Positions 1-64,000 of a DNA stretch of 64,000 nucleotides are shown one piece after another. Source of the DNA: Myxococcaceae bacterium (GTDB lineage Bacteria; Myxococcota; Myxococcia; Myxococcales; Myxococcaceae); the NCBI GenBank assembly GCA_017881265.1, contig JADGRA010000020.1:1-64000 (forward strand), written 5' to 3'. The translations under genes were made by a program, and so were the position numbers. Every line of letters begins with the position of its first letter. Position 1 is the first letter of the stretch. The notes beneath the pieces were generated by a model. The model saw only the letters and a list, made by a program, of their open reading frames with translations, did no database searches and was not told where the DNA came from.

Positions 1-1
1 A

Positions 2-988
2 GAACGCAAGAACGACACACCCGCGGACGCGCGCTTCGTGGCCTTCGTCACGACGGAGACCCACTCGTGGGCAATCCTCCACTCGCCCCACGGCACCACC
101 ACCCTCCCGGTCGAACTGGCCCCCAAGACGCTGTGCGCCCTCATGCAACGCTTTGGCGAGACACTCGACGACGACGCTGCGGCGCAGCTCGGTGCGGCGT
201 TGTTCCCCCCGTCGACGCTTGCGCGCCTTGGGCGGCGTTTCGCCGTCCTGCTCCCGCGCTGTGCGCGTAACTTCCCGGTGGCTGCGGTGCGTGTCGGGAA
301 GGAAAGACTCGTCGACCGGGCCGTGGTCAGCGTCGCTCCGGATGTTTCGTCCGTTTCCTGGGACGGAGGCAACGCCGCCCGCGGGGGAATGGTGCTGGCG
401 GACCCGCTGGGGGACCTCCCCTCCGCGCGCGAGGAGGCCGAGTCGGCGGGGCAAGTCACGGGAGCGGAGGTCCGCCTGGGGCCGCGCGCCGCGGAGGCTT
501 CGCTGGGGGCCTCCGGGACGCACCTTCTGCATTTCGCGACGCACACCGTGGTCGACGTCGCCGGGCCAGCGCTGGTCCTCGCCGACCGCAATGTTAGCGT
601 CGCCGACATCCTGCGCCACCGCCTCCACGCGGACCTCGTCGTGCTCGCCAGCTGCCACTCCGGCTCGAAACTGGAGGCGACTGTGGCCGACAGCCTGGCG
701 ACCGCCTTTCTCCGCGCAGGAAGCGGCGCCGTGCTGGCCACGCTGCGCTCCGTCGAAGACGCCTTTGCGTCCAAGGTGGTGCGCGCCTTTTATGCGCAGG
801 GAGGCCTGGAGGACCCGGCCGGTGCCCTCGCCAAAGTGCAGCGCACACTCGCGTGCACTGAACCCGTGGCGCGCTGGTCGGCGTTCTTCGTGGCCGGGAC
901 ACCTGAGCCCCTGACGCACCCAAAGGCCCGGGAGCGGCGGGCTACGGGCCCTCGGCCTGTAGCGCATGCGCTGCCCCCACCGGGGTAA
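2..988 (+). CDS. CHAT-domain protein, C-terminal part (gene runs off the left edge)
   Basis: The frame is open from the first bases of the window, so the true start lies to the left; the GTG at 38 is only an internal codon. The visible 328 residues hold a CHAT (caspase-like) peptidase domain: HFATH carries the expected catalytic His and LASCHSG the expected catalytic Cys, followed by the usual Ala/Gly-rich segment (AFLRAGSGAVLATL) and a WSAFFVAG ending. CHAT proteins often carry N-terminal TPR repeats, which would lie outside the window. It is followed 349 bases later by an ECF sigma factor and its anti-sigma factor on the same strand, suggesting a shared signalling unit (inference). Substrate unknown. 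Confidence 0.85.
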   Translation, partial: ERKNDTPADARFVAFVTTETHSWAILHSPHGTTTLPVELAPKTLCALMQRFGETLDDDAAAQLGAALFPPSTLARLGRRFAVLLPRCARNFPVAAVRVGKERLVDRAVVSVAPDVSSVSWDGGNAARGGMVLADPLGDLPSAREEAESAGQVTGAEVRLGPRAAEASLGASGTHLLHFATHTVVDVAGPALVLADRNVSVADILRHRLHADLVVLASCHSGSKLEATVADSLATAFLRAGSGAVLATLRSVEDAFASKVVRAFYAQGGLEDPAGALAKVQRTLACTEPVARWSAFFVAGTPEPLTHPKARERRATGPRPVAHALPPPG

Positions 989-1337
989 ACCCGGGCTCGC
1001 CGACCGCCGCCCAAGCCGGCGCGGCGGTCGGCTGCCCCCCCAGAGAGGGAGGCGCCACATGCTCCCTCCACCCGGCCGCAACGCCCCGTCGCTTGGAGGT
1101 CGAGCGAGACGTTCCGGACTGGTGAGATGGGCGACACGGTGCACCCATCCACCACAGCGGAGTCCTCGGATTTGGACCGCGGCGCTGGGCGAGGTTGCCC
1201 GTGTGGTGTTGGGGCAGGCTCCGTCGCCATTCTTTCCCGAAGGGCACATGCGTCTTGTGTTGCTTGACCAACAGGGTTCCCGACCGTACCGTGTGGCTGG
1301 ACACATCCACCCACACCGCCGCTCAGGGCCCTCCCAG
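989..1337. other. Intergenic region between the CHAT gene and the sigma factor
   Basis: These 349 bases contain no convincing gene. The sigma-factor frame stays open upstream to about 966, but that stretch is rich in Arg/Pro/Gly and resembles no sigma region 1, so I treat it as non-coding. A weak promoter-like element sits near the right end (1265-1293). No clear inverted repeat or terminator was found. Confidence 0.6.
1265..1293 (+). promoter_or_regulatory. Possible promoter for the sigma/anti-sigma genes
   Basis: TTGACC (1265-1270), 17 bases, then TACCGT (1288-1293). The -35 box matches five of six consensus bases and the -10 box three of six. It lies 45 bases before the chosen ATG. An autoregulated ECF promoter would look different, so this is only a weak candidate. 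Confidence 0.25.
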
Positions 1338-1904
1338 ATGGATGAAGCGGATTCCGAGGCAGCGGTCCAAGAGGCCCTGTCCCGGGGCGACCGGAAACGG
1401 GCGCTGACGTTGCTGATGGGGCTCTATGGAAAGTCCATTTACAACTACTGCCGGCACATGCTCGGCGACGCGACGGTGGCCGAGGACGTTCACCAGACGA
1501 CCTTCGTTCAGGCCTACACGGATTTCGGGCGCTACGGCGGGCGCGCGTCGCTTCGCAGCTGGCTGCAGGGCATTGCCCGCCACCGCTGCCTGGACTCGCT
1601 GAAGATGCGCCGCCGCGAGGACAAACACGTCGAGCATCCCGAGACGGCGCCGGACGTGCCGACAACGGAACGCAGCGCGGAGGAGCAGCTGCAGGTGGGC
1701 TCCATCAGCAAGCATCTCGCCGAGTGCCTCGGCCAGCTCTCCGTGGAAGTGCGGGACGCCGTCGTCCTGCGCTACATGGAACAGCTCAGTTACGAGGAGA
1801 TGGCGAAGCTGACTGGCGCGCGGGCCGCCACGCTGCAGATGCGCGTGGCGCGAGCCATGAAGGGCCTTCGCCAGTGCGTTGAGGCCGCGGGAGTCACGCC
1901 ATGA
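1338..1904 (+). CDS. ECF-family RNA polymerase sigma factor
   Basis: 188 residues, normal for an extracytoplasmic-function sigma factor. Region 2 spans roughly residues 25-95, with AEDVHQTTFVQAY and the helix around RSWLQGIARHRCLD; region 4 spans about 130-185 (LAECLGQLSVEVRDAVVLRY, then SYEEMAKLTG and a helix-turn-helix). There is no region 3, as expected. ATG 1338 gives the family's usual N-terminus; no strong ribosome site precedes it. The last four bases overlap the ATG of the anti-sigma gene (ATGA), indicating translational coupling and a one-to-one complex. The signal is unknown; the CHAT protein upstream is a possible partner. Confidence 0.9.
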   Translation: MDEADSEAAVQEALSRGDRKRALTLLMGLYGKSIYNYCRHMLGDATVAEDVHQTTFVQAYTDFGRYGGRASLRSWLQGIARHRCLDSLKMRRREDKHVEHPETAPDVPTTERSAEEQLQVGSISKHLAECLGQLSVEVRDAVVLRYMEQLSYEEMAKLTGARAATLQMRVARAMKGLRQCVEAAGVTP

Positions 1905-2593
1905 GTACTTGTGACCGCTTCGAGAACGACGGCCTGGTGCGCTTCGTGGCCGGCGAGCCGCTCGACGCCCACATCGAAGCTTGCTCCGACTGCCGCACCG
2001 CGCGGGCCAACTATGAGGCACTCGCTTCGGCGCTGGGCAAGGCGCGGGAGGCCTATGAGACGCCCGGAGCTTGGGAAGCGCAGGTGTGGGCGAGAATCGC
2101 CCGACAGGAGGGCGTGCGCCGACGGCCGTGGGCCGTTTTCGCTGGCGTGGGGTCGGCCGTCGCCGCCCTTGCCGTCCTCTTCATCAGCTCCGCCGGGGGC
2201 CCCCCGACGCTCGAGCTTGCCACCGTCGAGGTCGAACGCGGGTCGGGCGCCGTGGTTCGAGGGGCTGCGTCCCGCAGCGGCGAGGTGAAATCGGCGGCGC
2301 CGGGGGACGTCTTGCACCTGGTGGCGAAGGTACCCCGCGGCAAGGTGGGGGACTTGCGCGTCTACCGGGGCGCGGATGAATTGGTCTTCCAGTGCGCCAC
2401 CAGTTCCGCCTGCATCCGCACCCGCGACACCCTGGAGACCCGGGTGAAGCTGGACCGGGCGGGCACCTACCGCAGCGTCGCCTTCGCCGCGGACAAGACG
2501 CTTCCCGAGGCCACCGGCAACCTGGACGCGGACACTGCCGCCGGAATTCGGGCCGGGAGCGCGAGCGACTCGCCTCCCATCGACGTCCTCTAG
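1901..2593 (+). CDS. Membrane-anchored zinc anti-sigma factor (zf-HC2 type)
   Basis: 230 residues. The N-terminal cytoplasmic part carries HIEACSDC, the H-x3-C-x2-C zinc motif of ZAS anti-sigma factors that hold ECF sigmas. One membrane helix follows at about residues 75-92 (AVFAGVGSAVAALAVLFIS), then about 135 residues outside the membrane with no recognised fold and two Cys (QCATSSAC) that could pair. It probably sequesters the upstream sigma factor and releases it on an envelope signal. Its TAG stop overlaps the stop of the convergent pheA gene (2590-2593). Confidence 0.85.
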   Translation: MSTCDRFENDGLVRFVAGEPLDAHIEACSDCRTARANYEALASALGKAREAYETPGAWEAQVWARIARQEGVRRRPWAVFAGVGSAVAALAVLFISSAGGPPTLELATVEVERGSGAVVRGAASRSGEVKSAAPGDVLHLVAKVPRGKVGDLRVYRGADELVFQCATSSACIRTRDTLETRVKLDRAGTYRSVAFAADKTLPEATGNLDADTAAGIRAGSASDSPPIDVL

Positions 2594-3681
2594 GGCCCTT
2601 CCAAGCGCTGCGTCCGCTCGGCGCGAGGGTAGCTGCCCAGCACCTTGCACGTCTCGGCGCGCCCGGCGAGCGTCGCCAGCGCACGGGCCACCTTTGCGTC
2701 CTCGATGTGCCCCTCCATGTCGACGAAGAAGGCCGACTCCCAGGGGCGCCGTCTGCTGGGACGGCTCTCAATCTTGGTGAGGTTGACGCCCTCGTCGGAG
2801 AAGGGCTGCAAAAGCCGCAGCAGCGCCCCCGGACCGTCCTTCACCAGCAACAGGACGGACGTCCGGTCCTTGCCCGTGGCATGGGCCTGCTCGCGGCCGA
2901 TGACGAGAAAGCGGGTGGCATTGTCCACCACGTCCTGGATGGCGTCGGCGGCGACGACCAGGTCATGCAGCCGCCCGGCCAGCTCCGAGGCGATGGCGGC
3001 GCCACTTGTATCCTCGCGCGCGACGCGGGCCGCCTCGGCAGTACTGGGCGTCTCCACCTGCGCGGCCTGGGGGAGGTTGGCGGCGAGCCACTTGCGGCAC
3101 TGCCCGAGCGCCTGCGGGTGGCTGTAGACGCGCTGTACGCCGGACAGCTCGAGCCCGGGCCGCACCAGCAGACACTGGGTGATGTCGAGCACAATCTCCG
3201 CGGAAATGCGCAACGTGGAGTCGAGAAACGTGTCCAGCGTGTGCAGCACTGCCCCTTCGGTGCTGTTCTCCACCGGCACCACGCCGAAGTCCGCGCGTCC
3301 CTGTTCCACTTCGGCGAAGACGCCGGCAATGGTGCCCACGGGCTGCGCCCGGGCCGACAGGCCGAACTGGTGCGTAACCGCCATGTGGGTGAAGGTTGCC
3401 TCGGGGCCGAGGTAGGCCACCCGAAGCCCCTTTTCCAGGGACAGACAGGCGGAGAACACCTCCTGGAAGACGGGCTTGATGGCCGACGAGGGGAACGGCC
3501 CGGGGTTGGCCGCCACCAGCCGCTCGAGGATGGCCCGCTCGCGGCGCGGGACGTAAAATGGGAGTTGGCGCGCTTCCTTGAAGCTGGCCACCTCCTCCAC
3601 CAGCTGGGCACGGCGGTTGAGCAGCGCCAGCAGCTCGTCGTCGACGGAGTCAATGGCCTGGCGGAGCGCGTCGAGGTCCAT
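2590..3681 (-). CDS. pheA: Bifunctional chorismate mutase / prephenate dehydratase
   Basis: 363 residues. Residues 1-84 form an AroQ chorismate mutase (DLDALRQAIDSVDDELLALL, then ERAILERL); from about 87 a prephenate dehydratase domain begins (VAYLGPEATFTHMA) and ends with the catalytic NATRF motif; the C-terminus is an ACT domain with the ESRP motif that binds phenylalanine for feedback inhibition. It converts chorismate through prephenate to phenylpyruvate in Phe synthesis. ATG 3681 matches family N-termini, so the long open frame upstream of it is ignored. Divergent from moaA with 123 bases between. Confidence 0.95.
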   Translation of the reverse strand: MDLDALRQAIDSVDDELLALLNRRAQLVEEVASFKEARQLPFYVPRRERAILERLVAANPGPFPSSAIKPVFQEVFSACLSLEKGLRVAYLGPEATFTHMAVTHQFGLSARAQPVGTIAGVFAEVEQGRADFGVVPVENSTEGAVLHTLDTFLDSTLRISAEIVLDITQCLLVRPGLELSGVQRVYSHPQALGQCRKWLAANLPQAAQVETPSTAEAARVAREDTSGAAIASELAGRLHDLVVAADAIQDVVDNATRFLVIGREQAHATGKDRTSVLLLVKDGPGALLRLLQPFSDEGVNLTKIESRPSRRRPWESAFFVDMEGHIEDAKVARALATLAGRAETCKVLGSYPRAERTQRLEGP

Positions 3682-3804
3682 GGAGGTTACCCCGCGGGAC
3701 TCTACCCCCGGGTCTCGACGGCCATGAAGCGCTGCGTCGAAACTGAGGGCTGCCGTGTGGCAAATGCATGAAAGCTCGCTTAAGCCTGTCCCTCTGCGCA
3801 GCCG

Positions 3805-4875
3805 ATGACCGCCCCTTCCGACGCCTCCTTCGAGCCCGTCCGCGACACGCTCGGCCGGCCCCTCCGCAACCTGCGGCTGAGCGTCACCGACCGCTGCAAC
3901 CTGCGGTGCAGCTACTGCATGCCGGAACCGGACTACGTCTGGCTGCCGCGCTCGGAGCTCCTGACATTCGAGGAGCTGGCGCGGGTGGTGAGGATTTTCT
4001 CCTCCCTCGGCGTGGACCGCGTCCGCCTCACCGGTGGCGAGCCGCTGCTGCGCCAGGAGCTGCCGGAACTGGTGCGCCGCGTGGCGGCCGGCCCGGGGCT
4101 GCGCGACCTCGCGCTGACGACCAACGGGGTGCTGCTGGAAGCCCTGGCCCGTCCGCTGCGGGAGGCAGGCCTGACCCGGGTGACGGTGAGCCTGGACACA
4201 CTGCGCCCGGACCGCTTCCAGGCCCTGACCCGGCGCGATGAACATGCCCGGGTGCTGGCGGGCATCGCCGCGGTGCGGGAGCTCGGCTGGCCGGGGCTGA
4301 AGCTGGACACCGTCGTACTGCGGGGGCGAAACGACGACGAGTTGCTGTCGCTGTTGGCCTTCGCCAAGGAGCAGGGGGCCGAGCTGCGTTTCATCGAATA
4401 CATGGACGTCGGCGGCGCCACCCGCTGGAGGCGCGAGGATGTCGTCTCGCGCGCCGAGATGCTCGAGCGTATTTCTGCCGAGCACGGGGCGGTGGAGCCT
4501 TTGCACGAGGAGGGCCTTCCAGGGGGCGTGCGCGGACGCGCGCCGGCCGAGCGCTTCCGCCTGTCCGATGGCACCACCTTCGGGATTATTGCCTCCACCA
4601 CCGCCCCATTCTGCCGCACCTGCGACAGAAGCCGCGTCACCGCCGACGGCACCTGGTTTCTGTGCCTGTACGCCCGCGCCGGCCTCAACCTGCGCCAGGC
4701 GCTGCGCGGTGGGGCGTCGGACGAGACCATCGCCCAGCTGGTGCGTCTCGGCTGGAAGGGGCGCACGGACCGCGGGGCCGAGCAGCGCCTGGCCCTGCAG
4801 CACAGAGAACCGCTGGCCGACGTCGCCGAGCTGCGCGAGGACCCCAGGCTGGAGATGCACACCCGGGGCGGCTAG
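3805..4875 (+). CDS. moaA: GTP 3',8-cyclase (molybdenum cofactor biosynthesis)
   Basis: 356 residues. Radical SAM enzyme making the first Mo-cofactor intermediate from GTP. Cys31, Cys35 and Cys38 (CNLRCSYC) bind the SAM iron-sulfur cluster; Cys270, Cys273 and Cys287 (CX2CX13C) bind the second, substrate-side cluster; the chain ends in the Gly-Gly pair that MoaA needs for activity. LTGGEPLL is the SAM-binding glycine motif. No moaC or other moa gene lies nearby. Start chosen at ATG 3805. Confidence 0.95.
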   Translation: MTAPSDASFEPVRDTLGRPLRNLRLSVTDRCNLRCSYCMPEPDYVWLPRSELLTFEELARVVRIFSSLGVDRVRLTGGEPLLRQELPELVRRVAAGPGLRDLALTTNGVLLEALARPLREAGLTRVTVSLDTLRPDRFQALTRRDEHARVLAGIAAVRELGWPGLKLDTVVLRGRNDDELLSLLAFAKEQGAELRFIEYMDVGGATRWRREDVVSRAEMLERISAEHGAVEPLHEEGLPGGVRGRAPAERFRLSDGTTFGIIASTTAPFCRTCDRSRVTADGTWFLCLYARAGLNLRQALRGGASDETIAQLVRLGWKGRTDRGAEQRLALQHREPLADVAELREDPRLEMHTRGG

Positions 4876-4974
4876 CCATGGCGGCCCCTGGGGCCCCTTT
4901 CCCTTAGCCATCTCGGGCACTTGCGGCCAGGGGCGCTGGCCTCCTTCGGCCAGCTGGTTAGTGTAGGCCTCAGC

Positions 4975-5853
4975 ATGTCGAACCAGCTGAAAACCATCCT
5001 CCTGCTCGGCTCGCTGTCGGCCTTGCTCATCGCCATCGGCGGCGCGATGGGCCCGGACTTTCTTGGTTACGCGGTGGTGTCGGCAGCCGTCCTGAATCTC
5101 GGCGCCTACTTCTTCTCGGACAAAATTGTCCTCGCCACCAGCGGGGCGCAGGAAGTGACGGAAGCGCAGGCGCCCGAGCTGCACGCCATGGTGGCGGACT
5201 TGGCCCAGCAAGCGGGCATCCCCAAGCCGCGGGTGTACATCATCCCCGAGGCGCAGCCGAATGCGTTTGCCACCGGCCGGAGCCCCAAGCAGGGGGTGGT
5301 GGCCGTCACCGAGGGGATTCTCCAGCTGCTCGACGCGCGGGAGCTGCGCGGCGTCCTCGCCCACGAATTGTCGCACGTGAAAAACAGGGACGTCCTCATC
5401 TCCAGCATCGCCGCCACCGTGGCGGCGGCCGTCAGCTACATCGCCCACGTGGCCGGCTTCTTCGGCGGCGCCCGCCGCGACCGGGAAGGCCCGGGTGGCC
5501 TCGAGTCGCTGCTACTGCTGTTGGTGGCCCCCATCGCCGCCACCCTCATCCAATTCGGTATCTCCCGGAGCCGGGAATTCGAGGCGGACCGCTCGGGTGC
5601 CGCCCTGTCCGGAGACCCCGAGGCGCTCGCCCGGGCCCTGGAGAAGCTGGAAAGCGGCGCGCGCGCCATGCCCGCCCAGGTGGAGCCGGCGATGGCCAGC
5701 CTCTTCATCGTCAACCCCTTCGGCGCCGTGCGCAGCGTCGCCCGCCTTTTTTCCACCCACCCGTCCACCGAGGAGCGCGTGCGTCGGCTCCGCGCCATGG
5801 AAGGCGCCCCAGGCGGACCTACTTGGAGCAGCCGTGCAGCTACCCAACGCTGA
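4975..5853 (+). CDS. htpX: HtpX-type membrane zinc metalloprotease (M48)
   Basis: 292 residues. Two N-terminal membrane helices (about 5-45), HELSH at 130-134, two more hydrophobic segments, and the third zinc ligand in EFEADRSGA near residue 203. HtpX degrades damaged membrane proteins together with FtsH; here an ftsH-like gene follows 45 bases downstream in the same direction, which supports joint membrane quality control. The ATG at 4975 is chosen because it starts directly before the first membrane helix; an upstream extension has no matching character. Confidence 0.92.
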   Translation: MSNQLKTILLLGSLSALLIAIGGAMGPDFLGYAVVSAAVLNLGAYFFSDKIVLATSGAQEVTEAQAPELHAMVADLAQQAGIPKPRVYIIPEAQPNAFATGRSPKQGVVAVTEGILQLLDARELRGVLAHELSHVKNRDVLISSIAATVAAAVSYIAHVAGFFGGARRDREGPGGLESLLLLLVAPIAATLIQFGISRSREFEADRSGAALSGDPEALARALEKLESGARAMPAQVEPAMASLFIVNPFGAVRSVARLFSTHPSTEERVRRLRAMEGAPGGPTWSSRAATQR

Positions 5854-5898
5854 GCAGCCTGCCAGGTCCCGACCGACGGCCCCGGCGAGGAGTGCGGC

Positions 5899-7731
5899 AT
5901 GAACGACAAGCGCTTCCACTTCCTCTACGCCCTGCTCGCGCTGGTGGGTGTCATGTTCGTCCACGACTTGTGGGTGGGCTACCGCCAGGTGGCCGTCCTG
6001 CCCTACAGCCAGTTCCAGCAGCTGCTGCACGACAAGAAGGTCGCCGAGGTGAAGGTGGGGGAAGACCGGCTGGAGGGCACCCTCAAGGAGCCGCTGGACG
6101 GCAAGACCCGCTTCGTCACCAACCGGGTGGGCAGCGAGCTGGCGAAGGAACTGGACGAGGCGGCGGTGAAGTACTCCGGGACGGTCGAGAACCGCCTGGT
6201 GGAGATGCTGCTCAGCTGGCTCCTCCCGGTCCTGCTGTTTGGTGGCGTGTGGCTGTTCCTCGCCCGACGGATGGCGGGGAAGCTGGGCCCCGGCGGCGGC
6301 CTGATGGCTATTGGGAAGAGCAAGGCCAAAGTCTTTGTCGAGACGGACGTCCAGGTGCGCTTTCAGGACGTGGCCGGGGTGGACGAGGCCAAGGGCGAGC
6401 TGCAGGAAGTGGTGAGCTTCCTCAAGGACCCGGAGTCCTACGGCCGCCTCGGGGGACGCCTCCCGAAGGGGATTCTCCTGGTGGGCCCCCCGGGGACCGG
6501 CAAGACGTTGCTGGCCAAGGCCGTGGCGGGCGAGGCCCACGTGCCCTTCTTCTCCATCAGCGGCAGCGAATTCGTCGAGATGTTCGTCGGCGTCGGAGCG
6601 GCCCGGGTGCGCGACCTCTTCGAGCAGGCCCGGGCCAAGGCCCCGGCCATCATCTTCATCGATGAGTTGGATGCCCTCGGGCGCGCCCGGGGGGCCAACT
6701 TGGGCATGGGGGGGCACGACGAGAAGGAACAGACGCTGAACCAGCTGCTGGTGGAGATGGACGGCTTCGACACCCGCAGCGGGCTGGTGCTGCTGGCGGC
6801 CACCAACCGTCCCGACGTGCTCGACCCGGCGCTTTTGCGCGCGGGCCGGTTTGACCGCCAGGTGCTGGTAGACCGCCCGGACCGGGCCGGCCGCGCCGCC
6901 ATCCTCCGCGTTCACGTGGGCAAGGTGAAACTGGCACCGGAAGTCAACCTCGACGACGTCGCCGCGCTCACCGCCGGCTTCAGCGGCGCGGACCTCGCCA
7001 ACTTGGTGAACGAGGCGGCGCTGGCGGCCACCCGTCGGCACGCCCAGGCCGTGGAACGGGTGGACTTCGACTCGGCCATCGAGCGGATTGTCGCCGGTCT
7101 GGAGAAGAAGACGCGGCTGCTCAACGCCCGGGAGCGCGAATTCGTCGCCTTCCACGAGATGGGGCATGCCCTGGTGGCCGCGGCCAGCCCGGGGGCAGAC
7201 CCGGTGCACAAGGTCAGCATCATTCCGCGGGGCCTCGGCGCCCTCGGCTACACCATGCAGCGGCCCACCGAGGACCGCTTCGTGATGACGCGCGGCGAGC
7301 TCGAGGGCAAGCTGTCCGTGCTGCTCGGCGGGCGGGCGGCCGAGGCCCTCGTCTTCCAGCACACCTCCACCGGCGCCGCGGATGATTTGGCGCGGGCCAC
7401 CGACATTGCCCGGGACATGGCCACCCGCTTTGCCATGGTGCCGTCGCTTGGCCCGGTGACGTACGAGACAGAGCCAGCCGGCTTCCTCGGCCCACAGCCC
7501 ATTCAGCGGCGCGACTACAGCGAGCAGACGGCCCGGGAGATTGACCTCGCGGTGCGGGAGATTGTGAACGACGCCTTCACGCGTTCCGAGTCTCTCCTCA
7601 ACGCACGGCGGCAGACGCTGGAGCGGGCGGCGCGGTTGCTCCTAGAGAAGGAGACGCTGGTGGATGCGGACTTGAAGGTCCTCTTCGAGGAGGCCCGCGC
7701 CGAGGCCCTGCGGACGCCCCGGGCGGCCTGA
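5899..7731 (+). CDS. ftsH: FtsH-type ATP-dependent membrane zinc protease
   Basis: 610 residues, normal for FtsH. Membrane helix at about 10-25, a short periplasmic domain, second helix at about 105-125, AAA+ domain with Walker A GPPGTGKT (about 195-202), Walker B IIFIDEL (about 252-258) and [13 protein letters not shown] pore/sensor region, then an M41 protease domain with HEMGH at 419-423. The usual motif is HEAGH; Met at the third place is unusual but leaves both His and Glu intact. Ribosome site GGCGAGGAG precedes ATG 5899. Myxobacteria can carry several ftsH copies, so this may be a paralogue rather than the housekeeping one. Confidence 0.93.
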
Positions 7732-7785
7732 GGTGGGCATACACTGCGCGGCCTAGATGTTGGTTAGCCGCTCGCGAGGTGCGCC

Positions 7786-8232
7786 ATGGAGGAAGCACAG
7801 GCCGTCCCGGAAGTGGTGGTGCACGGCGGTCCGAGTGGGCTGCGGCAGGACATCCAAGCCGGCGCACAGACGTGGGTCGCCGATGAGCCGGCCTCCGTGG
7901 GAGGCACCGGCCTCGGCCCCACGCCCTACGACTTGCTCCTCGGTGCTCTGGGCGCCTGCACCTCCATGACGCTGCGGCTGTATGCCGACCGCCGCAAGTG
8001 GCCGCTGCAGGGGGTGACGGTGCGCCTGCGGCACAGCCGCATCCACCGGGACGACTGCGTCAACTGCGAGAAGAAGGACGCCTCCATCGAGCGGGTGGAG
8101 CGGACGCTGGAACTGCAGGGCCCACTCAGCGAGGAACAACGCACGCGCCTTTTGGAGATTGCCGAGCGGTGCCCTGTCCACCAGACGCTGAAAGGAAAGT
8201 TGGAAGTGCACACCCAGCTGGCCCCGGGCTGA
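7786..8232 (+). CDS. OsmC/Ohr-family thiol protein
   Basis: 148 residues with the family's two redox Cys: one in LLLGALGACTSMTLRLYAD (about residue 58) and one in AERCPVHQTL (about residue 129). The Cys-X2-Cys insert DDCVNCEKK between them is found in one OsmC subgroup. Ohr/OsmC proteins reduce organic hydroperoxides; the exact substrate here is unknown. It lies 54 bases after ftsH and converges on the TonB-like gene, with an inverted repeat between the two stops. Confidence 0.85.
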   Translation: MEEAQAVPEVVVHGGPSGLRQDIQAGAQTWVADEPASVGGTGLGPTPYDLLLGALGACTSMTLRLYADRRKWPLQGVTVRLRHSRIHRDDCVNCEKKDASIERVERTLELQGPLSEEQRTRLLEIAERCPVHQTLKGKLEVHTQLAPG

Positions 8233-8251
8233 CGGGCCCAACGGGGGCCAG
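8218..8251. terminator. Inverted repeat between convergent stops, possible bidirectional terminator
   Basis: CTGGCCCC (8218-8225) pairs perfectly with GGGGCCAG (8244-8251) across 18 bases. It covers the stop of the OsmC-type gene and ends three bases from the stop of the convergent TonB-like gene. There is no T-run, so it is at most a weak intrinsic terminator. Confidence 0.35.
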
Positions 8252-8253
8252 AC

Positions 8254-9186
8254 TCACCGCGTGTAGTAGGTGGCCAAGGCGACATTCCGCTCGAGCGGCG
8301 TCAAGTCCACGCTGGGGTTGACCAGCGTCACCACGTCGAAGACGACGCCGGTGGTGAGGCCTCCGTAGGCCACCTCTCCCGGCGCGGCCGCCAGGCGGGG
8401 GTGGATGGTGAACTCCCACTCGCTCACCAGCTCGACATTGCCCTGCATGACGTGCCCGGGCGGCACCGGGAAGCGCGGCGTCTCGTGCAGGGCCCGCACC
8501 ACGTCCGCGTCCATGACGGCGTCGCCCGACCCGATGAGAATGTCGAAGTCGCGCAGCAGCCCCTCGGCGTCGAGGACGAGGCGAATGCGGCAGGTGGCCT
8601 TGCTGGCGTGGGCCCGCACGTGCTGCGCGGACCACACCCACAGCAGCACCTTCCGGACCTCTCCGAAGTAGCCGTCCCAGAAGCCCTGCTGGGCGACGGC
8701 CATGGCGCCGGCGCCGCGACGCAGCGACTCCGCCAGGCGCTCCCCGACGGAGTTTCCCGGAGCATGCTGGGGCCCCCAGCCCTTCACGACGGCGGCGGCG
8801 GCCTGTTGAGACAGGGCCTGAAACGACAGCCCGAGCGGCGCGCCGGGCACCACGAAAGGAGCGTCCGGCTGCACCGGGACGCCAGACGCGCCGCCGGGCC
8901 GCGCCACCCCTGCGGCGAACGGCTGGGGAAGGTGGCTGCCCGGGCCCCGCAAGGCTGGCGCGGGCTGGGGACTGGCCGCAGGCGGGGGCGGGCGTGTCTT
9001 TTTTGCCGGGCGCTCGACGAGGGTGAAGCTGACGGGCTGCTGCAGCGGGCGCCGCGGTGCGCCAGGAAGCCGAAAGGCGAGCAGCAACGCTCCGCCGTGG
9101 AGGAGGAGGCTTGCCACAAGGGCCGCCAACAGCCTCCGACGCTGGCCTCCCTTCCCCGTGGCGGTGCGTGCTGCGGCTCGCGTCAA
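8254..9186 (-). CDS. TonB-like energy transducer / TonB C-terminal domain protein
   Basis: 310 residues starting at TTG 9186. The start is supported by GGGGAGGAG five bases upstream. The chain has a basic N-terminus, one membrane helix (about 20-39), a Pro-rich linker with KKTRPPPP, a middle region without known fold, and a TonB-like C-terminal domain (about 200-290: CRIRLVLDAEGLLRDF, then ALHETPRFPVPP). Such proteins span the periplasm and pass proton-motive force to outer-membrane receptors, but no exbB/exbD or receptor gene is nearby, so the partner is unknown. Confidence 0.75.
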   Translation of the reverse strand: MTRAAARTATGKGGQRRRLLAALVASLLLHGGALLLAFRLPGAPRRPLQQPVSFTLVERPAKKTRPPPPAASPQPAPALRGPGSHLPQPFAAGVARPGGASGVPVQPDAPFVVPGAPLGLSFQALSQQAAAAVVKGWGPQHAPGNSVGERLAESLRRGAGAMAVAQQGFWDGYFGEVRKVLLWVWSAQHVRAHASKATCRIRLVLDAEGLLRDFDILIGSGDAVMDADVVRALHETPRFPVPPGHVMQGNVELVSEWEFTIHPRLAAAPGEVAYGGLTTGVVFDVVTLVNPSVDLTPLERNVALATYYTR

Positions 9187-9336
9187 CCCGACTCCTCCCC
9201 TGCCCTTTTGTAACCGCTGGCGCGCGGGGCGAATGCCCGGGGGGCCCTGGCCGCCTGCCGAGGCCCTCCCCAGTCAGGAAGGCGGCATGCTAAGCGGCCC
9301 TCGCGCGGGTTGCCTGTACCGCGGGGAGCCTCCCCA

Positions 9337-10527
9337 ATGGACGCCAACCTCCTTCAGTACCTGTCGGCAGAGACGGCCAAACTCCACGAGAGTGGCCTCT
9401 TCAAGAAGGAACGCATCATTACCTCGCCGCAGAGTGCCCGCATCCGGGTGGAGGGTGGCCGCGAAGTCCTCAACTTCTGCGCCAACAATTACCTGGGCCT
9501 GGCCGACCACCCGGACATTGTTGCCGCCGCGCAGAAGGCGCTTTTGCGCTACGGCTTTGGGATGGCGTCGGTGCGATTCATCTGCGGGACGCAGGAGCCG
9601 CACAAGACGCTGGAAGCGCGGCTGTCCAGCTTCCTGGGCACCGAGGACACCATCCTCTACTCCTCGTGCTTCGACGCCAACGGCGGCCTCTTCGAGACGG
9701 TGCTGGGCGAGGAGGACGCCGTCATCACCGACGCCCTCAACCACGCCTCCATCATCGACGGCATCCGCCTGTGCAAGGCCAAGCGCTTCCGCTACGCCAA
9801 CAGCGACATGGCGGACCTCGAGGCGAAGCTGGTGGAGGCCAAGGACGCGCGCTTCCGCCTCATCGCCACCGACGGCGTCTTCTCCATGGACGGCACCATC
9901 GCCAACCTGGCGGCCATCTGCGACCTCGCCGACAAGCACCGCGCCCTGGTGATGGTGGACGACTGCCATGCCACGGGCTTCCTCGGGGCCAAGGGGCGGG
10001 GGACGCCCGAGCATTGCCAGGTGCTGGGCCGGGTGGACCTCCTCACCGGCACCCTGGGAAAGGCACTGGGCGGCGCCTCCGGAGGCTACGTCAGCGGACG
10101 CAAGGAAGTGGTGGCGTGGCTGCGGCAACGCAGCCGCCCCTACCTCTTCTCCAACGCGCTGATGCCGGCCATCTGCGCCGCCTCGCTTACCGTGCTCGAC
10201 CTTCTGGAGACAAGCGACACGCTGCGCCAGCGGCTGCGGGCCAACGCCGCGCACTTTCGCGCCGGGATGACCAAGCTCGGCTTCCGGCTGGTGCCCGGGG
10301 AACACCCCATCATCCCGGTGATGCTGGGGGACGCCAAGCTCGCCAGCACCTTTGCCGACCGGATGCTCGCCGAGGGCGTCTACGTCGTGGGCTTCAGCTT
10401 CCCGGTGGTGCCGCAGGGGCAGGCCCGCATCCGCACGCAGATGTCCGCCGCACACACCCCGGAGCAGCTCGACCAGGCGATGGCGGCCTTCGCCAAGGTC
10501 GGGCGTTCCCTCGGAGTCATCCACTGA
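9337..10527 (+). CDS. kbl: Glycine C-acetyltransferase (2-amino-3-ketobutyrate CoA ligase)
   Basis: 396 residues, close to the usual 398. PLP enzyme of the alpha-oxoamine synthase family: NYLGLADHP near the N-terminus, DDCHATG for PLP contact, and Lys242 in GTLGKALGG as the Schiff-base lysine. It cleaves 2-amino-3-ketobutyrate with CoA into glycine and acetyl-CoA, using the product of Tdh, whose gene starts two bases after this stop. ATG 9337 fits the family N-terminus better than the ATG at 9310. Confidence 0.95.
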
Positions 10528-10528
10528 C

Positions 10529-11557
10529 ATGAAGGCACTGGTCAAGGCGAAGCGAGAGCCCGGCATCTGGATGCAGGACGTGCCCGCGCCCGAGGTGGGC
10601 CCGAACGACGTCCTCATCCGCGTGCGCCGGGCAAGCATCTGCGGCACCGACATCCACATCCTCAACTGGGACGAGTGGAGCCAGCGCACCGTGCCGGTGC
10701 CGCTCACCATCGGCCATGAATTCATGGGGGAAATTGCCGGCCTGGGGAGCGCCGTCAGTGGCTTCCAGCTGGGCGAGCGCGTCTCGGCGGAAGGCCACAT
10801 CACCTGCGGCCACTGCCGCAATTGCCGCGCCGGCAAGCGCCACCTGTGCCGCAACACGGTGGGCGTGGGCGTGCAGCGTCCGGGCGGCTTCGCCGAACTG
10901 GTGGCGGTGCCGGCCTTCAACGTCTTCCGCATCCCCAAGGACATCCCCGACGAGGTGGCGGCCTTCTTCGACCCGCTCGGCAACGCCGTCCACACCGCGC
11001 TGGCCTTCGACCTGGTGGGCGAGGACGTGTTGATTACGGGGGCCGGGCCCATCGGCGTCATGGCGGCGGCCATTTCCCGCCACGTTGGCGCCCGGCACGT
11101 GGTGGTGACGGATGTGAATCCGTACCGGCTGGAGCTGGCCCGGAAGATGGGCGCCACCCGCGCGGTGGACGTGCGCAGCACCACACTTCAGCAGGTCATG
11201 CGGGACTTGGGCATGACGGAGGGCTTCGACGTCGGCATGGAGATGTCGGGCAACGGCGATGCGCTGCGCGACATGTTCAACACCATGAATCACGGCGGCC
11301 GGGTGGCCATCCTCGGCATCCCGCCCAAGGAAGTGTCGGTCGACTTCAACCAACTCATTTTCAAGGGCCTGGAGGTGAAGGGCATCTACGGCCGGGAGAT
11401 GTTCGAGACCTGGTACAAGATGGTGGCCATGCTGCAGAGCGGCCTCGACATCCGGCCTGTCCTCACCCACCAATTCAAAGCCGACGACTACGCCCAAGCC
11501 TTCGAGGTGATGCGCAGCGGCCACAGCGGCAAGGTGGTCCTCGACTGGACGACGTGA
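10529..11557 (+). CDS. tdh: L-threonine 3-dehydrogenase
   Basis: 342 residues. Zinc-dependent medium-chain dehydrogenase: Cys38 in SICGTDIH and the following GHEFMGE form the catalytic zinc site; Cys93, 96, 99 and 107 ([15 protein letters not shown]) bind the structural zinc; GAGPIG is the NAD site. It oxidises threonine to 2-amino-3-ketobutyrate, which Kbl then splits. The ATG lies one base after the kbl stop codon, so the two form a standard threonine-degradation operon. Confidence 0.96.
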
Positions 11558-11634
11558 GGACAGCGGGGTCGCCGCCGGCGCCGCCCAGGACAACCAGCCG
11601 GGGCGCACCGCGCCTCGAGGAGCTCATCCAACCC

Positions 11635-13032
11635 ATGTGTCGACTTGTGCTGCTGGCCCTGCTGCTTGCCTCCACCCCGGGCCTCGCCTCTCCGCCCGTG
11701 CAGTCGCGGACCCTCCCCAACGGCCTCGAAGTGCTGGTGGTGGAGTTTCCGGGCTCTGCGTTGGTGACGGTGGAGATTGGCGTCCGCAACGGTTCCATGA
11801 CGGAGCCCCCCGAGTACAACGGGCTCAGCCACCTCTATGAGCACATGTTCTTCAAGGCCAATGCCGCCCTGCCGGACCAGGAGGCCTTCCTCGCCCGGGG
11901 ACGCGAGCTGGGCCTGGACTGGAACGGCACCACCGACACCGAGCGCGTGAATTACTTCTTCACCACCACCACCGACCACTTCGCCGACGCCATGGTGTTC
12001 ATGCGCGATGCCATCGTCAGCCCGAAGTTCGACGCGAAGGAATTCGAGAAGGAGCGCGTCGTGGTGACGGGGGAAATCGACCGCAACGAGTCCAACCCCT
12101 ACTACTACCTCTTCCACGAGGTCTCCAAGCACGTCTTCTGGAAGTACCCCTCGCGCAAGGACCCACTCGGCAACCGGCAGACGGTGCTGTCGGCCAGCGT
12201 GGACCAGATGCGCACCATCCAGCAGCGCTACTACGTGCCCAACAACTCCGTGCTGATGGTGACCGGCGGGGTGAAGGCCGCGGAGGTCTTCTCCCTGGCG
12301 GCCACGCTGTATGCCGGCTGGAAGCCCTCGGCGGCCAACCCCTTTCAGACGTACCCCCTGGTCCAGCACCCGCCCCTGCCGGCGACGGAGCTGGTCCTGG
12401 TGGAGCAGCCGGTGCGGACGGTGAACGGGGTGATGGAGTGGCAAGGGCCCTCCACCGTGGGCAAGGACGTGGACCTCACCTATGCCGCCGACGTGCAGAG
12501 CGTGGCTCTGCAGCAACCCGCCTCGAAGTTCCAGAAGGCGCTGGTCGACTCGGGCAGTTGCCTGCGCGTCAGCCTCAGCTGGGGGACGCAGATGAATACC
12601 GGCCCCATCCGGCTGTCTTTCGTCGCCACCCCGGACCGCGCGCTGGCCTGCATCCGCGCCATCCAGGCGGAACTCCCCCGGCTGGCGCAGCCCGGTTACC
12701 TCACCGCCGAGGAGCTTCGAGATGCTGGCCACCAGCTGGAAGTGGACCGTGCGCTGGAGAATGAACTGCCCAGCGCGCTCGCTCACAGCCTCACCTTCTG
12801 GTGGACGTCCGCCGGGCTGGAGTACTACCGGACGTACCTTGACAAGGCGCGCGCGGTGACGCCCGCGGACATCGCGCGGTACACGCGCACCTACATCCTC
12901 GGCCGCCCCTACATCCTCGGGGTGATGGTGTCCAAGGACATGGAAGCGGTGGGACTGTCGCGCGCCGCGCTGCAGAAGCTGGCCGTCACGGTGAAGCCCC
13001 AGCCCCCGGTGAAGAAGGAGGCAGCGCGATGA
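11635..13032 (+). CDS. Exported M16 zinc peptidase, catalytic subunit
   Basis: 465 residues with a signal peptide (residues 1-18, cleavage near LASPP). The inverted zinc motif HLYEH is complete (His66, Glu69, His70), followed by the downstream Glu region (EKERVVVTGEIDRNES). Length fits the M16B (pitrilysin/processing-peptidase-like) family. Its stop overlaps the ATG of a second, non-zinc M16 protein (ATGA), as in two-subunit bacterial M16B peptidases. Located in the periplasm; substrate unknown. ATG 11635 is chosen because the signal peptide begins there. Confidence 0.9.
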   Translation: MCRLVLLALLLASTPGLASPPVQSRTLPNGLEVLVVEFPGSALVTVEIGVRNGSMTEPPEYNGLSHLYEHMFFKANAALPDQEAFLARGRELGLDWNGTTDTERVNYFFTTTTDHFADAMVFMRDAIVSPKFDAKEFEKERVVVTGEIDRNESNPYYYLFHEVSKHVFWKYPSRKDPLGNRQTVLSASVDQMRTIQQRYYVPNNSVLMVTGGVKAAEVFSLAATLYAGWKPSAANPFQTYPLVQHPPLPATELVLVEQPVRTVNGVMEWQGPSTVGKDVDLTYAADVQSVALQQPASKFQKALVDSGSCLRVSLSWGTQMNTGPIRLSFVATPDRALACIRAIQAELPRLAQPGYLTAEELRDAGHQLEVDRALENELPSALAHSLTFWWTSAGLEYYRTYLDKARAVTPADIARYTRTYILGRPYILGVMVSKDMEAVGLSRAALQKLAVTVKPQPPVKKEAAR

Positions 13033-14372
13033 AGTGGCTTCTTCCGGCGGCAGTCCTCGTCGGGGCGGCCTGCGCCGCCTCCCCCGCGCTGGCGGCGCCA
13101 CCGCCGGCGGTCACGGCCGGCCCGGCCCCCATCACCGACGGGGACGTCACCGTCGGGGACGTCGGTGGCCTGCAGGTGTTGGTGCAGCGTGCGCCGGGCG
13201 CTGAGTTGGTGACGGCAGCCCTGGCCATCCGCGGAGGCGTCCAGTTCCTCGACGCGGGCACCGCCGGCGTGGAGCTGCTCGGGCTGCGGACGGCCGCCTC
13301 GGGCGGCACCGAGCGGCTGGACAAGGACGCCTTCTCGCGCCGCCTCACCAAGCTGGGCAGCAGCCTGACGGCCAACGCCACGCCCAGCTACTCGCTGCTG
13401 CAGGCCAAGGCGCTGCTGGGCGCCTGGGAGGAAACCTTCGACCTACTGGCCGAAGTCTTCCTCCACCCCGGGCTTCCGGACGCCGAGTTGGAGCTGCAAC
13501 GCCAGCAGCAGCTGCAGGAGCTCAAGCGGGAGCTGGAAACCCCCGACGGCGCGCTGCAGGTGCTATCCAACGCCATTCTTTTCGGCGGCACGCCCTACGC
13601 CAACCGGCCGGTGGGCACCGAGGAGAGTGTCACGGCGCTGACTGCCGAGGGCGTGCGCTCCCACCTCGCGCAGCTGCGGGTGCAGAAGCGGCTGCTGCTG
13701 GTGGTGGTGGGGGACGTCCAGCCCGAGGCCATCTTCGCCCGCGCGCGAGCGGCCCTGGGCGCCCTGCCGGCCGGGGAGGCCCTCCCTTTGCCTCCGGCGG
13801 CGCTGTCCTTCTCGCAGCCGAGGATGGAGGTGGAGAGCCGGACGCTGCCCACCAACTTCATCCTGGCGCGCTTCGCCGGGCCGGGCTGGCAGTCACCGGA
13901 CTTCGCCGCGGGGCGGCTGGCCGCTGCGGTGCTGGCCGACCGCGAGTTTGTCGAGGTGCGCACCAAGCGCAACCTCAGCTACGCCGCCTCCGCCGGCCTC
14001 GACGTCAGCCGGCCACAGTCCTTTGGGGCGCTGTACGTCAGCGCGGTAGACCCGAGCGCGGCGCTACCGGTGATGGAGACAGTGGTGAAGGACCTCGCCG
14101 CCCGGCCAGTGCCGGACAAGGACTTGGCCGGCTACCGGGCCACCTTCCTCACCCGCTTCCTCGAAGGGCAGCAGACGACGGACGGCGCGGCCCGGCGGCT
14201 GGTGGAGGCGCAGTTGCTGGGCGGGGACTGGCGCTTGGTTCGGACGCTGCCGGCCCGCATCCGGCAAGCCACCGCGCAGGACGTCCAGGCCTTCGTCCAG
14301 AAGTACGTCCGCAACTACCAGGTGGCCGTGGTGGGGGACGCGCGGAAGGTCGACCTCTCGCTGCTGCGCTGA
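13029..14372 (+). CDS. Exported M16-like protein without zinc motif, partner subunit
   Basis: 447 residues with signal peptide (about 1-22). The fold is M16, but the place of HXXEH reads VELLGL, so it cannot bind zinc. It keeps the C-terminal RTKRNLSYAASA motif, the Arg/Tyr pair that binds substrate in inactive processing-peptidase subunits. Coupled by ATGA to the catalytic subunit, it is probably the substrate-clamping half of a heterodimer. Confidence 0.88.
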   Translation: MKWLLPAAVLVGAACAASPALAAPPPAVTAGPAPITDGDVTVGDVGGLQVLVQRAPGAELVTAALAIRGGVQFLDAGTAGVELLGLRTAASGGTERLDKDAFSRRLTKLGSSLTANATPSYSLLQAKALLGAWEETFDLLAEVFLHPGLPDAELELQRQQQLQELKRELETPDGALQVLSNAILFGGTPYANRPVGTEESVTALTAEGVRSHLAQLRVQKRLLLVVVGDVQPEAIFARARAALGALPAGEALPLPPAALSFSQPRMEVESRTLPTNFILARFAGPGWQSPDFAAGRLAAAVLADREFVEVRTKRNLSYAASAGLDVSRPQSFGALYVSAVDPSAALPVMETVVKDLAARPVPDKDLAGYRATFLTRFLEGQQTTDGAARRLVEAQLLGGDWRLVRTLPARIRQATAQDVQAFVQKYVRNYQVAVVGDARKVDLSLLR

Positions 14373-14415
14373 AGGCGGCGCCTCCCCGGGCCACACCGCC
14401 CCCTTGCAAGTCGCG

Positions 14416-15600
14416 TCAGCCGAGGCCCAGCACTGCCACGGTGTGGCGGGCGATGACCAGTTCCTCGTCGGTGGGCACCACCCGCACCTCCACCGCCGAG
14501 TCCGCGGTGGAGATGCGCGGGGCGCTGTGAGCGTTGGCGTCCTCGTCCAGCACAAGGCCCAGCCAGGCGGAACGCTGGACGACGGCCGCGCGCACCGCCA
14601 CGGCATGCTCGCCAATGCCAGCGGTGAACACCAGCCCATCCAGCCCGCCCAGTACCGCGGAGAGGGCCCCTAACTCCCGCGCCACGCGGTAGGCGAAGTA
14701 GTCCACCGCAAGGTGGGCCAGCGGCGCCTCGCTTCCCAGCAAGTCGCGCATGTCGCTGCTGACCCCGGAGAGGCCCTTCAGTCCGGCCCCGTAGTACAGC
14801 AGCTGGTCCACGTCCTTCAGGGACTTTCCCCCGGGGCCAAGCAGGTACAGCAGCACCCCGGGGTCTATGGCCCCGCACCGCGTCCCCATGGGAAGGCCAT
14901 CCAGCACACTGAAGCCCATGGTGGTGTCGACGCTGTGGCCCGCCTGAAGCGCGCACATGCTGGCCCCGTTGCCCAGGTGGGCCACCACCACGCGGCCCTG
15001 GGCCAGCCGGGGGGCGGCCTCCGCCAGGTGGCTGGCAACGTACTCATAGGAGAGGCCGTGGAAGCCGTAACGCCGGACGCCCTGCTGGTAGAAGCTGTCC
15101 GGCAGCGCGAAGCGCTGGGCGAGCTCCGGCATGCGCTGGTGAAAGGCGGTGTCGAAGCACGCCACCTGGCGCACGCCCGGGTCCAGCGCGGCGATGGCGC
15201 GGATGCCGTCCAGGCAGGCCGGCTGGTGCAGGGGGGCCCAGGGCACCAGCGCTTGCAACTCCTCGAGAAGCCCGGGCGTCACCTCGGCCGGCGCCGCATG
15301 CTGAGGGCCTCCGTGCACCACCCGGTGCCCCACGGCGTGAATGCCGGTGGCCTGCTGCCCCTGGAGAAAGTCACTCAGGCGCTGGATGGCCTGCGCCCGG
15401 GTGGAGACGTCCGCCACCGGGTAGGCGGCGTCTGCCACGACGCGCCCCTCGGCGTCGGCCGCTCGCAGGTGGGGCCGCGTGCCAATGCCTTCCAGCTCGC
15501 CACGGAGGTTTCTGGCCAGGGCGCCCGCGGGGGCGAGACGGTAGGTGGAGAATTTGACGCTGGAGGAGCCGGCGTTGAGGACCAGCATGCTGTCGCCCAT
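14416..15600 (-). CDS. ackA: Acetate kinase
   Basis: 394 residues, normal length. Acetokinase motifs: LNAGSSSVKF at the N-terminus, HRVVHGG, AFHQRMPE, HLGNGAS and DTTMGFS (phosphate-binding region), TAGIGEHA near the C-terminus. It interconverts acetate plus ATP with acetyl phosphate. No phosphotransacetylase gene is adjacent, so it may pair with a pta or a phosphoketolase elsewhere. Convergent with the M16 genes. Confidence 0.95.
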   Translation of the reverse strand: MGDSMLVLNAGSSSVKFSTYRLAPAGALARNLRGELEGIGTRPHLRAADAEGRVVADAAYPVADVSTRAQAIQRLSDFLQGQQATGIHAVGHRVVHGGPQHAAPAEVTPGLLEELQALVPWAPLHQPACLDGIRAIAALDPGVRQVACFDTAFHQRMPELAQRFALPDSFYQQGVRRYGFHGLSYEYVASHLAEAAPRLAQGRVVVAHLGNGASMCALQAGHSVDTTMGFSVLDGLPMGTRCGAIDPGVLLYLLGPGGKSLKDVDQLLYYGAGLKGLSGVSSDMRDLLGSEAPLAHLAVDYFAYRVARELGALSAVLGGLDGLVFTAGIGEHAVAVRAAVVQRSAWLGLVLDEDANAHSAPRISTADSAVEVRVVPTDEELVIARHTVAVLGLG

Positions 15601-15691
15601 GCCAGCCAGCCTGCCACTTCCCTCCAGGGGGCAAGCAAGGGTTGCTGGAGAAAGGCAGGCGAATTGGCACGGGGCCAGCCCCGGGAAGCCG

Positions 15692-16549
15692 TCATGCGGC
15701 GAGCAGGGCGGAGAAGGCCGCGACGAGAAGCGTCGCCGCGACCAGCATGGCGTAGGCCAGGGACACGCCGAGCAGCTTCGCCACCGTCACCCCCCAGCTG
15801 TCCTGGTAGACGCGCTTGAAGGCCAGGCTCGAGTAGATGGAACTCCAGACGAAGTAGACGCCCGCGAGCGGCTCCCAGGGGAGCAGCATCAGGAGCGCCG
15901 CGCCGAAGGCGAACGCGTGCAGGTGAAGCGTGAAGACGAGGTGCTCGACGAAGTAGCGCCTCCACCAGAAGAATTTGAAGAGCACCGCCGACAGCGGCAG
16001 CAGCACGAAGATCACCTTCGGCATGAGACTGGCAATTCGCTGGGAGAGGGCCTGGCGCGCCGCCGCCCCGTTTGGGTCGTCCAGGGCGGCCGTGTTGCGC
16101 TGAAGCCGCTCGTCCAGCCAGCGGATGGGCAGGTGCAGGCGGTCCTTCTCTGGCGTCGGCGCGGCTCCCCCAGTGCTGGAGGGGCTGAGCTGGACCTTGA
16201 AGGTTTCGGTGGCCGGCGCTTTGAGCGCCAGCAGCGCGAAGAAGAGGACGCTGACGGTGAGGTACAGCTTCAGCGGCCGGACGTAGCGCGTGCGACGGCC
16301 GGCCAGGTACTCCAGGGTGAGAGCTCCCGGCCGAAGCAGAAGCGGCAGGAGGCTTTTCCATAGCTTGGTGTCGATGAGGGGGTGCTGGAAGAATTCCAGC
16401 GCCAGGTCCTTCAGGCTTCGCTTGAGCGGCTCCTCCTTCTGCCCGCAGGCGGAGCAAAACTTCCCGCCCAGCACCGCGCCGCAATCCAGGCAGACGCGCG
16501 GGGCGGGGGTGACGCTTGCCTCCGTTCCGGAGGGGACTGCCAGCGTCAC
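15692..16549 (-). CDS. DUF3667-type zinc-ribbon membrane protein
   Basis: 285 residues from GTG 16549, whose first bases overlap the TGA of the upstream acyl-CoA dehydrogenase gene (GTGA); GGAG lies about seven bases before it. The N-terminus has a zinc ribbon (CLDCG...FCSACGQ), then a conserved amphipathic part with PGALTLEYLAGRRTRYVRP, followed by four to five membrane helices. This pattern is DUF3667, of unknown function. As the third gene after cfa and an AidB-type dehydrogenase it may act in membrane-lipid handling (inference). Confidence 0.8.
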   Translation of the reverse strand: MTLAVPSGTEASVTPAPRVCLDCGAVLGGKFCSACGQKEEPLKRSLKDLALEFFQHPLIDTKLWKSLLPLLLRPGALTLEYLAGRRTRYVRPLKLYLTVSVLFFALLALKAPATETFKVQLSPSSTGGAAPTPEKDRLHLPIRWLDERLQRNTAALDDPNGAAARQALSQRIASLMPKVIFVLLPLSAVLFKFFWWRRYFVEHLVFTLHLHAFAFGAALLMLLPWEPLAGVYFVWSSIYSSLAFKRVYQDSWGVTVAKLLGVSLAYAMLVAATLLVAAFSALLAA

Positions 16550-18225
16550 CGTGGCTCCGGGAAGGCCACCCCGAGCGCGTCCTGCGGAGCGTCCACCGTG
16601 TCCAGCGCGTCTAACCCGCTGCTGGCCAGCCGCCGGGCCACCGCCACGCCCCGGCGGTTGCCGCGCGTGTCCAGAAGCCACTGGGCGTGCTCCACCACCA
16701 GCGCCAGCGCGTAGGCCCGGCCGAGAGTGAGGGCAAAGGCCCGGGCGCCAGCCTCCAGCACGGCGACCTCCTCGGCGGCCCGGGCCTTCAGCCAGGCCGC
16801 TGCGCGCCGGCCCGCGTCCACCGCCCGTACCCGCGGTCCCTGGAGCGCCGGGTGGGTGGCGCGGGCGACGCGCGCCTCGAGGTCATTCAGCAGGGCTACC
16901 AGCGCCTCGCCGCCGCCGATGGCGCGCAGGGTGTCCAGGGACAGGACGTTGGTGGTGCCCTCCCAGATGGGAAGCACCTGGGCGTCCCGCAGCAGCGCTG
17001 GCAGGCCCGTGTCCTCGACGTAGCCCGCCCCGCCGAAGGCTTCCAGCACCTCGCTGGCGTGGGCCACGGCGTGGCGGGCGGTGTACAGCTTCACCACCGG
17101 TTGAAGCACCCGGGCCAGAAGCCGCTCGTCGTCGGTGCCGCCCTCGGTTTCCTCGCGGCCGAGGAGTTCCACCGCGCGGAAGAGGAGCAGGAAGCTGGCC
17201 TCGAATTCGGCCTGCAACGCGGCGAGGGTCTCCACGTGCAGCGGCTTGTCGGCCAGCGGCGCACCGAAGGCCTCCCGGCGGCGCGCGTAGTCGCGCGCCA
17301 GGGCCATGCCACGCCGCATGGAGGCGACGGAACAGACGGCGTTCCACAGCCGGGTAATCTGCAGCATGGGGGTGATGGCCTTCACCCCCTCCTCGGTCCC
17401 CGCCACCAGCTCGGCGCGCGTCCCTTCGAGGTCCAGCTCGGCCGTGGCCAGCATGCGGGTGCCCAGCTTGTCCTTGAGGCGGTGAATGTGGATGCCATTC
17501 AGGCCCCCCTCAGGCGTCCGGGTCTCGAGGTAGAAGAGGGCGAGCCCGCGGCCGCCGGGCCCGTTGCCTTCGGGACGGGCCAGGGTGAGCGCCATCTCCG
17601 AGGTGGCGGCGGAGGTGAACCACTTGCTGCCGTGAAGTCGCCAGCCGTTGGCGACGGCGCGGGCCTCCGTCTGGGTCCGGCCGACGTCCGAGCCACCGGT
17701 GCGCTCCGTCATCCACTGCCCGGACGTCCAGACGTTGTGCGGGTCACGACTGGTGAGGTGGGGCACGGCCCTCTCCACCAGACGGGTCGCCCGGTGGTGC
17801 AAGAGCGTCTTCGCCGCGCCGTCGCTCATCGCCAGAGGGCAGGTGTAGACGCTGGAGGACGGGGCGAAGAGGTAGAGGAGCGCAAACTGGTGCAGGCGGG
17901 ACCAGGGGCCCTGTTCCCGTTCGTACGGAATGGCGACCAGCCCGTGCTCGGCGGCCACCCGGGCGTATTCCTTCCACGCTGGCGGGACCCGAATCTCGTC
18001 CACGCGGCGGCCCCAGGCGTCGTGGGAGAAAAGCACCGGCTCCTGGCCGCGGGACGCTTGGGACAACTCGAACAGGCGTCCGGCGGCCAAGCCGCCCATT
18101 TCCACCAGCGACGGTTCAATGGCGCGCCGCACGTCCTCCGGGACTCGGCGGGCGAGCAATTCCCCTAGCAGCACGTCGTCGTCGTACTGGTTGCCCAACG
18201 CCGGCGGCGTCTGAAAGAAGGTCAT
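16546..18225 (-). CDS. AidB-type acyl-CoA dehydrogenase
   Basis: 559 residues, longer than ordinary acyl-CoA dehydrogenases (about 380) but like AidB (541). MTERTGGSDVGRTQTEA and WFTSAATSEMALTLARP match the AidB flavin region, and YVEDTGLPALLRDAQV plus IWEGTTNV the C-terminal dehydrogenase part. AidB is a flavoprotein of the adaptive alkylation response in E. coli; here no alkylation genes are near. It is coupled by ATGA to cfa upstream and by GTGA to the DUF3667 gene downstream, which suggests a role with membrane fatty acids. Confidence 0.88.
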   Translation of the reverse strand: MTFFQTPPALGNQYDDDVLLGELLARRVPEDVRRAIEPSLVEMGGLAAGRLFELSQASRGQEPVLFSHDAWGRRVDEIRVPPAWKEYARVAAEHGLVAIPYEREQGPWSRLHQFALLYLFAPSSSVYTCPLAMSDGAAKTLLHHRATRLVERAVPHLTSRDPHNVWTSGQWMTERTGGSDVGRTQTEARAVANGWRLHGSKWFTSAATSEMALTLARPEGNGPGGRGLALFYLETRTPEGGLNGIHIHRLKDKLGTRMLATAELDLEGTRAELVAGTEEGVKAITPMLQITRLWNAVCSVASMRRGMALARDYARRREAFGAPLADKPLHVETLAALQAEFEASFLLLFRAVELLGREETEGGTDDERLLARVLQPVVKLYTARHAVAHASEVLEAFGGAGYVEDTGLPALLRDAQVLPIWEGTTNVLSLDTLRAIGGGEALVALLNDLEARVARATHPALQGPRVRAVDAGRRAAAWLKARAAEEVAVLEAGARAFALTLGRAYALALVVEHAQWLLDTRGNRRGVAVARRLASSGLDALDTVDAPQDALGVAFPEPR

Positions 18226-19490
18226 TGCCGTGCTCCAGCGTACCAGCGCTCGCGCGACCGCGGGACTGCCGCGTGACCGTCCGGCCCGGGGCGGAGCAGC
18301 AGCAGCTGGAACACTCCAATCTCTCCCAGCCTGAACGCGACGCTCGAGCTGGCCAGGTACAGGCGCCAGGCCCGGGCGCGCTCGGCGCCCACCAGACGGA
18401 CCGCCTCCTCGAAGCGGCCCTCCAGCCGGTGCAGCCAGTGGGCCAGCGTCTCGGCGTAGTGCTCGCGGAGGGATTCGAGGTCGCGCACCTCGAAGCCGGC
18501 GCGCTCGGCGGCCTCGACGACGCGCCCCACCGGGATGAGCTCGCTGTCCGGAAAAATGTAGCGGCGGATGAAGCCGCCGTCGTCCCGCGACAGCCAGGGG
18601 ATGGTGTTGCGCGGCGTCGGCATGGGCGCGATGGCGTGGTTGAGGAAGAGGCCTCCGGGGCGGGTGGCGCGGAACATCGCCTCGAAATAGACGTCCAGCC
18701 TCGCCGAGCCCACGTGCTCCATCATCCCGATGCTGGCCACCTTGTCGAAGGGCGCCTCGTCCGACAGCTTCCGGTAGTCGGCGGCGCGCACCTGCATGCT
18801 GTGCGACGGAAGCGCCGCCAGCCGGGAGCGCGCCTCGGCCAGCTGGTGCTCGCTCAGGGTGATGCCGAGGCCACCGGTGCCGTAGCGCAGGACAGCGTGG
18901 CGAATCAGCCCACCCCAGCCGCAGCCGACGTCGAGGAGCCGGTCCGTGGCCCGGAGGTCGAGCTTGCGGCAGACCAGCTCGAGCTTCGCCTCCTGGGCGG
19001 CCTCCAGTGTCTCATCGCCCCGGGCAAAGAAGGCGCAGGAGTAGACGAGGGAGGGCCCGAGGAAGAGGCGGTAGAAGTCGTCCGAGACGTCGTAGTGGTA
19101 CTGCACCGCCGAGCGGTCGCGCGCCGGCGTGTGGGGACGTCCGTGCAGCCGAGGCATCAGCGCCGACTGCACCCGGTGCCACCAGCCGGCGGCCACGGCC
19201 GGCAAAGACTTCACGCTGCGGGGGGGCCCCGGCCAGCGGGCGGCAGCCTCCAGGACGCCCAGGGTGTCCCCCTCGATGTCGAGGAGTCCGGCGGTGAAGG
19301 CCTCGGCCGCGCGCACCTCGCTGGCCGGCGGCACCAGCAGGGCCTCGGCGGCGGCGGGGCTGCGGAAGACGAGACGTCCCTTGGGCGCTGTCCCGACGGC
19401 AGGAAGCACCGAGCCGTCCCACAGGGCCACCTCGAAGCCGCGGGATGGCGGCCCCAGTAGGGTCCTGACCGCGGAAGCCGGGTCGGTCAT
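18222..19490 (-). CDS. cfa: Cyclopropane-fatty-acyl-phospholipid synthase
   Basis: 422 residues. YHYDVSDDFYRLFL and YSCAFF are typical Cfa motifs; LLDVGCGWGGL is the SAM site; GMMEHVG and RRYIFPDSELIP follow. It methylates double bonds of membrane phospholipid acyl chains to cyclopropane rings. Its stop overlaps the start of the acyl-CoA dehydrogenase gene (ATGA), making it the first gene of a three-gene coupled operon. ATG 19490 gives the usual N-terminus. Confidence 0.93.
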   Translation of the reverse strand: MTDPASAVRTLLGPPSRGFEVALWDGSVLPAVGTAPKGRLVFRSPAAAEALLVPPASEVRAAEAFTAGLLDIEGDTLGVLEAAARWPGPPRSVKSLPAVAAGWWHRVQSALMPRLHGRPHTPARDRSAVQYHYDVSDDFYRLFLGPSLVYSCAFFARGDETLEAAQEAKLELVCRKLDLRATDRLLDVGCGWGGLIRHAVLRYGTGGLGITLSEHQLAEARSRLAALPSHSMQVRAADYRKLSDEAPFDKVASIGMMEHVGSARLDVYFEAMFRATRPGGLFLNHAIAPMPTPRNTIPWLSRDDGGFIRRYIFPDSELIPVGRVVEAAERAGFEVRDLESLREHYAETLAHWLHRLEGRFEEAVRLVGAERARAWRLYLASSSVAFRLGEIGVFQLLLLRPGPDGHAAVPRSRERWYAGARQ

Positions 19491-19550
19491 GGCACCAACA
19501 AGATGCGCACCAAAGCCGCCCCGTCAACAGCACCCGCCGTGCGGGGGACG

Positions 19551-20165
19551 CTAGGACTTGCGTGCGACGCCCCGGACGGAGGGCCGGACGACGCCAGCGA
19601 CCTTGCGGATGGACTCCCGGCGCACGTCTTCGAGGGCAAAGCCCATCTCGGCGATGGCATCCTCGGTGCGGCGGGTGAGGTGACAATTGCCGGCCATGAA
19701 GCGCCACCCCGGTTCCAGCACCCGCTGCCACCGCAGGCGCCCCGGCAGCTCGGCCGCCACGTGCTCGAGGAAGAGGAGGGTGCCCCCGGGCCGAAGCACC
19801 CGCCACACCTCGGCCAGGGAGCGGCCCGGCGACTCCACGGAACAGAGCACCAGCGTCGACACCACGACGTCGAAGGCCCGGTCCGGAAGGGGGATGGCCT
19901 CGGCGGTGGCGTCGACGACGGTGACCTCGGGCCGCTCTCCAACCTTGCGCTTCAGCCGGCTGCGCATGCCGGCATCCGGCTCGGCAAGCACCAGCCGGCG
20001 GACAGCTGGCGGGTAGTGGGCGAGGTTGGCGCCCGTCCCGGCCCCAATCTCCAGCACGTCGCCATGGGCGTTTTCCAGCAGGGCGCGCCGCCAGTCGGCG
20101 AGACACGTCTCCTCGGCACGGGAAAGCGTGCGGTCATACACCCAGGCGCCGAGGGGTCCCCACAT
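19551..20165 (-). CDS. Class I SAM-dependent methyltransferase
   Basis: 204 residues from ATG 20165. VLEIGAGTGANLAHYP is the SAM-binding motif I, followed by LAEPDAGM, DATAEAIPLPDRAFDVVVSTLVLCSV and a WRVLRPGGTLLFLEHV motif: the UbiE/Methyltransf_11 pattern. The substrate cannot be told. It lies 60 bases before cfa on the same strand and may share its promoter; a role in lipid or quinone methylation would fit but is inference. Confidence 0.8.
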   Translation of the reverse strand: MWGPLGAWVYDRTLSRAEETCLADWRRALLENAHGDVLEIGAGTGANLAHYPPAVRRLVLAEPDAGMRSRLKRKVGERPEVTVVDATAEAIPLPDRAFDVVVSTLVLCSVESPGRSLAEVWRVLRPGGTLLFLEHVAAELPGRLRWQRVLEPGWRFMAGNCHLTRRTEDAIAEMGFALEDVRRESIRKVAGVVRPSVRGVARKS

Positions 20166-20295
20166 GGGAGGGCGGAGCCTAACCGAGGACTGTGGGCTTC
20201 GCTGCGCCCCAGCGCGCGCCTTTCCCGGTCCTTGGGCCTGTTCGCGCAGAGGACACGACGCGCCCCCGCGTCTCGATGTAGGAACACGCCTCAGC

Positions 20296-20892
20296 ATGGC
20301 GAAACCCATAGTCATCTGGCCGGACAAGGTGTTGCAGCGGCCGACGGCCAAAGTCACGGACTTCGGACCGGCCCTGGAGAAGCTGCTCAGCGAGATGATG
20401 GACTCGCTGCGCGAGGCGGAGGGCATCGGCATCGCGGCCAACCAGATTGGCGTCACGCTGCGGGTCGCCTGGGTGGGTCGGCCGGACGGGAGTTTTTTTG
20501 AGATTGTGAATCCAGAGCTCCTCGAGGCCACCGAGGCAGTGACGTACGAGGAGGGCTGCCTCAGCGTCCCGGGGGAATTCGACGACACGCCGCGTTTTCG
20601 CAAGGTGAAGGTGCGCTTCCAGGACCGGACCGGCACCTGGCAGACGCTGGAGGCCGAGGACCGCCTGGCCCACGTGCTGCAGCACGAGATTGACCACCTG
20701 GACGGCGCCGTCTTCGTGACCCGGCTGTCGTCGCTGAAGCGCGACCTCATTCGAAAGAAGATGGTGAAGCTGCAGAAGACGCGCGCCGACGAACATGCCC
20801 ATCCCCACCGCGGCCATGACCACCGCCATGACCACGACCATCCCGCGCACGGCCACCACCACCACGAGGACCACGGCCGCGAGGACGACTGA
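20296..20892 (+). CDS. def: Peptide deformylase with histidine-rich tail
   Basis: 198 residues. The three deformylase motifs are complete: GIGIAANQIG, EGCLSVPG with Cys88, and HEIDH at 130-134. It removes the N-formyl group from new proteins. The core ends at about 165; residues 166-198 form an extra tail with 14 His among Asp, Gly and Pro, absent from standard deformylases. Such tails store or deliver metals in other proteins (for example Ni or Zn chaperones); here it may help load the catalytic metal (inference). Usual def partners such as fmt are not adjacent. Confidence 0.92.
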   Translation: MAKPIVIWPDKVLQRPTAKVTDFGPALEKLLSEMMDSLREAEGIGIAANQIGVTLRVAWVGRPDGSFFEIVNPELLEATEAVTYEEGCLSVPGEFDDTPRFRKVKVRFQDRTGTWQTLEAEDRLAHVLQHEIDHLDGAVFVTRLSSLKRDLIRKKMVKLQKTRADEHAHPHRGHDHRHDHDHPAHGHHHHEDHGREDD

Positions 20893-20928
20893 GACAGCTT
20901 CACTCCCAGCGCGCGCAAGGTACTGCGC

Positions 20929-20949
20929 ACCCCCTGCCAAGGTGGGGGT
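20929..20949 (+). terminator. Stem-loop after def, weak terminator candidate
   Basis: ACCCCC (20929-20934) pairs with GGGGGT (20944-20949) across nine bases, 37 bases after the def stop. Only two T follow. A second stem (CCCTGCC 21001-21007 with GGCAGGG 21020-21026) lies further on, also without a T-run. Confidence 0.3.
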
Positions 20950-21140
20950 TGTGACACGGAGCGGCATGCACTACGTGACCCGGCCGCTGAGAAAACAGGG
21001 CCCTGCCACTTGCGTGAGGGGCAGGGTCGGGTAAAACCGCCGGCCCTTCTGCGGCTGGCGACCTACCTTTGGGCGCTGAGGGGACAGCACACAACCGTAC
21101 GGTCCGCCGGGGGGCTGGGCCGTTTCTTGGGAGACACTGC

Positions 21141-22616
21141 ATGCTTCGACGCGTTTCAGTCGTCCTTTTGTCCGCCGGCGCGCTCGCGCTCGGCGCCTGT
21201 AGCAGCAGCACCACCCCTCCACCAGATGCTGGAGCGGCCGTCAGTTGCACCAGCAGCGTGCCGCCGGTTTGCACCGTCCCGGCGGGTGCGACCGAGTCCA
21301 GCATTTCCAGTGCCATCGCTGGCGCGGCGGCGGGGACCACCTTCAACTTCGCCGCAGGAACCTTCCCCTTCAAGAACACCATCACCGTGCCCGGCGTGGC
21401 CGGCCTCACCTTCAAGGGCGCGGGCATCGGCCAGACCATCCTCGAGTTCGCCGGCCAGACGGCCGGTTCGGGCGGCATCAGCGCCACCCTCGGCAACGCC
21501 GCCCTCCGGTTCGAGGGCTTCACCATCCAGAACACGCTGGGCGACGGCATCAAGGTGGAGAAGGCCACCGGCGTGGTGTTTTACCAGGTGCAGGTGCGCT
21601 GGCTGAACGCGGCGGACGGCGGTCCGAACTACCTGCGGCACGGCGGCTACGGCATCTACCCGGTGCAGTCGCAGAACGTGCTTGTCGACCACTGCGACAT
21701 CAGCGGCGCGCGCGACACGGGCGCCTACATTGGCCAGTCCTACACCATCGTCGTCAGCAACAACACCGTCCATGACAACGTGGCCGGCATCGAGATTGAG
21801 GCGTCGAGGAACGCGGACGTGCACGACAACGTGTCCACCAACAACAGCGGCGGCATCCTGGTGTTTGCGCTTCCCAACCTGCAGCCACCTCCGGATGCGG
21901 GCCAGCCGAACGACGCCACGAACTACGTGCGCGTGTACAACAACACCATCACGGCCAACAACACGCCGAACTTCGCCGACCCGTCGGGGTCGGTGGCGCA
22001 GGTGCCGGCAGGCAGCGGCATCGTCATGCTCGCCGCCAACTACGTCGAGGTCTTTGGCAACACCATCAGCAACAACGACACCCTGGCCGTCGCCAATGCC
22101 AGCTACCTGGTGCTCAACCCGAGCTTCAATCCGTTGGACCCGGCGCAGAACCCCACCGGACTCAATCCCTTCTCCAGCTGGGTCTACGTGCATGACAACA
22201 CGTTCTCGAACAACGGCGGGAACCCCCAGGGGAGTAACGTGTACAGCCCGGACGGCGGTTCCAACGGCCCCAACCAGCTCGGGGAACTCTTTCAGGCCCT
22301 CATCCTCTACGGCGCCTGGACATCGGCTCCGGACGTCATCTGGGACGGCATCGCGCCGCCCCCCTATGTAGCGCCCATCGGCGACGGGGACGCTGGCGTC
22401 CCTGCGAACCCGCTGACTTACTATTTTGCAAACAACCACAACGCGAACGTCACCGGGTCGGACTGGGTCAACGTCAATCTCCCGAAGGTCTACATTCCTG
22501 GGCCTCCGCCCAGCATCAACGTCAACGACCTGGCCTTCGACTTCTACCCGTTCCAGGTCACCAGCGCCCCGGCGGGTTTCCCGCTTCCGGCGGTGGACGC
22601 AGGCATTCTGCCTTGA
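21141..22616 (+). CDS. Lipoprotein with right-handed parallel beta-helix
   Basis: 491 residues. Lipobox LALGAC with Cys20 predicts a lipoprotein; GGGAGA lies seven bases before ATG 21141. The body is a series of beta-helix turns (FEGFTIQNT, VLVDHCDISGA, IVVSNNTVHDN, ADVHDNVSTNN, VRVYNNTITANN, VEVFGNTISNN, VYVHDNTFSNN), each rich in Asn. It matches the family known as TIGR03805 (from memory), whose members regularly sit next to a dihaem protein of unknown function. That partner follows here with a TTGA overlap. Beta-helix proteins often bind or cut polysaccharides, but no catalytic residues can be named. Confidence 0.85.
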   Translation: MLRRVSVVLLSAGALALGACSSSTTPPPDAGAAVSCTSSVPPVCTVPAGATESSISSAIAGAAAGTTFNFAAGTFPFKNTITVPGVAGLTFKGAGIGQTILEFAGQTAGSGGISATLGNAALRFEGFTIQNTLGDGIKVEKATGVVFYQVQVRWLNAADGGPNYLRHGGYGIYPVQSQNVLVDHCDISGARDTGAYIGQSYTIVVSNNTVHDNVAGIEIEASRNADVHDNVSTNNSGGILVFALPNLQPPPDAGQPNDATNYVRVYNNTITANNTPNFADPSGSVAQVPAGSGIVMLAANYVEVFGNTISNNDTLAVANASYLVLNPSFNPLDPAQNPTGLNPFSSWVYVHDNTFSNNGGNPQGSNVYSPDGGSNGPNQLGELFQALILYGAWTSAPDVIWDGIAPPPYVAPIGDGDAGVPANPLTYYFANNHNANVTGSDWVNVNLPKVYIPGPPPSINVNDLAFDFYPFQVTSAPAGFPLPAVDAGILP

Positions 22617-23692
22617 GAGGTGGGGGGGGACGGCTTCTGGGCTTAGGGCTCACGGCACTTGCTGCCGTGGGCTGCGGCGGTAGCAACTGCACACCCGACG
22701 CCGGGGGAGCGACGGCGTTCGCCACCCTCGACCAGTGGTGCCAGGTGAAGCTGGTGAACGGCGACATCGCGCCCGAATCCGGCGTCACCCCCTACAGCCT
22801 CAACACCCCCCTCTTCTCGGACTACGCCATCAAGCGCCGGACGGTGTGGATGCCGTCCGGCGTTTCTGCTGCCTACGACGACACCAACGTCCTCTCCTTT
22901 CCCGACGGGACCGTCCTCACCAAGTCCTTCGGCTTCGCCGACGACTTGCGCAAGACGCAGCCCACCATCACCTGGGTGGAGACGCGCGTCATCTGGAAGA
23001 CGGCCGGGGCCTGGCAGGCCATCACCTACAGGTGGGACAGCGCCCAGAAGACGGCCACCGCCAACCCGGGCGGTGAAGTGGTGCCGCTCTCCTTTATTGA
23101 TGCGAATGGCAACCCGGTGAGTGCCAATTACCTGGTGCCCTCCTCGCCTCAGTGCGCCCAGTGCCACAACAGCAGCGAGGTGCTTCAGCCCATCGGGCCC
23201 AAGGCCCGTAACCTCAATCGCGACAACGTTTACCCAGACGGCAACACCCAGAACCAACTGACGTACTGGACCGCCAAGGGCCTTTTGACTGGAGCGCCGG
23301 ACCCGTCGGCCGCCCCGAAGCTGGCGGTGTGGAACGACCCAAGTACGGGCACCCTCGAGCAGCGTGCGCGCGCCTACCTGGAAAGCAACTGCGCCCACTG
23401 CCACAGCCCAACCGGTGAGGCATACACGACCGGACTCTTCCTCTCGACGCTGGAGACGGACCCCTTTAGCTACGGCATCTGCAAGCACCCCGTGGCCGCC
23501 GGCCCCGGCGGCGGCGGTCGCCCCGTCGACATCTACCCGGGAAACCCGACGCTGTCCGTCATCCCCTTCCGGCTGGAATCCACGGAACCCTCCATCGCCA
23601 TGCCGCAGATTGGCCGAAGCGTGGTGGACACAGCGGGCCTTCAGCTGGTGACGGACTGGATTTCGTCGCTGACGGGCACCTGCGGCAGCTGA
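22613..23692 (+). CDS. Dihaem c-type cytochrome lipoprotein (SO2930/HNE_0200-like family)
   Basis: 359 residues starting at TTG 22613, overlapping the TGA of the beta-helix gene. Lipobox LAAVGC gives Cys21 as lipid anchor. Two haem c sites are visible: CAQCH (Cys181, Cys184, His185) and CAHCH (Cys260, Cys263, His264). The N-terminal half (SLNTPLFSDYAIKRRTVWMP, then FPDGTVLTKSF) is characteristic of this family, known from memory as TIGR03806. Such proteins pass electrons outside the cytoplasm, but no substrate is known for the pair. A TTG start is unusual but required by the signal peptide. Confidence 0.88.
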   Translation: MRGGGGRLLGLGLTALAAVGCGGSNCTPDAGGATAFATLDQWCQVKLVNGDIAPESGVTPYSLNTPLFSDYAIKRRTVWMPSGVSAAYDDTNVLSFPDGTVLTKSFGFADDLRKTQPTITWVETRVIWKTAGAWQAITYRWDSAQKTATANPGGEVVPLSFIDANGNPVSANYLVPSSPQCAQCHNSSEVLQPIGPKARNLNRDNVYPDGNTQNQLTYWTAKGLLTGAPDPSAAPKLAVWNDPSTGTLEQRARAYLESNCAHCHSPTGEAYTTGLFLSTLETDPFSYGICKHPVAAGPGGGGRPVDIYPGNPTLSVIPFRLESTEPSIAMPQIGRSVVDTAGLQLVTDWISSLTGTCGS

Positions 23693-23762
23693 AAACTCGC
23701 GCGCGCGAGTGCCTTTTCCTCGGGGGGCGAGGCAGTCCCACGTTACAGTCGTCGCCCCCCGC

Positions 23763-26315
23763 ATGACCACGCGCCCCGACGACAAGAACTTCCGGCTCTC
23801 CCGCGACGTCCTTCCGCGTCGGTACGAGGCACACCTCGCGGTGGACTTCTCCGCCAAGGCGTTTCACGGCTCCGCGCGCCTGAAGCTTACTGTCACTCGC
23901 CCGGTGCGCGAGCTCACCCTGCACGCTCTCGGGCTGGACGTGCAGAAGGCCCAAGTGCTGCTGGGGGAGAAGGCGCTGCTGGCCCGCGTCAATGTCCTGC
24001 CGACGAGCGAGACGGTGCAGCTTTCCTTCGACGCCGCCCTCCCCCAGGGGGAAGTGACGCTGCACGTCGAGTGGACGGGCCTTTTTTCGGACGGCCTGCG
24101 GGGGCTGTACCTGGCCGGCGAGGTAGCGGCGACGCAGTTTGAGGCCGCCGACGCCCGGCGTGTCTTTCCCTGCTTCGACGAGCCGGCCTTCAAGGCCCGC
24201 TGGGCGCTCAGCGTGGAGGTGCCGGCCGGGCTGGCCGTGCTGTCCAATGGGGCAGAGGTGGAACGCCGGCCGGGCAGCGACGGCCGTGACTACATCCGCT
24301 TTGCCGAGACCGAGGTCCTGCCAAGCTACCTGGTGGCGCTGGTGGCAGGTCCCCTTGTCAGCAGCCCCGAGGACGTGGCCGACGGCGTCCGGGTGCGCAC
24401 CTGGGCCCTCGCCGAGAAGGCGCACCTCACCCACTTCGGCCAGGAGGCCGCGCTCGCCGCGCTGCCCCGCCTGCAGGCCTACTTCGGGCTCCCCTACGCC
24501 TTCGGCAAGCTCGACCAGGTCGCCATCCCCGACTTCGAGGCCGGGGCGATGGAGAACGCCGGCCTCATCACCTACCGCGAGCTGGCGCTGCTGGTGGACC
24601 CGGCTACCGCGCCGCTCTCAGTGCAGAAGCGCATCGCCGAAGTCGTCACCCACGAATTGGCCCACCAGTGGTTTGGCAACTGGGTCACCATGGTGTGGTG
24701 GGACGACCTCTGGCTCAATGAAGCTTTCGCCACCTGGATGGCCTACAAGATGGTGGACGCCTGGAAGCCCGGCTGGCGGGTGTGGCTGGACTTCGACGGC
24801 GGCAAGGCGGTGGCCCTCCACCTGGACGCGCTCCGCTCCACCCACCCCATCCGCGGCACGGTGCGCAATGCCGGGGAGGCCGGGGAAGCCTTCGACGCCA
24901 TCACCTATGAAAAGGGCGGCGCGGTACTGCGGATGATTGAGGGCTTCCTGGGCGAGGACGCCTTCCGCACCGGCATCCAGGCCTACATGCGCAAGCACGC
25001 CCGGGCCAACGCCGTCGCCGACGACTTGTGGGGGGCGCTGGCCGAGGCCTCCAGCCAGCCGGTGCTGGAGGTGGCCAACGCGTGGATTCGCCAGCCCGGC
25101 TACCCGGTGGTGAGCGTCTCCGTTACGGGCAACCGGCTGTCGCTTTCCCAGGAACGCTTCTTCTCGGAACCGTCGGCCACCGGGGACGAGCGCTGGCCGG
25201 TGCCCCTCGTCCTGCGCTGGGCAGACGCCGCGGGCGAGCACGAGACGCGCACGCTACTTCGAGAGGGAACACAGACCACTGACTTGCCGGTGTCCGGCTC
25301 CCTGCAGTGGCTGTGCGCCAACGCCGGCTCGACGGGCTTCTACCGCGTGGCCTACGACGCGGACGCGCTGCTCGCCCTGCGCCGGCACCTCGCCGCGCTG
25401 GCACCGGCCGAGCGCATTGGCCTCTTGGCCGACCAGTGGGCCCTGGTCCGGGCCGGCCGGACCCGCATTGGCGACTTCCTCGACCTCGCCCTCGGCTTCG
25501 CCGATGAGCGAGACGACGCCGTCCTGGACGAGCTGGTGGGGAAACTCGGCTACGTCGACGCGCGGCTGGTGGACAAGAACACGGCGCGCTTCCGGAAGAT
25601 TGTGGAGGGACTCTTCGGCCCCGCCTTCGCGCGCATGGGCTGGGAGCCAGGCCAGGGGGAGAATGACCTGGACCGCCTGCGGCGCGCCTCTCTGCTGCGC
25701 GGGGTGGGGGGCCTGGCCCGAAGCCCGGCCGTCGTCCAGGAGGCCAGCGCCCGCGTCGCCCGGCTGCTCGAGCAGGGCCGGGACGCCCTGGAGGCCAACC
25801 TCCTCGACGGCGCGGTGGGCATTGCGGCACGCGCCGGGGATGCCTCCCTGTTCCAGAAGCTGAAGGCGGCCTTTCCCGGCGAGCCCGACCCGGCCACCAA
25901 GCGGCGCTACCTGATGGCCCTCACCACCTTCGAGGACACGGCCCTGTCCGCGCAGGCGCGGGGGCTTCTACTGGAAGGTGGCGTCCCCATGCAGGACGTC
26001 GCCGGGTACGTGCACGGGCTGTTGGCCAACCGCGAGGCCCGCGAGGCCGGCTGGGGGCTGCTGCAGCAGCGCTGGGCGGATGTCCTGGCCCGCACCGGCG
26101 GCGCGCCCATGCTGGTCCGCCGCGTGGTGGAGGCCCTCGGAAACCTCCAAACCCGGGCCCACCTGGAGGAAGTCCGCACCTTCCTCGCCCAGCACCCGGT
26201 GCCGGAGGCCCAGCAGGCAGTGGCCCAAACCCTGGAGCGCCTCAGCCAGGACGTGGCGCTGCGCGAGCGTCTGCTACCGGAAGTGGCCAGCTGGCTGAAG
26301 GCCCGCGGCAGCTAA
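23763..26315 (+). CDS. pepN: M1-family zinc aminopeptidase
   Basis: 850 residues. Exopeptidase motif GAMEN at 261-265; zinc site HELAH at 297-301 with Glu320 eighteen residues on; YEKGG carries the transition-state Tyr. Domain order is N-terminal beta domain, thermolysin-like catalytic domain, beta-sandwich, and an ERAP1_C-like alpha-helical C-terminal domain (TGFYRVAYD marks its start near 520). It removes N-terminal residues from peptides, with no export signal, so it acts in the cytoplasm. ATG 23763 chosen by family length. Whether it is the true pepN orthologue or a related M1 enzyme is open. Confidence 0.92.
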   Translation: MTTRPDDKNFRLSRDVLPRRYEAHLAVDFSAKAFHGSARLKLTVTRPVRELTLHALGLDVQKAQVLLGEKALLARVNVLPTSETVQLSFDAALPQGEVTLHVEWTGLFSDGLRGLYLAGEVAATQFEAADARRVFPCFDEPAFKARWALSVEVPAGLAVLSNGAEVERRPGSDGRDYIRFAETEVLPSYLVALVAGPLVSSPEDVADGVRVRTWALAEKAHLTHFGQEAALAALPRLQAYFGLPYAFGKLDQVAIPDFEAGAMENAGLITYRELALLVDPATAPLSVQKRIAEVVTHELAHQWFGNWVTMVWWDDLWLNEAFATWMAYKMVDAWKPGWRVWLDFDGGKAVALHLDALRSTHPIRGTVRNAGEAGEAFDAITYEKGGAVLRMIEGFLGEDAFRTGIQAYMRKHARANAVADDLWGALAEASSQPVLEVANAWIRQPGYPVVSVSVTGNRLSLSQERFFSEPSATGDERWPVPLVLRWADAAGEHETRTLLREGTQTTDLPVSGSLQWLCANAGSTGFYRVAYDADALLALRRHLAALAPAERIGLLADQWALVRAGRTRIGDFLDLALGFADERDDAVLDELVGKLGYVDARLVDKNTARFRKIVEGLFGPAFARMGWEPGQGENDLDRLRRASLLRGVGGLARSPAVVQEASARVARLLEQGRDALEANLLDGAVGIAARAGDASLFQKLKAAFPGEPDPATKRRYLMALTTFEDTALSAQARGLLLEGGVPMQDVAGYVHGLLANREAREAGWGLLQQRWADVLARTGGAPMLVRRVVEALGNLQTRAHLEEVRTFLAQHPVPEAQQAVAQTLERLSQDVALRERLLPEVASWLKARGS

Positions 26316-26328
26316 CCCCCGCGGGCCG

Positions 26329-27612
26329 TTAGGGGCCTTCGGCGCGCGTGGCGCTGGCCGCGCGGGCCAGGGCGTCGAGAAAGCCCTCCCCCAACAGCTG
26401 GCGCTCTGCCTCGCCCTGCCCGTGCGCCAGGTGCTGCGGCGTCTCCACGTAGCCCAGGTACCCATCCACTAGGCTGACCACCCGGCGCGCCCCGGCCGCC
26501 TCCTCCAGCACCCGGCCGGCCGCGGCGGAGGGCTCAGCCGGCACGCCCAACAGGACGAGGGGGCCGACGCGCAACAGGGCCACCGTCGCCTCGGCCGGTG
26601 CCGCGGCGCAGAGGGTGTTGTTGGCGAGGGGCCGCAATAGGCGGGGGACGAGACGGCCGGCGTCGGGCCCCGGAAGCCCGACGCTGACGCGGGCCAGCCC
26701 CAGGCCGCTGGCCGCCGCCGACAGCGGGACGGCGTCGGTGGCCGAGGCCAGCCCAGCCACGAAGGCGTCCAACCGGCCGGCCGGCTCGCCGTGCAGTGCC
26801 GGGGAGGCGTTTCCCACTGCGCCCTGCAGCACCAGCGTCACCCCCTGCCCCCGGGCGTCCTCCATCTCGGCCAGCCGGCCCGGCCAGTCCGGGTCGAGCC
26901 CGGCCGGGGGCCGCGGCACCAGCGTCGGGTGGCAGGCAAAGACGAGGAGCTGCGCCACCGGGCCCGCATTGCCGAGGAAGACGAGGCGCGACAGCCGCGC
27001 GTCGACGTCCGAGGGCGCCTCGCGCGCCCCCACCAACTCCGGCACGGAGGACTCGCCGAAGCGCAGCGATACCGGCTGCCGTGCCTGGTCGGCGTCACGC
27101 AGCGCCCCGGCGGCGGCGGCCACCACCGCCTCGCGCGCACGGGCATGCAAAAGGCCCGTCCCCGCCAGCTGGGCCACGGGGTTTTTGGCGTAGCCACCCG
27201 GCCCGGAGTGGGTGTGCGTCACCGCCACCCAGACGTCCGTTAGCCCCAGGGCCCGCGCGGCCTCGCGGATGGCGCCGTCGAGGGAAGCGTCCCCCACCAA
27301 CACGTCCAGCGTCACCACACCCACCCGCACCCGGCCCGCCTCCAGCACCAGCGCCCGCGCGCGGACGGGAAAGGCCACGGCCTGGGCGGTGGCCCGGGGG
27401 ACGCCGTAGCCGGCCACGGCCGACGGCAGGGGCACGGCCAGCGGGCGGCTGGCCGCCCCTGCCAACAGGGGCCCTTCCGCGTGGGCGCGTAGCTGCAGCT
27501 GGGGCGCGCCCACCGGCCGGCTGGCGCACACGTCCCAGCTGGCGGCCAGCACCAGCAGCAGCGCAAACCCCAGGACGCCCAGGATGAGGGTGACGCGCCC
27601 TGGACGGCTCAC
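26329..27612 (-). CDS. Neutral/alkaline ceramidase N-terminal-domain-like protein
   Basis: 427 residues from GTG 27612, overlapping the stop of the upstream SDR gene (GTGA). One N-terminal membrane helix or uncleaved signal (about 8-28) places it outside the cytoplasm. VTHTHSGPGG resembles the zinc- and nucleophile-bearing HTHSGPGG of neutral ceramidases, HPT and QGAVGNASP match later ceramidase motifs. It is shorter than true neutral ceramidases (about 650-700) and lacks their C-terminal domain. It may cleave an amide such as a ceramide; the pairing with an SDR suggests sphingoid-like lipids (inference). Confidence 0.75.
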   Translation of the reverse strand: MSRPGRVTLILGVLGFALLLVLAASWDVCASRPVGAPQLQLRAHAEGPLLAGAASRPLAVPLPSAVAGYGVPRATAQAVAFPVRARALVLEAGRVRVGVVTLDVLVGDASLDGAIREAARALGLTDVWVAVTHTHSGPGGYAKNPVAQLAGTGLLHARAREAVVAAAAGALRDADQARQPVSLRFGESSVPELVGAREAPSDVDARLSRLVFLGNAGPVAQLLVFACHPTLVPRPPAGLDPDWPGRLAEMEDARGQGVTLVLQGAVGNASPALHGEPAGRLDAFVAGLASATDAVPLSAAASGLGLARVSVGLPGPDAGRLVPRLLRPLANNTLCAAAPAEATVALLRVGPLVLLGVPAEPSAAAGRVLEEAAGARRVVSLVDGYLGYVETPQHLAHGQGEAERQLLGEGFLDALARAASATRAEGP

Positions 27613-28475
27613 GCCGCGGCAGTCCGGACGGCAACCAGTTGTTCAGTCGCCTCCCACAGCTTGCGGGCCGCTTCCGGGTCCTGCGCTGCGGGGCTGGGAC
27701 GGACTTCGCGGCACTTACTGAAGTACTTGCCGCTGACGCCGTCCACCTCGGCCGAAGTGGCCAGGTACACCAGGGTCTCAGCACCCTTCTCCGGCGTTGT
27801 CATGAAGGGGGCCGCAATGCCCACCAGCGTCCGGAAGAGGCCCGGGGTGTTTCGGCCAAAGCCGGTGGCGACCACGCCCGGGTGTAAGGAGTTGGCGGTG
27901 ACACCGGTGCCCTCCAGCCTGTGCGCGAGCTCCCGGGTGAAGAGCACGTTCATCAGCTTGGACTGCCCGTACACCCGCAGGCCGGAGTAACTCTTGCGGT
28001 TTTCCAAGTCCCCGAAGTCCAGGCGCATGCCGCGGTGGGCTTCCGAGGCGACATTCACCACGCGCGACGGGGCGCTCCGCTTGAGGAGGTCGAGCAGCTC
28101 CAGGGTGAGCACGAAGTAGCCCAGGTGGTTGAGGGCCATGGTTTTTTCGATGCCCTCGGCCGTTTCCGCGCGCCGGGTGAAGATGGCGCCGGCGTTGTTG
28201 ACCAGGACGTCCAGGCGCGGGTAGCGGGCGCGCACCTCGGCGGCGAGGCGGCGCACCTCGGCGGCCAAGGAGAGGTCGGCCACCAGCCCCTCCACGTCGG
28301 CGTTGCCGGAAGTGGCCCGGACGGCGGCCACCGTCTCCTTCACCCGCGCGCTGTCCCGGCCCACCAGCACCAGCGTCATCCCGGTCCGGGCGAGCGCGTC
28401 GGCCGCCGCCCGGCCAATGCCGCGCGTGGCACCCGTGAGAAGGCACACCTTTCCGCGAAACTGGGCAGCTGTCAT
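27609..28475 (-). CDS. Short-chain dehydrogenase/reductase (retinol-dehydrogenase-like)
   Basis: 288 residues. NAD(P) motif TGATRGIG (about 15-22), LVNNAG, catalytic Ser in [10 protein letters not shown] and YGQSK with Tyr/Lys (YxxxK). Overall pattern resembles RDH/WW-oxidoreductase-like SDRs, which reduce lipid carbonyls. It is the first gene of a coupled pair with the ceramidase-like gene (GTGA overlap at 27609-27612). Divergent from purF with 108 bases between. Substrate unknown; 3-ketosphinganine-type reduction is one option, unproven. Confidence 0.88.
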
Positions 28476-28583
28476 GCCAGCGCACCCTACACCACTCCCG
28501 ACCCTCGGCCGGAGACGTCCGCTGGGGAGGAAGCGCTCCTGGCCCGTGCAGCCGACAGCCGCGGGGTGTATGTCCGGCACACC

Positions 28584-29969
28584 ATGTGCGGCATCTTCGG
28601 CATCTTCGGCAACTCCGAGGCCTCCAACCTCACCTACCTCGGCCTGCACGCCCTGCAACACCGGGGGCAGGAATCCGCGGGCATCGTCAGCGCCGACGGG
28701 CGCACCTTCCACGTCCGCCGCGAGATGGGCCTGGTGCAGGACGTCTTCGGCGCCCGACACCTGGAGGCCCTGGCGGGGCGGGCCGCCATCGGGCACGTGC
28801 GCTACTCGACGTCCGGCGTGAGCCAGCACAAGAACGCCCAACCGCTCACGGTCGAGTACTCGCTCGGCAAGCTGGCCGTCGCCCACAACGGCAACCTCAC
28901 CAATGCCCCGCAGCTGCGGGCCGAGCTCGAGCAGCAAGGCGCCATCTTCGGCGGGGACTCGGACACCGAAGTCATCATCCACCTCATGGCGCGCAGCCGC
29001 GCCCCCACGCTTGCCAAGCAGATGGTGGAGGCCCTCGCCAAGGTGCAGGGCAGCTACTCGCTGCTCTTCCTCACCCCCACCGCCATCGTCGCCGTGCGCG
29101 ACCCCCACGGCTTCCGGCCGCTGGTCCTCGGAAAGCTGCGGGACGCCACCGTCTTCGCCTCGGAGACCACCGCCTTGGACTTGATGGGGGCGACGCTTCT
29201 TCGCGAGGTCGATCCGGGAGAAATGGTGGTGGTGGACGACATGGGGATGCGCTCCTCGCGGCCCTTCCCCGCCGACCGCCCCACCCGGTGCGTCTTCGAG
29301 CACGTCTACTTCGCCAAGCCGGACTCGGACCTCTTCGGGGCCTCGGTGTACATGACGCGCCAGCGCTTCGGGATGCAGCTGGCCCTGGAGCAACCGGCGG
29401 CGGCGGACCTCGTCATCGGCGTCCCCGACTCCGGAATCCCCGCGGCGATTGGCTACTCCAAGGCCTCCGGCATCCCCTACGACGTCGGCCTCATCCGGAG
29501 CCACTACGTGGGGCGCACCTTCATCGAGCCCCAGCAGTCCATTCGCCACTTCGGGGTGAAGCTGAAGCTGGCGGCGGTGCGCGAGGTCCTCAAGGGCAAG
29601 CGCGTGGTGGTGGTGGACGACTCCATCGTCCGCGGCACCACCTCTCGAAAAATCGTCACGATGATTAAGGCTGCCGGCGCCTCCGAAGTCCACATGCGCA
29701 TCTCCAGCCCTCCCACTCGGTGGCCCTGTTACTACGGCATCGACACGCCACGGCGCGCCGAGCTCATCGCCGCCACCCAGCCGGTGGAGGAGATTGCTCG
29801 CTTCATCACCGCCGACTCGCTCGGCTACCTCAGTGTGGAGGGCCTCGGGGCGGCCGTCGGTGACCCGGAGTCGAAGACGTTCTGCATGGCCTGCTTCACC
29901 GGCAAATACCCAACGCCCATTCGCAACGTCGAGGATGAGGCTCCCGTCCGCGCTGCGGCGCGCGGGTAG
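28584..29969 (+). CDS. purF: Amidophosphoribosyltransferase
   Basis: 461 residues. Cys2 right after Met is the glutaminase nucleophile (CGIFGIF), so no propeptide is needed. [16 protein letters not shown] and GDSDTE follow in the glutaminase domain; [14 protein letters not shown] is the PRPP site. Cys in [17 protein letters not shown] and FCMACFTG match the iron-sulfur ligands of the Bacillus-type enzyme. First committed step of purine synthesis. The strongest ribosome-like sequence upstream (GGGGAGGAAG, 28524-28533) lies far from this ATG; a longer N-terminus would need a CTG or GTG start and would block the Cys, so ATG 28584 is kept. Confidence 0.95.
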
Positions 29970-29989
29970 CCCCAAAGGCAACACGCCCC

Positions 29990-31621
29990 GTGCAGGCCGG
30001 CCCCAAGCGCGTCGGAGCCCACGCCGTCGCGGACCGGCGCCTGGCGCGCCGGGTCCTCATCGGCCTGGGCCTGTTGGCGGTGCTGGCCTTGCTCGTCCCG
30101 CTCCTCGGCTACCGGACGGACGTGGCGGAGGCGAGGCGGCTTCTGCACGCCCGGGTGAGCCGCGAGGCGGCGGTGTACGCCGACGCGCTCGACACCCACG
30201 TCCGTGCCCTGGAGGCCGAGCTCGAGCGGATTGCGTCCCGGCCCCAAGTCGACTTGCGCGACGAGACGACGGCGCCCGAGCAGGAGCTGCTCGACTTCGC
30301 GCACCACAACTCCGCCTTCTTCGCCGGCGTGGCCGTGCTGGATGACCGGGGGCTTCCGGTGTGGAGCGAGCCCAAGGACGCGGTGCCCTCCAGCTCGCTG
30401 CAGCGCCGCCGCTGGTTCCAGCGGATGCTGCTTCGCCAGGCGCCTGTCATCGACGCCCTGGAGCCGGGCGCGCGCACCTTCGTGGTGGCGGTCCCGGTGG
30501 TCCGCAGCGGCGAGGTGACCGGGGCCGTGGTGGGCCTGGTGGACGCGAGCCGGCACGTGCTACCGGGCGGACGCACGGTGAGCGAGAATCTCGAGCTGGT
30601 GGTCGCGGACCGGGACGGGGACGTGCTGGCCCCCGCCGTCCCACCGGCTTGGGTGAATGCGCAATTCTTCCCGGACCGCCTCAATCAGCTGCTTCAGCAG
30701 GGGCAGGGAGACACGGTGTCGCTGTCGGGAGCCCCCGAGTTCGCCGTGGCGACGCTGGTGGGCAAGACAGGGCTAAGGCTGTTGCTGGTGGCCGACGAGG
30801 CGGCGATGCTCGCGCCGGTGCGGCAGCGCTTCCTCGCGCAGCTGCTGCTGGCCGTGGTGCTTCAGGCACTGACGCTGCTGCTCTTCACCCTTTTTCTGCG
30901 CCAGAGCTACGGCGCCTGGCAGCAGATGGAGATGCGCGCCGCGCAGCAGGAGAAGATGGCGGCCCTCGGGACGGCCTCCTCCCTGATTGCCCACGAGGTG
31001 AAGAACTCGCTCAACGGGCTGAAGGTGGCCACCTCGCTCCTCGGCGACAGCAGCAACGCCGGGCTCGCCACGCGCAGCATCCGCGGGCAGATTGACCGCC
31101 TGGGACACCTCGCCCAGTCGCTGCTTTCCTTTGGCAAGCCCGCCCAGCCCCAGCTGACCGAGGCGGGCCTGTCCGAGCTGGTCGAGGACGCGCTGTCGGG
31201 CGTGCGCACGCTGCCCGAGGCGGACGAGGTGACGGTGGACAGCGAGCTGCAGCCCGTCCGCGTCCACTGCGACCCGCTGCTTCTGGCCACGGCGCTGGAC
31301 AACCTGCTGCGCAATGCCATCGAGGCGGCCGTGGGCGCCAAGGACCTCGGCCGGCAGCCCGCACCCCGCGTCCGCGTCCAGGTGCACGCCGAGGGCGACC
31401 GGGCACGGGTGGTGGTGGAGGACAACGCCGGCGGGCCGCCGGCGGGCTTCGAAGCCCAGCTGTTTCAGCCCTTCGTGACCAGCAAGCCCAAGGGCATCGG
31501 CCTCGGGCTTTCCATGGCGCGCCAGGCGGTCGAACAGCAAGGAGGCCGGCTCGGTTTCGAGCGTACCGACGTCGGCAGCCGCTTCACGGTCGAGCTGCAA
31601 CGTGCGAAAGCGGTGGCATGA
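29990..31621 (+). CDS. Membrane sensor histidine kinase
   Basis: 543 residues from GTG 29990, with AAAGG about twelve bases upstream. Membrane helix at about 22-40, a periplasmic sensor of about 240 residues resembling a double-Cache fold (AVLDDRGLPVWS, then VVAVPVVRSGEVTGAVVGLVD), second helix at about 283-305, a short coiled coil, HisKA with His335 in LIAHEVKNSLNGL, and a HATPase domain with DNLLRNAIEA, DNAGG and GLGLSMA. It is coupled by ATGA to an NtrC-type regulator, its likely partner. It lies only 20 bases after purF and could be co-transcribed. Confidence 0.9.
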   Translation: MQAGPKRVGAHAVADRRLARRVLIGLGLLAVLALLVPLLGYRTDVAEARRLLHARVSREAAVYADALDTHVRALEAELERIASRPQVDLRDETTAPEQELLDFAHHNSAFFAGVAVLDDRGLPVWSEPKDAVPSSSLQRRRWFQRMLLRQAPVIDALEPGARTFVVAVPVVRSGEVTGAVVGLVDASRHVLPGGRTVSENLELVVADRDGDVLAPAVPPAWVNAQFFPDRLNQLLQQGQGDTVSLSGAPEFAVATLVGKTGLRLLLVADEAAMLAPVRQRFLAQLLLAVVLQALTLLLFTLFLRQSYGAWQQMEMRAAQQEKMAALGTASSLIAHEVKNSLNGLKVATSLLGDSSNAGLATRSIRGQIDRLGHLAQSLLSFGKPAQPQLTEAGLSELVEDALSGVRTLPEADEVTVDSELQPVRVHCDPLLLATALDNLLRNAIEAAVGAKDLGRQPAPRVRVQVHAEGDRARVVVEDNAGGPPAGFEAQLFQPFVTSKPKGIGLGLSMARQAVEQQGGRLGFERTDVGSRFTVELQRAKAVA

Positions 31622-32967
31622 AACGTTCGGTGCTCCTGGTTGACGACGACCGCTCGTTTTCCTCGCTGGCGCAAGCGGCGCTGGCCCGCGAGGGCCTGCC
31701 GGTCCGGCTCGCCCGCAGCCTCCACGAGGCCCGGGCTGCGCTCGAGGCGGAGGCGCCCGACGTGGTGGTCCTCGACCGGCGCCTGCCGGACGGGGACGGC
31801 CTGGACTTTCTGGGCGTCCTGCGCGCGCAGCTCCCGGATGCTCCGGTGTTGATGGTCACCGCCCACGGGGACATCCAGAGTGCGGTGGAGGCCATCCGCG
31901 CCGGGGCGGCGGACTACATGGCGAAGCCGGTGGAGCTCGCGGACCTCGTGCTGCGGGTGCGGCGCGCCTTCGGGGAGCAGAGCCTCCGCGAGCGATTGTC
32001 CCGGGCCGAGGCCGAGCTGTCCGGACGGCGGAAGCTCATCGCCCCGCACTCGCCCAGCATGCGCCAGCTGCTCTCGGCACTGGAGCGCATCGCCACCACC
32101 CCGCGCAGCCCCGTGCTGCTGCTCGGCCCCACCGGCTCGGGAAAGGAAGTCCTGGCCCGCCACCTCCATGGGCTGTCCCACGCCGGGCAGGCGCCCTTCG
32201 TCCACGTCAACTGCGCGGCGCTGCCCGAAAGCGTGGTGGAAAGCGAACTGTTCGGGCATGAGAAGGGCGCCTTTACCGATGCGCGCGTCGCTCGCCGCGG
32301 GCTGGTGGAGGCCGCCAACGGAGGCACTCTCTTCCTCGACGAGGTAGGCGAGCTGCCGCTCGGGCTCCAGGCCAAGCTGCTCACCTTTCTCGACTCCGGG
32401 AACTACCGCCGCGTCGGCAGCAGCTCCGAGGAAACCAGCGTCGCGCGCGTGGTGGCGGCCACCAACCGCGACCTGCAGGCCGAAATCCGCGCCGGCCGCT
32501 TTCGCGAGGACCTCTGGTTTCGCCTCAGCGTCTTCGCGCTGCACGTCCCCTCGCTTCGCGAGCGCCCGGAGGACGTCCTACCGCTCGCCGAAGCGTTGCT
32601 TGCCGAGCTCTCGGCCGAGGTGGGGCGCAAGGGCGCCGTTTTGGGGGCGCTGGCCCGGGAGCGAATCCGCCGCTACCCCTTCCCCGGCAACGTGCGGGAG
32701 CTGCGCAACGTACTCGAGCGGGCTCTGGTGCTCGAGCCTGGACCCGAGTTGGAACTCCCCGTCCTCGAGGGACGCCCGGAGCCAGTCCCCGGCATGAGGA
32801 CGCCCGCTGGCGGACCCTTCCTGGTGCCCGGCAATCCCATCCCGATGGAGGAACTCGAGCGGCGCTACGCCCGGTACGTCCTGGAGCAACTGGGCGGTCG
32901 CCGGGTGGAAGCCGCCAAGGCCCTCGGCCTCTCCTACCCCACCTTCCTCAAGCGCATCGAAGACTGA
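31618..32967 (+). CDS. NtrC-family sigma-54-dependent response regulator
   Basis: 449 residues. Receiver domain at 1-115 with Asp53 (VVVLDRRLPD) as phosphate acceptor; AAA+ domain at about 140-370 with Walker A GPTGSGKE and Walker B GGTLFLDEVGEL; a Fis-type helix-turn-helix at the C-terminus (RRVEAAKALGLSYPTFLKRI). The sigma-54 contact loop reads GAFTDA at 217-222, where Asp replaces the usual Gly of GAFTGA; it may still work but is worth noting. Coupled by ATGA to the kinase before it. Confidence 0.92.
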   Translation: MKRSVLLVDDDRSFSSLAQAALAREGLPVRLARSLHEARAALEAEAPDVVVLDRRLPDGDGLDFLGVLRAQLPDAPVLMVTAHGDIQSAVEAIRAGAADYMAKPVELADLVLRVRRAFGEQSLRERLSRAEAELSGRRKLIAPHSPSMRQLLSALERIATTPRSPVLLLGPTGSGKEVLARHLHGLSHAGQAPFVHVNCAALPESVVESELFGHEKGAFTDARVARRGLVEAANGGTLFLDEVGELPLGLQAKLLTFLDSGNYRRVGSSSEETSVARVVAATNRDLQAEIRAGRFREDLWFRLSVFALHVPSLRERPEDVLPLAEALLAELSAEVGRKGAVLGALARERIRRYPFPGNVRELRNVLERALVLEPGPELELPVLEGRPEPVPGMRTPAGGPFLVPGNPIPMEELERRYARYVLEQLGGRRVEAAKALGLSYPTFLKRIED

Positions 32968-33239
32968 AAGGCGCAGGCCAAAGGGGACTTCCCCCAGACA
33001 TCCCCCAGGATGGCCACAGGCCCAGGGCGCTTCTGGGGCACAAACCCAACAAGTTTTCCATCCCTGTCGGTAACTTGTGGACGACGCCTCTCCTGGCGCC
33101 CCGCCGAACGCGCAGCATGTCGACGTCGGGTGACGGCGGAGTCCTCCCACGCGGGGGGTGGTACCATTCTTCATTGAGTACCTCCGGCCTGCGTGACGCT
33201 CGCCCCCGCGAAGACGTCACTTCTCCTGCCGCCTTGCCG
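32968..33239. other. Non-coding stretch before the sulfatase remnant
   Basis: 272 bases between the NtrC-type gene and the surviving sulfatase sequence. No gene, insertion-sequence end or clear inverted repeat was seen, and no trace of the missing sulfatase N-terminus in any frame. This is the likely place of the rearrangement. Confidence 0.4.
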
Positions 33240-34526
33240 CCGAAGGGCCCGTCAGGCCAGGGCATTCCGGACTGGGCGCCCACCATCGCGGACCTGCTCA
33301 AGCCGCTCGGCTATGCCACGGGACAATTCGGGAAGAATCACCTGGGCGACCGCGACAGCCACCTGCCGACGATGCATGGCTTCGACGAGTTCCTCGGCAA
33401 CCTTTACCACCTGAATGCCGAGGAAGAGCCTGAGACCTACTACTACCCGAAAGACCCGGCGTTTAAGAAGAAGTACGGGCCGCGGGGCGTGCTGCATACC
33501 TGGTCGGACGGCAAGGGTGGGCAGCGCATCGAGGACACCGGGCCGCTCACCGCCGCCCGCATGCCGACGGTGGACCTCGAGATTTATGACGCGGCGAACA
33601 AGTTCATCGACAAGTCCGTGAAGGACAAGAAGCCCTTCTTCGTGTGGTTCAACACCACGCGGATGCACGTCTGGACGCGCCTCAAGCCCTCGGCCCAGGG
33701 CCGCACCGGCATCGGCCTCTACCCGGACGGCATGGTGGAGCACGACGACATGGTGGGAGGCCTGCTCAAGAAGCTCGACGACCTCGGCCTCACGAACGAC
33801 ACCATCGTCGTCTACGGAACGGACAATGGCGCCGAGTTGGTGAGCTGGCCGGACGGAGGGACGACGCCATTCCACGGGGAGAAGGGAACCACCTGGGAGG
33901 GCGGGATGCGGGTGCCGATGATTGTCCGCTGGCCTGGCGTCATCAAGCCCGGCTCCAACCACAACGAGATTTTCTCCCAGGAGGACTGGATGCCGACGCT
34001 GCTCGCCGCGGCAGGCGTGCCGGACATCAGCGACAAGCTCGCCAAGGGCTACGCGGCGGGCGGCAAGACCTGGAAGGTCCACCTGGACGGCTACAACTTC
34101 CTCCCCTACTTCAAGGGAGAGACGAAGAAGCCGCCGCGCGAGGAGATTTTCTACTTCGGCCAGGGCGGAGAGCTGAATGCCATTCGCTGGAACGACTGGA
34201 AGGTGACTTTCGCCGGCGTGAACGGGAACATCGCCATGGGCACCCGCGAGGTCTCCAACTGGCCACTCCTCACCAACCTCCGCGCCGACCCCTATGAACG
34301 GGCAATCTTCGAGTCCGGCATGTACGTGCGGTGGAACGCCGACAACCTCTGGCTCTTCGTGCCGGTGCAGCAGAAGCTCAAGGAGTTCCTGCTGACCCTC
34401 CCGCAGTACCCCTTCCAGGAAGGCTCGAGCCTCAGCGCCGGCAACATCAACTACAATACGCTGAAGGCAGCGGCTGCCCTGAAGAAGCTGCACGAGTTGG
34501 AAAGCCTGAGCGCGCCGACCAACTGA
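33240..34526 (+). pseudogene. Arylsulfatase remnant, 5' end missing
   Basis: The frame matches family arylsulfatases from GIPDWAPTIADLLKPLGY (from 33262) to the normal C-terminus (QEGSSLSAGNINY), including GKNHLGDRDSHLPT, HGFDEFLGNLYHL, WFNTTRMHVWTRL and GTDNGAE. What is missing is the first 120 or so residues: signal peptide, the first metal-binding Asp pair and the CxPxR/CxxGR site whose Cys becomes formylglycine. No other frame in 32968-33240 supplies them. Without that site it cannot hydrolyse sulfate esters. The frame stays open upstream to 33075, so a product could be made. The junction near 33240 looks like a deletion or insertion scar. Confidence 0.75.
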
Positions 34527-34535
34527 CGCCTCCAC

Positions 34536-34552
34536 GGGGGCTTCCGGCCCCC
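34536..34552 (+). terminator. GC stem-loop after the sulfatase remnant
   Basis: GGGGGC (34536-34541), loop TTCCG, GCCCCC (34547-34552), ten bases after the sulfatase stop. The stem is strong but C-rich sequence rather than a T-run follows, so intrinsic termination is uncertain. Confidence 0.35.
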
Positions 34553-34676
34553 CCCCGGGAGGTCCGCAGCGAACCCTTCGTCACTTCCGTTCCGCAGGGG
34601 CCGCCCCGCTGAGGTCAAGTCCCCAGCCGGCGCGGGGCGCGCACGAAGGTCCCGCCCCGGGCCGGCTTCGTCCGCC

Positions 34677-34988
34677 TCACAGGGCGGGCTTGAGGGGGTC
34701 GTGCTCGGCGATGAGGCGGCTGACGCGGGCATCGTCAATGCGCGCAGAAAGCCGGGTCGCCTCGTGCATGTCGCGGACCGTCTTGGCCAGGCTGAGGGAC
34801 GAGCCGATGGTGAAGAGGAGGCCCATGGCCATGAACCCCTTCGCCCAGGCGTCGACGGGCAGACACCAGATGCCGATGGACATGGCCATCGAGGAAGCAA
34901 AGAAGGAAATCCAGGATTGCGCCACCCAGGCGGGGCTGTGGGCGGCAGCGAGCTCGGGTTGAAGTCGAGGCATGGTGGCTTGCTCCAT
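34677..34988 (-). CDS. YiaA/YiaB-type small membrane protein
   Basis: 103 residues with two membrane helices (WISFFASSMAMSIGIWCLP and GFMAMGLLFTIGSSLSLA), the pattern of the YiaA/B two-helix domain, function unknown. The C-terminal part is charged and cytoplasmic (KTVRDMHEATRLSARIDDAR). It starts one base after the stop of the small membrane protein gene upstream, so the two are an operon facing away from the LysR regulator at 35407, which may control them. Confidence 0.8.
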   Translation of the reverse strand: MEQATMPRLQPELAAAHSPAWVAQSWISFFASSMAMSIGIWCLPVDAWAKGFMAMGLLFTIGSSLSLAKTVRDMHEATRLSARIDDARVSRLIAEHDPLKPAL

Positions 34989-34989
34989 T

Positions 34990-35295
34990 TCAGGCGCTGC
35001 GAAGGACGTCGAGGCCGAACCGCATCACCGACAGGGGAAAAACGCGGGGTAGCAAGGCCAGCGCGCAAAGCGTCCCGGCGTGAACTGCCACCGCCGCCAA
35101 CGGCGTGGCGAAGCGGGCCACAGCCACGGACGTCAAGGCGGCAAAGCCCACCAGCCAGAGCCAGAAGGTTCCTGCGGCCAAAAGGCCAGCCGCCAGGCCC
35201 GCGGGTGAACCAAGGCACTTGAGCGTGAAGAACAGGCCCAGCAGGCCCCACCCGGCGAGAAACAACAGGTGAACGGCATTCCGCATCGGCTTCAT
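34990..35295 (-). CDS. Small hydrophobic membrane protein, unrecognised
   Basis: 101 residues with about three membrane helices (LLFLAGWGLLGLFFTL; GLLAAGTFWLWLVGFAAL; VAVHAGTLCALALLPRVFP). No known family recognised. AAGGAA lies nine bases before ATG 35295. It is the first gene of a two-gene unit with the YiaA/B-type gene and is divergent from a LysR regulator across an AT-rich 111-base gap. Confidence 0.7.
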   Translation of the reverse strand: MKPMRNAVHLLFLAGWGLLGLFFTLKCLGSPAGLAAGLLAAGTFWLWLVGFAALTSVAVARFATPLAAVAVHAGTLCALALLPRVFPLSVMRFGLDVLRSA

Positions 35296-35363
35296 GGAGA
35301 TTCCTTCCGGTTTGCGCCCAGGGGCGGATGGGGCGCAGGAAGGCTGGGCCGAGTCAGTCGAGT

Positions 35364-35400
35364 TTGTCCAAGAACTAAATTAGTAATGATTGGTAAGCTA
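35364..35400. promoter_or_regulatory. AT-rich divergent promoter/operator between the membrane gene pair and lysR
   Basis: This is one of the most AT-rich stretches of the window. CTAAATTAG (35375-35383) is a perfect inverted repeat around a central A, close to the T-N11-A type of site that LysR proteins bind. TTGTCC at 35364 could be a -35 element for lysR, but no good -10 at normal spacing was found. LysR proteins usually bind such sites next to their own gene and control both directions. Confidence 0.45.
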
Positions 35401-35406
35401 CAGTGA

Positions 35407-36285
35407 ATGACCTCGCTGGACCGCCTGACAGGCTTCTACTGGGTGGCGCGCACCCAGGGCTACGCCCGCGCCGTCCGCTCCTTCCCCTACCCAATCACCG
35501 AGCCCGGCGTGCACCAGCAGGTGCGGCGCCTGGAGACGGAGCTGGGGGTGCGGCTCTTCATGCGGGTCGGGAAGGACAGGGTGGTGCCGACCGAAGCCGG
35601 ACGCGCCCTGTACGCCTTCGTCGCGCCCTTCCTGGAGCAGCTTCCGGCCGTTGCCGAGTCCTTGCGCCCGGGGCACTTCGGGGGCGTGCTGCGCGTCGGA
35701 GCCTCGCCGCTCCTGGTGCAGGGGCTGCTGCCGGGCTGGTTGCGACGGCTGCAACGGCAGCGGCCGGACATCGACGTTGCCCTCACGGAGTTGAGAACAC
35801 CGGACCTGGAGCTGCTGCGGGCCGGCGAATTGGACCTCCTGGTCGACCACCTCCCCCAGGTTCCGTCTGACATTGAGACGCAGACGGTGGCCCGGCTGTC
35901 CAGCTTCCTGGCGCTGCCAGCGGGCCATCCGCTCGCCGGGCGGAGGCCCGTTCCGGTGCGTGCCCTGCGCGACGTTCCCTTCATCGCTTACAACGCGGAC
36001 CGGGCCAGTCGGATGCAACAGCTGCGCGGCCTGGCGGCGTATGGCGGCTCGGAAAAGGAACGCTATTCCGCAGACTCGGCCGAGTCGCTGCTGGGATTCG
36101 TCGCCGCCGGCCTCGGTTACACCATCGTTCCCTGGCTTGACGAAAGAGGCCCGCGGCGTGCCGGGGTGGCGGTCGAGCGTCTGAATGTCCCCGGAGCGGA
36201 GTTCCCCGTCTACGCCGCCTGGCGGCGCGGTCCCCACCACCCTCTCGTCGATGCAGCCATGCAGGCGGCACCTGCCGGCGAGTGA
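35407..36285 (+). CDS. LysR-family transcriptional regulator
   Basis: 292 residues. Winged helix-turn-helix at 1-62 (FYWVARTQGYARAVRSF, then VHQQVRRLETELGVRLF), with PTEAGRALY at the end of the helix-turn-helix linker, and a two-lobed substrate-binding domain from about 88 (GVLRVGASPLLVQGLLP, ELDLLVDHLP, GLGYTIVPW). It probably controls the divergent YiaA/B-type membrane operon. The effector cannot be inferred. Confidence 0.9.
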   Translation: MTSLDRLTGFYWVARTQGYARAVRSFPYPITEPGVHQQVRRLETELGVRLFMRVGKDRVVPTEAGRALYAFVAPFLEQLPAVAESLRPGHFGGVLRVGASPLLVQGLLPGWLRRLQRQRPDIDVALTELRTPDLELLRAGELDLLVDHLPQVPSDIETQTVARLSSFLALPAGHPLAGRRPVPVRALRDVPFIAYNADRASRMQQLRGLAAYGGSEKERYSADSAESLLGFVAAGLGYTIVPWLDERGPRRAGVAVERLNVPGAEFPVYAAWRRGPHHPLVDAAMQAAPAGE

Positions 36286-36352
36286 GAGAGAAGGCCGGTC
36301 GCCCGGCTGAACACCCGACGCCCCGGAGGGCGCGAGGCAGCCCGGCCGTCGT

Positions 36353-36991
36353 CTAGTTCCGGACCGGAGAGGGCGGCGCGTCCGGGCCCGCCAGGTCCAC
36401 CAGGCGCACCAGCGCTGCCACCGAATCCACCTGAAGCTTGAACATGACTTGCTGCCGGTGGGCCTTCACCGTCGGCTCGCTGAGTCCCAGTTGCGCGGCC
36501 ACTTGCTTGTTGAGCAGGCCTTGCGCCACCAGGTGGCACACCTGGGTCTCGCGCGGCGTGAGACGGGCAAGCCGCGCTTTGGCGTCCGCCCGCCGGCGAC
36601 GTTCCTCTCGCTTGCGGGTGTCCTCCAAAAGTCCCCGCTCCACGGCGTCGAGGAGCTCGTGCTCGTCCACCGGCTTGGTGAGGAAGTCCACCGCCCCGGC
36701 CCGCATCGCCTTCACCGAGTCGGTAATCTCGCCCGCGCCGGTGATGAACACCACCGGCAGCTTCCGAGCCGAACGCTCGAGCGCATCCTGAAGCTCCAGC
36801 CCGTCGACGTCCGGCATTTTGAGGTCCACCAGCGCACAGGCCGGCCCCTCGGCCGTGGCGTTCTGGAGGAATTCGCGCGCCGACCCAAAGGACTCGGCTT
36901 CGAAGCCCACCGAGCGCAGGAAGCGCACCAGCGAGGCACAGAAGGCCGGGTCGTCGTCGATGATGAACACCTTGGCTCCCGCGGGAATCAC
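36353..36991 (-). CDS. FixJ-type response regulator (receiver plus LuxR HTH)
   Basis: 212 residues. Receiver domain at 1-125 with acidic pocket IIDDDP, phosphate acceptor in ALVDLKMPDVDG, and KPVDE; LuxR-type helix-turn-helix at about 142-200 (LTPRETQVCHLVAQGLLNKQ, LGLSEPTVKAHR). Pattern is FixJ/NarL. Its ATG overlaps the stop of the kinase gene upstream (ATGA), so it is the cognate regulator of that kinase. Targets unknown. Confidence 0.92.
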   Translation of the reverse strand: MIPAGAKVFIIDDDPAFCASLVRFLRSVGFEAESFGSAREFLQNATAEGPACALVDLKMPDVDGLELQDALERSARKLPVVFITGAGEITDSVKAMRAGAVDFLTKPVDEHELLDAVERGLLEDTRKREERRRRADAKARLARLTPRETQVCHLVAQGLLNKQVAAQLGLSEPTVKAHRQQVMFKLQVDSVAALVRLVDLAGPDAPPSPVRN

Positions 36992-38862
36992 GCGGCCACC
37001 TCCCGGCGTGCCGGCGTCGCCGGCAGGGTTATGCGGAACACTGCTCCTCCCTCCGCCCCATTCTCCGCCACAATGCGTCCGGAGTGGGCCTCAACAATGG
37101 ACCGGCAGATGGCGAGCCCCATGCCGAGCCCCTTCGTCTTGGTGGTGAAGAAGGGCTCAAACACGCCTTCCAGGGCGCTCGGCGGTAGCCCCGAGCCGGA
37201 GTCGGCCACCGCGAGCTCCACCGCGCCACCCCGCGCCGCGCCCCGAATGGTGATGTTGCGCCGGCCCAAGGGTTGCCCGGCGACGGCGTCGAGGGAGTTG
37301 AGGAGGAGGTTGAGCAGGACTTGGAGAAGCAGCACCGGGTCACCGTGCACCGTCGGAAGGCCCGGGGGCGCGTCCACTTCCAGCACGGCCCGGCGACGCG
37401 TGGCCTCGCTCGCCACCAGCTGCACCGTGTCGCGGATGACGCCGGCGATGTCGACCGCGGCCGGACGGAACTCGTCCCGCCGCAAGACGCTCCGCAACTG
37501 GGAAATGACCCGACTGGCGCGCTCTGCTGCGCTCTCGATGTCCACCAGGCTGGCGCGGACTTCCTTGAGGTCGGGTGCGTCCGACAGCAGGAAGCGACGG
37601 GCCGCCCGGGCGTTGTTGACGATGGTGCCGAGGGGGCCGTTCAGTTCATGCGCCAGCGAGCCCGACAGCTCCGCCACCGTGCCCACCCGGTTGAGGTGCG
37701 CGATGCGCTCCTGATTGCTCTGCGCCTCGGCCTCCGCGGCCCGGCGCCGACGTCGCTCGAGGAGCAAGACGGCAATCAGAGCCGCCTCGAGGAGCAGCGC
37801 TGCGAGGACGGCCGCTATCCACCCGGCATACTGGCGCCACACCGGAGTGTCCCGGAAGAGAACTTCGGTGAAGGGGGGAAGCCGGCTCTCCGGAATGTGC
37901 CAGCGCGCCAGCTGCCGGGCATCCGCGACGGGCCGGACGGGGCTGGCGATGGGCGCCGGCAGGGGCGCCCCCGCCAGCGCCGCAGTTGCCAGCTGGCCCG
38001 TCTGCCGCCCCATCTCTGCGTAGTCCGTCACCCACCCTCCGACCGGGCCCAGGCCCACCAACTGCGCATGGGTGGTGAAGATGGGGGCACGCGACCAGTC
38101 CGCGAGCAGGCGGATGGCCTCCGTCCCGCGGATGCTGCGGCCGGTCCCGTCCCGAAACAGCGACACCCCAAAGACGATGGTGTGCTCGGACAGCGCCCCC
38201 AGGCGCTCCCCCATCTCGGTGAGAGGAAGCCCGGTGAGGTCCAGCTGCTGCAGGTGGCCGGCGACGCGGGACAGGTCCGGCCGCGCGCTCGCCTCAAATG
38301 CCCGGTCGACGTCCGTGGTGCCGCCGATGAAGGCCACCGTCTGTGTCTCGGGGAGTAGCTGCAGGGCCATGGCCATCGTCTGGTCCACGGCCCGCCGCCA
38401 GAGAACCCCCGTCACGCCAGCGGGAAGGTGCAACTCGGCCACTACCTGCTCGTCCACCCCACTGAAGACGAGGGGGACACCGGGCCACAGCTCCGCCTGC
38501 ATCTGCAGGGCGAAGGCCAGGGGCCCTGCTCCGACGGCGACGACCACCGACGGCCGGTAGACGCCATAGCGGGCCTGGAACCAGGCGCGCTGCATCGGGA
38601 TGAGCAGCGGGTCGCCAAGGGCTTCGAGGTCGAGCACCTCGTTGTGCACAGTGAGGTCATGCGGGACCATCGCCGCGAGCGTCTCGTGAAGGCCCCTGTC
38701 GAAGGAAACCACCGCCGGGGCGAAGGGGTCGAAGCCGTACAGCACGAGGATGCTCCGCGTGTCCCTGGGTGCGCCGGACAGGGCGGCGGGCGCGAGGAGG
38801 ACGACCGCACCAACGAGCGCGGGGCCCAACCGCTCGAACAGCCACCTGGAGGTGGGGAACAC
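36988..38862 (-). CDS. Sensor histidine kinase with ABC-type solute-binding sensor domain
   Basis: 624 residues. Signal-like N-terminal helix (about 12-28), then about 300 periplasmic residues like the ABC_sub_bind family (RSILVLYGFDPFAP, PSVVVAVGAGPLAFAL, PLVFSGVD, WVTDYAEMGRQTGQLATAAL), one membrane helix at about 347-368, HisKA with His405 (LAHELNGPLGTI), and HATPase with DSGSGLPP and GLGMGLAICRSIV. The sensor thus looks like a solute-binding protein built into the kinase, probably reading a small ligand. Coupled by ATGA to a FixJ-type regulator. This architecture is common in alphaproteobacteria; transfer is possible. Confidence 0.88.
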   Translation of the reverse strand: MFPTSRWLFERLGPALVGAVVLLAPAALSGAPRDTRSILVLYGFDPFAPAVVSFDRGLHETLAAMVPHDLTVHNEVLDLEALGDPLLIPMQRAWFQARYGVYRPSVVVAVGAGPLAFALQMQAELWPGVPLVFSGVDEQVVAELHLPAGVTGVLWRRAVDQTMAMALQLLPETQTVAFIGGTTDVDRAFEASARPDLSRVAGHLQQLDLTGLPLTEMGERLGALSEHTIVFGVSLFRDGTGRSIRGTEAIRLLADWSRAPIFTTHAQLVGLGPVGGWVTDYAEMGRQTGQLATAALAGAPLPAPIASPVRPVADARQLARWHIPESRLPPFTEVLFRDTPVWRQYAGWIAAVLAALLLEAALIAVLLLERRRRRAAEAEAQSNQERIAHLNRVGTVAELSGSLAHELNGPLGTIVNNARAARRFLLSDAPDLKEVRASLVDIESAAERASRVISQLRSVLRRDEFRPAAVDIAGVIRDTVQLVASEATRRRAVLEVDAPPGLPTVHGDPVLLLQVLLNLLLNSLDAVAGQPLGRRNITIRGAARGGAVELAVADSGSGLPPSALEGVFEPFFTTKTKGLGMGLAICRSIVEAHSGRIVAENGAEGGAVFRITLPATPARREVAA

Positions 38863-39109
38863 GTCGGTCGGGGACCTTGCCGACTCCGCTGGCGCCCGTC
38901 AACGCGCGAGCCCCCCCCAGGAAGGGCCCGGGTCGCCCGGGGCCGGCAGGCACGTAATCGGTGCGCCCGTTTGAGCGTAGGGAAGGGCGGCGGGGAGCCG
39001 TCCCCTTTCGACACGTCCTCAAGCCAGGCTAGAAGCTTCGGACAGGGCGTGGCAGTGCACGACGGGCCCCGGGGGGGCCAGAGACCCCAAACTCCCTCAT
39101 ACGGTTGGC
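38863..39109. other. Divergent intergenic region
   Basis: 247 bases between the solute-sensing kinase gene (minus) and an unrecognised membrane protein gene (plus). Rich in G/C runs; no gene, clear promoter box or repeat was found. Confidence 0.4.
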
Positions 39110-40528
39110 ATGAGCTTCGTCGAGCGCGCAATCCCCGGTGTGATGCACCGCCGCCTGCTGGAGGGCTGGCAGCGCTTTCGGCACGGCTTCCAGCAGCTGC
39201 TCCTTACCTTCCAGGCGCTGCGGGGGGACGCGCTCGCCTGGAAGCGCTACCTCCGCGTGTGCACCGTCCAGGCCCTGGTGACGGCCGCCCTGGCGAGCGT
39301 CTCTCTCTCGACGGCCCGCCACTCCTCGGAGGGACTGCGGGAGGAACGGGTGCGGCAGGCGCTGCAGGCGGTGAGCGCCGTGGAACCTGGTGCGGCGGAA
39401 CCGGTCACGCCCGCAGACGCCAAGCTGGCGCCCAAGAGCAGCGCGTCCCACCGCCGGCGCTCGAAGGCCAAGTCCGCCCCGGCCCCAGGCGAGGCGACGA
39501 AGGACCAGGCCCAACCCACCGACGGCGACGCGGAGGACCGCGCTGCCTTCCAACAGCAGGTCCAGGAGCTTCAAAAGGACTTGGTCAACCTCTCCGCCAA
39601 GGCCAGTCCGACGGCCATCCGTCGAGACCGCGATTTCCAGGAGGCCCGCAAGGGGCTGGACGAGCAGTTCAGCGACCTCGAGCACGAGGCCGAGCACCTT
39701 CGCCTGTCCGCCGAGGAGAAGGCTCTTCTGGTGCGGCTGGGGGCTGAGCTGGACGTGCTCGAGCAGAAGACGAAGCCAGGCTTCTGGGACTCCGCCTGGG
39801 CGCTGGTACTGTCGATTTACGGCTCGCTCAGCGTCGCCCAGGCCATTGTGATTGCCCTGTCGCGCGACTACCACGCTGCCGTCGCCCGCGACGCGAGCCT
39901 GCTGCTGGGCGTGGCGCCGGAGGACCCGCCCACTGCGCCGCGAATTCACCTCAACATCGCCTGGGTGCGACGGAAGGTCCAACAGCGCACGCGTAGCCTC
40001 CTCTGCTTCCTCCCGGGGGTGGCGCTCATCAGCGTCATTTCCCTGCCCTTTCCGGGGCGGGCGGTGGTTAGCAGCCTCCTCACCGCGGTGTGGGCCGCCT
40101 ACTGGTGGGTGGTGTGGACGGCGAGCAAGAGCGCGCGCGCCTGGGAGCGAAAGGGCGTGGCCTCCCCCCCCTTCTACCTTCGGTGGTGGCACTCCCACCT
40201 CACACCGCTGCCATACGTGGGCGGGGTGGCCCGGGCCCTGGAGCGGTTCTGGGCGCGACTCACCCGCGTCGCCTACTCGCCCGCCGAGGCGGTGGAGGCC
40301 CAGCCAGCGGAGTTCTCGGGCCTGGCCGCGGCTCGCGCCCTGCAGCTCATCCCGCTGGTGAAGCTCTACGTCCGGCCCCTCGTCCCTGTGGCGGCAGCGC
40401 GCCTTCTGGCCGAGCGTTCCCGCCCCGGACTTCGCCTCGAGTCCCCCAAGGAACAAGCCACGCTCGCCGCCCAACGTGCAGCGGTGCCGGCCAGCCCGGG
40501 CGCCATCGCCGCACGCGACGAAATGTGA
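39110..40528 (+). CDS. Unrecognised coiled-coil membrane protein
   Basis: 472 residues. One helix near 48-66 (CTVQALVTAALASVSL), a basic/Pro/Ala low-complexity stretch (about 95-140), a coiled coil rich in Glu/Gln/Lys (about 145-225), then three to four hydrophobic segments (SAWALVLSIYGSLSVAQAIVIAL, LLCFLPGVALISVISLP, VVSSLLTAVWAAYWWVVW) with an Arg-rich linker, and a hydrophilic tail. No family recognised. It stands alone between oppositely oriented genes. It could be a structural envelope protein, but nothing in the sequence proves this. Confidence 0.7.
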   Translation: MSFVERAIPGVMHRRLLEGWQRFRHGFQQLLLTFQALRGDALAWKRYLRVCTVQALVTAALASVSLSTARHSSEGLREERVRQALQAVSAVEPGAAEPVTPADAKLAPKSSASHRRRSKAKSAPAPGEATKDQAQPTDGDAEDRAAFQQQVQELQKDLVNLSAKASPTAIRRDRDFQEARKGLDEQFSDLEHEAEHLRLSAEEKALLVRLGAELDVLEQKTKPGFWDSAWALVLSIYGSLSVAQAIVIALSRDYHAAVARDASLLLGVAPEDPPTAPRIHLNIAWVRRKVQQRTRSLLCFLPGVALISVISLPFPGRAVVSSLLTAVWAAYWWVVWTASKSARAWERKGVASPPFYLRWWHSHLTPLPYVGGVARALERFWARLTRVAYSPAEAVEAQPAEFSGLAAARALQLIPLVKLYVRPLVPVAAARLLAERSRPGLRLESPKEQATLAAQRAAVPASPGAIAARDEM

Positions 40529-40594
40529 AGCCCCGCGCTTTTTCGGGAACTGCGCCCCAGGCTGACAGCCCGCGGCGCGCAGTCGAGCGACCGT

Positions 40595-41824
40595 CTACGC
40601 CGAGGCGAGCACCCTCGTCGGGACCCGCACCTCGAAGGTGGTGCCCTGGCCGACGCGGCTCTGCACGTTGATGCGGCCGCCCAGCTTCTGCACCACCGCC
40701 ACGCAGACGCTGAGTCCGATGCCCGTGCCGACGCCCACCGGCTTGGTGGTGAAGAAGGGCTCGAAAATGCGGCTCTGCTGCTCCTCGGGGATGCCCACCC
40801 CGGTGTCCGAGACGCTGAGGATGGACTCCCGTCCGTCGGTGCCGGTGAGGACGCGAATCTCGTGCTGGCGCGGGTCGCGGTCGTCCAGCGCCTGGAGCGC
40901 GTTGACCAGGAGGTTCATCACCACCTGGTGCAGCTTTCCCTTGGGGGCACAGTCGATGGGCGCCGGCCGCAAGTCCTTCACCACCCGGGCCCGGCTCTGC
41001 AGCTCGCGCTCGGTGAGAAGCAGCGTGCTGGCGGCGATGTCGGCCAAGTCCACCGGTTCGAGGACCTGGTTCTCGTCGGCACGACTGAACGTCTTCAGCT
41101 CCTGGACGATGGTGCGCACCCGCTGGCCGCCCTCGGCCGTCTCGTTGATGAGGGCATCAATGTCGTCCAGTGTCTCCCGGAACCCAATCTGCGCCTCCAG
41201 CGCCTGGCCCCGCGCCGGCGCCTCTCGGTAGGCGCTGATGACGCGCTTCACATCATCGACGTAGTTTCGCAAGGAGGTGAGGTTGGAGAGGATGAAGGCC
41301 AGCGGGTTGTTGATTTCGTGCGCAACGCCCGCTGCGATTTGGCCAATCGCTGCCAGCTTCTCGCTTTGTGCCAGCTGGGCCACCAGGCGGCGGTCGCGCT
41401 CGGCGTCGGCCAGGCGGATGAGGTTGCGGACCCGCGCCACCAGCGCCCGCCGCTGGATGGGCTTGTGGAGGTACTCGTCGGCGCCGGCCTCGAGGCCCTT
41501 CAGTTCGCTGTCCGCGTCGTTGAATTCCGCGGTGAGGAAGATGACCGGCATCCGGCTGTGCGCCTTGTTCTCGCGCAGCCGGCGGCACACCTCGAAGCCG
41601 TCCATGTGCGGCATGCGGATGTCGAGCAGGACCAGGTCCACGCCCCCCTGCTCCACCCGCTCCAGCGCCTCGGGCCCGCTGTTGGCTCCAAGGACGCGAA
41701 ACCCCTCGGCGTTGAGGTACGCCTGAACCAGCCGCACGTTGGCAGGCTCGTCGTCGACGACCAGAACCTGGGGGGGCTCGGTCCGTCGCGACTCTGGCCC
41801 TTCGTCGTACCGGCCCTTCACCAT
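40595..41824 (-). CDS. Hybrid receiver-histidine kinase (receiver first)
   Basis: 409 residues. An N-terminal receiver (QVLVVDDEPANVRLVQAYL, phosphate acceptor Asp68 in LVLLDIRMPHMDG, HKPIQRR) is followed by a HisKA with His169 (GVAHEINNPLAFI) and HATPase (NLLVNALQAL, DTGVGIPEE, GTGIGLSV). No membrane helix, so it is cytoplasmic and likely relays a signal from another kinase. ATG 41824 is preferred: GAGGAG lies about ten bases upstream and the receiver starts soon after. A GTG at 41959 overlapping the stop of the pseudouridine synthase gene (GTGA) is the alternative, adding 45 residues. Confidence 0.87.
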   Translation of the reverse strand: MVKGRYDEGPESRRTEPPQVLVVDDEPANVRLVQAYLNAEGFRVLGANSGPEALERVEQGGVDLVLLDIRMPHMDGFEVCRRLRENKAHSRMPVIFLTAEFNDADSELKGLEAGADEYLHKPIQRRALVARVRNLIRLADAERDRRLVAQLAQSEKLAAIGQIAAGVAHEINNPLAFILSNLTSLRNYVDDVKRVISAYREAPARGQALEAQIGFRETLDDIDALINETAEGGQRVRTIVQELKTFSRADENQVLEPVDLADIAASTLLLTERELQSRARVVKDLRPAPIDCAPKGKLHQVVMNLLVNALQALDDRDPRQHEIRVLTGTDGRESILSVSDTGVGIPEEQQSRIFEPFFTTKPVGVGTGIGLSVCVAVVQKLGGRINVQSRVGQGTTFEVRVPTRVLASA

Positions 41825-41955
41825 CCGCGGGCTGCTCCTCACGCTTCCGTCAGCAAGCGGAGGATGGCGGACGTCGGCCGCCGTCGCAACTTCGGCAACT
41901 TCCTCCTGGGCCATCCTCCCCACACCGGAGCACCGCACGTGCCAGAGCCACCGCT

Positions 41956-42993
41956 TCACCCTAAGTGTGCGAGAGGACTGCCTTCTTGGCTGGGCCCGGG
42001 TGGGTCAATCTCCGCCAGGCCGTCAGCGCCGACCCTGGGCAGGAAACTGGCCAAGTCCTCCGGCAGGGGTGCGGTAAAGACGGCGCTCTCGCCAGAAAGC
42101 GGATGCGGGAGGGACAGGCGGGCGGCGTGCAGTGCGTGTCGCTCGAGGCGGAGCCGGGCCCACGCCTCCGGCTCGAGGCAATGCCGGCTGAAGCGGTCGA
42201 AGTAGCCGGGGTCGGGCCCGTACATCTTGTCCCCCACCAGCGGGAAGCCTGCGGCCTGCAGGTGCACGCGAATCTGATGCTGGCGTCCCGTCTCCGGAAG
42301 GCAGCGCAAGAGTGCGAAGGGTTCTCCTGCGCGGGTGAAGCGCTGTGCGACCTGGAAGCGTGTCCGGGCAGGCCGTCCCGCGGCGTCGACACGGACCGCA
42401 ATACGAATGGTCGGGGTGCCTTCCAAAATGGGGGCGTCCACCAAGAAGGTGTCCTGCGCGGGCCAGCCTTCGACGATGGCCAGGTACTCCTTCTCGACGG
42501 TGCCCTCCTGGAAGGCGCGCATCAGCCTCCGCGACGCCTCGGCCGTCCGTCCACAGACCAGGACCCCAGAAGTCTCGCGGTCGAGACGGTGGGCCGGAGC
42601 AGCGTGAAACAGAGGCCCGTGCTGGCGCAGTAGCAGCGACACCACCGTACCGTGGTGGTAGCGCGCGGTCGGATGGATGGGCAGTCCGGCCGGCTTGTCC
42701 AGCACCAGCAGCGCCTCGTCGCGGTACACCTCGCGCAGGTCGTCCGGCGTCTTCGGCTCGACGAGGCTGCGGCGGCGGAGGCGAAACGTGAGGCCAGGCC
42801 ACACCCGCGTGCTGGGCTTGAGTGGCAGGTCCGCCACCAGGGCCGTCCGCAGGATGCGCTGGACCCGAACGCGGGAGAGCCGTCTAATCTTTTCGCAGAG
42901 GTAAAGGTCCAGCCGCCAGCCCGCATAGTTCGGTTCAACGGTGAACGTCACCTCCACCACGCCCTCGGCGACTTCGTCTATCCTCGTGGCCAT
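41956..42993 (-). CDS. RluA-family 23S/tRNA pseudouridine synthase
   Basis: 345 residues. N-terminal S4 RNA-binding domain (YAGWRLDLYLCEKIRRLSR), then the RluA catalytic domain with HRLDRETSG, in which Asp138 is the catalytic residue, and GRQHQIRVHLQAAGFPLVGD. It isomerises uridine in structured RNA; the target base cannot be told. ATG 42993 and the ATG of the divergent PEGA gene (42992) share bases in CATG, so each promoter must lie inside the other gene or the true start lies a little downstream. Confidence 0.92.
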   Translation of the reverse strand: MATRIDEVAEGVVEVTFTVEPNYAGWRLDLYLCEKIRRLSRVRVQRILRTALVADLPLKPSTRVWPGLTFRLRRRSLVEPKTPDDLREVYRDEALLVLDKPAGLPIHPTARYHHGTVVSLLLRQHGPLFHAAPAHRLDRETSGVLVCGRTAEASRRLMRAFQEGTVEKEYLAIVEGWPAQDTFLVDAPILEGTPTIRIAVRVDAAGRPARTRFQVAQRFTRAGEPFALLRCLPETGRQHQIRVHLQAAGFPLVGDKMYGPDPGYFDRFSRHCLEPEAWARLRLERHALHAARLSLPHPLSGESAVFTAPLPEDLASFLPRVGADGLAEIDPPGPSQEGSPLAHLG

Positions 42994-44068
42994 GCGGAGG
43001 TCGGTCCTAGCGGCGCTGGCACTCTTTGTCACCTCCGCGTCCGCCGCCCCCAGCAAGGGGCTGGCCGTGGTGGAGGTGAGCGCGCCATCCAACATGCAGG
43101 GCCTGGCACAGCAGATGACGGGGCAGGTCCTCGACGCGGCCCGAGCGCAGGGGCTGAAGGTGGTGGGCCCGGAGGAAGTCGAGACGTTTCTCGGGCCGAA
43201 GGGCACCCTAGCCTTGAAGCAGTGCGGGCCGACGCCGGGGTGCCTGGCCGAACGGCTGGCCGACCTTCCCGTCAACCGGGTCGTCGTCGGGACGCTAGGC
43301 CGGGACCCGGCGCACTACCTGGTGCATTTCTGGCTCATCTCCCTGAACCCCCCGGGCACGGTGGCCGAGCTCGACCGGTCCATTCTCATCGCCTCGAGGC
43401 GGCTGCAGCCGGACGTCGCTGCAGCCCTGCCAGCCCTGTTGCGCGGAGAGCAGGAAGTGAAGGGGACGCTGGTGCTCGAAGCCAGTGTCCCCGAGGCGGC
43501 GGCGAGTCTCGACGGTGAACCGCTCGGGCAGACGCCGGTGACGCGGTTGCTGAAGCCCGGCAAGCACGAGGTGCGCGTCTCGCACCCGGGCTACTACCCG
43601 GTGGAACGACTGGTCACGGTGGAGGCGGGCAAGACGACGCACGACGTCGTCCGGCTGGTGGCGGTGCCCGGGGCCGCCCCGCCCGCGCTGCCGCCGGTCG
43701 AGACGTCCGCGCCGGTGGCCTCGGGTGGCTTCCGCGTGCCCGTCGCCGGCTGGGTGGCGCTCGGGGTGGGCTTCGCTGCCGGCGCGGCAGGCGCCTGGCT
43801 GGCCGTCGCCGCCCACAACAACCAGGACCAATTGCTGGCGGGCTACAACCCTGCGCGCAACAGCTACCAGGGCTTTCGCTCGCAAGCTGTCAGCGGCCAG
43901 AACCAGGCCACCTGGGCCAACGTCTGCTTCGGCATCGCCGGCGCGGGGCTGCTCACCTGGGGGGTCCTGACCTGGATTGCAAGCAGTGCACCCGCAGAAC
44001 CGCATACCTCGCTGGGCGTCGGGGTCGGGCCACAGGGTGCCACGGTGTCCGTCTCGGGGAGCTTCTAG
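42992..44068 (+). CDS. Exported PEGA-domain protein
   Basis: 358 residues with a signal peptide (MRRSVLAALALFVTSASA). Residues 20-145 look like a small alpha/beta domain found in myxobacterial PEGA proteins (KGLAVVEVSAPSNMQGLA, VNRVVVGTLG). A PEGA repeat lies at about 152-215 (ASLDGEPLGQTPVTRLLKPG, HPGYYPVE). Two hydrophobic helices follow (about 248-272 and 308-328). PEGA modules occur in surface proteins of unknown role. The next gene, a MopE-like lipoprotein, starts one base after this stop, so the two form an operon. Confidence 0.85.
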   Translation: MRRSVLAALALFVTSASAAPSKGLAVVEVSAPSNMQGLAQQMTGQVLDAARAQGLKVVGPEEVETFLGPKGTLALKQCGPTPGCLAERLADLPVNRVVVGTLGRDPAHYLVHFWLISLNPPGTVAELDRSILIASRRLQPDVAAALPALLRGEQEVKGTLVLEASVPEAAASLDGEPLGQTPVTRLLKPGKHEVRVSHPGYYPVERLVTVEAGKTTHDVVRLVAVPGAAPPALPPVETSAPVASGGFRVPVAGWVALGVGFAAGAAGAWLAVAAHNNQDQLLAGYNPARNSYQGFRSQAVSGQNQATWANVCFGIAGAGLLTWGVLTWIASSAPAEPHTSLGVGVGPQGATVSVSGSF

Positions 44069-44069
44069 C

Positions 44070-44522
44070 GTGCGGCGCCTGACGCCTTCTGTTCTGGCAG
44101 CGTTGGGGGTGGCCTCCGGCGTCTTGGTACTTGCGCGCTGCAGCTTCAGCATCAACCCCGACGCGGGACACTTCTCCTGCATCAGTGTCGCCGACTGCGC
44201 CAGCGGGCAGGACTGCGTGCCCCAAGCCGACGGGGGCAATGGCCTGTGCTACCCCGCCGGGCAGTGCGTGGCGGAGGTCTGCAACGGCAAGGACGACGAC
44301 TGCGACGGGGTGGTGGACAACCATCAGCCCTGCGGCGCCGGGGCAGCCTGCGTCGACGCAGGATGTGTTGACTGCACGGCGTGCGCTGAGCCGGCCTGCG
44401 CGGGCGCTTCCTGCGTGCTGGATGGAGGCCCTCAGCAGTGTGTCCTTCGGGTGGTCTTGCCGGATGGCGGACTGTCGGACGCGGGCACCGGCCCCACCAC
44501 TTACGTCTGCGACGTTCCCTGA
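44070..44522 (+). CDS. Cys-rich lipoprotein with MopE-like metal-binding motif
   Basis: 150 residues from GTG 44070, one base after the PEGA gene stop. Lipobox VLARC predicts a lipoprotein. VCNGKDDDCDGVVDN is the Asp-rich motif of the MopE-like putative metal-binding repeat common in myxobacteria, flanked by many Cys (about 16), likely forming disulfides outside the cytoplasm. Repeated D-A-G triplets are also typical. Function unknown; calcium or copper binding has been shown for relatives. Ends 22 bases into the convergent acetyltransferase gene. Confidence 0.8.
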   Translation: MRRLTPSVLAALGVASGVLVLARCSFSINPDAGHFSCISVADCASGQDCVPQADGGNGLCYPAGQCVAEVCNGKDDDCDGVVDNHQPCGAGAACVDAGCVDCTACAEPACAGASCVLDGGPQQCVLRVVLPDGGLSDAGTGPTTYVCDVP

Positions 44523-44974
44523 GGCGGTGCCGGCCGTGACGGGCGGTAGATGTCCGGACGGCAAATCTCCATGGCCCGGGCGGGGTCCCCAAGCGGCACA
44601 AAGCCGTGGCGACGGTAGAGTGAGTGCGCATCGCGGGTGGCCAAACTCCAGCGCCTCAGCTGCTCCAGCTCCGGGTGCGCCATGACGGCCGCCATGAGGG
44701 CATCGGCAATCCCCCGCCGCCGGTGACTCTCCACGACGAAGACGTCACACACCCAGGCGAAGGTGGCGCGGTCGGTCACGACCCGGGCGAAGCCCACCTG
44801 GCGGGCGGCGTCGTAAGCACCGAAGCACAGGGAGTTGGCGAGCGCGCGCTCCAGAACGGCTCGGGGCAGGCCGGGCGCCCAGTAGGTCTGGCTGAGGAAG
44901 GCGTGCAGGGCGTCCACGTTCAGTCGAGTCGGGTCGCTGCTGATGTCGATGCCGTCCGGGGGTGGTCTTGCCAT
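44501..44974 (-). CDS. GNAT-family N-acetyltransferase
   Basis: 157 residues. Acetyl-CoA motif FVVESHRRRGIADALMAAVMA (R/Q-x-x-G-x-A region) and a C-terminal YRRHGFVPLGDP typical of GNAT enzymes; QTYWAPGLPRAVLERALANS near the N-terminus resembles small 'arylalkylamine-like' GNATs. The acceptor is unknown. Its stop lies inside the end of the convergent lipoprotein gene (22-base overlap). Divergent from pyruvate carboxylase. Confidence 0.85.
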   Translation of the reverse strand: MARPPPDGIDISSDPTRLNVDALHAFLSQTYWAPGLPRAVLERALANSLCFGAYDAARQVGFARVVTDRATFAWVCDVFVVESHRRRGIADALMAAVMAHPELEQLRRWSLATRDAHSLYRRHGFVPLGDPARAMEICRPDIYRPSRPAPPQGTSQT

Positions 44975-45103
44975 GGCCAAGGAAGCGTCCCACGCCCGGG
45001 TGGGCGAGCGGGAGTACAGCTGGGGCGGCCCCGGCCCAGGGAGGGGTCGTCCTGGAAACAGGTTTCCGCGGGGCACGGGGGCGCTAGTCTCCGGCACCCG
45101 CAA

Positions 45104-48100
45104 ATGCCCATCGTCCCCCTTAAGAAGGTCATGTGCGCCAACCGGGGCGAAATCGCCATCCGCGTCTTTCGGGCGTGCAATGAACTTGGCATCCGCACCG
45201 TCGCCATCTTCAGCGACGAGGACCGCGTGAATGAGCACCGCCACAAGGCCGACGAGGCGTACCGCGTTGGCCATGGCAAGCGCCCGGTGGAGGCCTATCT
45301 CGGCATCGAGGAGATACTCGACGTGGCCCAGGCGGCCGGGGTCGACGGCATCCACCCCGGCTACGGCTTTCTTTCGGAGAACGCCGACTTTGCAGAGGCC
45401 TGCGAGCGCCGGGGCGTCCACTTCCTCGGACCCCGCCCGGCGGCCGTTCGGCTGATGGGCGACAAGGTGGCCGCCAAGCGGCTGGCGGAGAGGGTTGGCG
45501 TCAGCGTCGTCCCCGGGACGGCCTTGGAGGGAACTGAGCAGGAGATGCTTGCCGCGGCGCGGCGCTTCTTCGAGCGCACCGGGCCGGTCATGGTGAAGGC
45601 CGCCCACGGGGGCGGCGGCCGCGGCATGCGCGTGGTCCGCACGCTGGAGGAGCTCGAGCCGTCGCTCGCCTCCGCCCGTTCCGAGTCACAACTCGCCTTC
45701 GGGAGCCCGGTGGTCTTCCTCGAGGCTTTTCTCGAGCGGGTGCGCCACCTCGAGGTGCAGATTCTGGGCGACCTCCACGGGAACATCGTCCACCTGCACG
45801 AGCGGGACTGCTCGGTGCAGCGCCGACAGCAGAAAGTCATCGAGATTGGCCCGGCGCCCAACCTCTCCGACGTCGTCCGGGAGAAGCTGTTCGACTCCTC
45901 CCTCAAGCTCATGCGCGCGGCCGAGTACTCGAGCGCCGGCACGGTGGAGTTTCTCGTCGCCGGCGAGAACGTCTACTTCATCGAGGTCAACGCCCGGCTC
46001 CAGGTGGAACACACCGTCACCGAGCAGGTGACGGGCGTCGACCTGGTCCAGGCCCAGCTGCGCATCGCGGAGGGCCACGCTCTCGACTCCGAGGAAATCG
46101 GCATCGAAGGCCAGTCCGCCATCCAGCCGCGTGGCTTCGCGGTGCAGCTTCGCGTCACCACCGAGGACCCGGCGAACAACTTCCTCCCCGACGCGGGCAC
46201 CATCCAGGCCTGGCGGCCGGCGACAGGCTTCGGCATCCGGCTGGACGGGGGCAACGGCTATCCCGGCGCCGTCATCTCCCCTTTCTACGACTCGTTGCTC
46301 GTGAAGCTCATCGCCTACGCGCCCACCTTCCGAGGCGCCGTACGGAAGGGGCAACGGGCGCTGCGCGAGTTTCGCATCCGCGGCGTGAAGACGAATCTCC
46401 ATTTCCTGGAGAACGTCCTGCAGTCCCAGGTGTTCCTCAACGGCGAGACGTACACCCGCTTCATCGACGAGACGCCCTCCCTGTTCCAGTTCTCACAGCG
46501 GCGCGACCGGGCCACCAAGCTGCTCCACTACCTGGGCGACGTCATCGTCAACGGACACCCCACCGTCCCCCGGGAATTGCGGCGTCGGTCGGTGGAGTTC
46601 GCGCCCCCGCGCGTTCCGGACTCGCCGCCTGGCCCGCCGCCACCGGGCACGCGGCAGATTCTCGAGGAGAAGGGACCGGCGGGCCTGGCCGCCTGGGTGA
46701 AGGCGCAGAAGCGCGTCCTGCTCACCGACACCACCATGCGGGATGCGCACCAGAGTCTGCTCGCCACCCGCGTGCGCACCACCGACTTGCTGCGGATTGC
46801 ACCCGCTACCGTGCGCCTGGCGCCGTCACTCTTCTCGCTCGAGTGCTGGGGCGGCGCCACCTTCGACACCGCCTACCGGTTTCTCAACGAGGACCCCTGG
46901 CAGCGGCTGCGTGCGCTGCGGGCCGCAGTGCCCAACATCCTGCTCCAAATGCTGTTCCGGGGCGCCAACGCGGTCGGCTACACCAGCTACCCGGACAACC
47001 TGGTGGAAGCCTTCGTCGACGAGGCGGCGGAGGCAGGCATCGACGTCTTCCGGGTCTTCGACTCCCTCAATGACCTGGACTCCATGGAGGTCAGCGTCCG
47101 GCGGATTCTCAAGACCGGGAAGGTGGCCGAGGTGGCCATGTGTTACACGGGCGACGTCTCCAACGAGAACCGCCCCAAGTACAACCTCGACTACTACGCC
47201 GACCTGGGCCGCCGCATCGAGGACATGGGCGCCCACTTCCTCTGCGTCAAGGACATGGCCGGGCTGCTCCGGCCACGGGCGGCTGCGCTTCTCATCGAGC
47301 GGCTCAAGCGCGCCACCCAGCTGCCCATTCACCTCCACACCCACGACACCTCGGGCAATGGTGGCGCGGCCTACCTGGAGGCCATCGAGCACGGGGTAGA
47401 CATCGTCGACGTGGCCTTCGCGCCAATGGCCGGGCTCACCAGCCAGCCGTCGATGAATGCGCTGGTCTCCGCGCTGCGGGGCTACCCGCGCGACACCGGC
47501 ATCACCAACAAGCTGCTGCAGCCGCTGGCCAACTACTGGGAGGATGTCCGGGAGCCGTACAGCCCCTTCGAGTGCGGGCTGAAGAGCTCCACCTCCGAGG
47601 TTTACTTTCACGAGATTCCAGGCGGTCAGTACTCCAACCTCCGGCCCCAGGTGGCGGCGATGGGGCTGCTCCCGCGATGGAACGATGTCAAGGTCGCCTT
47701 CGCGCTGGTGAACCTTCTGGTGGGGGACATCCCGAAGGTGACGCCGTCCTCGAAAATGGTGGGCGACTTCGCCATCTTCCTCCTCAAGAACGACCTGCTG
47801 GTGAAGGGCCCCACCCTCGAGGCCAGCGTGGCAGCGACGCGCGCCGTGGTGCTACGCGAGGCGGCGCGCCTGGACTTCCCCTCGAGCGTGGTTGGCTACT
47901 TCCAGGGACACCTCGGGCAGCCACCCGGGGGGTTTCCGGACGACCTCCGCCGGGCAGTCCTCAAGGGACTCCCGGTGGTGGAGGGCCGGGCCGGGGCCAA
48001 TCTCGCGCCGCTCGACCTCGAGGCGGTGCGCGCCAAGCTGTCCGAGCGGACGGGACGTCCCGCGCGCCGCGACGAGGCACTCTCGGCCGCCCTTTACCCG

Positions 48101-48598
48101 CGGGTGATGGACGAGTACCTCGACGCCTATGCCCGCTTCGAGGACGTCTCCATCCTCGACACGCCGCTCTACTTCTATGGCCTGGAGGTAGGGCAGGAGG
48201 TGTGGGTGGACCTCGAGCCTGGCAAGACGCTGGTCATCGCGCTCTCGGCAGTGGGAGAGCCGGACGAGAACGGGATGCGCACCGTCTACTTCGAGCTGAA
48301 CGGCCACGGACGGCAAGTCACCGTGCGGGACCGCGCCCGGGCCCCGGCTGTCCGCGAGGCACGACAGGCAGAGAAGGACAACGCCGACCACGTCGGCGCC
48401 TCTATGCCGGGAACCGTCATCGGCCTTCACGTGAAGCTGGGGGACCGCGTGGCGGCAGGCGCTCCTTTGCTCACGCTGGAAGCAATGAAGATGGAGACGG
48501 TGCTGCGCGCCACGCGGGCGGCCAGCGTGAAGGAAGTCATCCCGATGCTGAAGGGCCGCGTCCAGGCAGGCGACTTGCTCGTCGTCCTCGGCCCTTAG
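45104..48598 (+). CDS. pyc: Pyruvate carboxylase
   Basis: 1164 residues, normal for the single-chain enzyme. Biotin carboxylase domain at 1-460 (CANRGEIAIRVFRA, AAHGGGGRGMRVV, HLHERDCSVQRRQQK, FIEVNARLQVEHT), carboxyltransferase domain at about 540-820 (DTTMRDAHQSLLATR, HLHTHDTSGNGG with metal-binding His), the PYC tetramerisation region, and a biotinyl domain with Lys1129 in EAMKMET. It makes oxaloacetate from pyruvate and bicarbonate for the TCA cycle. ATG 45104 chosen because the family begins at this MPIVPLKKVMCANRG block. Confidence 0.97.
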   Translation: MPIVPLKKVMCANRGEIAIRVFRACNELGIRTVAIFSDEDRVNEHRHKADEAYRVGHGKRPVEAYLGIEEILDVAQAAGVDGIHPGYGFLSENADFAEACERRGVHFLGPRPAAVRLMGDKVAAKRLAERVGVSVVPGTALEGTEQEMLAAARRFFERTGPVMVKAAHGGGGRGMRVVRTLEELEPSLASARSESQLAFGSPVVFLEAFLERVRHLEVQILGDLHGNIVHLHERDCSVQRRQQKVIEIGPAPNLSDVVREKLFDSSLKLMRAAEYSSAGTVEFLVAGENVYFIEVNARLQVEHTVTEQVTGVDLVQAQLRIAEGHALDSEEIGIEGQSAIQPRGFAVQLRVTTEDPANNFLPDAGTIQAWRPATGFGIRLDGGNGYPGAVISPFYDSLLVKLIAYAPTFRGAVRKGQRALREFRIRGVKTNLHFLENVLQSQVFLNGETYTRFIDETPSLFQFSQRRDRATKLLHYLGDVIVNGHPTVPRELRRRSVEFAPPRVPDSPPGPPPPGTRQILEEKGPAGLAAWVKAQKRVLLTDTTMRDAHQSLLATRVRTTDLLRIAPATVRLAPSLFSLECWGGATFDTAYRFLNEDPWQRLRALRAAVPNILLQMLFRGANAVGYTSYPDNLVEAFVDEAAEAGIDVFRVFDSLNDLDSMEVSVRRILKTGKVAEVAMCYTGDVSNENRPKYNLDYYADLGRRIEDMGAHFLCVKDMAGLLRPRAAALLIERLKRATQLPIHLHTHDTSGNGGAAYLEAIEHGVDIVDVAFAPMAGLTSQPSMNALVSALRGYPRDTGITNKLLQPLANYWEDVREPYSPFECGLKSSTSEVYFHEIPGGQYSNLRPQVAAMGLLPRWNDVKVAFALVNLLVGDIPKVTPSSKMVGDFAIFLLKNDLLVKGPTLEASVAATRAVVLREAARLDFPSSVVGYFQGHLGQPPGGFPDDLRRAVLKGLPVVEGRAGANLAPLDLEAVRAKLSERTGRPARRDEALSAALYPRVMDEYLDAYARFEDVSILDTPLYFYGLEVGQEVWVDLEPGKTLVIALSAVGEPDENGMRTVYFELNGHGRQVTVRDRARAPAVREARQAEKDNADHVGASMPGTVIGLHVKLGDRVAAGAPLLTLEAMKMETVLRATRAASVKEVIPMLKGRVQAGDLLVVLGP

Positions 48599-48605
48599 AA
48601 GCACC

Positions 48606-49013
48606 TCAAGGCACGGGCACGACGGCGTAGACGACCTGCGTCCCTTGAAACTGCGGGCGGTAGTAGACGCCTCCGCAGCTCTGGTAGACGACGCCGCCGT
48701 AGTTGACCGTCGTGCACGCCGGCGGCAGCACCACCACCACTGTCCCCACTGGGGGCGGCGGCGCCGGGTGCAACACCACCACCGGAGGCGGCGGCGCTGG
48801 GTGCACCACCACCACGACGGTGGGCGGAGGTGGGGGGCGAACCACCACCACGGGAGGCGGAGGTGGGGGCGGCTTCTTCACCACCACGGCGCCCCCATTC
48901 GGCCCCACCGCCACCGCGCCCCGCGGTCCGGCGACGAAGCCGCCGGCCAGCGCGACCGGCGTGACGGCCAGCGTGAGGAATGCCAGCGCTGCGCCAGGGC
49001 GAAGGGCCTTCAT
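48606..49013 (-). CDS. Exported Pro/Val-rich protein
   Basis: 135 residues. Signal peptide at 1-23 (AFLTLAVTPVALAGG). Residues 48-95 alternate runs of Pro (4-7) and Val (3-5) with a few His; the last 37 residues form a small Tyr/Gly/Val block with two Cys (CTTVNYGGVVYQSCGGVYY), likely a disulfide. Its ATG overlaps the stop of the DUF2092 gene (ATGA), so the two proteins are made together. The repeated runs suggest a rigid extended spacer with a surface-binding end. Family not recognised. Confidence 0.7.
   Translation of the reverse strand: MKALRPGAALAFLTLAVTPVALAGGFVAGPRGAVAVGPNGGAVVVKKPPPPPPPVVVVRPPPPPTVVVVVHPAPPPPVVVLHPAPPPPVGTVVVVLPPACTTVNYGGVVYQSCGGVYYRPQFQGTQVVYAVVPVP
48714..48872 (-). 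repeat. Low-complexity repeat coding for Pro and Val runs
   Basis: Imperfect tandem units made of GGCGG-type and CCACC-type runs encode the alternating Pro and Val blocks of the exported protein. Such DNA can change length by slipped-strand replication. Confidence 0.6.
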
Positions 49014-49801
49014 GGTGTCCCTTTCCGCTCGGGTATCATCTCCGCGCGGAAGCTGCCCGGCGGGGGGGTGAAGACGAAGTCCTTGGCGCTGAGAGTCCCG
49101 CCCAGCTTCCAGTCGGACATGTCGAGGACTTCGCGGGGTGCTCCCGGGACCGTCTTGTACGTCACCGCCACGCGCCGCGGCAGCGGGCGGGGCCCCCGCT
49201 GGACCCAGAGTTGCCAGTCGACGTCTCTTTCTGTGAAGGCCAGCTGGTCACAGGCCACCCCGTCGACTTGGGCCTGCCGCACCACGAAGGCCGTCAGCAG
49301 CCCGGTGCTCATCACCGCGAAGGGGTCCGAGACGAGGAAGGGCGCGACGGTGAAGACGGCGTCGTACTTGTCCCTGAGGAAGTCAATCGTCTGGTCGACC
49401 GTCGGCGGGGTGGCCGTGCTGCCGAAGGCCTTTCGCACCGGGTCGAACAGCGTCACGGTCTTCCCGTCGTACCAGAGGCTGACGTTGGTGATGTCGCTCC
49501 GCAGGTCGATGCGGACATGGTCCGGGCGCTGCAGCTCGACGCGGGTCGTCCGGAAGAAGGCCAGCATCTGCCCCGTCGTGGCCAGCTCCTCGCTGAAGCC
49601 CCGCACCGTGAAGGCGAGGGTTTGGCTCGAGCGCAGAAACGCGCTCATCTTTCGGAGCACGTCAAAGGCCGCAGGTTCCAGCGGGGTGGCGTCCGACGTG
49701 ACTCCGGCGTCTGGGCTTTCGCCCTGCGCGTGCGCGGCCGGAACCACCAGCAGAAATCCGGTCAATACGGCTGCCGGTGCACTCAGCCTCGACGCTGTCA
49801 T
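49010..49801 (-). CDS. Exported DUF2092 protein
   Basis: 263 residues from ATG 49801, chosen because a signal peptide starts there (LTGFLLVVPAAHAQ). The mature part matches DUF2092 (LRKMSAFLRSSQTLAFTVRG, FFRTTRVELQRPDHVRIDL, LWYDGKTVTLFDPVRKAFG, DYVF-like FVFTPPPGS end), with a strand pattern like the LolA lipoprotein-carrier fold. Function unknown. Coupled by ATGA to the Pro/Val-rich protein gene, and 89 bases downstream of the Mla operon on the same strand, so it may belong to outer-membrane lipid or lipoprotein handling (inference). Confidence 0.8.
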   Translation of the reverse strand: MTASRLSAPAAVLTGFLLVVPAAHAQGESPDAGVTSDATPLEPAAFDVLRKMSAFLRSSQTLAFTVRGFSEELATTGQMLAFFRTTRVELQRPDHVRIDLRSDITNVSLWYDGKTVTLFDPVRKAFGSTATPPTVDQTIDFLRDKYDAVFTVAPFLVSDPFAVMSTGLLTAFVVRQAQVDGVACDQLAFTERDVDWQLWVQRGPRPLPRRVAVTYKTVPGAPREVLDMSDWKLGGTLSAKDFVFTPPPGSFRAEMIPERKGTP

Positions 49802-49890
49802 GGGGACGCCCCTGGAAAGCGCTGGGCTTGTAGCCCAGCCGTCGCAGGCTGCCCAGGGCGAAGGCACAAGCCGGGGGCCCGGGCCCGCGT

Positions 49891-50538
49891 TCAGTGCCTG
49901 GGCGCCGGTGCGGCGGAGGCCGGGGGAAGGGCGGCCCGCATGTCCCCGAGGAATTCCTGGACCATGCTGGTGAGCCCGTCATTCCAGGCGTTGGCCACCG
50001 CCACCGCCGACTTCTCCGGGAGGGGCAGTCGACGCAGGTAGGCCTTGCGCAGTGCCGTGGCCAAGGGCTGCGGGAGGGGCGGAAGGCTAATCACCACCAT
50101 CTCCAGTCCCACCACCGCCACCGGTTTGTCCGGGACGGTGAAGTCGCCTTCCAGGGCGCTCACGTAGACCTCGACCAGGAGGTCCGCCGCCACAGGTCCT
50201 CCCAGTTCCACCACCTCCCGGACGAAGTCCGTGTTGGCGAGCGAGGACCGAACCAGTCCGAGCACCAGGTCGCGCGGGGACGCCGCGAGCACCGCGTACG
50301 GGTCCTTCTCGAAGCTGTGCGGGCCGGTGCGGTAGGTGAGAGAGCGGCCAGCGAACTCCGGCGCCACTTCGACCCGGTCGACCGAGACGACGTGCGCTCC
50401 GGGTGCCACCTGGGTCTGGACCACGACGGGCGGGTCGATGGAAAAAATCTGCGCCCCCGAGGGGGGCTTGGAGACGCAACCGACGGCACCGAAGAGGAGC
50501 GCCAGGAGGGCTGCAGCACGTGCACGGGGACGATTCAC
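49891..50538 (-). CDS. ABC-type transport auxiliary lipoprotein (PqiC/YmbA-like)
   Basis: 215 residues from GTG 50538, overlapping the stop of mlaD (GTGA). Lipobox LFGAVGC makes Cys21 the lipid anchor. The body fits the ABC_trans_aux family (FSIDPPVV, VVSVDRVEVAPEFAGRSLTYRTG, ALRKAYLRRLPL). In MCE-type systems this lipoprotein sits in the outer membrane and receives or hands over lipid. It closes the four-gene Mla-like operon. Confidence 0.85.
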   Translation of the reverse strand: MNRPRARAAALLALLFGAVGCVSKPPSGAQIFSIDPPVVVQTQVAPGAHVVSVDRVEVAPEFAGRSLTYRTGPHSFEKDPYAVLAASPRDLVLGLVRSSLANTDFVREVVELGGPVAADLLVEVYVSALEGDFTVPDKPVAVVGLEMVVISLPPLPQPLATALRKAYLRRLPLPEKSAVAVANAWNDGLTSMVQEFLGDMRAALPPASAAPAPRH

Positions 50539-51461
50539 TTCTTCTCCTTGGACAGGGCGGACGCCGGCAGGGGTGGGTCGCCGAAGAGGAAGCCGGCTGG
50601 GTAGCGATTCAATTGTTGCAGGACGTCGTTGAGCTCGCGCGTGGCCTCGCGTGTGCCCGCCAGCGTGTCGTTGAGGTTGCGGAAGTCGATGTTGGAGAGG
50701 CGCCCGGCGGTGCGTTGCAGCCGCTCGTTGGTGGCCTCCAGCCCGAGCACCAGTTCATTGGCGTTGCGCCCGAGCTCCGCGAGCTTCAGCGCCTGCACCT
50801 CGCTTCGGATGTCGACGATGGCGGAGCGGGCCTGCACCACCGTTCGCTCTACCTCGCTGGAGATGCCCTTCATGTTCAAGTCATCCAGCTTGGACTGGAG
50901 GGTGCTGCCGAGCGCCTCGAAGTTAATTTTATCAAGGCTGCTCATGATGCGAGTGACCGCGGTCAGAATCTGACTGAACTCGCTCGGCGCCGACGGGATG
51001 TAGAGGCTCTTCGGCGTCCAGGAGACCTCCATCGGAGGGTACTGCTTCGGGTTCACGTACTTCAGGGCCAGCACGCTGGTGCCGGTGATGCCCTGGCCCT
51101 GCACTGTTGCCCGGAGCCCTGTTTCGATGGCCTCGTGCAGTTTGCCACCCTCGTCGCCGCCGCTCTGGATGGGGGCCTGGGACTTGGCGATGGTGAAGCG
51201 GATGACGACGCAGCGCGGGTTGCCCGGTGGGTAGTCGTTCCAGGAGAAGCGAATGGAGGTGACCTGGCCGACGTCGACGCCGCGCAGCTTCACGGCCGAG
51301 CCCACGCTCAGCCCGTCCACGTCACCATCGACGTAGGTCTCGAAGTGGTAGACCGGCTCGACGTCGCGGCTGAAGGCAAACGCCACCAGTCCGGCGAGGA
51401 TGAGTGCGACGCCGAATAGGACGAAGGCACCAATCTTGAATTCATGGGCTCGTTCGCTCAT
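50535..51461 (-). CDS. mlaD: MCE-domain lipid-binding protein
   Basis: 308 residues. One N-terminal membrane helix (FKIGAFVLFGVALILAGLVAF), an MCE domain at about 38-130 (VDGLSVGSAVKLRGVDVGQV), and a long alpha-helical region to about 290 with repeated Leu/Asn heptads. It is a single-MCE protein like MlaD, forming a ring in the periplasm that carries phospholipids between membranes. The ATG overlaps the stop of the ATPase gene (ATGA). Confidence 0.92.
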   Translation of the reverse strand: MSERAHEFKIGAFVLFGVALILAGLVAFAFSRDVEPVYHFETYVDGDVDGLSVGSAVKLRGVDVGQVTSIRFSWNDYPPGNPRCVVIRFTIAKSQAPIQSGGDEGGKLHEAIETGLRATVQGQGITGTSVLALKYVNPKQYPPMEVSWTPKSLYIPSAPSEFSQILTAVTRIMSSLDKINFEALGSTLQSKLDDLNMKGISSEVERTVVQARSAIVDIRSEVQALKLAELGRNANELVLGLEATNERLQRTAGRLSNIDFRNLNDTLAGTREATRELNDVLQQLNRYPAGFLFGDPPLPASALSKEKK

Positions 51462-52249
51462 CCGGTCTTCCTCTCCTGTTCGGGGTCTGCTTCACGGCGG
51501 AAAAACTGCCGGACCACCGGGTCTTCGGAGTGGTCGCGCAGCTCCGCAGGCTTCCCCTCGGCGATGAGGGTCTTGCGCTCAGCGTCCACCATGATGCAGC
51601 GGTCGGCGATGGCGAAGATGCTCTGGAGCTCGTGCGTCACCACGACGAAGGTGATGCCGAAGTCACGGGAGAGGCTGCGAATCAGCCGGTCCAGACCGGC
51701 CGAGGTGATGGGGTCCAGGCCGGCCGAGGGCTCGTCGAGGAAGAGGATGGCCGGGTCGAGCGCCATGGCGCGCGCGATGCCCGCACGCTTCTGCATCCCG
51801 CCGGAGAGCTCGGAGGGCATCCGGCGGGCCGCCTCGAGGAGACCGACCTGGTTCAGCTTGGTCAGCGCGACCAGCTCGCGCTCGTGGAGGTCCAGCCGGG
51901 TGAACTCGTCCAGCGGAAGCCGGGCATTCTCCACCAGCGACATCGAGCCGAAGAGCGCACCGCTCTGGTACATCACCCCGAACTTGTTGAGCAGCTTCAG
52001 CCGCTCGGCTCCCTCGGCCGTGACGATGTCCACGCCGTCGAAGAGGATTTTCCCGGAGACGGGCGCGACCAGCCCAATCATGCACTTGAGGAGCGAGCTC
52101 TTCCCGGACCCGGAGCCGCCGAGGATGACGAAGACCTCGCCGCGCCGCACCTGGAAGTTGAGGTCCTTCTGCACCACGCGCTCGCCGTAGCCAATCGTCA
52201 GGTCCTCGACGGCGATGATGGGCGGCTGCTTTTCGGTGGGCGAGCTCAT
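51458..52249 (-). CDS. mlaF: MlaF-type ABC transporter ATPase
   Basis: 263 residues. Walker A GGSGSGKSS, Q-loop MYQSGALFGSMSL, signature LSGGMQKR, Walker B AILFLDEPSAGLDP and H-loop VTHEL. The GALF after the Q-loop and SGLDPITSA are typical of MlaF/Ttg2A. It drives lipid transfer through the MlaE permease. Its ATG overlaps the stop of mlaE (ATGA); mlaD follows with the same overlap. Confidence 0.95.
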   Translation of the reverse strand: MSSPTEKQPPIIAVEDLTIGYGERVVQKDLNFQVRRGEVFVILGGSGSGKSSLLKCMIGLVAPVSGKILFDGVDIVTAEGAERLKLLNKFGVMYQSGALFGSMSLVENARLPLDEFTRLDLHERELVALTKLNQVGLLEAARRMPSELSGGMQKRAGIARAMALDPAILFLDEPSAGLDPITSAGLDRLIRSLSRDFGITFVVVTHELQSIFAIADRCIMVDAERKTLIAEGKPAELRDHSEDPVVRQFFRREADPEQERKTG

Positions 52250-53391
52250 ATGTCGAGCGCAAAGGCGAAGACGGAGAAGATGGCGTCGATGACGATGATG
52301 AGGAGAATGCCCGAGACGACAGCGCGCGTCGCCGAGTCGCCCACCGCGCTCGGGCCCTGGCGGGTGTGCATCCCGTGGTAGCAGCCGAGGCCGGACACCA
52401 CCGTGCCGAAAACCACCGCCTTGATGATGCCGAAGAGTATGTCTTTGAGGCCGAGGGCCGCGGTCAGCTGCCGCCAGATGAGCGAGAGGGGGAAGCCCAT
52501 CAGCTTGGTGACGATGACGCCGCCGAGGATGCCCATCGCCATGGAGTAGGCGGTGAGCAGGGGCATGGCGACGGTCCCGGCCAGCACGCGCTGGACGACC
52601 AGGAAGCGGGTCGGGTCGAGACCCATGGTCTTCAGCGCATCGAGCTCCTCGTTCACCTTCATCGTTCCGAGTTCGGCGGCGAAGGCTGACCCCGAGCGGC
52701 CGGCGAAGACGATGGCGGTCATGATGGGACCGAGCTCGCGAACCATCACCAGGCCAATCATGTTGGCGATGTAGATTTGTGCGCCGAACTGCTTCAGCGG
52801 CTGGGCGGCCTCGAACGCGATAATCAGCCCAGTCAGCAGGCTGATGAGCGAGACGATGAAGAGGGCGTTGGCTCCGGCTTTCTCGAACACCCGGGCCAGC
52901 TCTGTGACGCGCAGCCACCGCGGACGCCGGACGACGCCCGCCAGCGCGATGCTCAGCCGACCGAGGAACGCCACCACCTCGAGGAAGTCGCGGCCCAGGC
53001 CAAGCGTCGCCATGCCTACCTCGACCGCGATGGGCTTGCGGGCCGCCAGGTGTTCCGCCGCCTGCACGTCCTCTGGCTTGGGGAAGGCACCGAGCAGCTT
53101 CTCGAGCTCGGGCCGCAAGCCTCGCAGGGTGGCCTGGACGCCGGGGGTGAAGCGGCCGTGCACCAATTCGTAGAGGATGACCATTCCAGAGGCGTCGCCG
53201 TGCTGGATGCGGCTCGCATCGACCTCCACCACTTGGAAGGACTTGCCGGCGAGTTGGGTGGAGATTTCCCGGCGCGTCGCTGCGGCGGTGTGGACGTCGA
53301 GCGCCCCGGAGAGCGCCAGCACGGCGCTCCCGGGCGCCAACTCCTTCAACGCGACTTCAGCCTGCGGCCTGTCCTCCACCGGGTGCACCAT
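52246..53391 (-). CDS. mlaE: STAS-MlaE fused lipid transport permease
   Basis: 381 residues. Residues 1-110 form a STAS domain (AVLALSGALDVHTAAAT, VVEVDASRIQHGDASGMVIL), which in other bacteria is the separate protein MlaB. From about 130 the MlaE permease follows: interfacial helix, then five helices (LTGLIIAFEAAQPLKQFGA, REL-GPIMTAIVFAGRSGSAFAAELGTM coupling region, LLTAYSMAMGILGGV). It starts the operon mlaE-mlaF-mlaD-lipoprotein. Divergent from kdsB with 90 bases between. Confidence 0.92.
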   Translation of the reverse strand: MVHPVEDRPQAEVALKELAPGSAVLALSGALDVHTAAATRREISTQLAGKSFQVVEVDASRIQHGDASGMVILYELVHGRFTPGVQATLRGLRPELEKLLGAFPKPEDVQAAEHLAARKPIAVEVGMATLGLGRDFLEVVAFLGRLSIALAGVVRRPRWLRVTELARVFEKAGANALFIVSLISLLTGLIIAFEAAQPLKQFGAQIYIANMIGLVMVRELGPIMTAIVFAGRSGSAFAAELGTMKVNEELDALKTMGLDPTRFLVVQRVLAGTVAMPLLTAYSMAMGILGGVIVTKLMGFPLSLIWRQLTAALGLKDILFGIIKAVVFGTVVSGLGCYHGMHTRQGPSAVGDSATRAVVSGILLIIVIDAIFSVFAFALDI

Positions 53392-53481
53392 AGAGGACTG
53401 GGGGCCAACTGTGCGCCGTTTCCGGTCCTCCTTGGCGGCGTCGGGCAGCCGGGGGCGGTGCTAGCCTTCCCGGAGGTTTCC

Positions 53482-56799
<3,318 letters not shown>

Positions 56800-56929
56800 G
56801 CGGCCCCGTCGTGCCCCTGCACCCGCAGCGAAGGCCCAGCTAGAAAAACGGGGAAAAATGACCTTTCCTGTCCGCGCGCTTCGAGGCAAAGATGATTTCG
56901 TGGGGGGCTCGGACCAGGACGGTCACGTC

Positions 56930-57514
56930 ATGATGGACACCCTCTACACCACCCACGACATGAGCCGGATGCTGCAAGTCGACCCGTCCACCGTCAGCAA
57001 ATGGATTGACCGCGGCATCCTGGTGGCCTTCCGGACGCCCGGCGGACACAGACGCGTGCGCGCCGGGGACCTCCGTTCTTTCCTCATCGCCCATGAGATG
57101 CCGGTGCCCGAGGAGCTCGGCAGCTCGGCGGTGCGGCTGGTGGCGGTGGACGACGAGAAGCCGGTCCTTGATGCGCTGAAGCGTGCGTTCAAGGCCTACG
57201 GCCACCAGGTCGAGCTCACCACCACCACCTCCGGGGTGGAGGCCTTGCTGCTGGTCACCGAATTGAAGCCGCACGGGCTGCTCATCGACTTGAACATGCC
57301 CGAGGTGGACGGCTTGGAAGTCTGCCGTCGCATCCGAGCCCGAAAAAATCTGGAGGGCGTGCGACTCATCACCATGACGGGTCGCCACAGCCCAGAGACG
57401 GTGGAGCAGTCGCTGAAGGCCGGCGCCGTGGCCTGCATCGCCAAGCCGGTGGAGGTCGCCCAGGTGCTCGAGCTGTTCCGCGTTCCGCTGTCGATGAGCA
57501 AGAGGGCTGGCTGA
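56930..57514 (+). CDS. Regulator with MerR/excisionase-type HTH followed by a receiver domain
   Basis: 194 residues. An N-terminal helix-turn-helix (LYTTHDMSRMLQVDPSTVSK, then RTPGGHRRVRAGDLRSFL) is of the MerR/excisionase type that reads DNA; a receiver follows (VAVDDEKPVLDAL, phosphate acceptor in LIDLNMPEVDG, KPVEV). In most regulators the receiver comes first, so the order is reversed. No kinase is adjacent. ATG 56930 (followed by a second at 56933) is chosen from the HTH start; ATG 56858, with GGGGA five bases before it, is an alternative adding 24 residues. Confidence 0.82.
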   Translation: MMDTLYTTHDMSRMLQVDPSTVSKWIDRGILVAFRTPGGHRRVRAGDLRSFLIAHEMPVPEELGSSAVRLVAVDDEKPVLDALKRAFKAYGHQVELTTTTSGVEALLLVTELKPHGLLIDLNMPEVDGLEVCRRIRARKNLEGVRLITMTGRHSPETVEQSLKAGAVACIAKPVEVAQVLELFRVPLSMSKRAG

Positions 57515-57541
57515 CCAGCGAAGGGGCGGACCCGCCTCGGG

Positions 57542-58027
57542 CTACTTGGTACCGGCGTCGGAGGTGTCGACGATGCGGCAGTTGCGAGCAGCCCCGGCGA
57601 ATTTTCCGGCGAGCAGCTGCCCCAGGCTTTCTCCCCCGATGGAGAAGTTGAGCGACAGGTCCGTGCCGTTCTCGCCGCGGACCTTGATGCCGTCGCCCAG
57701 GACCAGCCGGCTGCCATCCACCTTGGCGTCCGGCGCCACGGTGACCTTCCCGCCGAAGGAAATGGCACTCCCCGTCACCTTGGCGCCGGATTCGATGGTG
57801 ACGGAGCCGTTGACGGCCACCGCACTCTTCACGTGCGCGCCCCGGCGCACGAAGACATTGCCGTCGATGGCCACCGCGTCATTGACGCGCTTGCCGGCCT
57901 CCACCACGACGTCCTTGCCCCGGGCCACCACGTCGCCGGCCTTGACCTCGATGATGCAGTCGTCCGAGGCGTGCGCCAGGCAGGGCGAAAGGGCGAGGAG
58001 CGTGAAAAACGGGGCAAGGCGGCGCAT
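57542..58027 (-). CDS. Exported bactofilin-like / polymer-forming protein
   Basis: 161 residues from ATG 58027, with GGAG six bases upstream; an earlier ATG at 58033 is less well placed. Signal peptide ends near LAHASDD. The body repeats short hydrophobic strands spaced by Gly (DVVARGKDVVVEAG, AVAIDGNVFVRRGAHV, AVAVNGSVTIESGAKV, AISFGGKVTVAPDAKV), the pattern of a bactofilin-type beta-helix. Bactofilins polymerise inside the cell, while this one is predicted to be exported. Function unknown. Confidence 0.72.
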   Translation of the reverse strand: MRRLAPFFTLLALSPCLAHASDDCIIEVKAGDVVARGKDVVVEAGKRVNDAVAIDGNVFVRRGAHVKSAVAVNGSVTIESGAKVTGSAISFGGKVTVAPDAKVDGSRLVLGDGIKVRGENGTDLSLNFSIGGESLGQLLAGKFAGAARNCRIVDTSDAGTK

Positions 58028-58175
58028 GGGCATCTCCGGCTTCAGTCCTGTTCCTTACGCTTGGCCCACCATGGCGATTGCCACCCCGGAGGTGGGCTGA
58101 GTTCGCGCCCAGGCTTCGTCTCGAACCGCTTTGGGAGCAGTCTCGGGGCCGCGTCCACTTCGCGGGGTAGCTCGG

Positions 58176-58667
58176 ATGGAATCCAGACGACGGACCAGCT
58201 TCAAGAAGCTCACCCACGCCCATGTTTCTGTGCGGCGTCTCGGGCTTGGCGACGCAGCCGTCCTCAGGATGCTGTGCCAGGAGGAAGCGGACTTCGACCT
58301 CGAGGACCGAAGCAAAGCAGCCACCCCGCTGACCGATGAGGCGAGCCGGGCGTACCTGGCCGACCCCAGCGTCCTGCACTGGGTGGCAGCGGCGGAAGGC
58401 CTGGTGGTGGGGCACATGTCCTGTTGCCTCATTCGCAAGCGCGCCGGGGACCTAGTGGAAGTCTTGCTTTATGAGATGGGCGTGCGCGGCCAGTACCGAC
58501 GACGCGGCGTCGGCCGCACCTTGCTCGGCGCTTTGAACGACTGGATGGCGGCACACCAAGTGAAGGAGGTGTGGGTGGTGGCCGACAACCCCGCGGCCGT
58601 GGCCTTCTACCAGTCGGCAGGCTTCAAGAAGGCGCCGGAGGATGCGGCCGTGTACATGTCGCGCTAA
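58176..58667 (+). CDS. GNAT-family N-acetyltransferase
   Basis: 163 residues. YEMGVRGQYRRRGVGRTLLGAL is the acetyl-CoA-binding motif, with WVVADNPAAVAFYQSAGFKK as the C-terminal GNAT motif. The front part (FDLEDRSKAATPLTDEASRAYL) has the layout of AAC(3)-I/RimI-like GNATs. The acceptor is unknown; resistance cannot be inferred. ATG 58176 chosen over an upstream in-frame ATG at 58131 because it starts close to the conserved part. Confidence 0.82.
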   Translation: MESRRRTSFKKLTHAHVSVRRLGLGDAAVLRMLCQEEADFDLEDRSKAATPLTDEASRAYLADPSVLHWVAAAEGLVVGHMSCCLIRKRAGDLVEVLLYEMGVRGQYRRRGVGRTLLGALNDWMAAHQVKEVWVVADNPAAVAFYQSAGFKKAPEDAAVYMSR

Positions 58668-58869
58668 CGGCTGCGCTGCACCACGCTTCGCCCGCCGCCG
58701 CGATGCCATTGGCCCGTGGGGCAGCTGCACCGCTGCTGTCCCACACGGACGCCCGGGTGGGGACTCTCCTCCCGCAGGCTGTGGGGTCCACACCCGCCTG
58801 GAGGCCCCGGGGCCTGGTCCAGGCCGCGCGAGCGCCCAGGGTACGGTTCCTGCTGAGGAAAGCCACCCC

Positions 58870-60711
58870 ATGAGCGCGACGCCTTTCCTCCTCACCCTGG
58901 CTCTCCTCAGCCAGGTGGACGCCGGGCCACCCCTGGCGGTGGACGTCCTGTCCGGCAGACACCCCATCAGCCCGGACATTTACGGGATGAACAGCTACAG
59001 CGTCACCGCCGCGGACGCTGCCTTCCACGCCGAGGTGCGGGTGCCCGTCACGCGCATGGGGGGAGATGCCGCCACCCGCTACAACTGGAAGGTGGACGCG
59101 AGCAACGCGGGTTTCGACTGGTACTTCATGGCCGGAAGCGGGGTGGCGACACCGGTGCCCAACGCGACCGCCGATGGCGTCATTGCCCTGGCGCGTACGT
59201 CGGGCGGCCGCGCGCTGCTCACCATCCCGATGGTGCCCTACATCGACAGCGTCAGCGCCTGGGACTGCAGCTACCCGCGCAGCCTGTTTCCGGACCAGCA
59301 GTCCTTCAACCCGTACGTCCACCCCAACGGCGACGATTGCGGCAACGGCGTGCGGACGGACGGGGGGAGCCCCATCCCGCTCAGCGAAGCCGAGATTCTG
59401 CGCATCCACATTCCCAACTCCACCGCGCTGGCCACCGAGTGGGTGGCCTACCTGGTGGCGCACTACGGCAGCGCCGCCGACGGCGGGGTGCGCTTCTACA
59501 ACCTGGACAACGAGCCGAGCGGCTGGGGGAACACCCACCGCGACATCCTCCCCAACGGCCGCGCTTACGCCGGAGATGGGGGGATTACCGAGCTCGGCAT
59601 CCAGTTCGCGACGGCGGTGAAGGCGGCCGACCCGACAGCCCTCATTCTCGGACCGTTGGACTTCGGCTACCCGGTGTACAGCGACGCCGCGGGCTACCTC
59701 GACGCGATGAAGCAGGCCGAGGCGGCGACTGGCCGGCGCCTCCTCGACTACCTGGACGAGCACTACTACCCCTCGTCCAACATTGGCGCCCTGGCCAACA
59801 CCACTGACCCGGGCAGCGCGGAGCTCCAGGCCCAGCGGCTCCGTTCGACGCGCTCGCTGTGGGACCCGACGTACAAGGACGAGAGCTGGATTGGGCAGTA
59901 CAACCCGCCCATCCAGCTCATCCCGTACTTCAAGCAGCTGATTTCCGCCCACTACCCGGGCACGCGCCTCGCCATCAGCGAGTACAACTGGGGCGGCACC
60001 CAGAGCATCAATGGGGCGCTGGCCGAGGCGGACGTGCTGGGCATTTTCGGCCGCGAGGGGCTGGACCTCGCCACCCTGTGGGGGCCTCCGGCCAGTACGG
60101 ACGCGGTGGCCTACGCCTTCCGCATCTACCGCAACTACGACGGCCAGGGCAGCAGCTACGGGGACACCTGGGTGAGCTCCACCAGCGGCGGCGCCAACAA
60201 CGCCGGGCAGGACGCGCTGGCTGTGTACGGGGCCCAGCGCACCTCCGACAGCGCCCTGACGGTGGTGGTGCTGAACAAGACGCTGGGGGACCTGACGACC
60301 GCCCTCTCGCTGTCCGGCTTCACGCCGGCGGCCTCGGCCCAGGTGTGGCGCTATGGCCCCGCCAACCTCTCCCAGGTGGTGCGGGAATCCGACGTCCCCA
60401 TCAGCAGCTCCGGCCTCACCGCCACCTTCCCGGCGAGCAGCATCACGCTCCTGGTGGTGGCCTCTGCTACGGCGACCGGCCCCTCGGACGCCGGCCCGAT
60501 GGACGGTGGCATGGTGGGCACGGGCGCGCCCGGTGGGACCGACGCTGGGGGGCCCCAAGGACTGCCCGGGACGGGCAGCGGGGTGCAAGGTCTCGGCTGC
60601 ACCAGTGCCCCGGGCAGCGGCGCGGGCTGGGGCGTCCTCGGCCTGCTCCTGCTCGCGGTCAGTCGTCCTCGCTGGAAAGCCGCACGCGCACGGTGTCCGC
60701 CTCCCGGCTGA
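58870..60711 (+). CDS. Secreted GH44 glycosidase with MYXO-CTERM-like tail
   Basis: 613 residues. Short signal peptide (PFLLTLALLSQVDAG), then a family-44 glycoside hydrolase: ISPDIYGMN, RMGGDAATRYNW, YFMAGSGV, acid/base Glu215 in YNLDNEPSGW, nucleophile Glu371 in AISEYNWGG. GH44 enzymes cut beta-1,4-glucans such as cellulose and xyloglucan. The end (Cys577, LLLLAV helix, Arg cluster) after a D-A-G rich linker is like the MYXO-CTERM sorting tail, which anchors proteins to the myxobacterial surface. GAGGAAA precedes ATG 58870. Its stop lies inside the end of the convergent DUF309 gene (53-base overlap). Confidence 0.9.
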   Translation: MSATPFLLTLALLSQVDAGPPLAVDVLSGRHPISPDIYGMNSYSVTAADAAFHAEVRVPVTRMGGDAATRYNWKVDASNAGFDWYFMAGSGVATPVPNATADGVIALARTSGGRALLTIPMVPYIDSVSAWDCSYPRSLFPDQQSFNPYVHPNGDDCGNGVRTDGGSPIPLSEAEILRIHIPNSTALATEWVAYLVAHYGSAADGGVRFYNLDNEPSGWGNTHRDILPNGRAYAGDGGITELGIQFATAVKAADPTALILGPLDFGYPVYSDAAGYLDAMKQAEAATGRRLLDYLDEHYYPSSNIGALANTTDPGSAELQAQRLRSTRSLWDPTYKDESWIGQYNPPIQLIPYFKQLISAHYPGTRLAISEYNWGGTQSINGALAEADVLGIFGREGLDLATLWGPPASTDAVAYAFRIYRNYDGQGSSYGDTWVSSTSGGANNAGQDALAVYGAQRTSDSALTVVVLNKTLGDLTTALSLSGFTPAASAQVWRYGPANLSQVVRESDVPISSSGLTATFPASSITLLVVASATATGPSDAGPMDGGMVGTGAPGGTDAGGPQGLPGTGSGVQGLGCTSAPGSGAGWGVLGLLLLAVSRPRWKAARARCPPPG

Positions 60712-61228
60712 GTTGCACCGTCCAGGGGCGGCAGCACACCGGGCAGTCCTCGACGTAACTCTCCTCGGCCGCGCCGTAGGGCTCGGCCTGCACCTGCACC
60801 CGCTCGCCGCAGTAGGGGCATTGCGCCCGGTGGGAGGCGGCCGGCAACGCCTTGGACGCCCCGAAGCCCACCAGCCGCGGTGTGGCCGGTGGCGGCTCGC
60901 CGCGCGCCGCGGCCTCCTCCCAGCTGCCGAGCTGGAGCTCGAGCTCAGCTACTTCGACGCCCAGCAGCGTGCTGGGGAGGGCGCCGAGGTGCCGGCGGGC
61001 CCGTCCGAAGAGGGTGGACGCGCCGGTGGCCTTCCCGCGGTGCCACTGGTGAAAGGCGGCCGAAAGCTGCGCGAGCGCGTGGAGGAGCTCGCGCTCCGGG
61101 CCGTGGCTGGCTCGCCAGCCCGCCTCCCACGCCTCGTGGGCCGCGCGAAAATCCCCGGTGAGAAAGGACGCGAGGCCCGCCTCCACCGAAGCCTCGAGCG
61201 GGGGCAGGCCTGTCGTAGTTTCCTTCAC
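60659..61228 (-). CDS. DUF309 domain fused to a CPXCG zinc-ribbon domain
   Basis: 189 residues from GTG 61228, preceded by GGTGGA at normal spacing; a GTG at 61252 is an alternative without ribosome site. Residues 10-90 form a helical DUF309 domain (FRAAHEAWEAGW, RELLHALAQLSAAFHQW, ARRHLGAL), and residues 130-170 the Cys-rich CPXCG module (CPYCGERV...DCPVCCRPW). Both families are usually separate, so this looks like a fusion. Function unknown for both. Convergent with the GH44 gene. Confidence 0.75.
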   Translation of the reverse strand: MKETTTGLPPLEASVEAGLASFLTGDFRAAHEAWEAGWRASHGPERELLHALAQLSAAFHQWHRGKATGASTLFGRARRHLGALPSTLLGVEVAELELQLGSWEEAAARGEPPPATPRLVGFGASKALPAASHRAQCPYCGERVQVQAEPYGAAEESYVEDCPVCCRPWTVQLSREADTVRVRLSSEDD

Positions 61229-61281
61229 GTCGTGTCCACCCAAAGGGTCCACCAGAGACGGTGGGGGGCCCCGGTTGGACT

Positions 61282-62658
61282 CTAGCGAACTGGCTCTGAA
61301 GACAGGACGAGGTCTCCGCGTCCCAGGTACTCGCCCTCGCTGAAGGCTCCGTAGAATTCCTCGAGCATGGCGTCGAAGTCCGGGTAGCGGGCCTCGCGCC
61401 GGTCGTGCGTCATCTTGTCGAAGATGAGGTCGAGCTTGCTCGGGGCGTCGGTGCGCACCTCGGAGGGCAGCGGCGAGCGCCGGCCGGGAATGGCGCCGGT
61501 CAGCATCTCGTAGAGGAGAATGCCCACGCCGTAGACGTCCGCCGCGGCGCCTGCGTCCTTGGCCTTCACGATGAGCTCCGGGGCCAGGTAGCTGAGCGAG
61601 CCGGTGCCCACGTACACCTGGGGCATGCCCTTCCCGGAGTCAATCTCGATGACACGGCTCAGGCCGAAGTCCCCAATCTTCGCGTTGCCGTAGCCGTCGA
61701 AGAGGACGTTTTCCGGCTTGATGTTCTGGTGGGTGAGGCCTTGGGCGTGCGCGGCGCGCAGCGCATAGGACAGCTGCAGGAAAATGCGCACGGCGAGGGG
61801 CACCGGCAGGCCCTTGCCGCCCGTCTGCTCCAGCCGCTCGCGCAGGTTTCCGCGCAGCAGCTCCATGACGAGGTAGGGGCGGCCGACGTCCGTGTTCTGG
61901 TCGAGGATGGTGACGACGCCCGGGTGGCGCACCTGGGCCTGAGCGCACAGCTCGGCCTTGAGGCGTTTCACTACGTCCGAGCGCTGCAGGAAGGAGAAGT
62001 AGCCGAAGATGTCCTTCAGCTCCTTGACGGACACCTCGGTGCCAAGGCTGTTCTGCCGGCCCTTGTAGACGGTGCCGAGGGGGCCGGAGCCAATGGCGTC
62101 GAACTTGGTGTAGCGCAAGTCTCCGTCGCCCGGCTTGCTGGAGGGGGCGGGGCGCCCGTCGACGGCGCCGACGCCGTCCACCGCGGTGGTAGTGCGGCGG
62201 GGGGCAGCGCGCGGGAGGGGGGTATTCGAGGGCGGCGGTGCGGCGGGCGGCTGAGGCACTGCGGTCTCCACGGTGACGTGTGGTTCCAAGGCGGGGACGG
62301 CCGTCTCCACCTCGACGGGGTAGGAACTGACGAGCGGCTCGTCTGCGGGCGCGAGCTGCTCGGAAAAGAATTCCCCCACCTCGCCGCTGAAGCGGTCGAG
62401 CTCGTTGCCCTCCACCACGCGCTCCCCGGTGTCGGTGAGGCGCAGCTGGGCCTCGCGGTCCATGGCGATGTAGTGGAACTTCCGCAGGAAGAAGAAGTAG
62501 GCGTCGAACTCGAGCGAGACGGCCGGCTCGAGCGCCGTCTTCACGTCGGCGAGCTTGTTCGAGCGGCCGAGGCGGCCGTTCTCCCGAAGGTTCTTTAGGA
62601 TGAAGAGCGCCTCGCCGCTCACCGTGTCACGGGTGATGTCCGCTCTCTGGGTGTTCAT
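61282..62658 (-). CDS. Ser/Thr kinase-like protein, predicted pseudokinase
   Basis: 458 residues from ATG 62658, with GGGGGA eleven bases upstream (an upstream TTG is less likely). Residues 1-100 are a predicted helical/winged-helix region, 110-170 a Pro/Ala linker, and from about 190 a Hanks-type kinase fold: glycine loop IGSGPLGTVYKG, Lys212 in VSVKEL, DFG with Asp330, Asn317. The catalytic loop reads HQN instead of HRD (Asn312 in place of the catalytic Asp; codon AAC at 61723-61725 on the plus strand). It may bind ATP but probably does not phosphorylate. It follows the PilZ-receiver gene by 20 bases and likely shares its transcript. Confidence 0.85.
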   Translation of the reverse strand: MNTQRADITRDTVSGEALFILKNLRENGRLGRSNKLADVKTALEPAVSLEFDAYFFFLRKFHYIAMDREAQLRLTDTGERVVEGNELDRFSGEVGEFFSEQLAPADEPLVSSYPVEVETAVPALEPHVTVETAVPQPPAAPPPSNTPLPRAAPRRTTTAVDGVGAVDGRPAPSSKPGDGDLRYTKFDAIGSGPLGTVYKGRQNSLGTEVSVKELKDIFGYFSFLQRSDVVKRLKAELCAQAQVRHPGVVTILDQNTDVGRPYLVMELLRGNLRERLEQTGGKGLPVPLAVRIFLQLSYALRAAHAQGLTHQNIKPENVLFDGYGNAKIGDFGLSRVIEIDSGKGMPQVYVGTGSLSYLAPELIVKAKDAGAAADVYGVGILLYEMLTGAIPGRRSPLPSEVRTDAPSKLDLIFDKMTHDRREARYPDFDAMLEEFYGAFSEGEYLGRGDLVLSSEPVR

Positions 62659-62678
62659 GGCGTTCAATTCCCCCAATG

Positions 62679-63416
62679 CTAGCTGATCCGCAGCAACCGC
62701 TTCACCGTTTCCAGGACCTGGACAAACTTCACTGGCTTCCCGAGGTAGACATCGACGCCGAGGTCGGTGGCGCGCTCCTGTGCCTCCGTCCCACCTCCGC
62801 TAATCGCTACCACGGGAACGGCGCGCAAGCGCGGGTCAGCTTTCATTCGCTGCACCAGCTGGAAGCCGTCCAGTACAGGCATGTAGAGGTCGGTGACGAC
62901 CAGGTGGAAGGATGGGCCCTGCAGCTGCACCAGGGCCCGATGGCCGTCCTGCGCGAAGTGGACCTCCATCGGCACGCGTCCCCGCAGCTCCTCGGCGGCA
63001 AGCTTCTTCAGGACGTAACTGTACATCTCGACGACGTGGGGGTTGTCCTCCACCAGGAGCACCCGGTAGCCGGAGACGCTGGGCGTCGGCCGCGCGCCCG
63101 GGCCCTCTCCAAGCATCGCCGCCAGGCGCTCGCGTGCCACCCGGTCAGCCACGCGGATGCCAGCGCCTCCCACCGCATCGGGGCGGGGACGCCGCACCCA
63201 GACCACCTCTCCGGAGAGTGCCACCGGCTCGAGCAGCCCGGGAAAGGAGACGGCCAGGGAGATGCGCTCGCCCGCGCGGAGCGCCTCGCTGGTCTGAACG
63301 AAGAGTCCCCCCCGGGAGAGGTTCTCGGTCGCGTTGAGCGCAGCTGCTCGGTCCTGGAAGTGGACTCGCAGGACGAATGGGACCCGAGCGTCTCCGCGCT
63401 TGTCTTCCTCGTCCAT
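62679..63416 (-). CDS. PilZ domain fused to a receiver domain
   Basis: 245 residues. PilZ domain at 1-100 with both c-di-GMP contacts in place: Arg7 and Arg11 (RxxxR) and Asn32, Ser34, Gly37 (NxSxxG). A receiver follows from about 116 (RVLLVEDNPHVVEMYSYVL, phosphate acceptor in LVVTDLYMPVLDG, GKPVKF). It could thus read both c-di-GMP and a phosphate signal. No output domain, so it likely acts by contact, perhaps with the pseudokinase downstream. Divergent from nuoE. Confidence 0.88.
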   Translation of the reverse strand: MDEEDKRGDARVPFVLRVHFQDRAAALNATENLSRGGLFVQTSEALRAGERISLAVSFPGLLEPVALSGEVVWVRRPRPDAVGGAGIRVADRVARERLAAMLGEGPGARPTPSVSGYRVLLVEDNPHVVEMYSYVLKKLAAEELRGRVPMEVHFAQDGHRALVQLQGPSFHLVVTDLYMPVLDGFQLVQRMKADPRLRAVPVVAISGGGTEAQERATDLGVDVYLGKPVKFVQVLETVKRLLRIS

Positions 63417-63432
63417 GTGCAGATTCCATCCG

Positions 63433-63462
63433 TTGACAGGGACCCTCGAAAGCCCCTACGAA
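63433..63462 (+). promoter_or_regulatory. Probable promoter of the nuo operon
   Basis: TTGACA (63433-63438), a perfect -35, then 18 bases and TACGAA (63457-63462) as -10. Transcription would start near 63469, two to three bases before ATG 63472, implying a nearly leaderless message. Confidence 0.45.
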
Positions 63463-63471
63463 GCCGGCCCG

Positions 63472-63960
63472 ATGGGGTCGCCCTTCTTCTCGGCCGAGGA
63501 GCAGCGCGTCTTCGACGCTAAGCTGTCGGAGATTCTCGCGCACTACCCGGCGGACCGCAAAAGCGCGGCGATGCTGCCGGCCCTTCGGCTGCTCCAAGAG
63601 ATGAAGGGCTGGCTGTCTCCGGACGGCATGCGCCTGGTCGCCAAGGCCCTGGAGGTCCCCCCGGAGCGGGCCTACGAGGTCGCCACCTTTTACGTCATGT
63701 TTCACACCCACAAGCCGGGGAAGCATGTGGTGGATGTGTGCACCAACCTCTCCTGCTCCCTCCGGGGTGCGGAGGACCTGCTCGCCTACCTCGAGGCGAA
63801 GCTGGGCCTGCGGGCCGGGACGTCCAACGAGAAGTGGACCCTCCGGGAGACGGAGTGTCTGGCGAGCTGCGGCACGGCGCCCTGCCTCCAAGTGGACGAG
63901 GTACACCATGAGGGGCTCACCCGGGGGCGGGTAGACGCCCTCTTCGACAAGCTGTCCTAA
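63472..63960 (+). CDS. nuoE: NADH-quinone oxidoreductase subunit E (24 kDa)
   Basis: 162 residues. Thioredoxin-like 2Fe-2S subunit: Cys90 and Cys95 (CTNLSC), Cys129 and Cys133 (CLASC) bind the N1a cluster. RKSAAMLPALRLLQEMKGWL is the helical N-terminal domain. It passes electrons within the NADH module of complex I. ATG 63472 matches family length; an ATG at 63415 would overlap the divergent PilZ-receiver start. A further start codon follows at 63994, as expected for nuoF. Confidence 0.95.
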   Translation: MGSPFFSAEEQRVFDAKLSEILAHYPADRKSAAMLPALRLLQEMKGWLSPDGMRLVAKALEVPPERAYEVATFYVMFHTHKPGKHVVDVCTNLSCSLRGAEDLLAYLEAKLGLRAGTSNEKWTLRETECLASCGTAPCLQVDEVHHEGLTRGRVDALFDKLS

Positions 63961-63993
63961 AGAAGACTTCTGTACGGTAGGGAAGGAACGCTG

Positions 63994-64000
63994 ATGCTGC
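63994..64000 (+). CDS. Start of the next gene, probably nuoF (cut by the window)
   Basis: ATG 63994 is preceded by GGAAGGAA (63981-63988), a good ribosome site, 33 bases after nuoE. Only seven bases are visible, so the identity rests on the usual nuoE-nuoF order. Confidence 0.4.

Follow-up and report, generated by a model that had tools for sequence, protein, structure and literature searches.

Families TIGR03805 and TIGR03806, which comprise a beta-helix protein and a c-type cytochrome, are already known as a pair and are catalogued without an assigned function. The Shewanella proteins SO2930 and SO2931 appear in a list of outer-membrane/extracellular cytochromes (PMC4837345), and SO2931 was among the genes deleted in the delta-omc-all strain (PMC5829830); no single-mutant phenotype of SO2930 or SO2931 was found in the literature. 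Right-handed beta-helices that act on polysaccharides include the AlgE enzymes, in which the catalytic residues are Tyr149, Asp152, His154 and Asp178 (PMC7385640).

One haem domain of the cytochrome is compared below with cytochrome P460 and cytochrome c'-beta. A cytochrome P460 in the strict sense has a covalent haem-Lys bond and a ferrous Soret band at 460 nm. The P460/c'-beta fold was described in a 2025 review as one confined to two small families with a single haem, with Phe61 of McCP-beta equivalent to Lys70, Lys78 and Lys106 (PMC11928373). Here we describe a TIGR03805/TIGR03806 pair from a Myxococcaceae bacterium, in the window (the whole 64,000-nucleotide stretch of DNA that was analysed).

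Results

The two genes in the window

The features of the locus are collected in Table 1. P0001 scored 290.4 bits against TIGR03805 (curated cut-off 141.5) and P0002 scored 366.3 bits against TIGR03806 (curated cut-off 313.3), so that both family names, as given in the first-pass annotation, were confirmed. The same annotation had described two lipoprotein genes overlapping by TTGA, with haem sites CAQCH and CAHCH in one product and an Asn-rich beta-helix in the other. The coordinates, the overlap and both haem sites were verified, and the Asn-rich description is fair, seven Asn residues (N213, N235, N268, N273, N277, N307 and N353) being invariant in 82 P0001 homologues. The lipoboxes, one closing each signal peptide, were read by eye, and lipoprotein status is claimed for the two window proteins only. 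The host genome (a 4.4 Mb draft) carries one TIGR03806 copy, and in the cytochrome tree the nearest relatives of P0002 are from Myxococcota.

The neighbours of the pair in the window are a peptide deformylase and an M1 aminopeptidase. Elsewhere in the window, a secreted-looking glycoside hydrolase family 44 protein is encoded at 58870-60711, and a protein partially matching the alkaline ceramidase N-terminal domain at 26329-27612. An Rfam search of the window gave zero matches.

Table 1. Features of the beta-helix/cytochrome locus, in window coordinates.
Feature	Position	Strand	Evidence
P0001, beta-helix lipoprotein, TIGR03805, 491 aa (start ATG at 21141, stop codon 22614-22616)	21141..22616	+	290 bits, AlphaFold, Foldseek
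P0001 lipobox Cys20 (LALGAC)	21198..21200	+	by eye from translation
Conserved beta-helix face, residues 170-221 (Y170, Y173, D192, Y196, Q199, N213, E218, E220)	21648..21803	+	invariant, 82 sequences
P0002, dihaem c-type cytochrome lipoprotein, TIGR03806 / SO2930 family, 359 aa (start TTG at 22613, stop codon 23690-23692)	22613..23692	+	366 bits, AlphaFold
TTGA 4-base overlap of P0002 TTG start and P0001 TGA stop	22613..22616	+	sequence
P0002 lipobox Cys21 (AAVGC)	22673..22675	+	by eye from translation
Putative beta-sheet haem domain of P460/c'-beta type, approximately residues 45-185, holding haem 1	22745..23167	+	hhalign; PF16694 sub-threshold
Lys104 in FPDGTVLTK, P460 cross-link position	22922..22924	+	invariant, 92/92; kept in distant subfamilies
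Haem 1 attachment CAQCH (C181-H185)	23153..23167	+	invariant
Haem 2 attachment CAHCH (C260-H264)	23390..23404	+	cysteines and His invariant
Met330, presumed haem 2 sixth ligand, MP motif	23600..23602	+	invariant 92/92

Pairing across genomes

The TIGR03806 cut-off was exceeded in 48 of 144 relatives, as was the TIGR03805 cut-off, and both families were present in 47 of the 49 relatives having either one. In the two unpaired cases (G012:C802 and G003:C645) the contig breaks off at the match, on the side expected for the partner. One genome per species was also scanned; the 80 best loci returned span Bacteroidota, Pseudomonadota, Myxococcota, Acidobacteriota, Planctomycetota, Binatota, Hydrogenedentota and Balneolota. 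With one locus cut by a contig edge excluded, 72 of 79 loci had the beta-helix either fused to the cytochrome or encoded ahead of it on the same strand. The gap was at most 20 bases in 56 of 68 separate neighbouring pairs, as measured on the longest reading frames. Single-chain fusions of beta-helix and cytochrome were found at L092, L118 and L120, the first of which has a lipoprotein signal of its own as well as a Pro-rich linker. In a mirror-tree comparison over the 80 loci, the identities of the two families correlated with r = 0.84 (permutation maximum 0.16), a value that partly reflects species history. Because the arrangement recurs in most core family members and the identities correlate in this way, the pairing lies far beyond chance. 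The beta-helix/cytochrome pair is a true, well-supported unit, and the earlier claim of a recurring, coupled two-gene pair is upheld by co-occurrence, gene order, overlap and the three fusions.

Long frames at the g36 loci (L008, L009 and L014) were rejected as fusions; they are probably spurious high-GC extensions, since that DNA is also covered by a separate ORF for the beta-helix. Several loci depart from the usual layout. A tandem pair of TIGR03806 cytochrome genes follows a single beta-helix gene in Hydrogenedentota (L088:9950-12279), and in a Flavobacterium (L074:7464-10918) the pair members are parted by a secreted 397-aa protein that lacks any Pfam match. In Hyphomonadaceae-type genomes (L105:10942-11556, L116:10930-11523) there is a 4-base overlap between a further gene and the stop codon of the cytochrome; the product of that further gene, tested in L105, showed weak similarity to DUF1493.

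The genes around the pair vary and are mostly unrelated housekeeping genes (RecG, DnaJ, DapB, def, pepN), so no pathway is indicated. A conserved third gene was also rejected: the sole recurring neighbour was a TonB-dependent receptor, which lies downstream of the pair in about ten Pseudomonadota loci. NosZ was present in 4 of 48 cytochrome-carrying relatives and absent from the host genome, and P0001 scored 27.4 bits against NosD (TIGR04247, cut-off 300). Since NosZ does not track the pair and the NosD score is far under its cut-off, a nitrous-oxide/NosD link was likewise rejected.

Exchange of the beta-helix for a sugar dehydrogenase

In L032, L033, L034, L047, L051 and L075 (744-1070 aa), a GSDH (PQQ sugar dehydrogenase) propeller precedes the TIGR03806-like domain. 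Two Chitinophaga-labelled loci (L056 and L059) have a separate GSDH gene 3' of the cytochrome, and no beta-helix was found within the stretch examined. In the cytochrome tree, L075, a GSDH fusion, and L120, a beta-helix fusion, group together as sisters (SH-aLRT 96), within the paired-form clade. Given the GSDH fusions and adjacency, and the swap of partners within one clade, the cytochrome is, as read from these gene arrangements, a redox module with exchangeable partners, serving either a quinoprotein or a beta-helix protein.

Other architectures were also seen. L036, L037, L038, L040, L041, L048 and L049 form a myxobacterial TIGR03806-like dihaem subfamily in which beta-helix and GSDH were absent from the stretch examined; in L037 and L041 the second haem site is of the CxxxCH type (CGVSCH), replacing CxxCH. 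Two longer proteins with four CxxCH motifs (L042:3471-6200, 909 aa; L046:3139-5949, 936 aa) hold a divergent TIGR03806-like core between further cytochrome c domains.

The cytochrome and its haem-1 domain

The AlphaFold model of P0002 had a pLDDT of 92.7 and a pTM of 0.89. Neither P0002 nor P0001 alone had a match when solved structures were searched by sequence. Both CxxCH motifs and M330-P331 are invariant in 92 homologues, among which haem 1 has no conserved second (distal) His or Met. On this pattern, haem 2 looks like an ordinary class I His/Met c-haem, and haem 1 appears to have either an open site or unusual ligands. Residues K74, R76, K104, F106, E123, T124, R125, Y139, W141 and A148 are conserved throughout, including in distant subfamilies that have no beta-helix.

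A Foldseek search of the P0002 model against the PDB gave no match at E below 0.18. The weak matches included cytochrome P460 (2je2) and cytochrome c'-beta (7ead, 6hih, 9hqt), with 2je2 and 7ead at ranks 4 and 6 (E 0.2-0.3, probability 0.2). When an alignment of 92 TIGR03806 sequences was compared by hhalign with 20 members of PF16694, the probability was 95.9% (97.7% in global mode) with a score of 64.8. The controls scored lower: the maximum over 40 column shuffles was 18.9, and the scores were 15.8 for the reversed profile and 21.1 for the beta-helix profile. The CxxCH motif lies outside the best-aligned columns, so the shared haem motif is not the source of the match; in the global alignment GW and CxxCH also fall in register. 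Three distant TIGR03806-like subfamilies compared with the P460 profile gave 92%, 94% and 66%. Pfam PF16694 was detected below threshold in 40 of the 92 homologues (best E 6e-5); P0002 itself fell short of the gathering score and was unlisted even at E 5. From these profile comparisons, the haem-1 domain very probably belongs, as a remote member, to the cytochrome P460/c'-beta superfamily.

The column of K104 is that of Phe61 in McCP-beta, located through the F61V mutant in the PDB alignments. The column of the NeP460 distal carboxylate (Glu96) falls on R125 in one alignment and on a gap in another. A cross-link between K104 and the haem is possible.

The beta-helix protein

The AlphaFold model of P0001 (pLDDT 87, pTM 0.89) has regular three-strand coils of about 22 residues each. 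Its best Foldseek matches were AlgE4 with a mannuronan trisaccharide, RbmB and PL6 lyases (E 2e-8 to 1e-4), and those at E below 1e-3 were mostly carbohydrate-acting proteins, AlgE4 first (2pyh, E 2.3e-8), which places P0001 in the parallel beta-helix fold. Y173, Y196 and E218 occupy equivalent positions of consecutive strands, with D192, Q199, N213 and E220 adjoining; judged from strand register and parity in the model, the conserved residues would lie on an outward PB1 face. By motif and spacing, in a provisional register, Tyr149, Asp152, His154 and Asp178 of AlgE correspond to Y170, Y173, V175 and Q199, so that the Tyr alone is kept. If the register is right, D152, H154 and D178 are replaced and the known AlgE chemistry would not be expected; AlgE epimerase chemistry is probably lost in P0001. 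The first-pass reading of a polysaccharide-type beta-helix is thus borne out for the fold, by the AlgE4, RbmB and PL6 matches, but the AlgE catalytic motif is seemingly gone.

Discussion

Two points appear to be new, the P460 relation of haem 1 and the GSDH swap; neither was found in any of the open-licence papers searched on TIGR03805/03806, SO2930 and P460 fusions, which also held no functional study.

The explanation we favour, to which we give close to an even chance, is that the pair encodes one lipid-anchored two-subunit oxidoreductase complex at the envelope or surface, combining a P460-like haem, a haem that relays electrons and a beta-helix of saccharide type, and that this complex would form in the host. 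Haem 1 would sit in the beta-sheet domain resembling P460/c'-beta, its distal side open and with a charged lining (K104, presumably with E123 and R125 nearby), and may be catalytic or the first electron acceptor. Haem 2, as a class I His/Met c-haem, would hand electrons on. The beta-helix would be the substrate-side partner, its conserved groove most likely binding a saccharide, the presumed substrate, or another polymer, and it may present substrate to the cytochrome or dock with it. In favour of this explanation are the co-occurrence, gene order and fusions, the mirror-tree correlation, the P460 relation with its conserved residues, the GSDH exchange, the AlgE4, RbmB and PL6 matches and the TonB receptor in Pseudomonadota. 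Counting against it are the absence of any PDB match to the cytochrome model below E 0.18, the missing PF16694 hit in P0002, the placing of R125 in the distal carboxylate column by one alignment, and the mostly housekeeping neighbours. GSDH, moreover, oxidises sugars unaided, so the haems in the GSDH relatives may be mere acceptors.

Given the P460-like haem 1 and the sugar-dehydrogenase partners, a redox enzyme module is likelier than a bare electron wire. The annotation's idea of a surface redox system acting on a polymer is supported in part, by the coupling and the fold, but it had overlooked both of those features. A somewhat unlikely alternative is that the cytochrome is purely an electron acceptor whose haems relay from a partner dehydrogenase, with the beta-helix itself the catalytic subunit in the place of GSDH. 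The cytochrome domain does lie C-terminal to GSDH propellers, GSDH adjoins it in Chitinophaga-labelled genomes, and the partners are swapped within one clade. Against this, haem 1 has no conserved second ligand and lies in what would be a ligand-binding P460-like domain, and the beta-helix enzymes that we know of carry no redox cofactor.

It is improbable that the beta-helix is instead a scaffold or matrix anchor holding the cytochrome at exopolysaccharide or the surface, so that electrons could pass to metals, to electrodes or to other proteins acting as partners. The fold resembles that of proteins acting on alginate and biofilm polysaccharides, SO2931 was deleted in delta-omc-all (PMC5829830), and the Shewanella proteins are listed as outer-membrane/extracellular (PMC4837345); this listing is also the one thin link to the annotation's suggestion of extracellular electron transfer. 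However, there are only two haems, many carriers are not known for metal reduction, and a wire has no need of the charged residues that are conserved in the haem-1 domain. We consider it very unlikely that the pair handles nitrogen oxides or hydroxylamine in the manner of cytochromes P460 and c'-beta, the beta-helix serving as a platform like NosD. The P460 relation, the retained cross-link Lys and a weak similarity of the beta-helix to NosD are in keeping with such a role, but the scarcity of NosZ among cytochrome carriers, its absence from the host and the NosD score argue against it, as would the required carboxylate column if it is Arg, which is uncertain.

The favoured complex matters since the pair is spread over Bacteroidota, Pseudomonadota, Myxococcota, Acidobacteriota, Planctomycetota and others with its function unassigned, and placing haem 1 in the P460/c'-beta superfamily suggests a specific chemistry that is open to test through the spectrum, a cross-link, the binding of ligands and K104. 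The relation would extend a fold reviewed as limited to two small single-haem families (PMC11928373), and the exchange with sugar dehydrogenases points to sugar or polymer oxidation at the cell surface. A broader proposal, which we regard as unlikely, is that of a widespread, unrecognised surface enzyme class, in which a Lys-modified P460-type haem and a relay haem act on a carbohydrate or polymer held by the beta-helix, with quinoprotein propellers as the alternative partner; if true, P460 chemistry extends beyond the nitrogen cycle.

Compared with known systems, P0002 is unlike the multihaem outer-membrane cytochromes MtrC and OmcA, which have about ten CxxCH motifs where P0002 has just two. 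P0001 has the right-handed beta-helix of RbmB, the PL6 lyases and the AlgE4 A-module. Its Y170-G-x-x-P174 resembles the YG-x-D-P-H loop of AlgE, and the K138-Y170 spacing equals that of K117-Y149 in AlgE. GSDH proteins with a C-terminal cytochrome have a TIGR03806-like domain in common with P0002; they differ in having a beta-propeller quinoprotein, absent from the window, where the pair has a beta-helix. P0002 differs from cytochromes P460 and c'-beta in falling below the Pfam threshold, in its second, class I c-haem, in its beta-helix or GSDH partner, in an additional hairpin before the haem, and in having charged E123/R125 and no clearly placed distal carboxylate. In common with them it has the strand order R-x-V-Y, FPxGTxxxK, next strand, GW and then CxxCH, the invariant Lys at the cross-link position, and a haem 1 with no conserved distal His or Met. 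As a TIGR03805/TIGR03806 pair, the window shares gene order and overlap with its relatives and shows no departure from the family.
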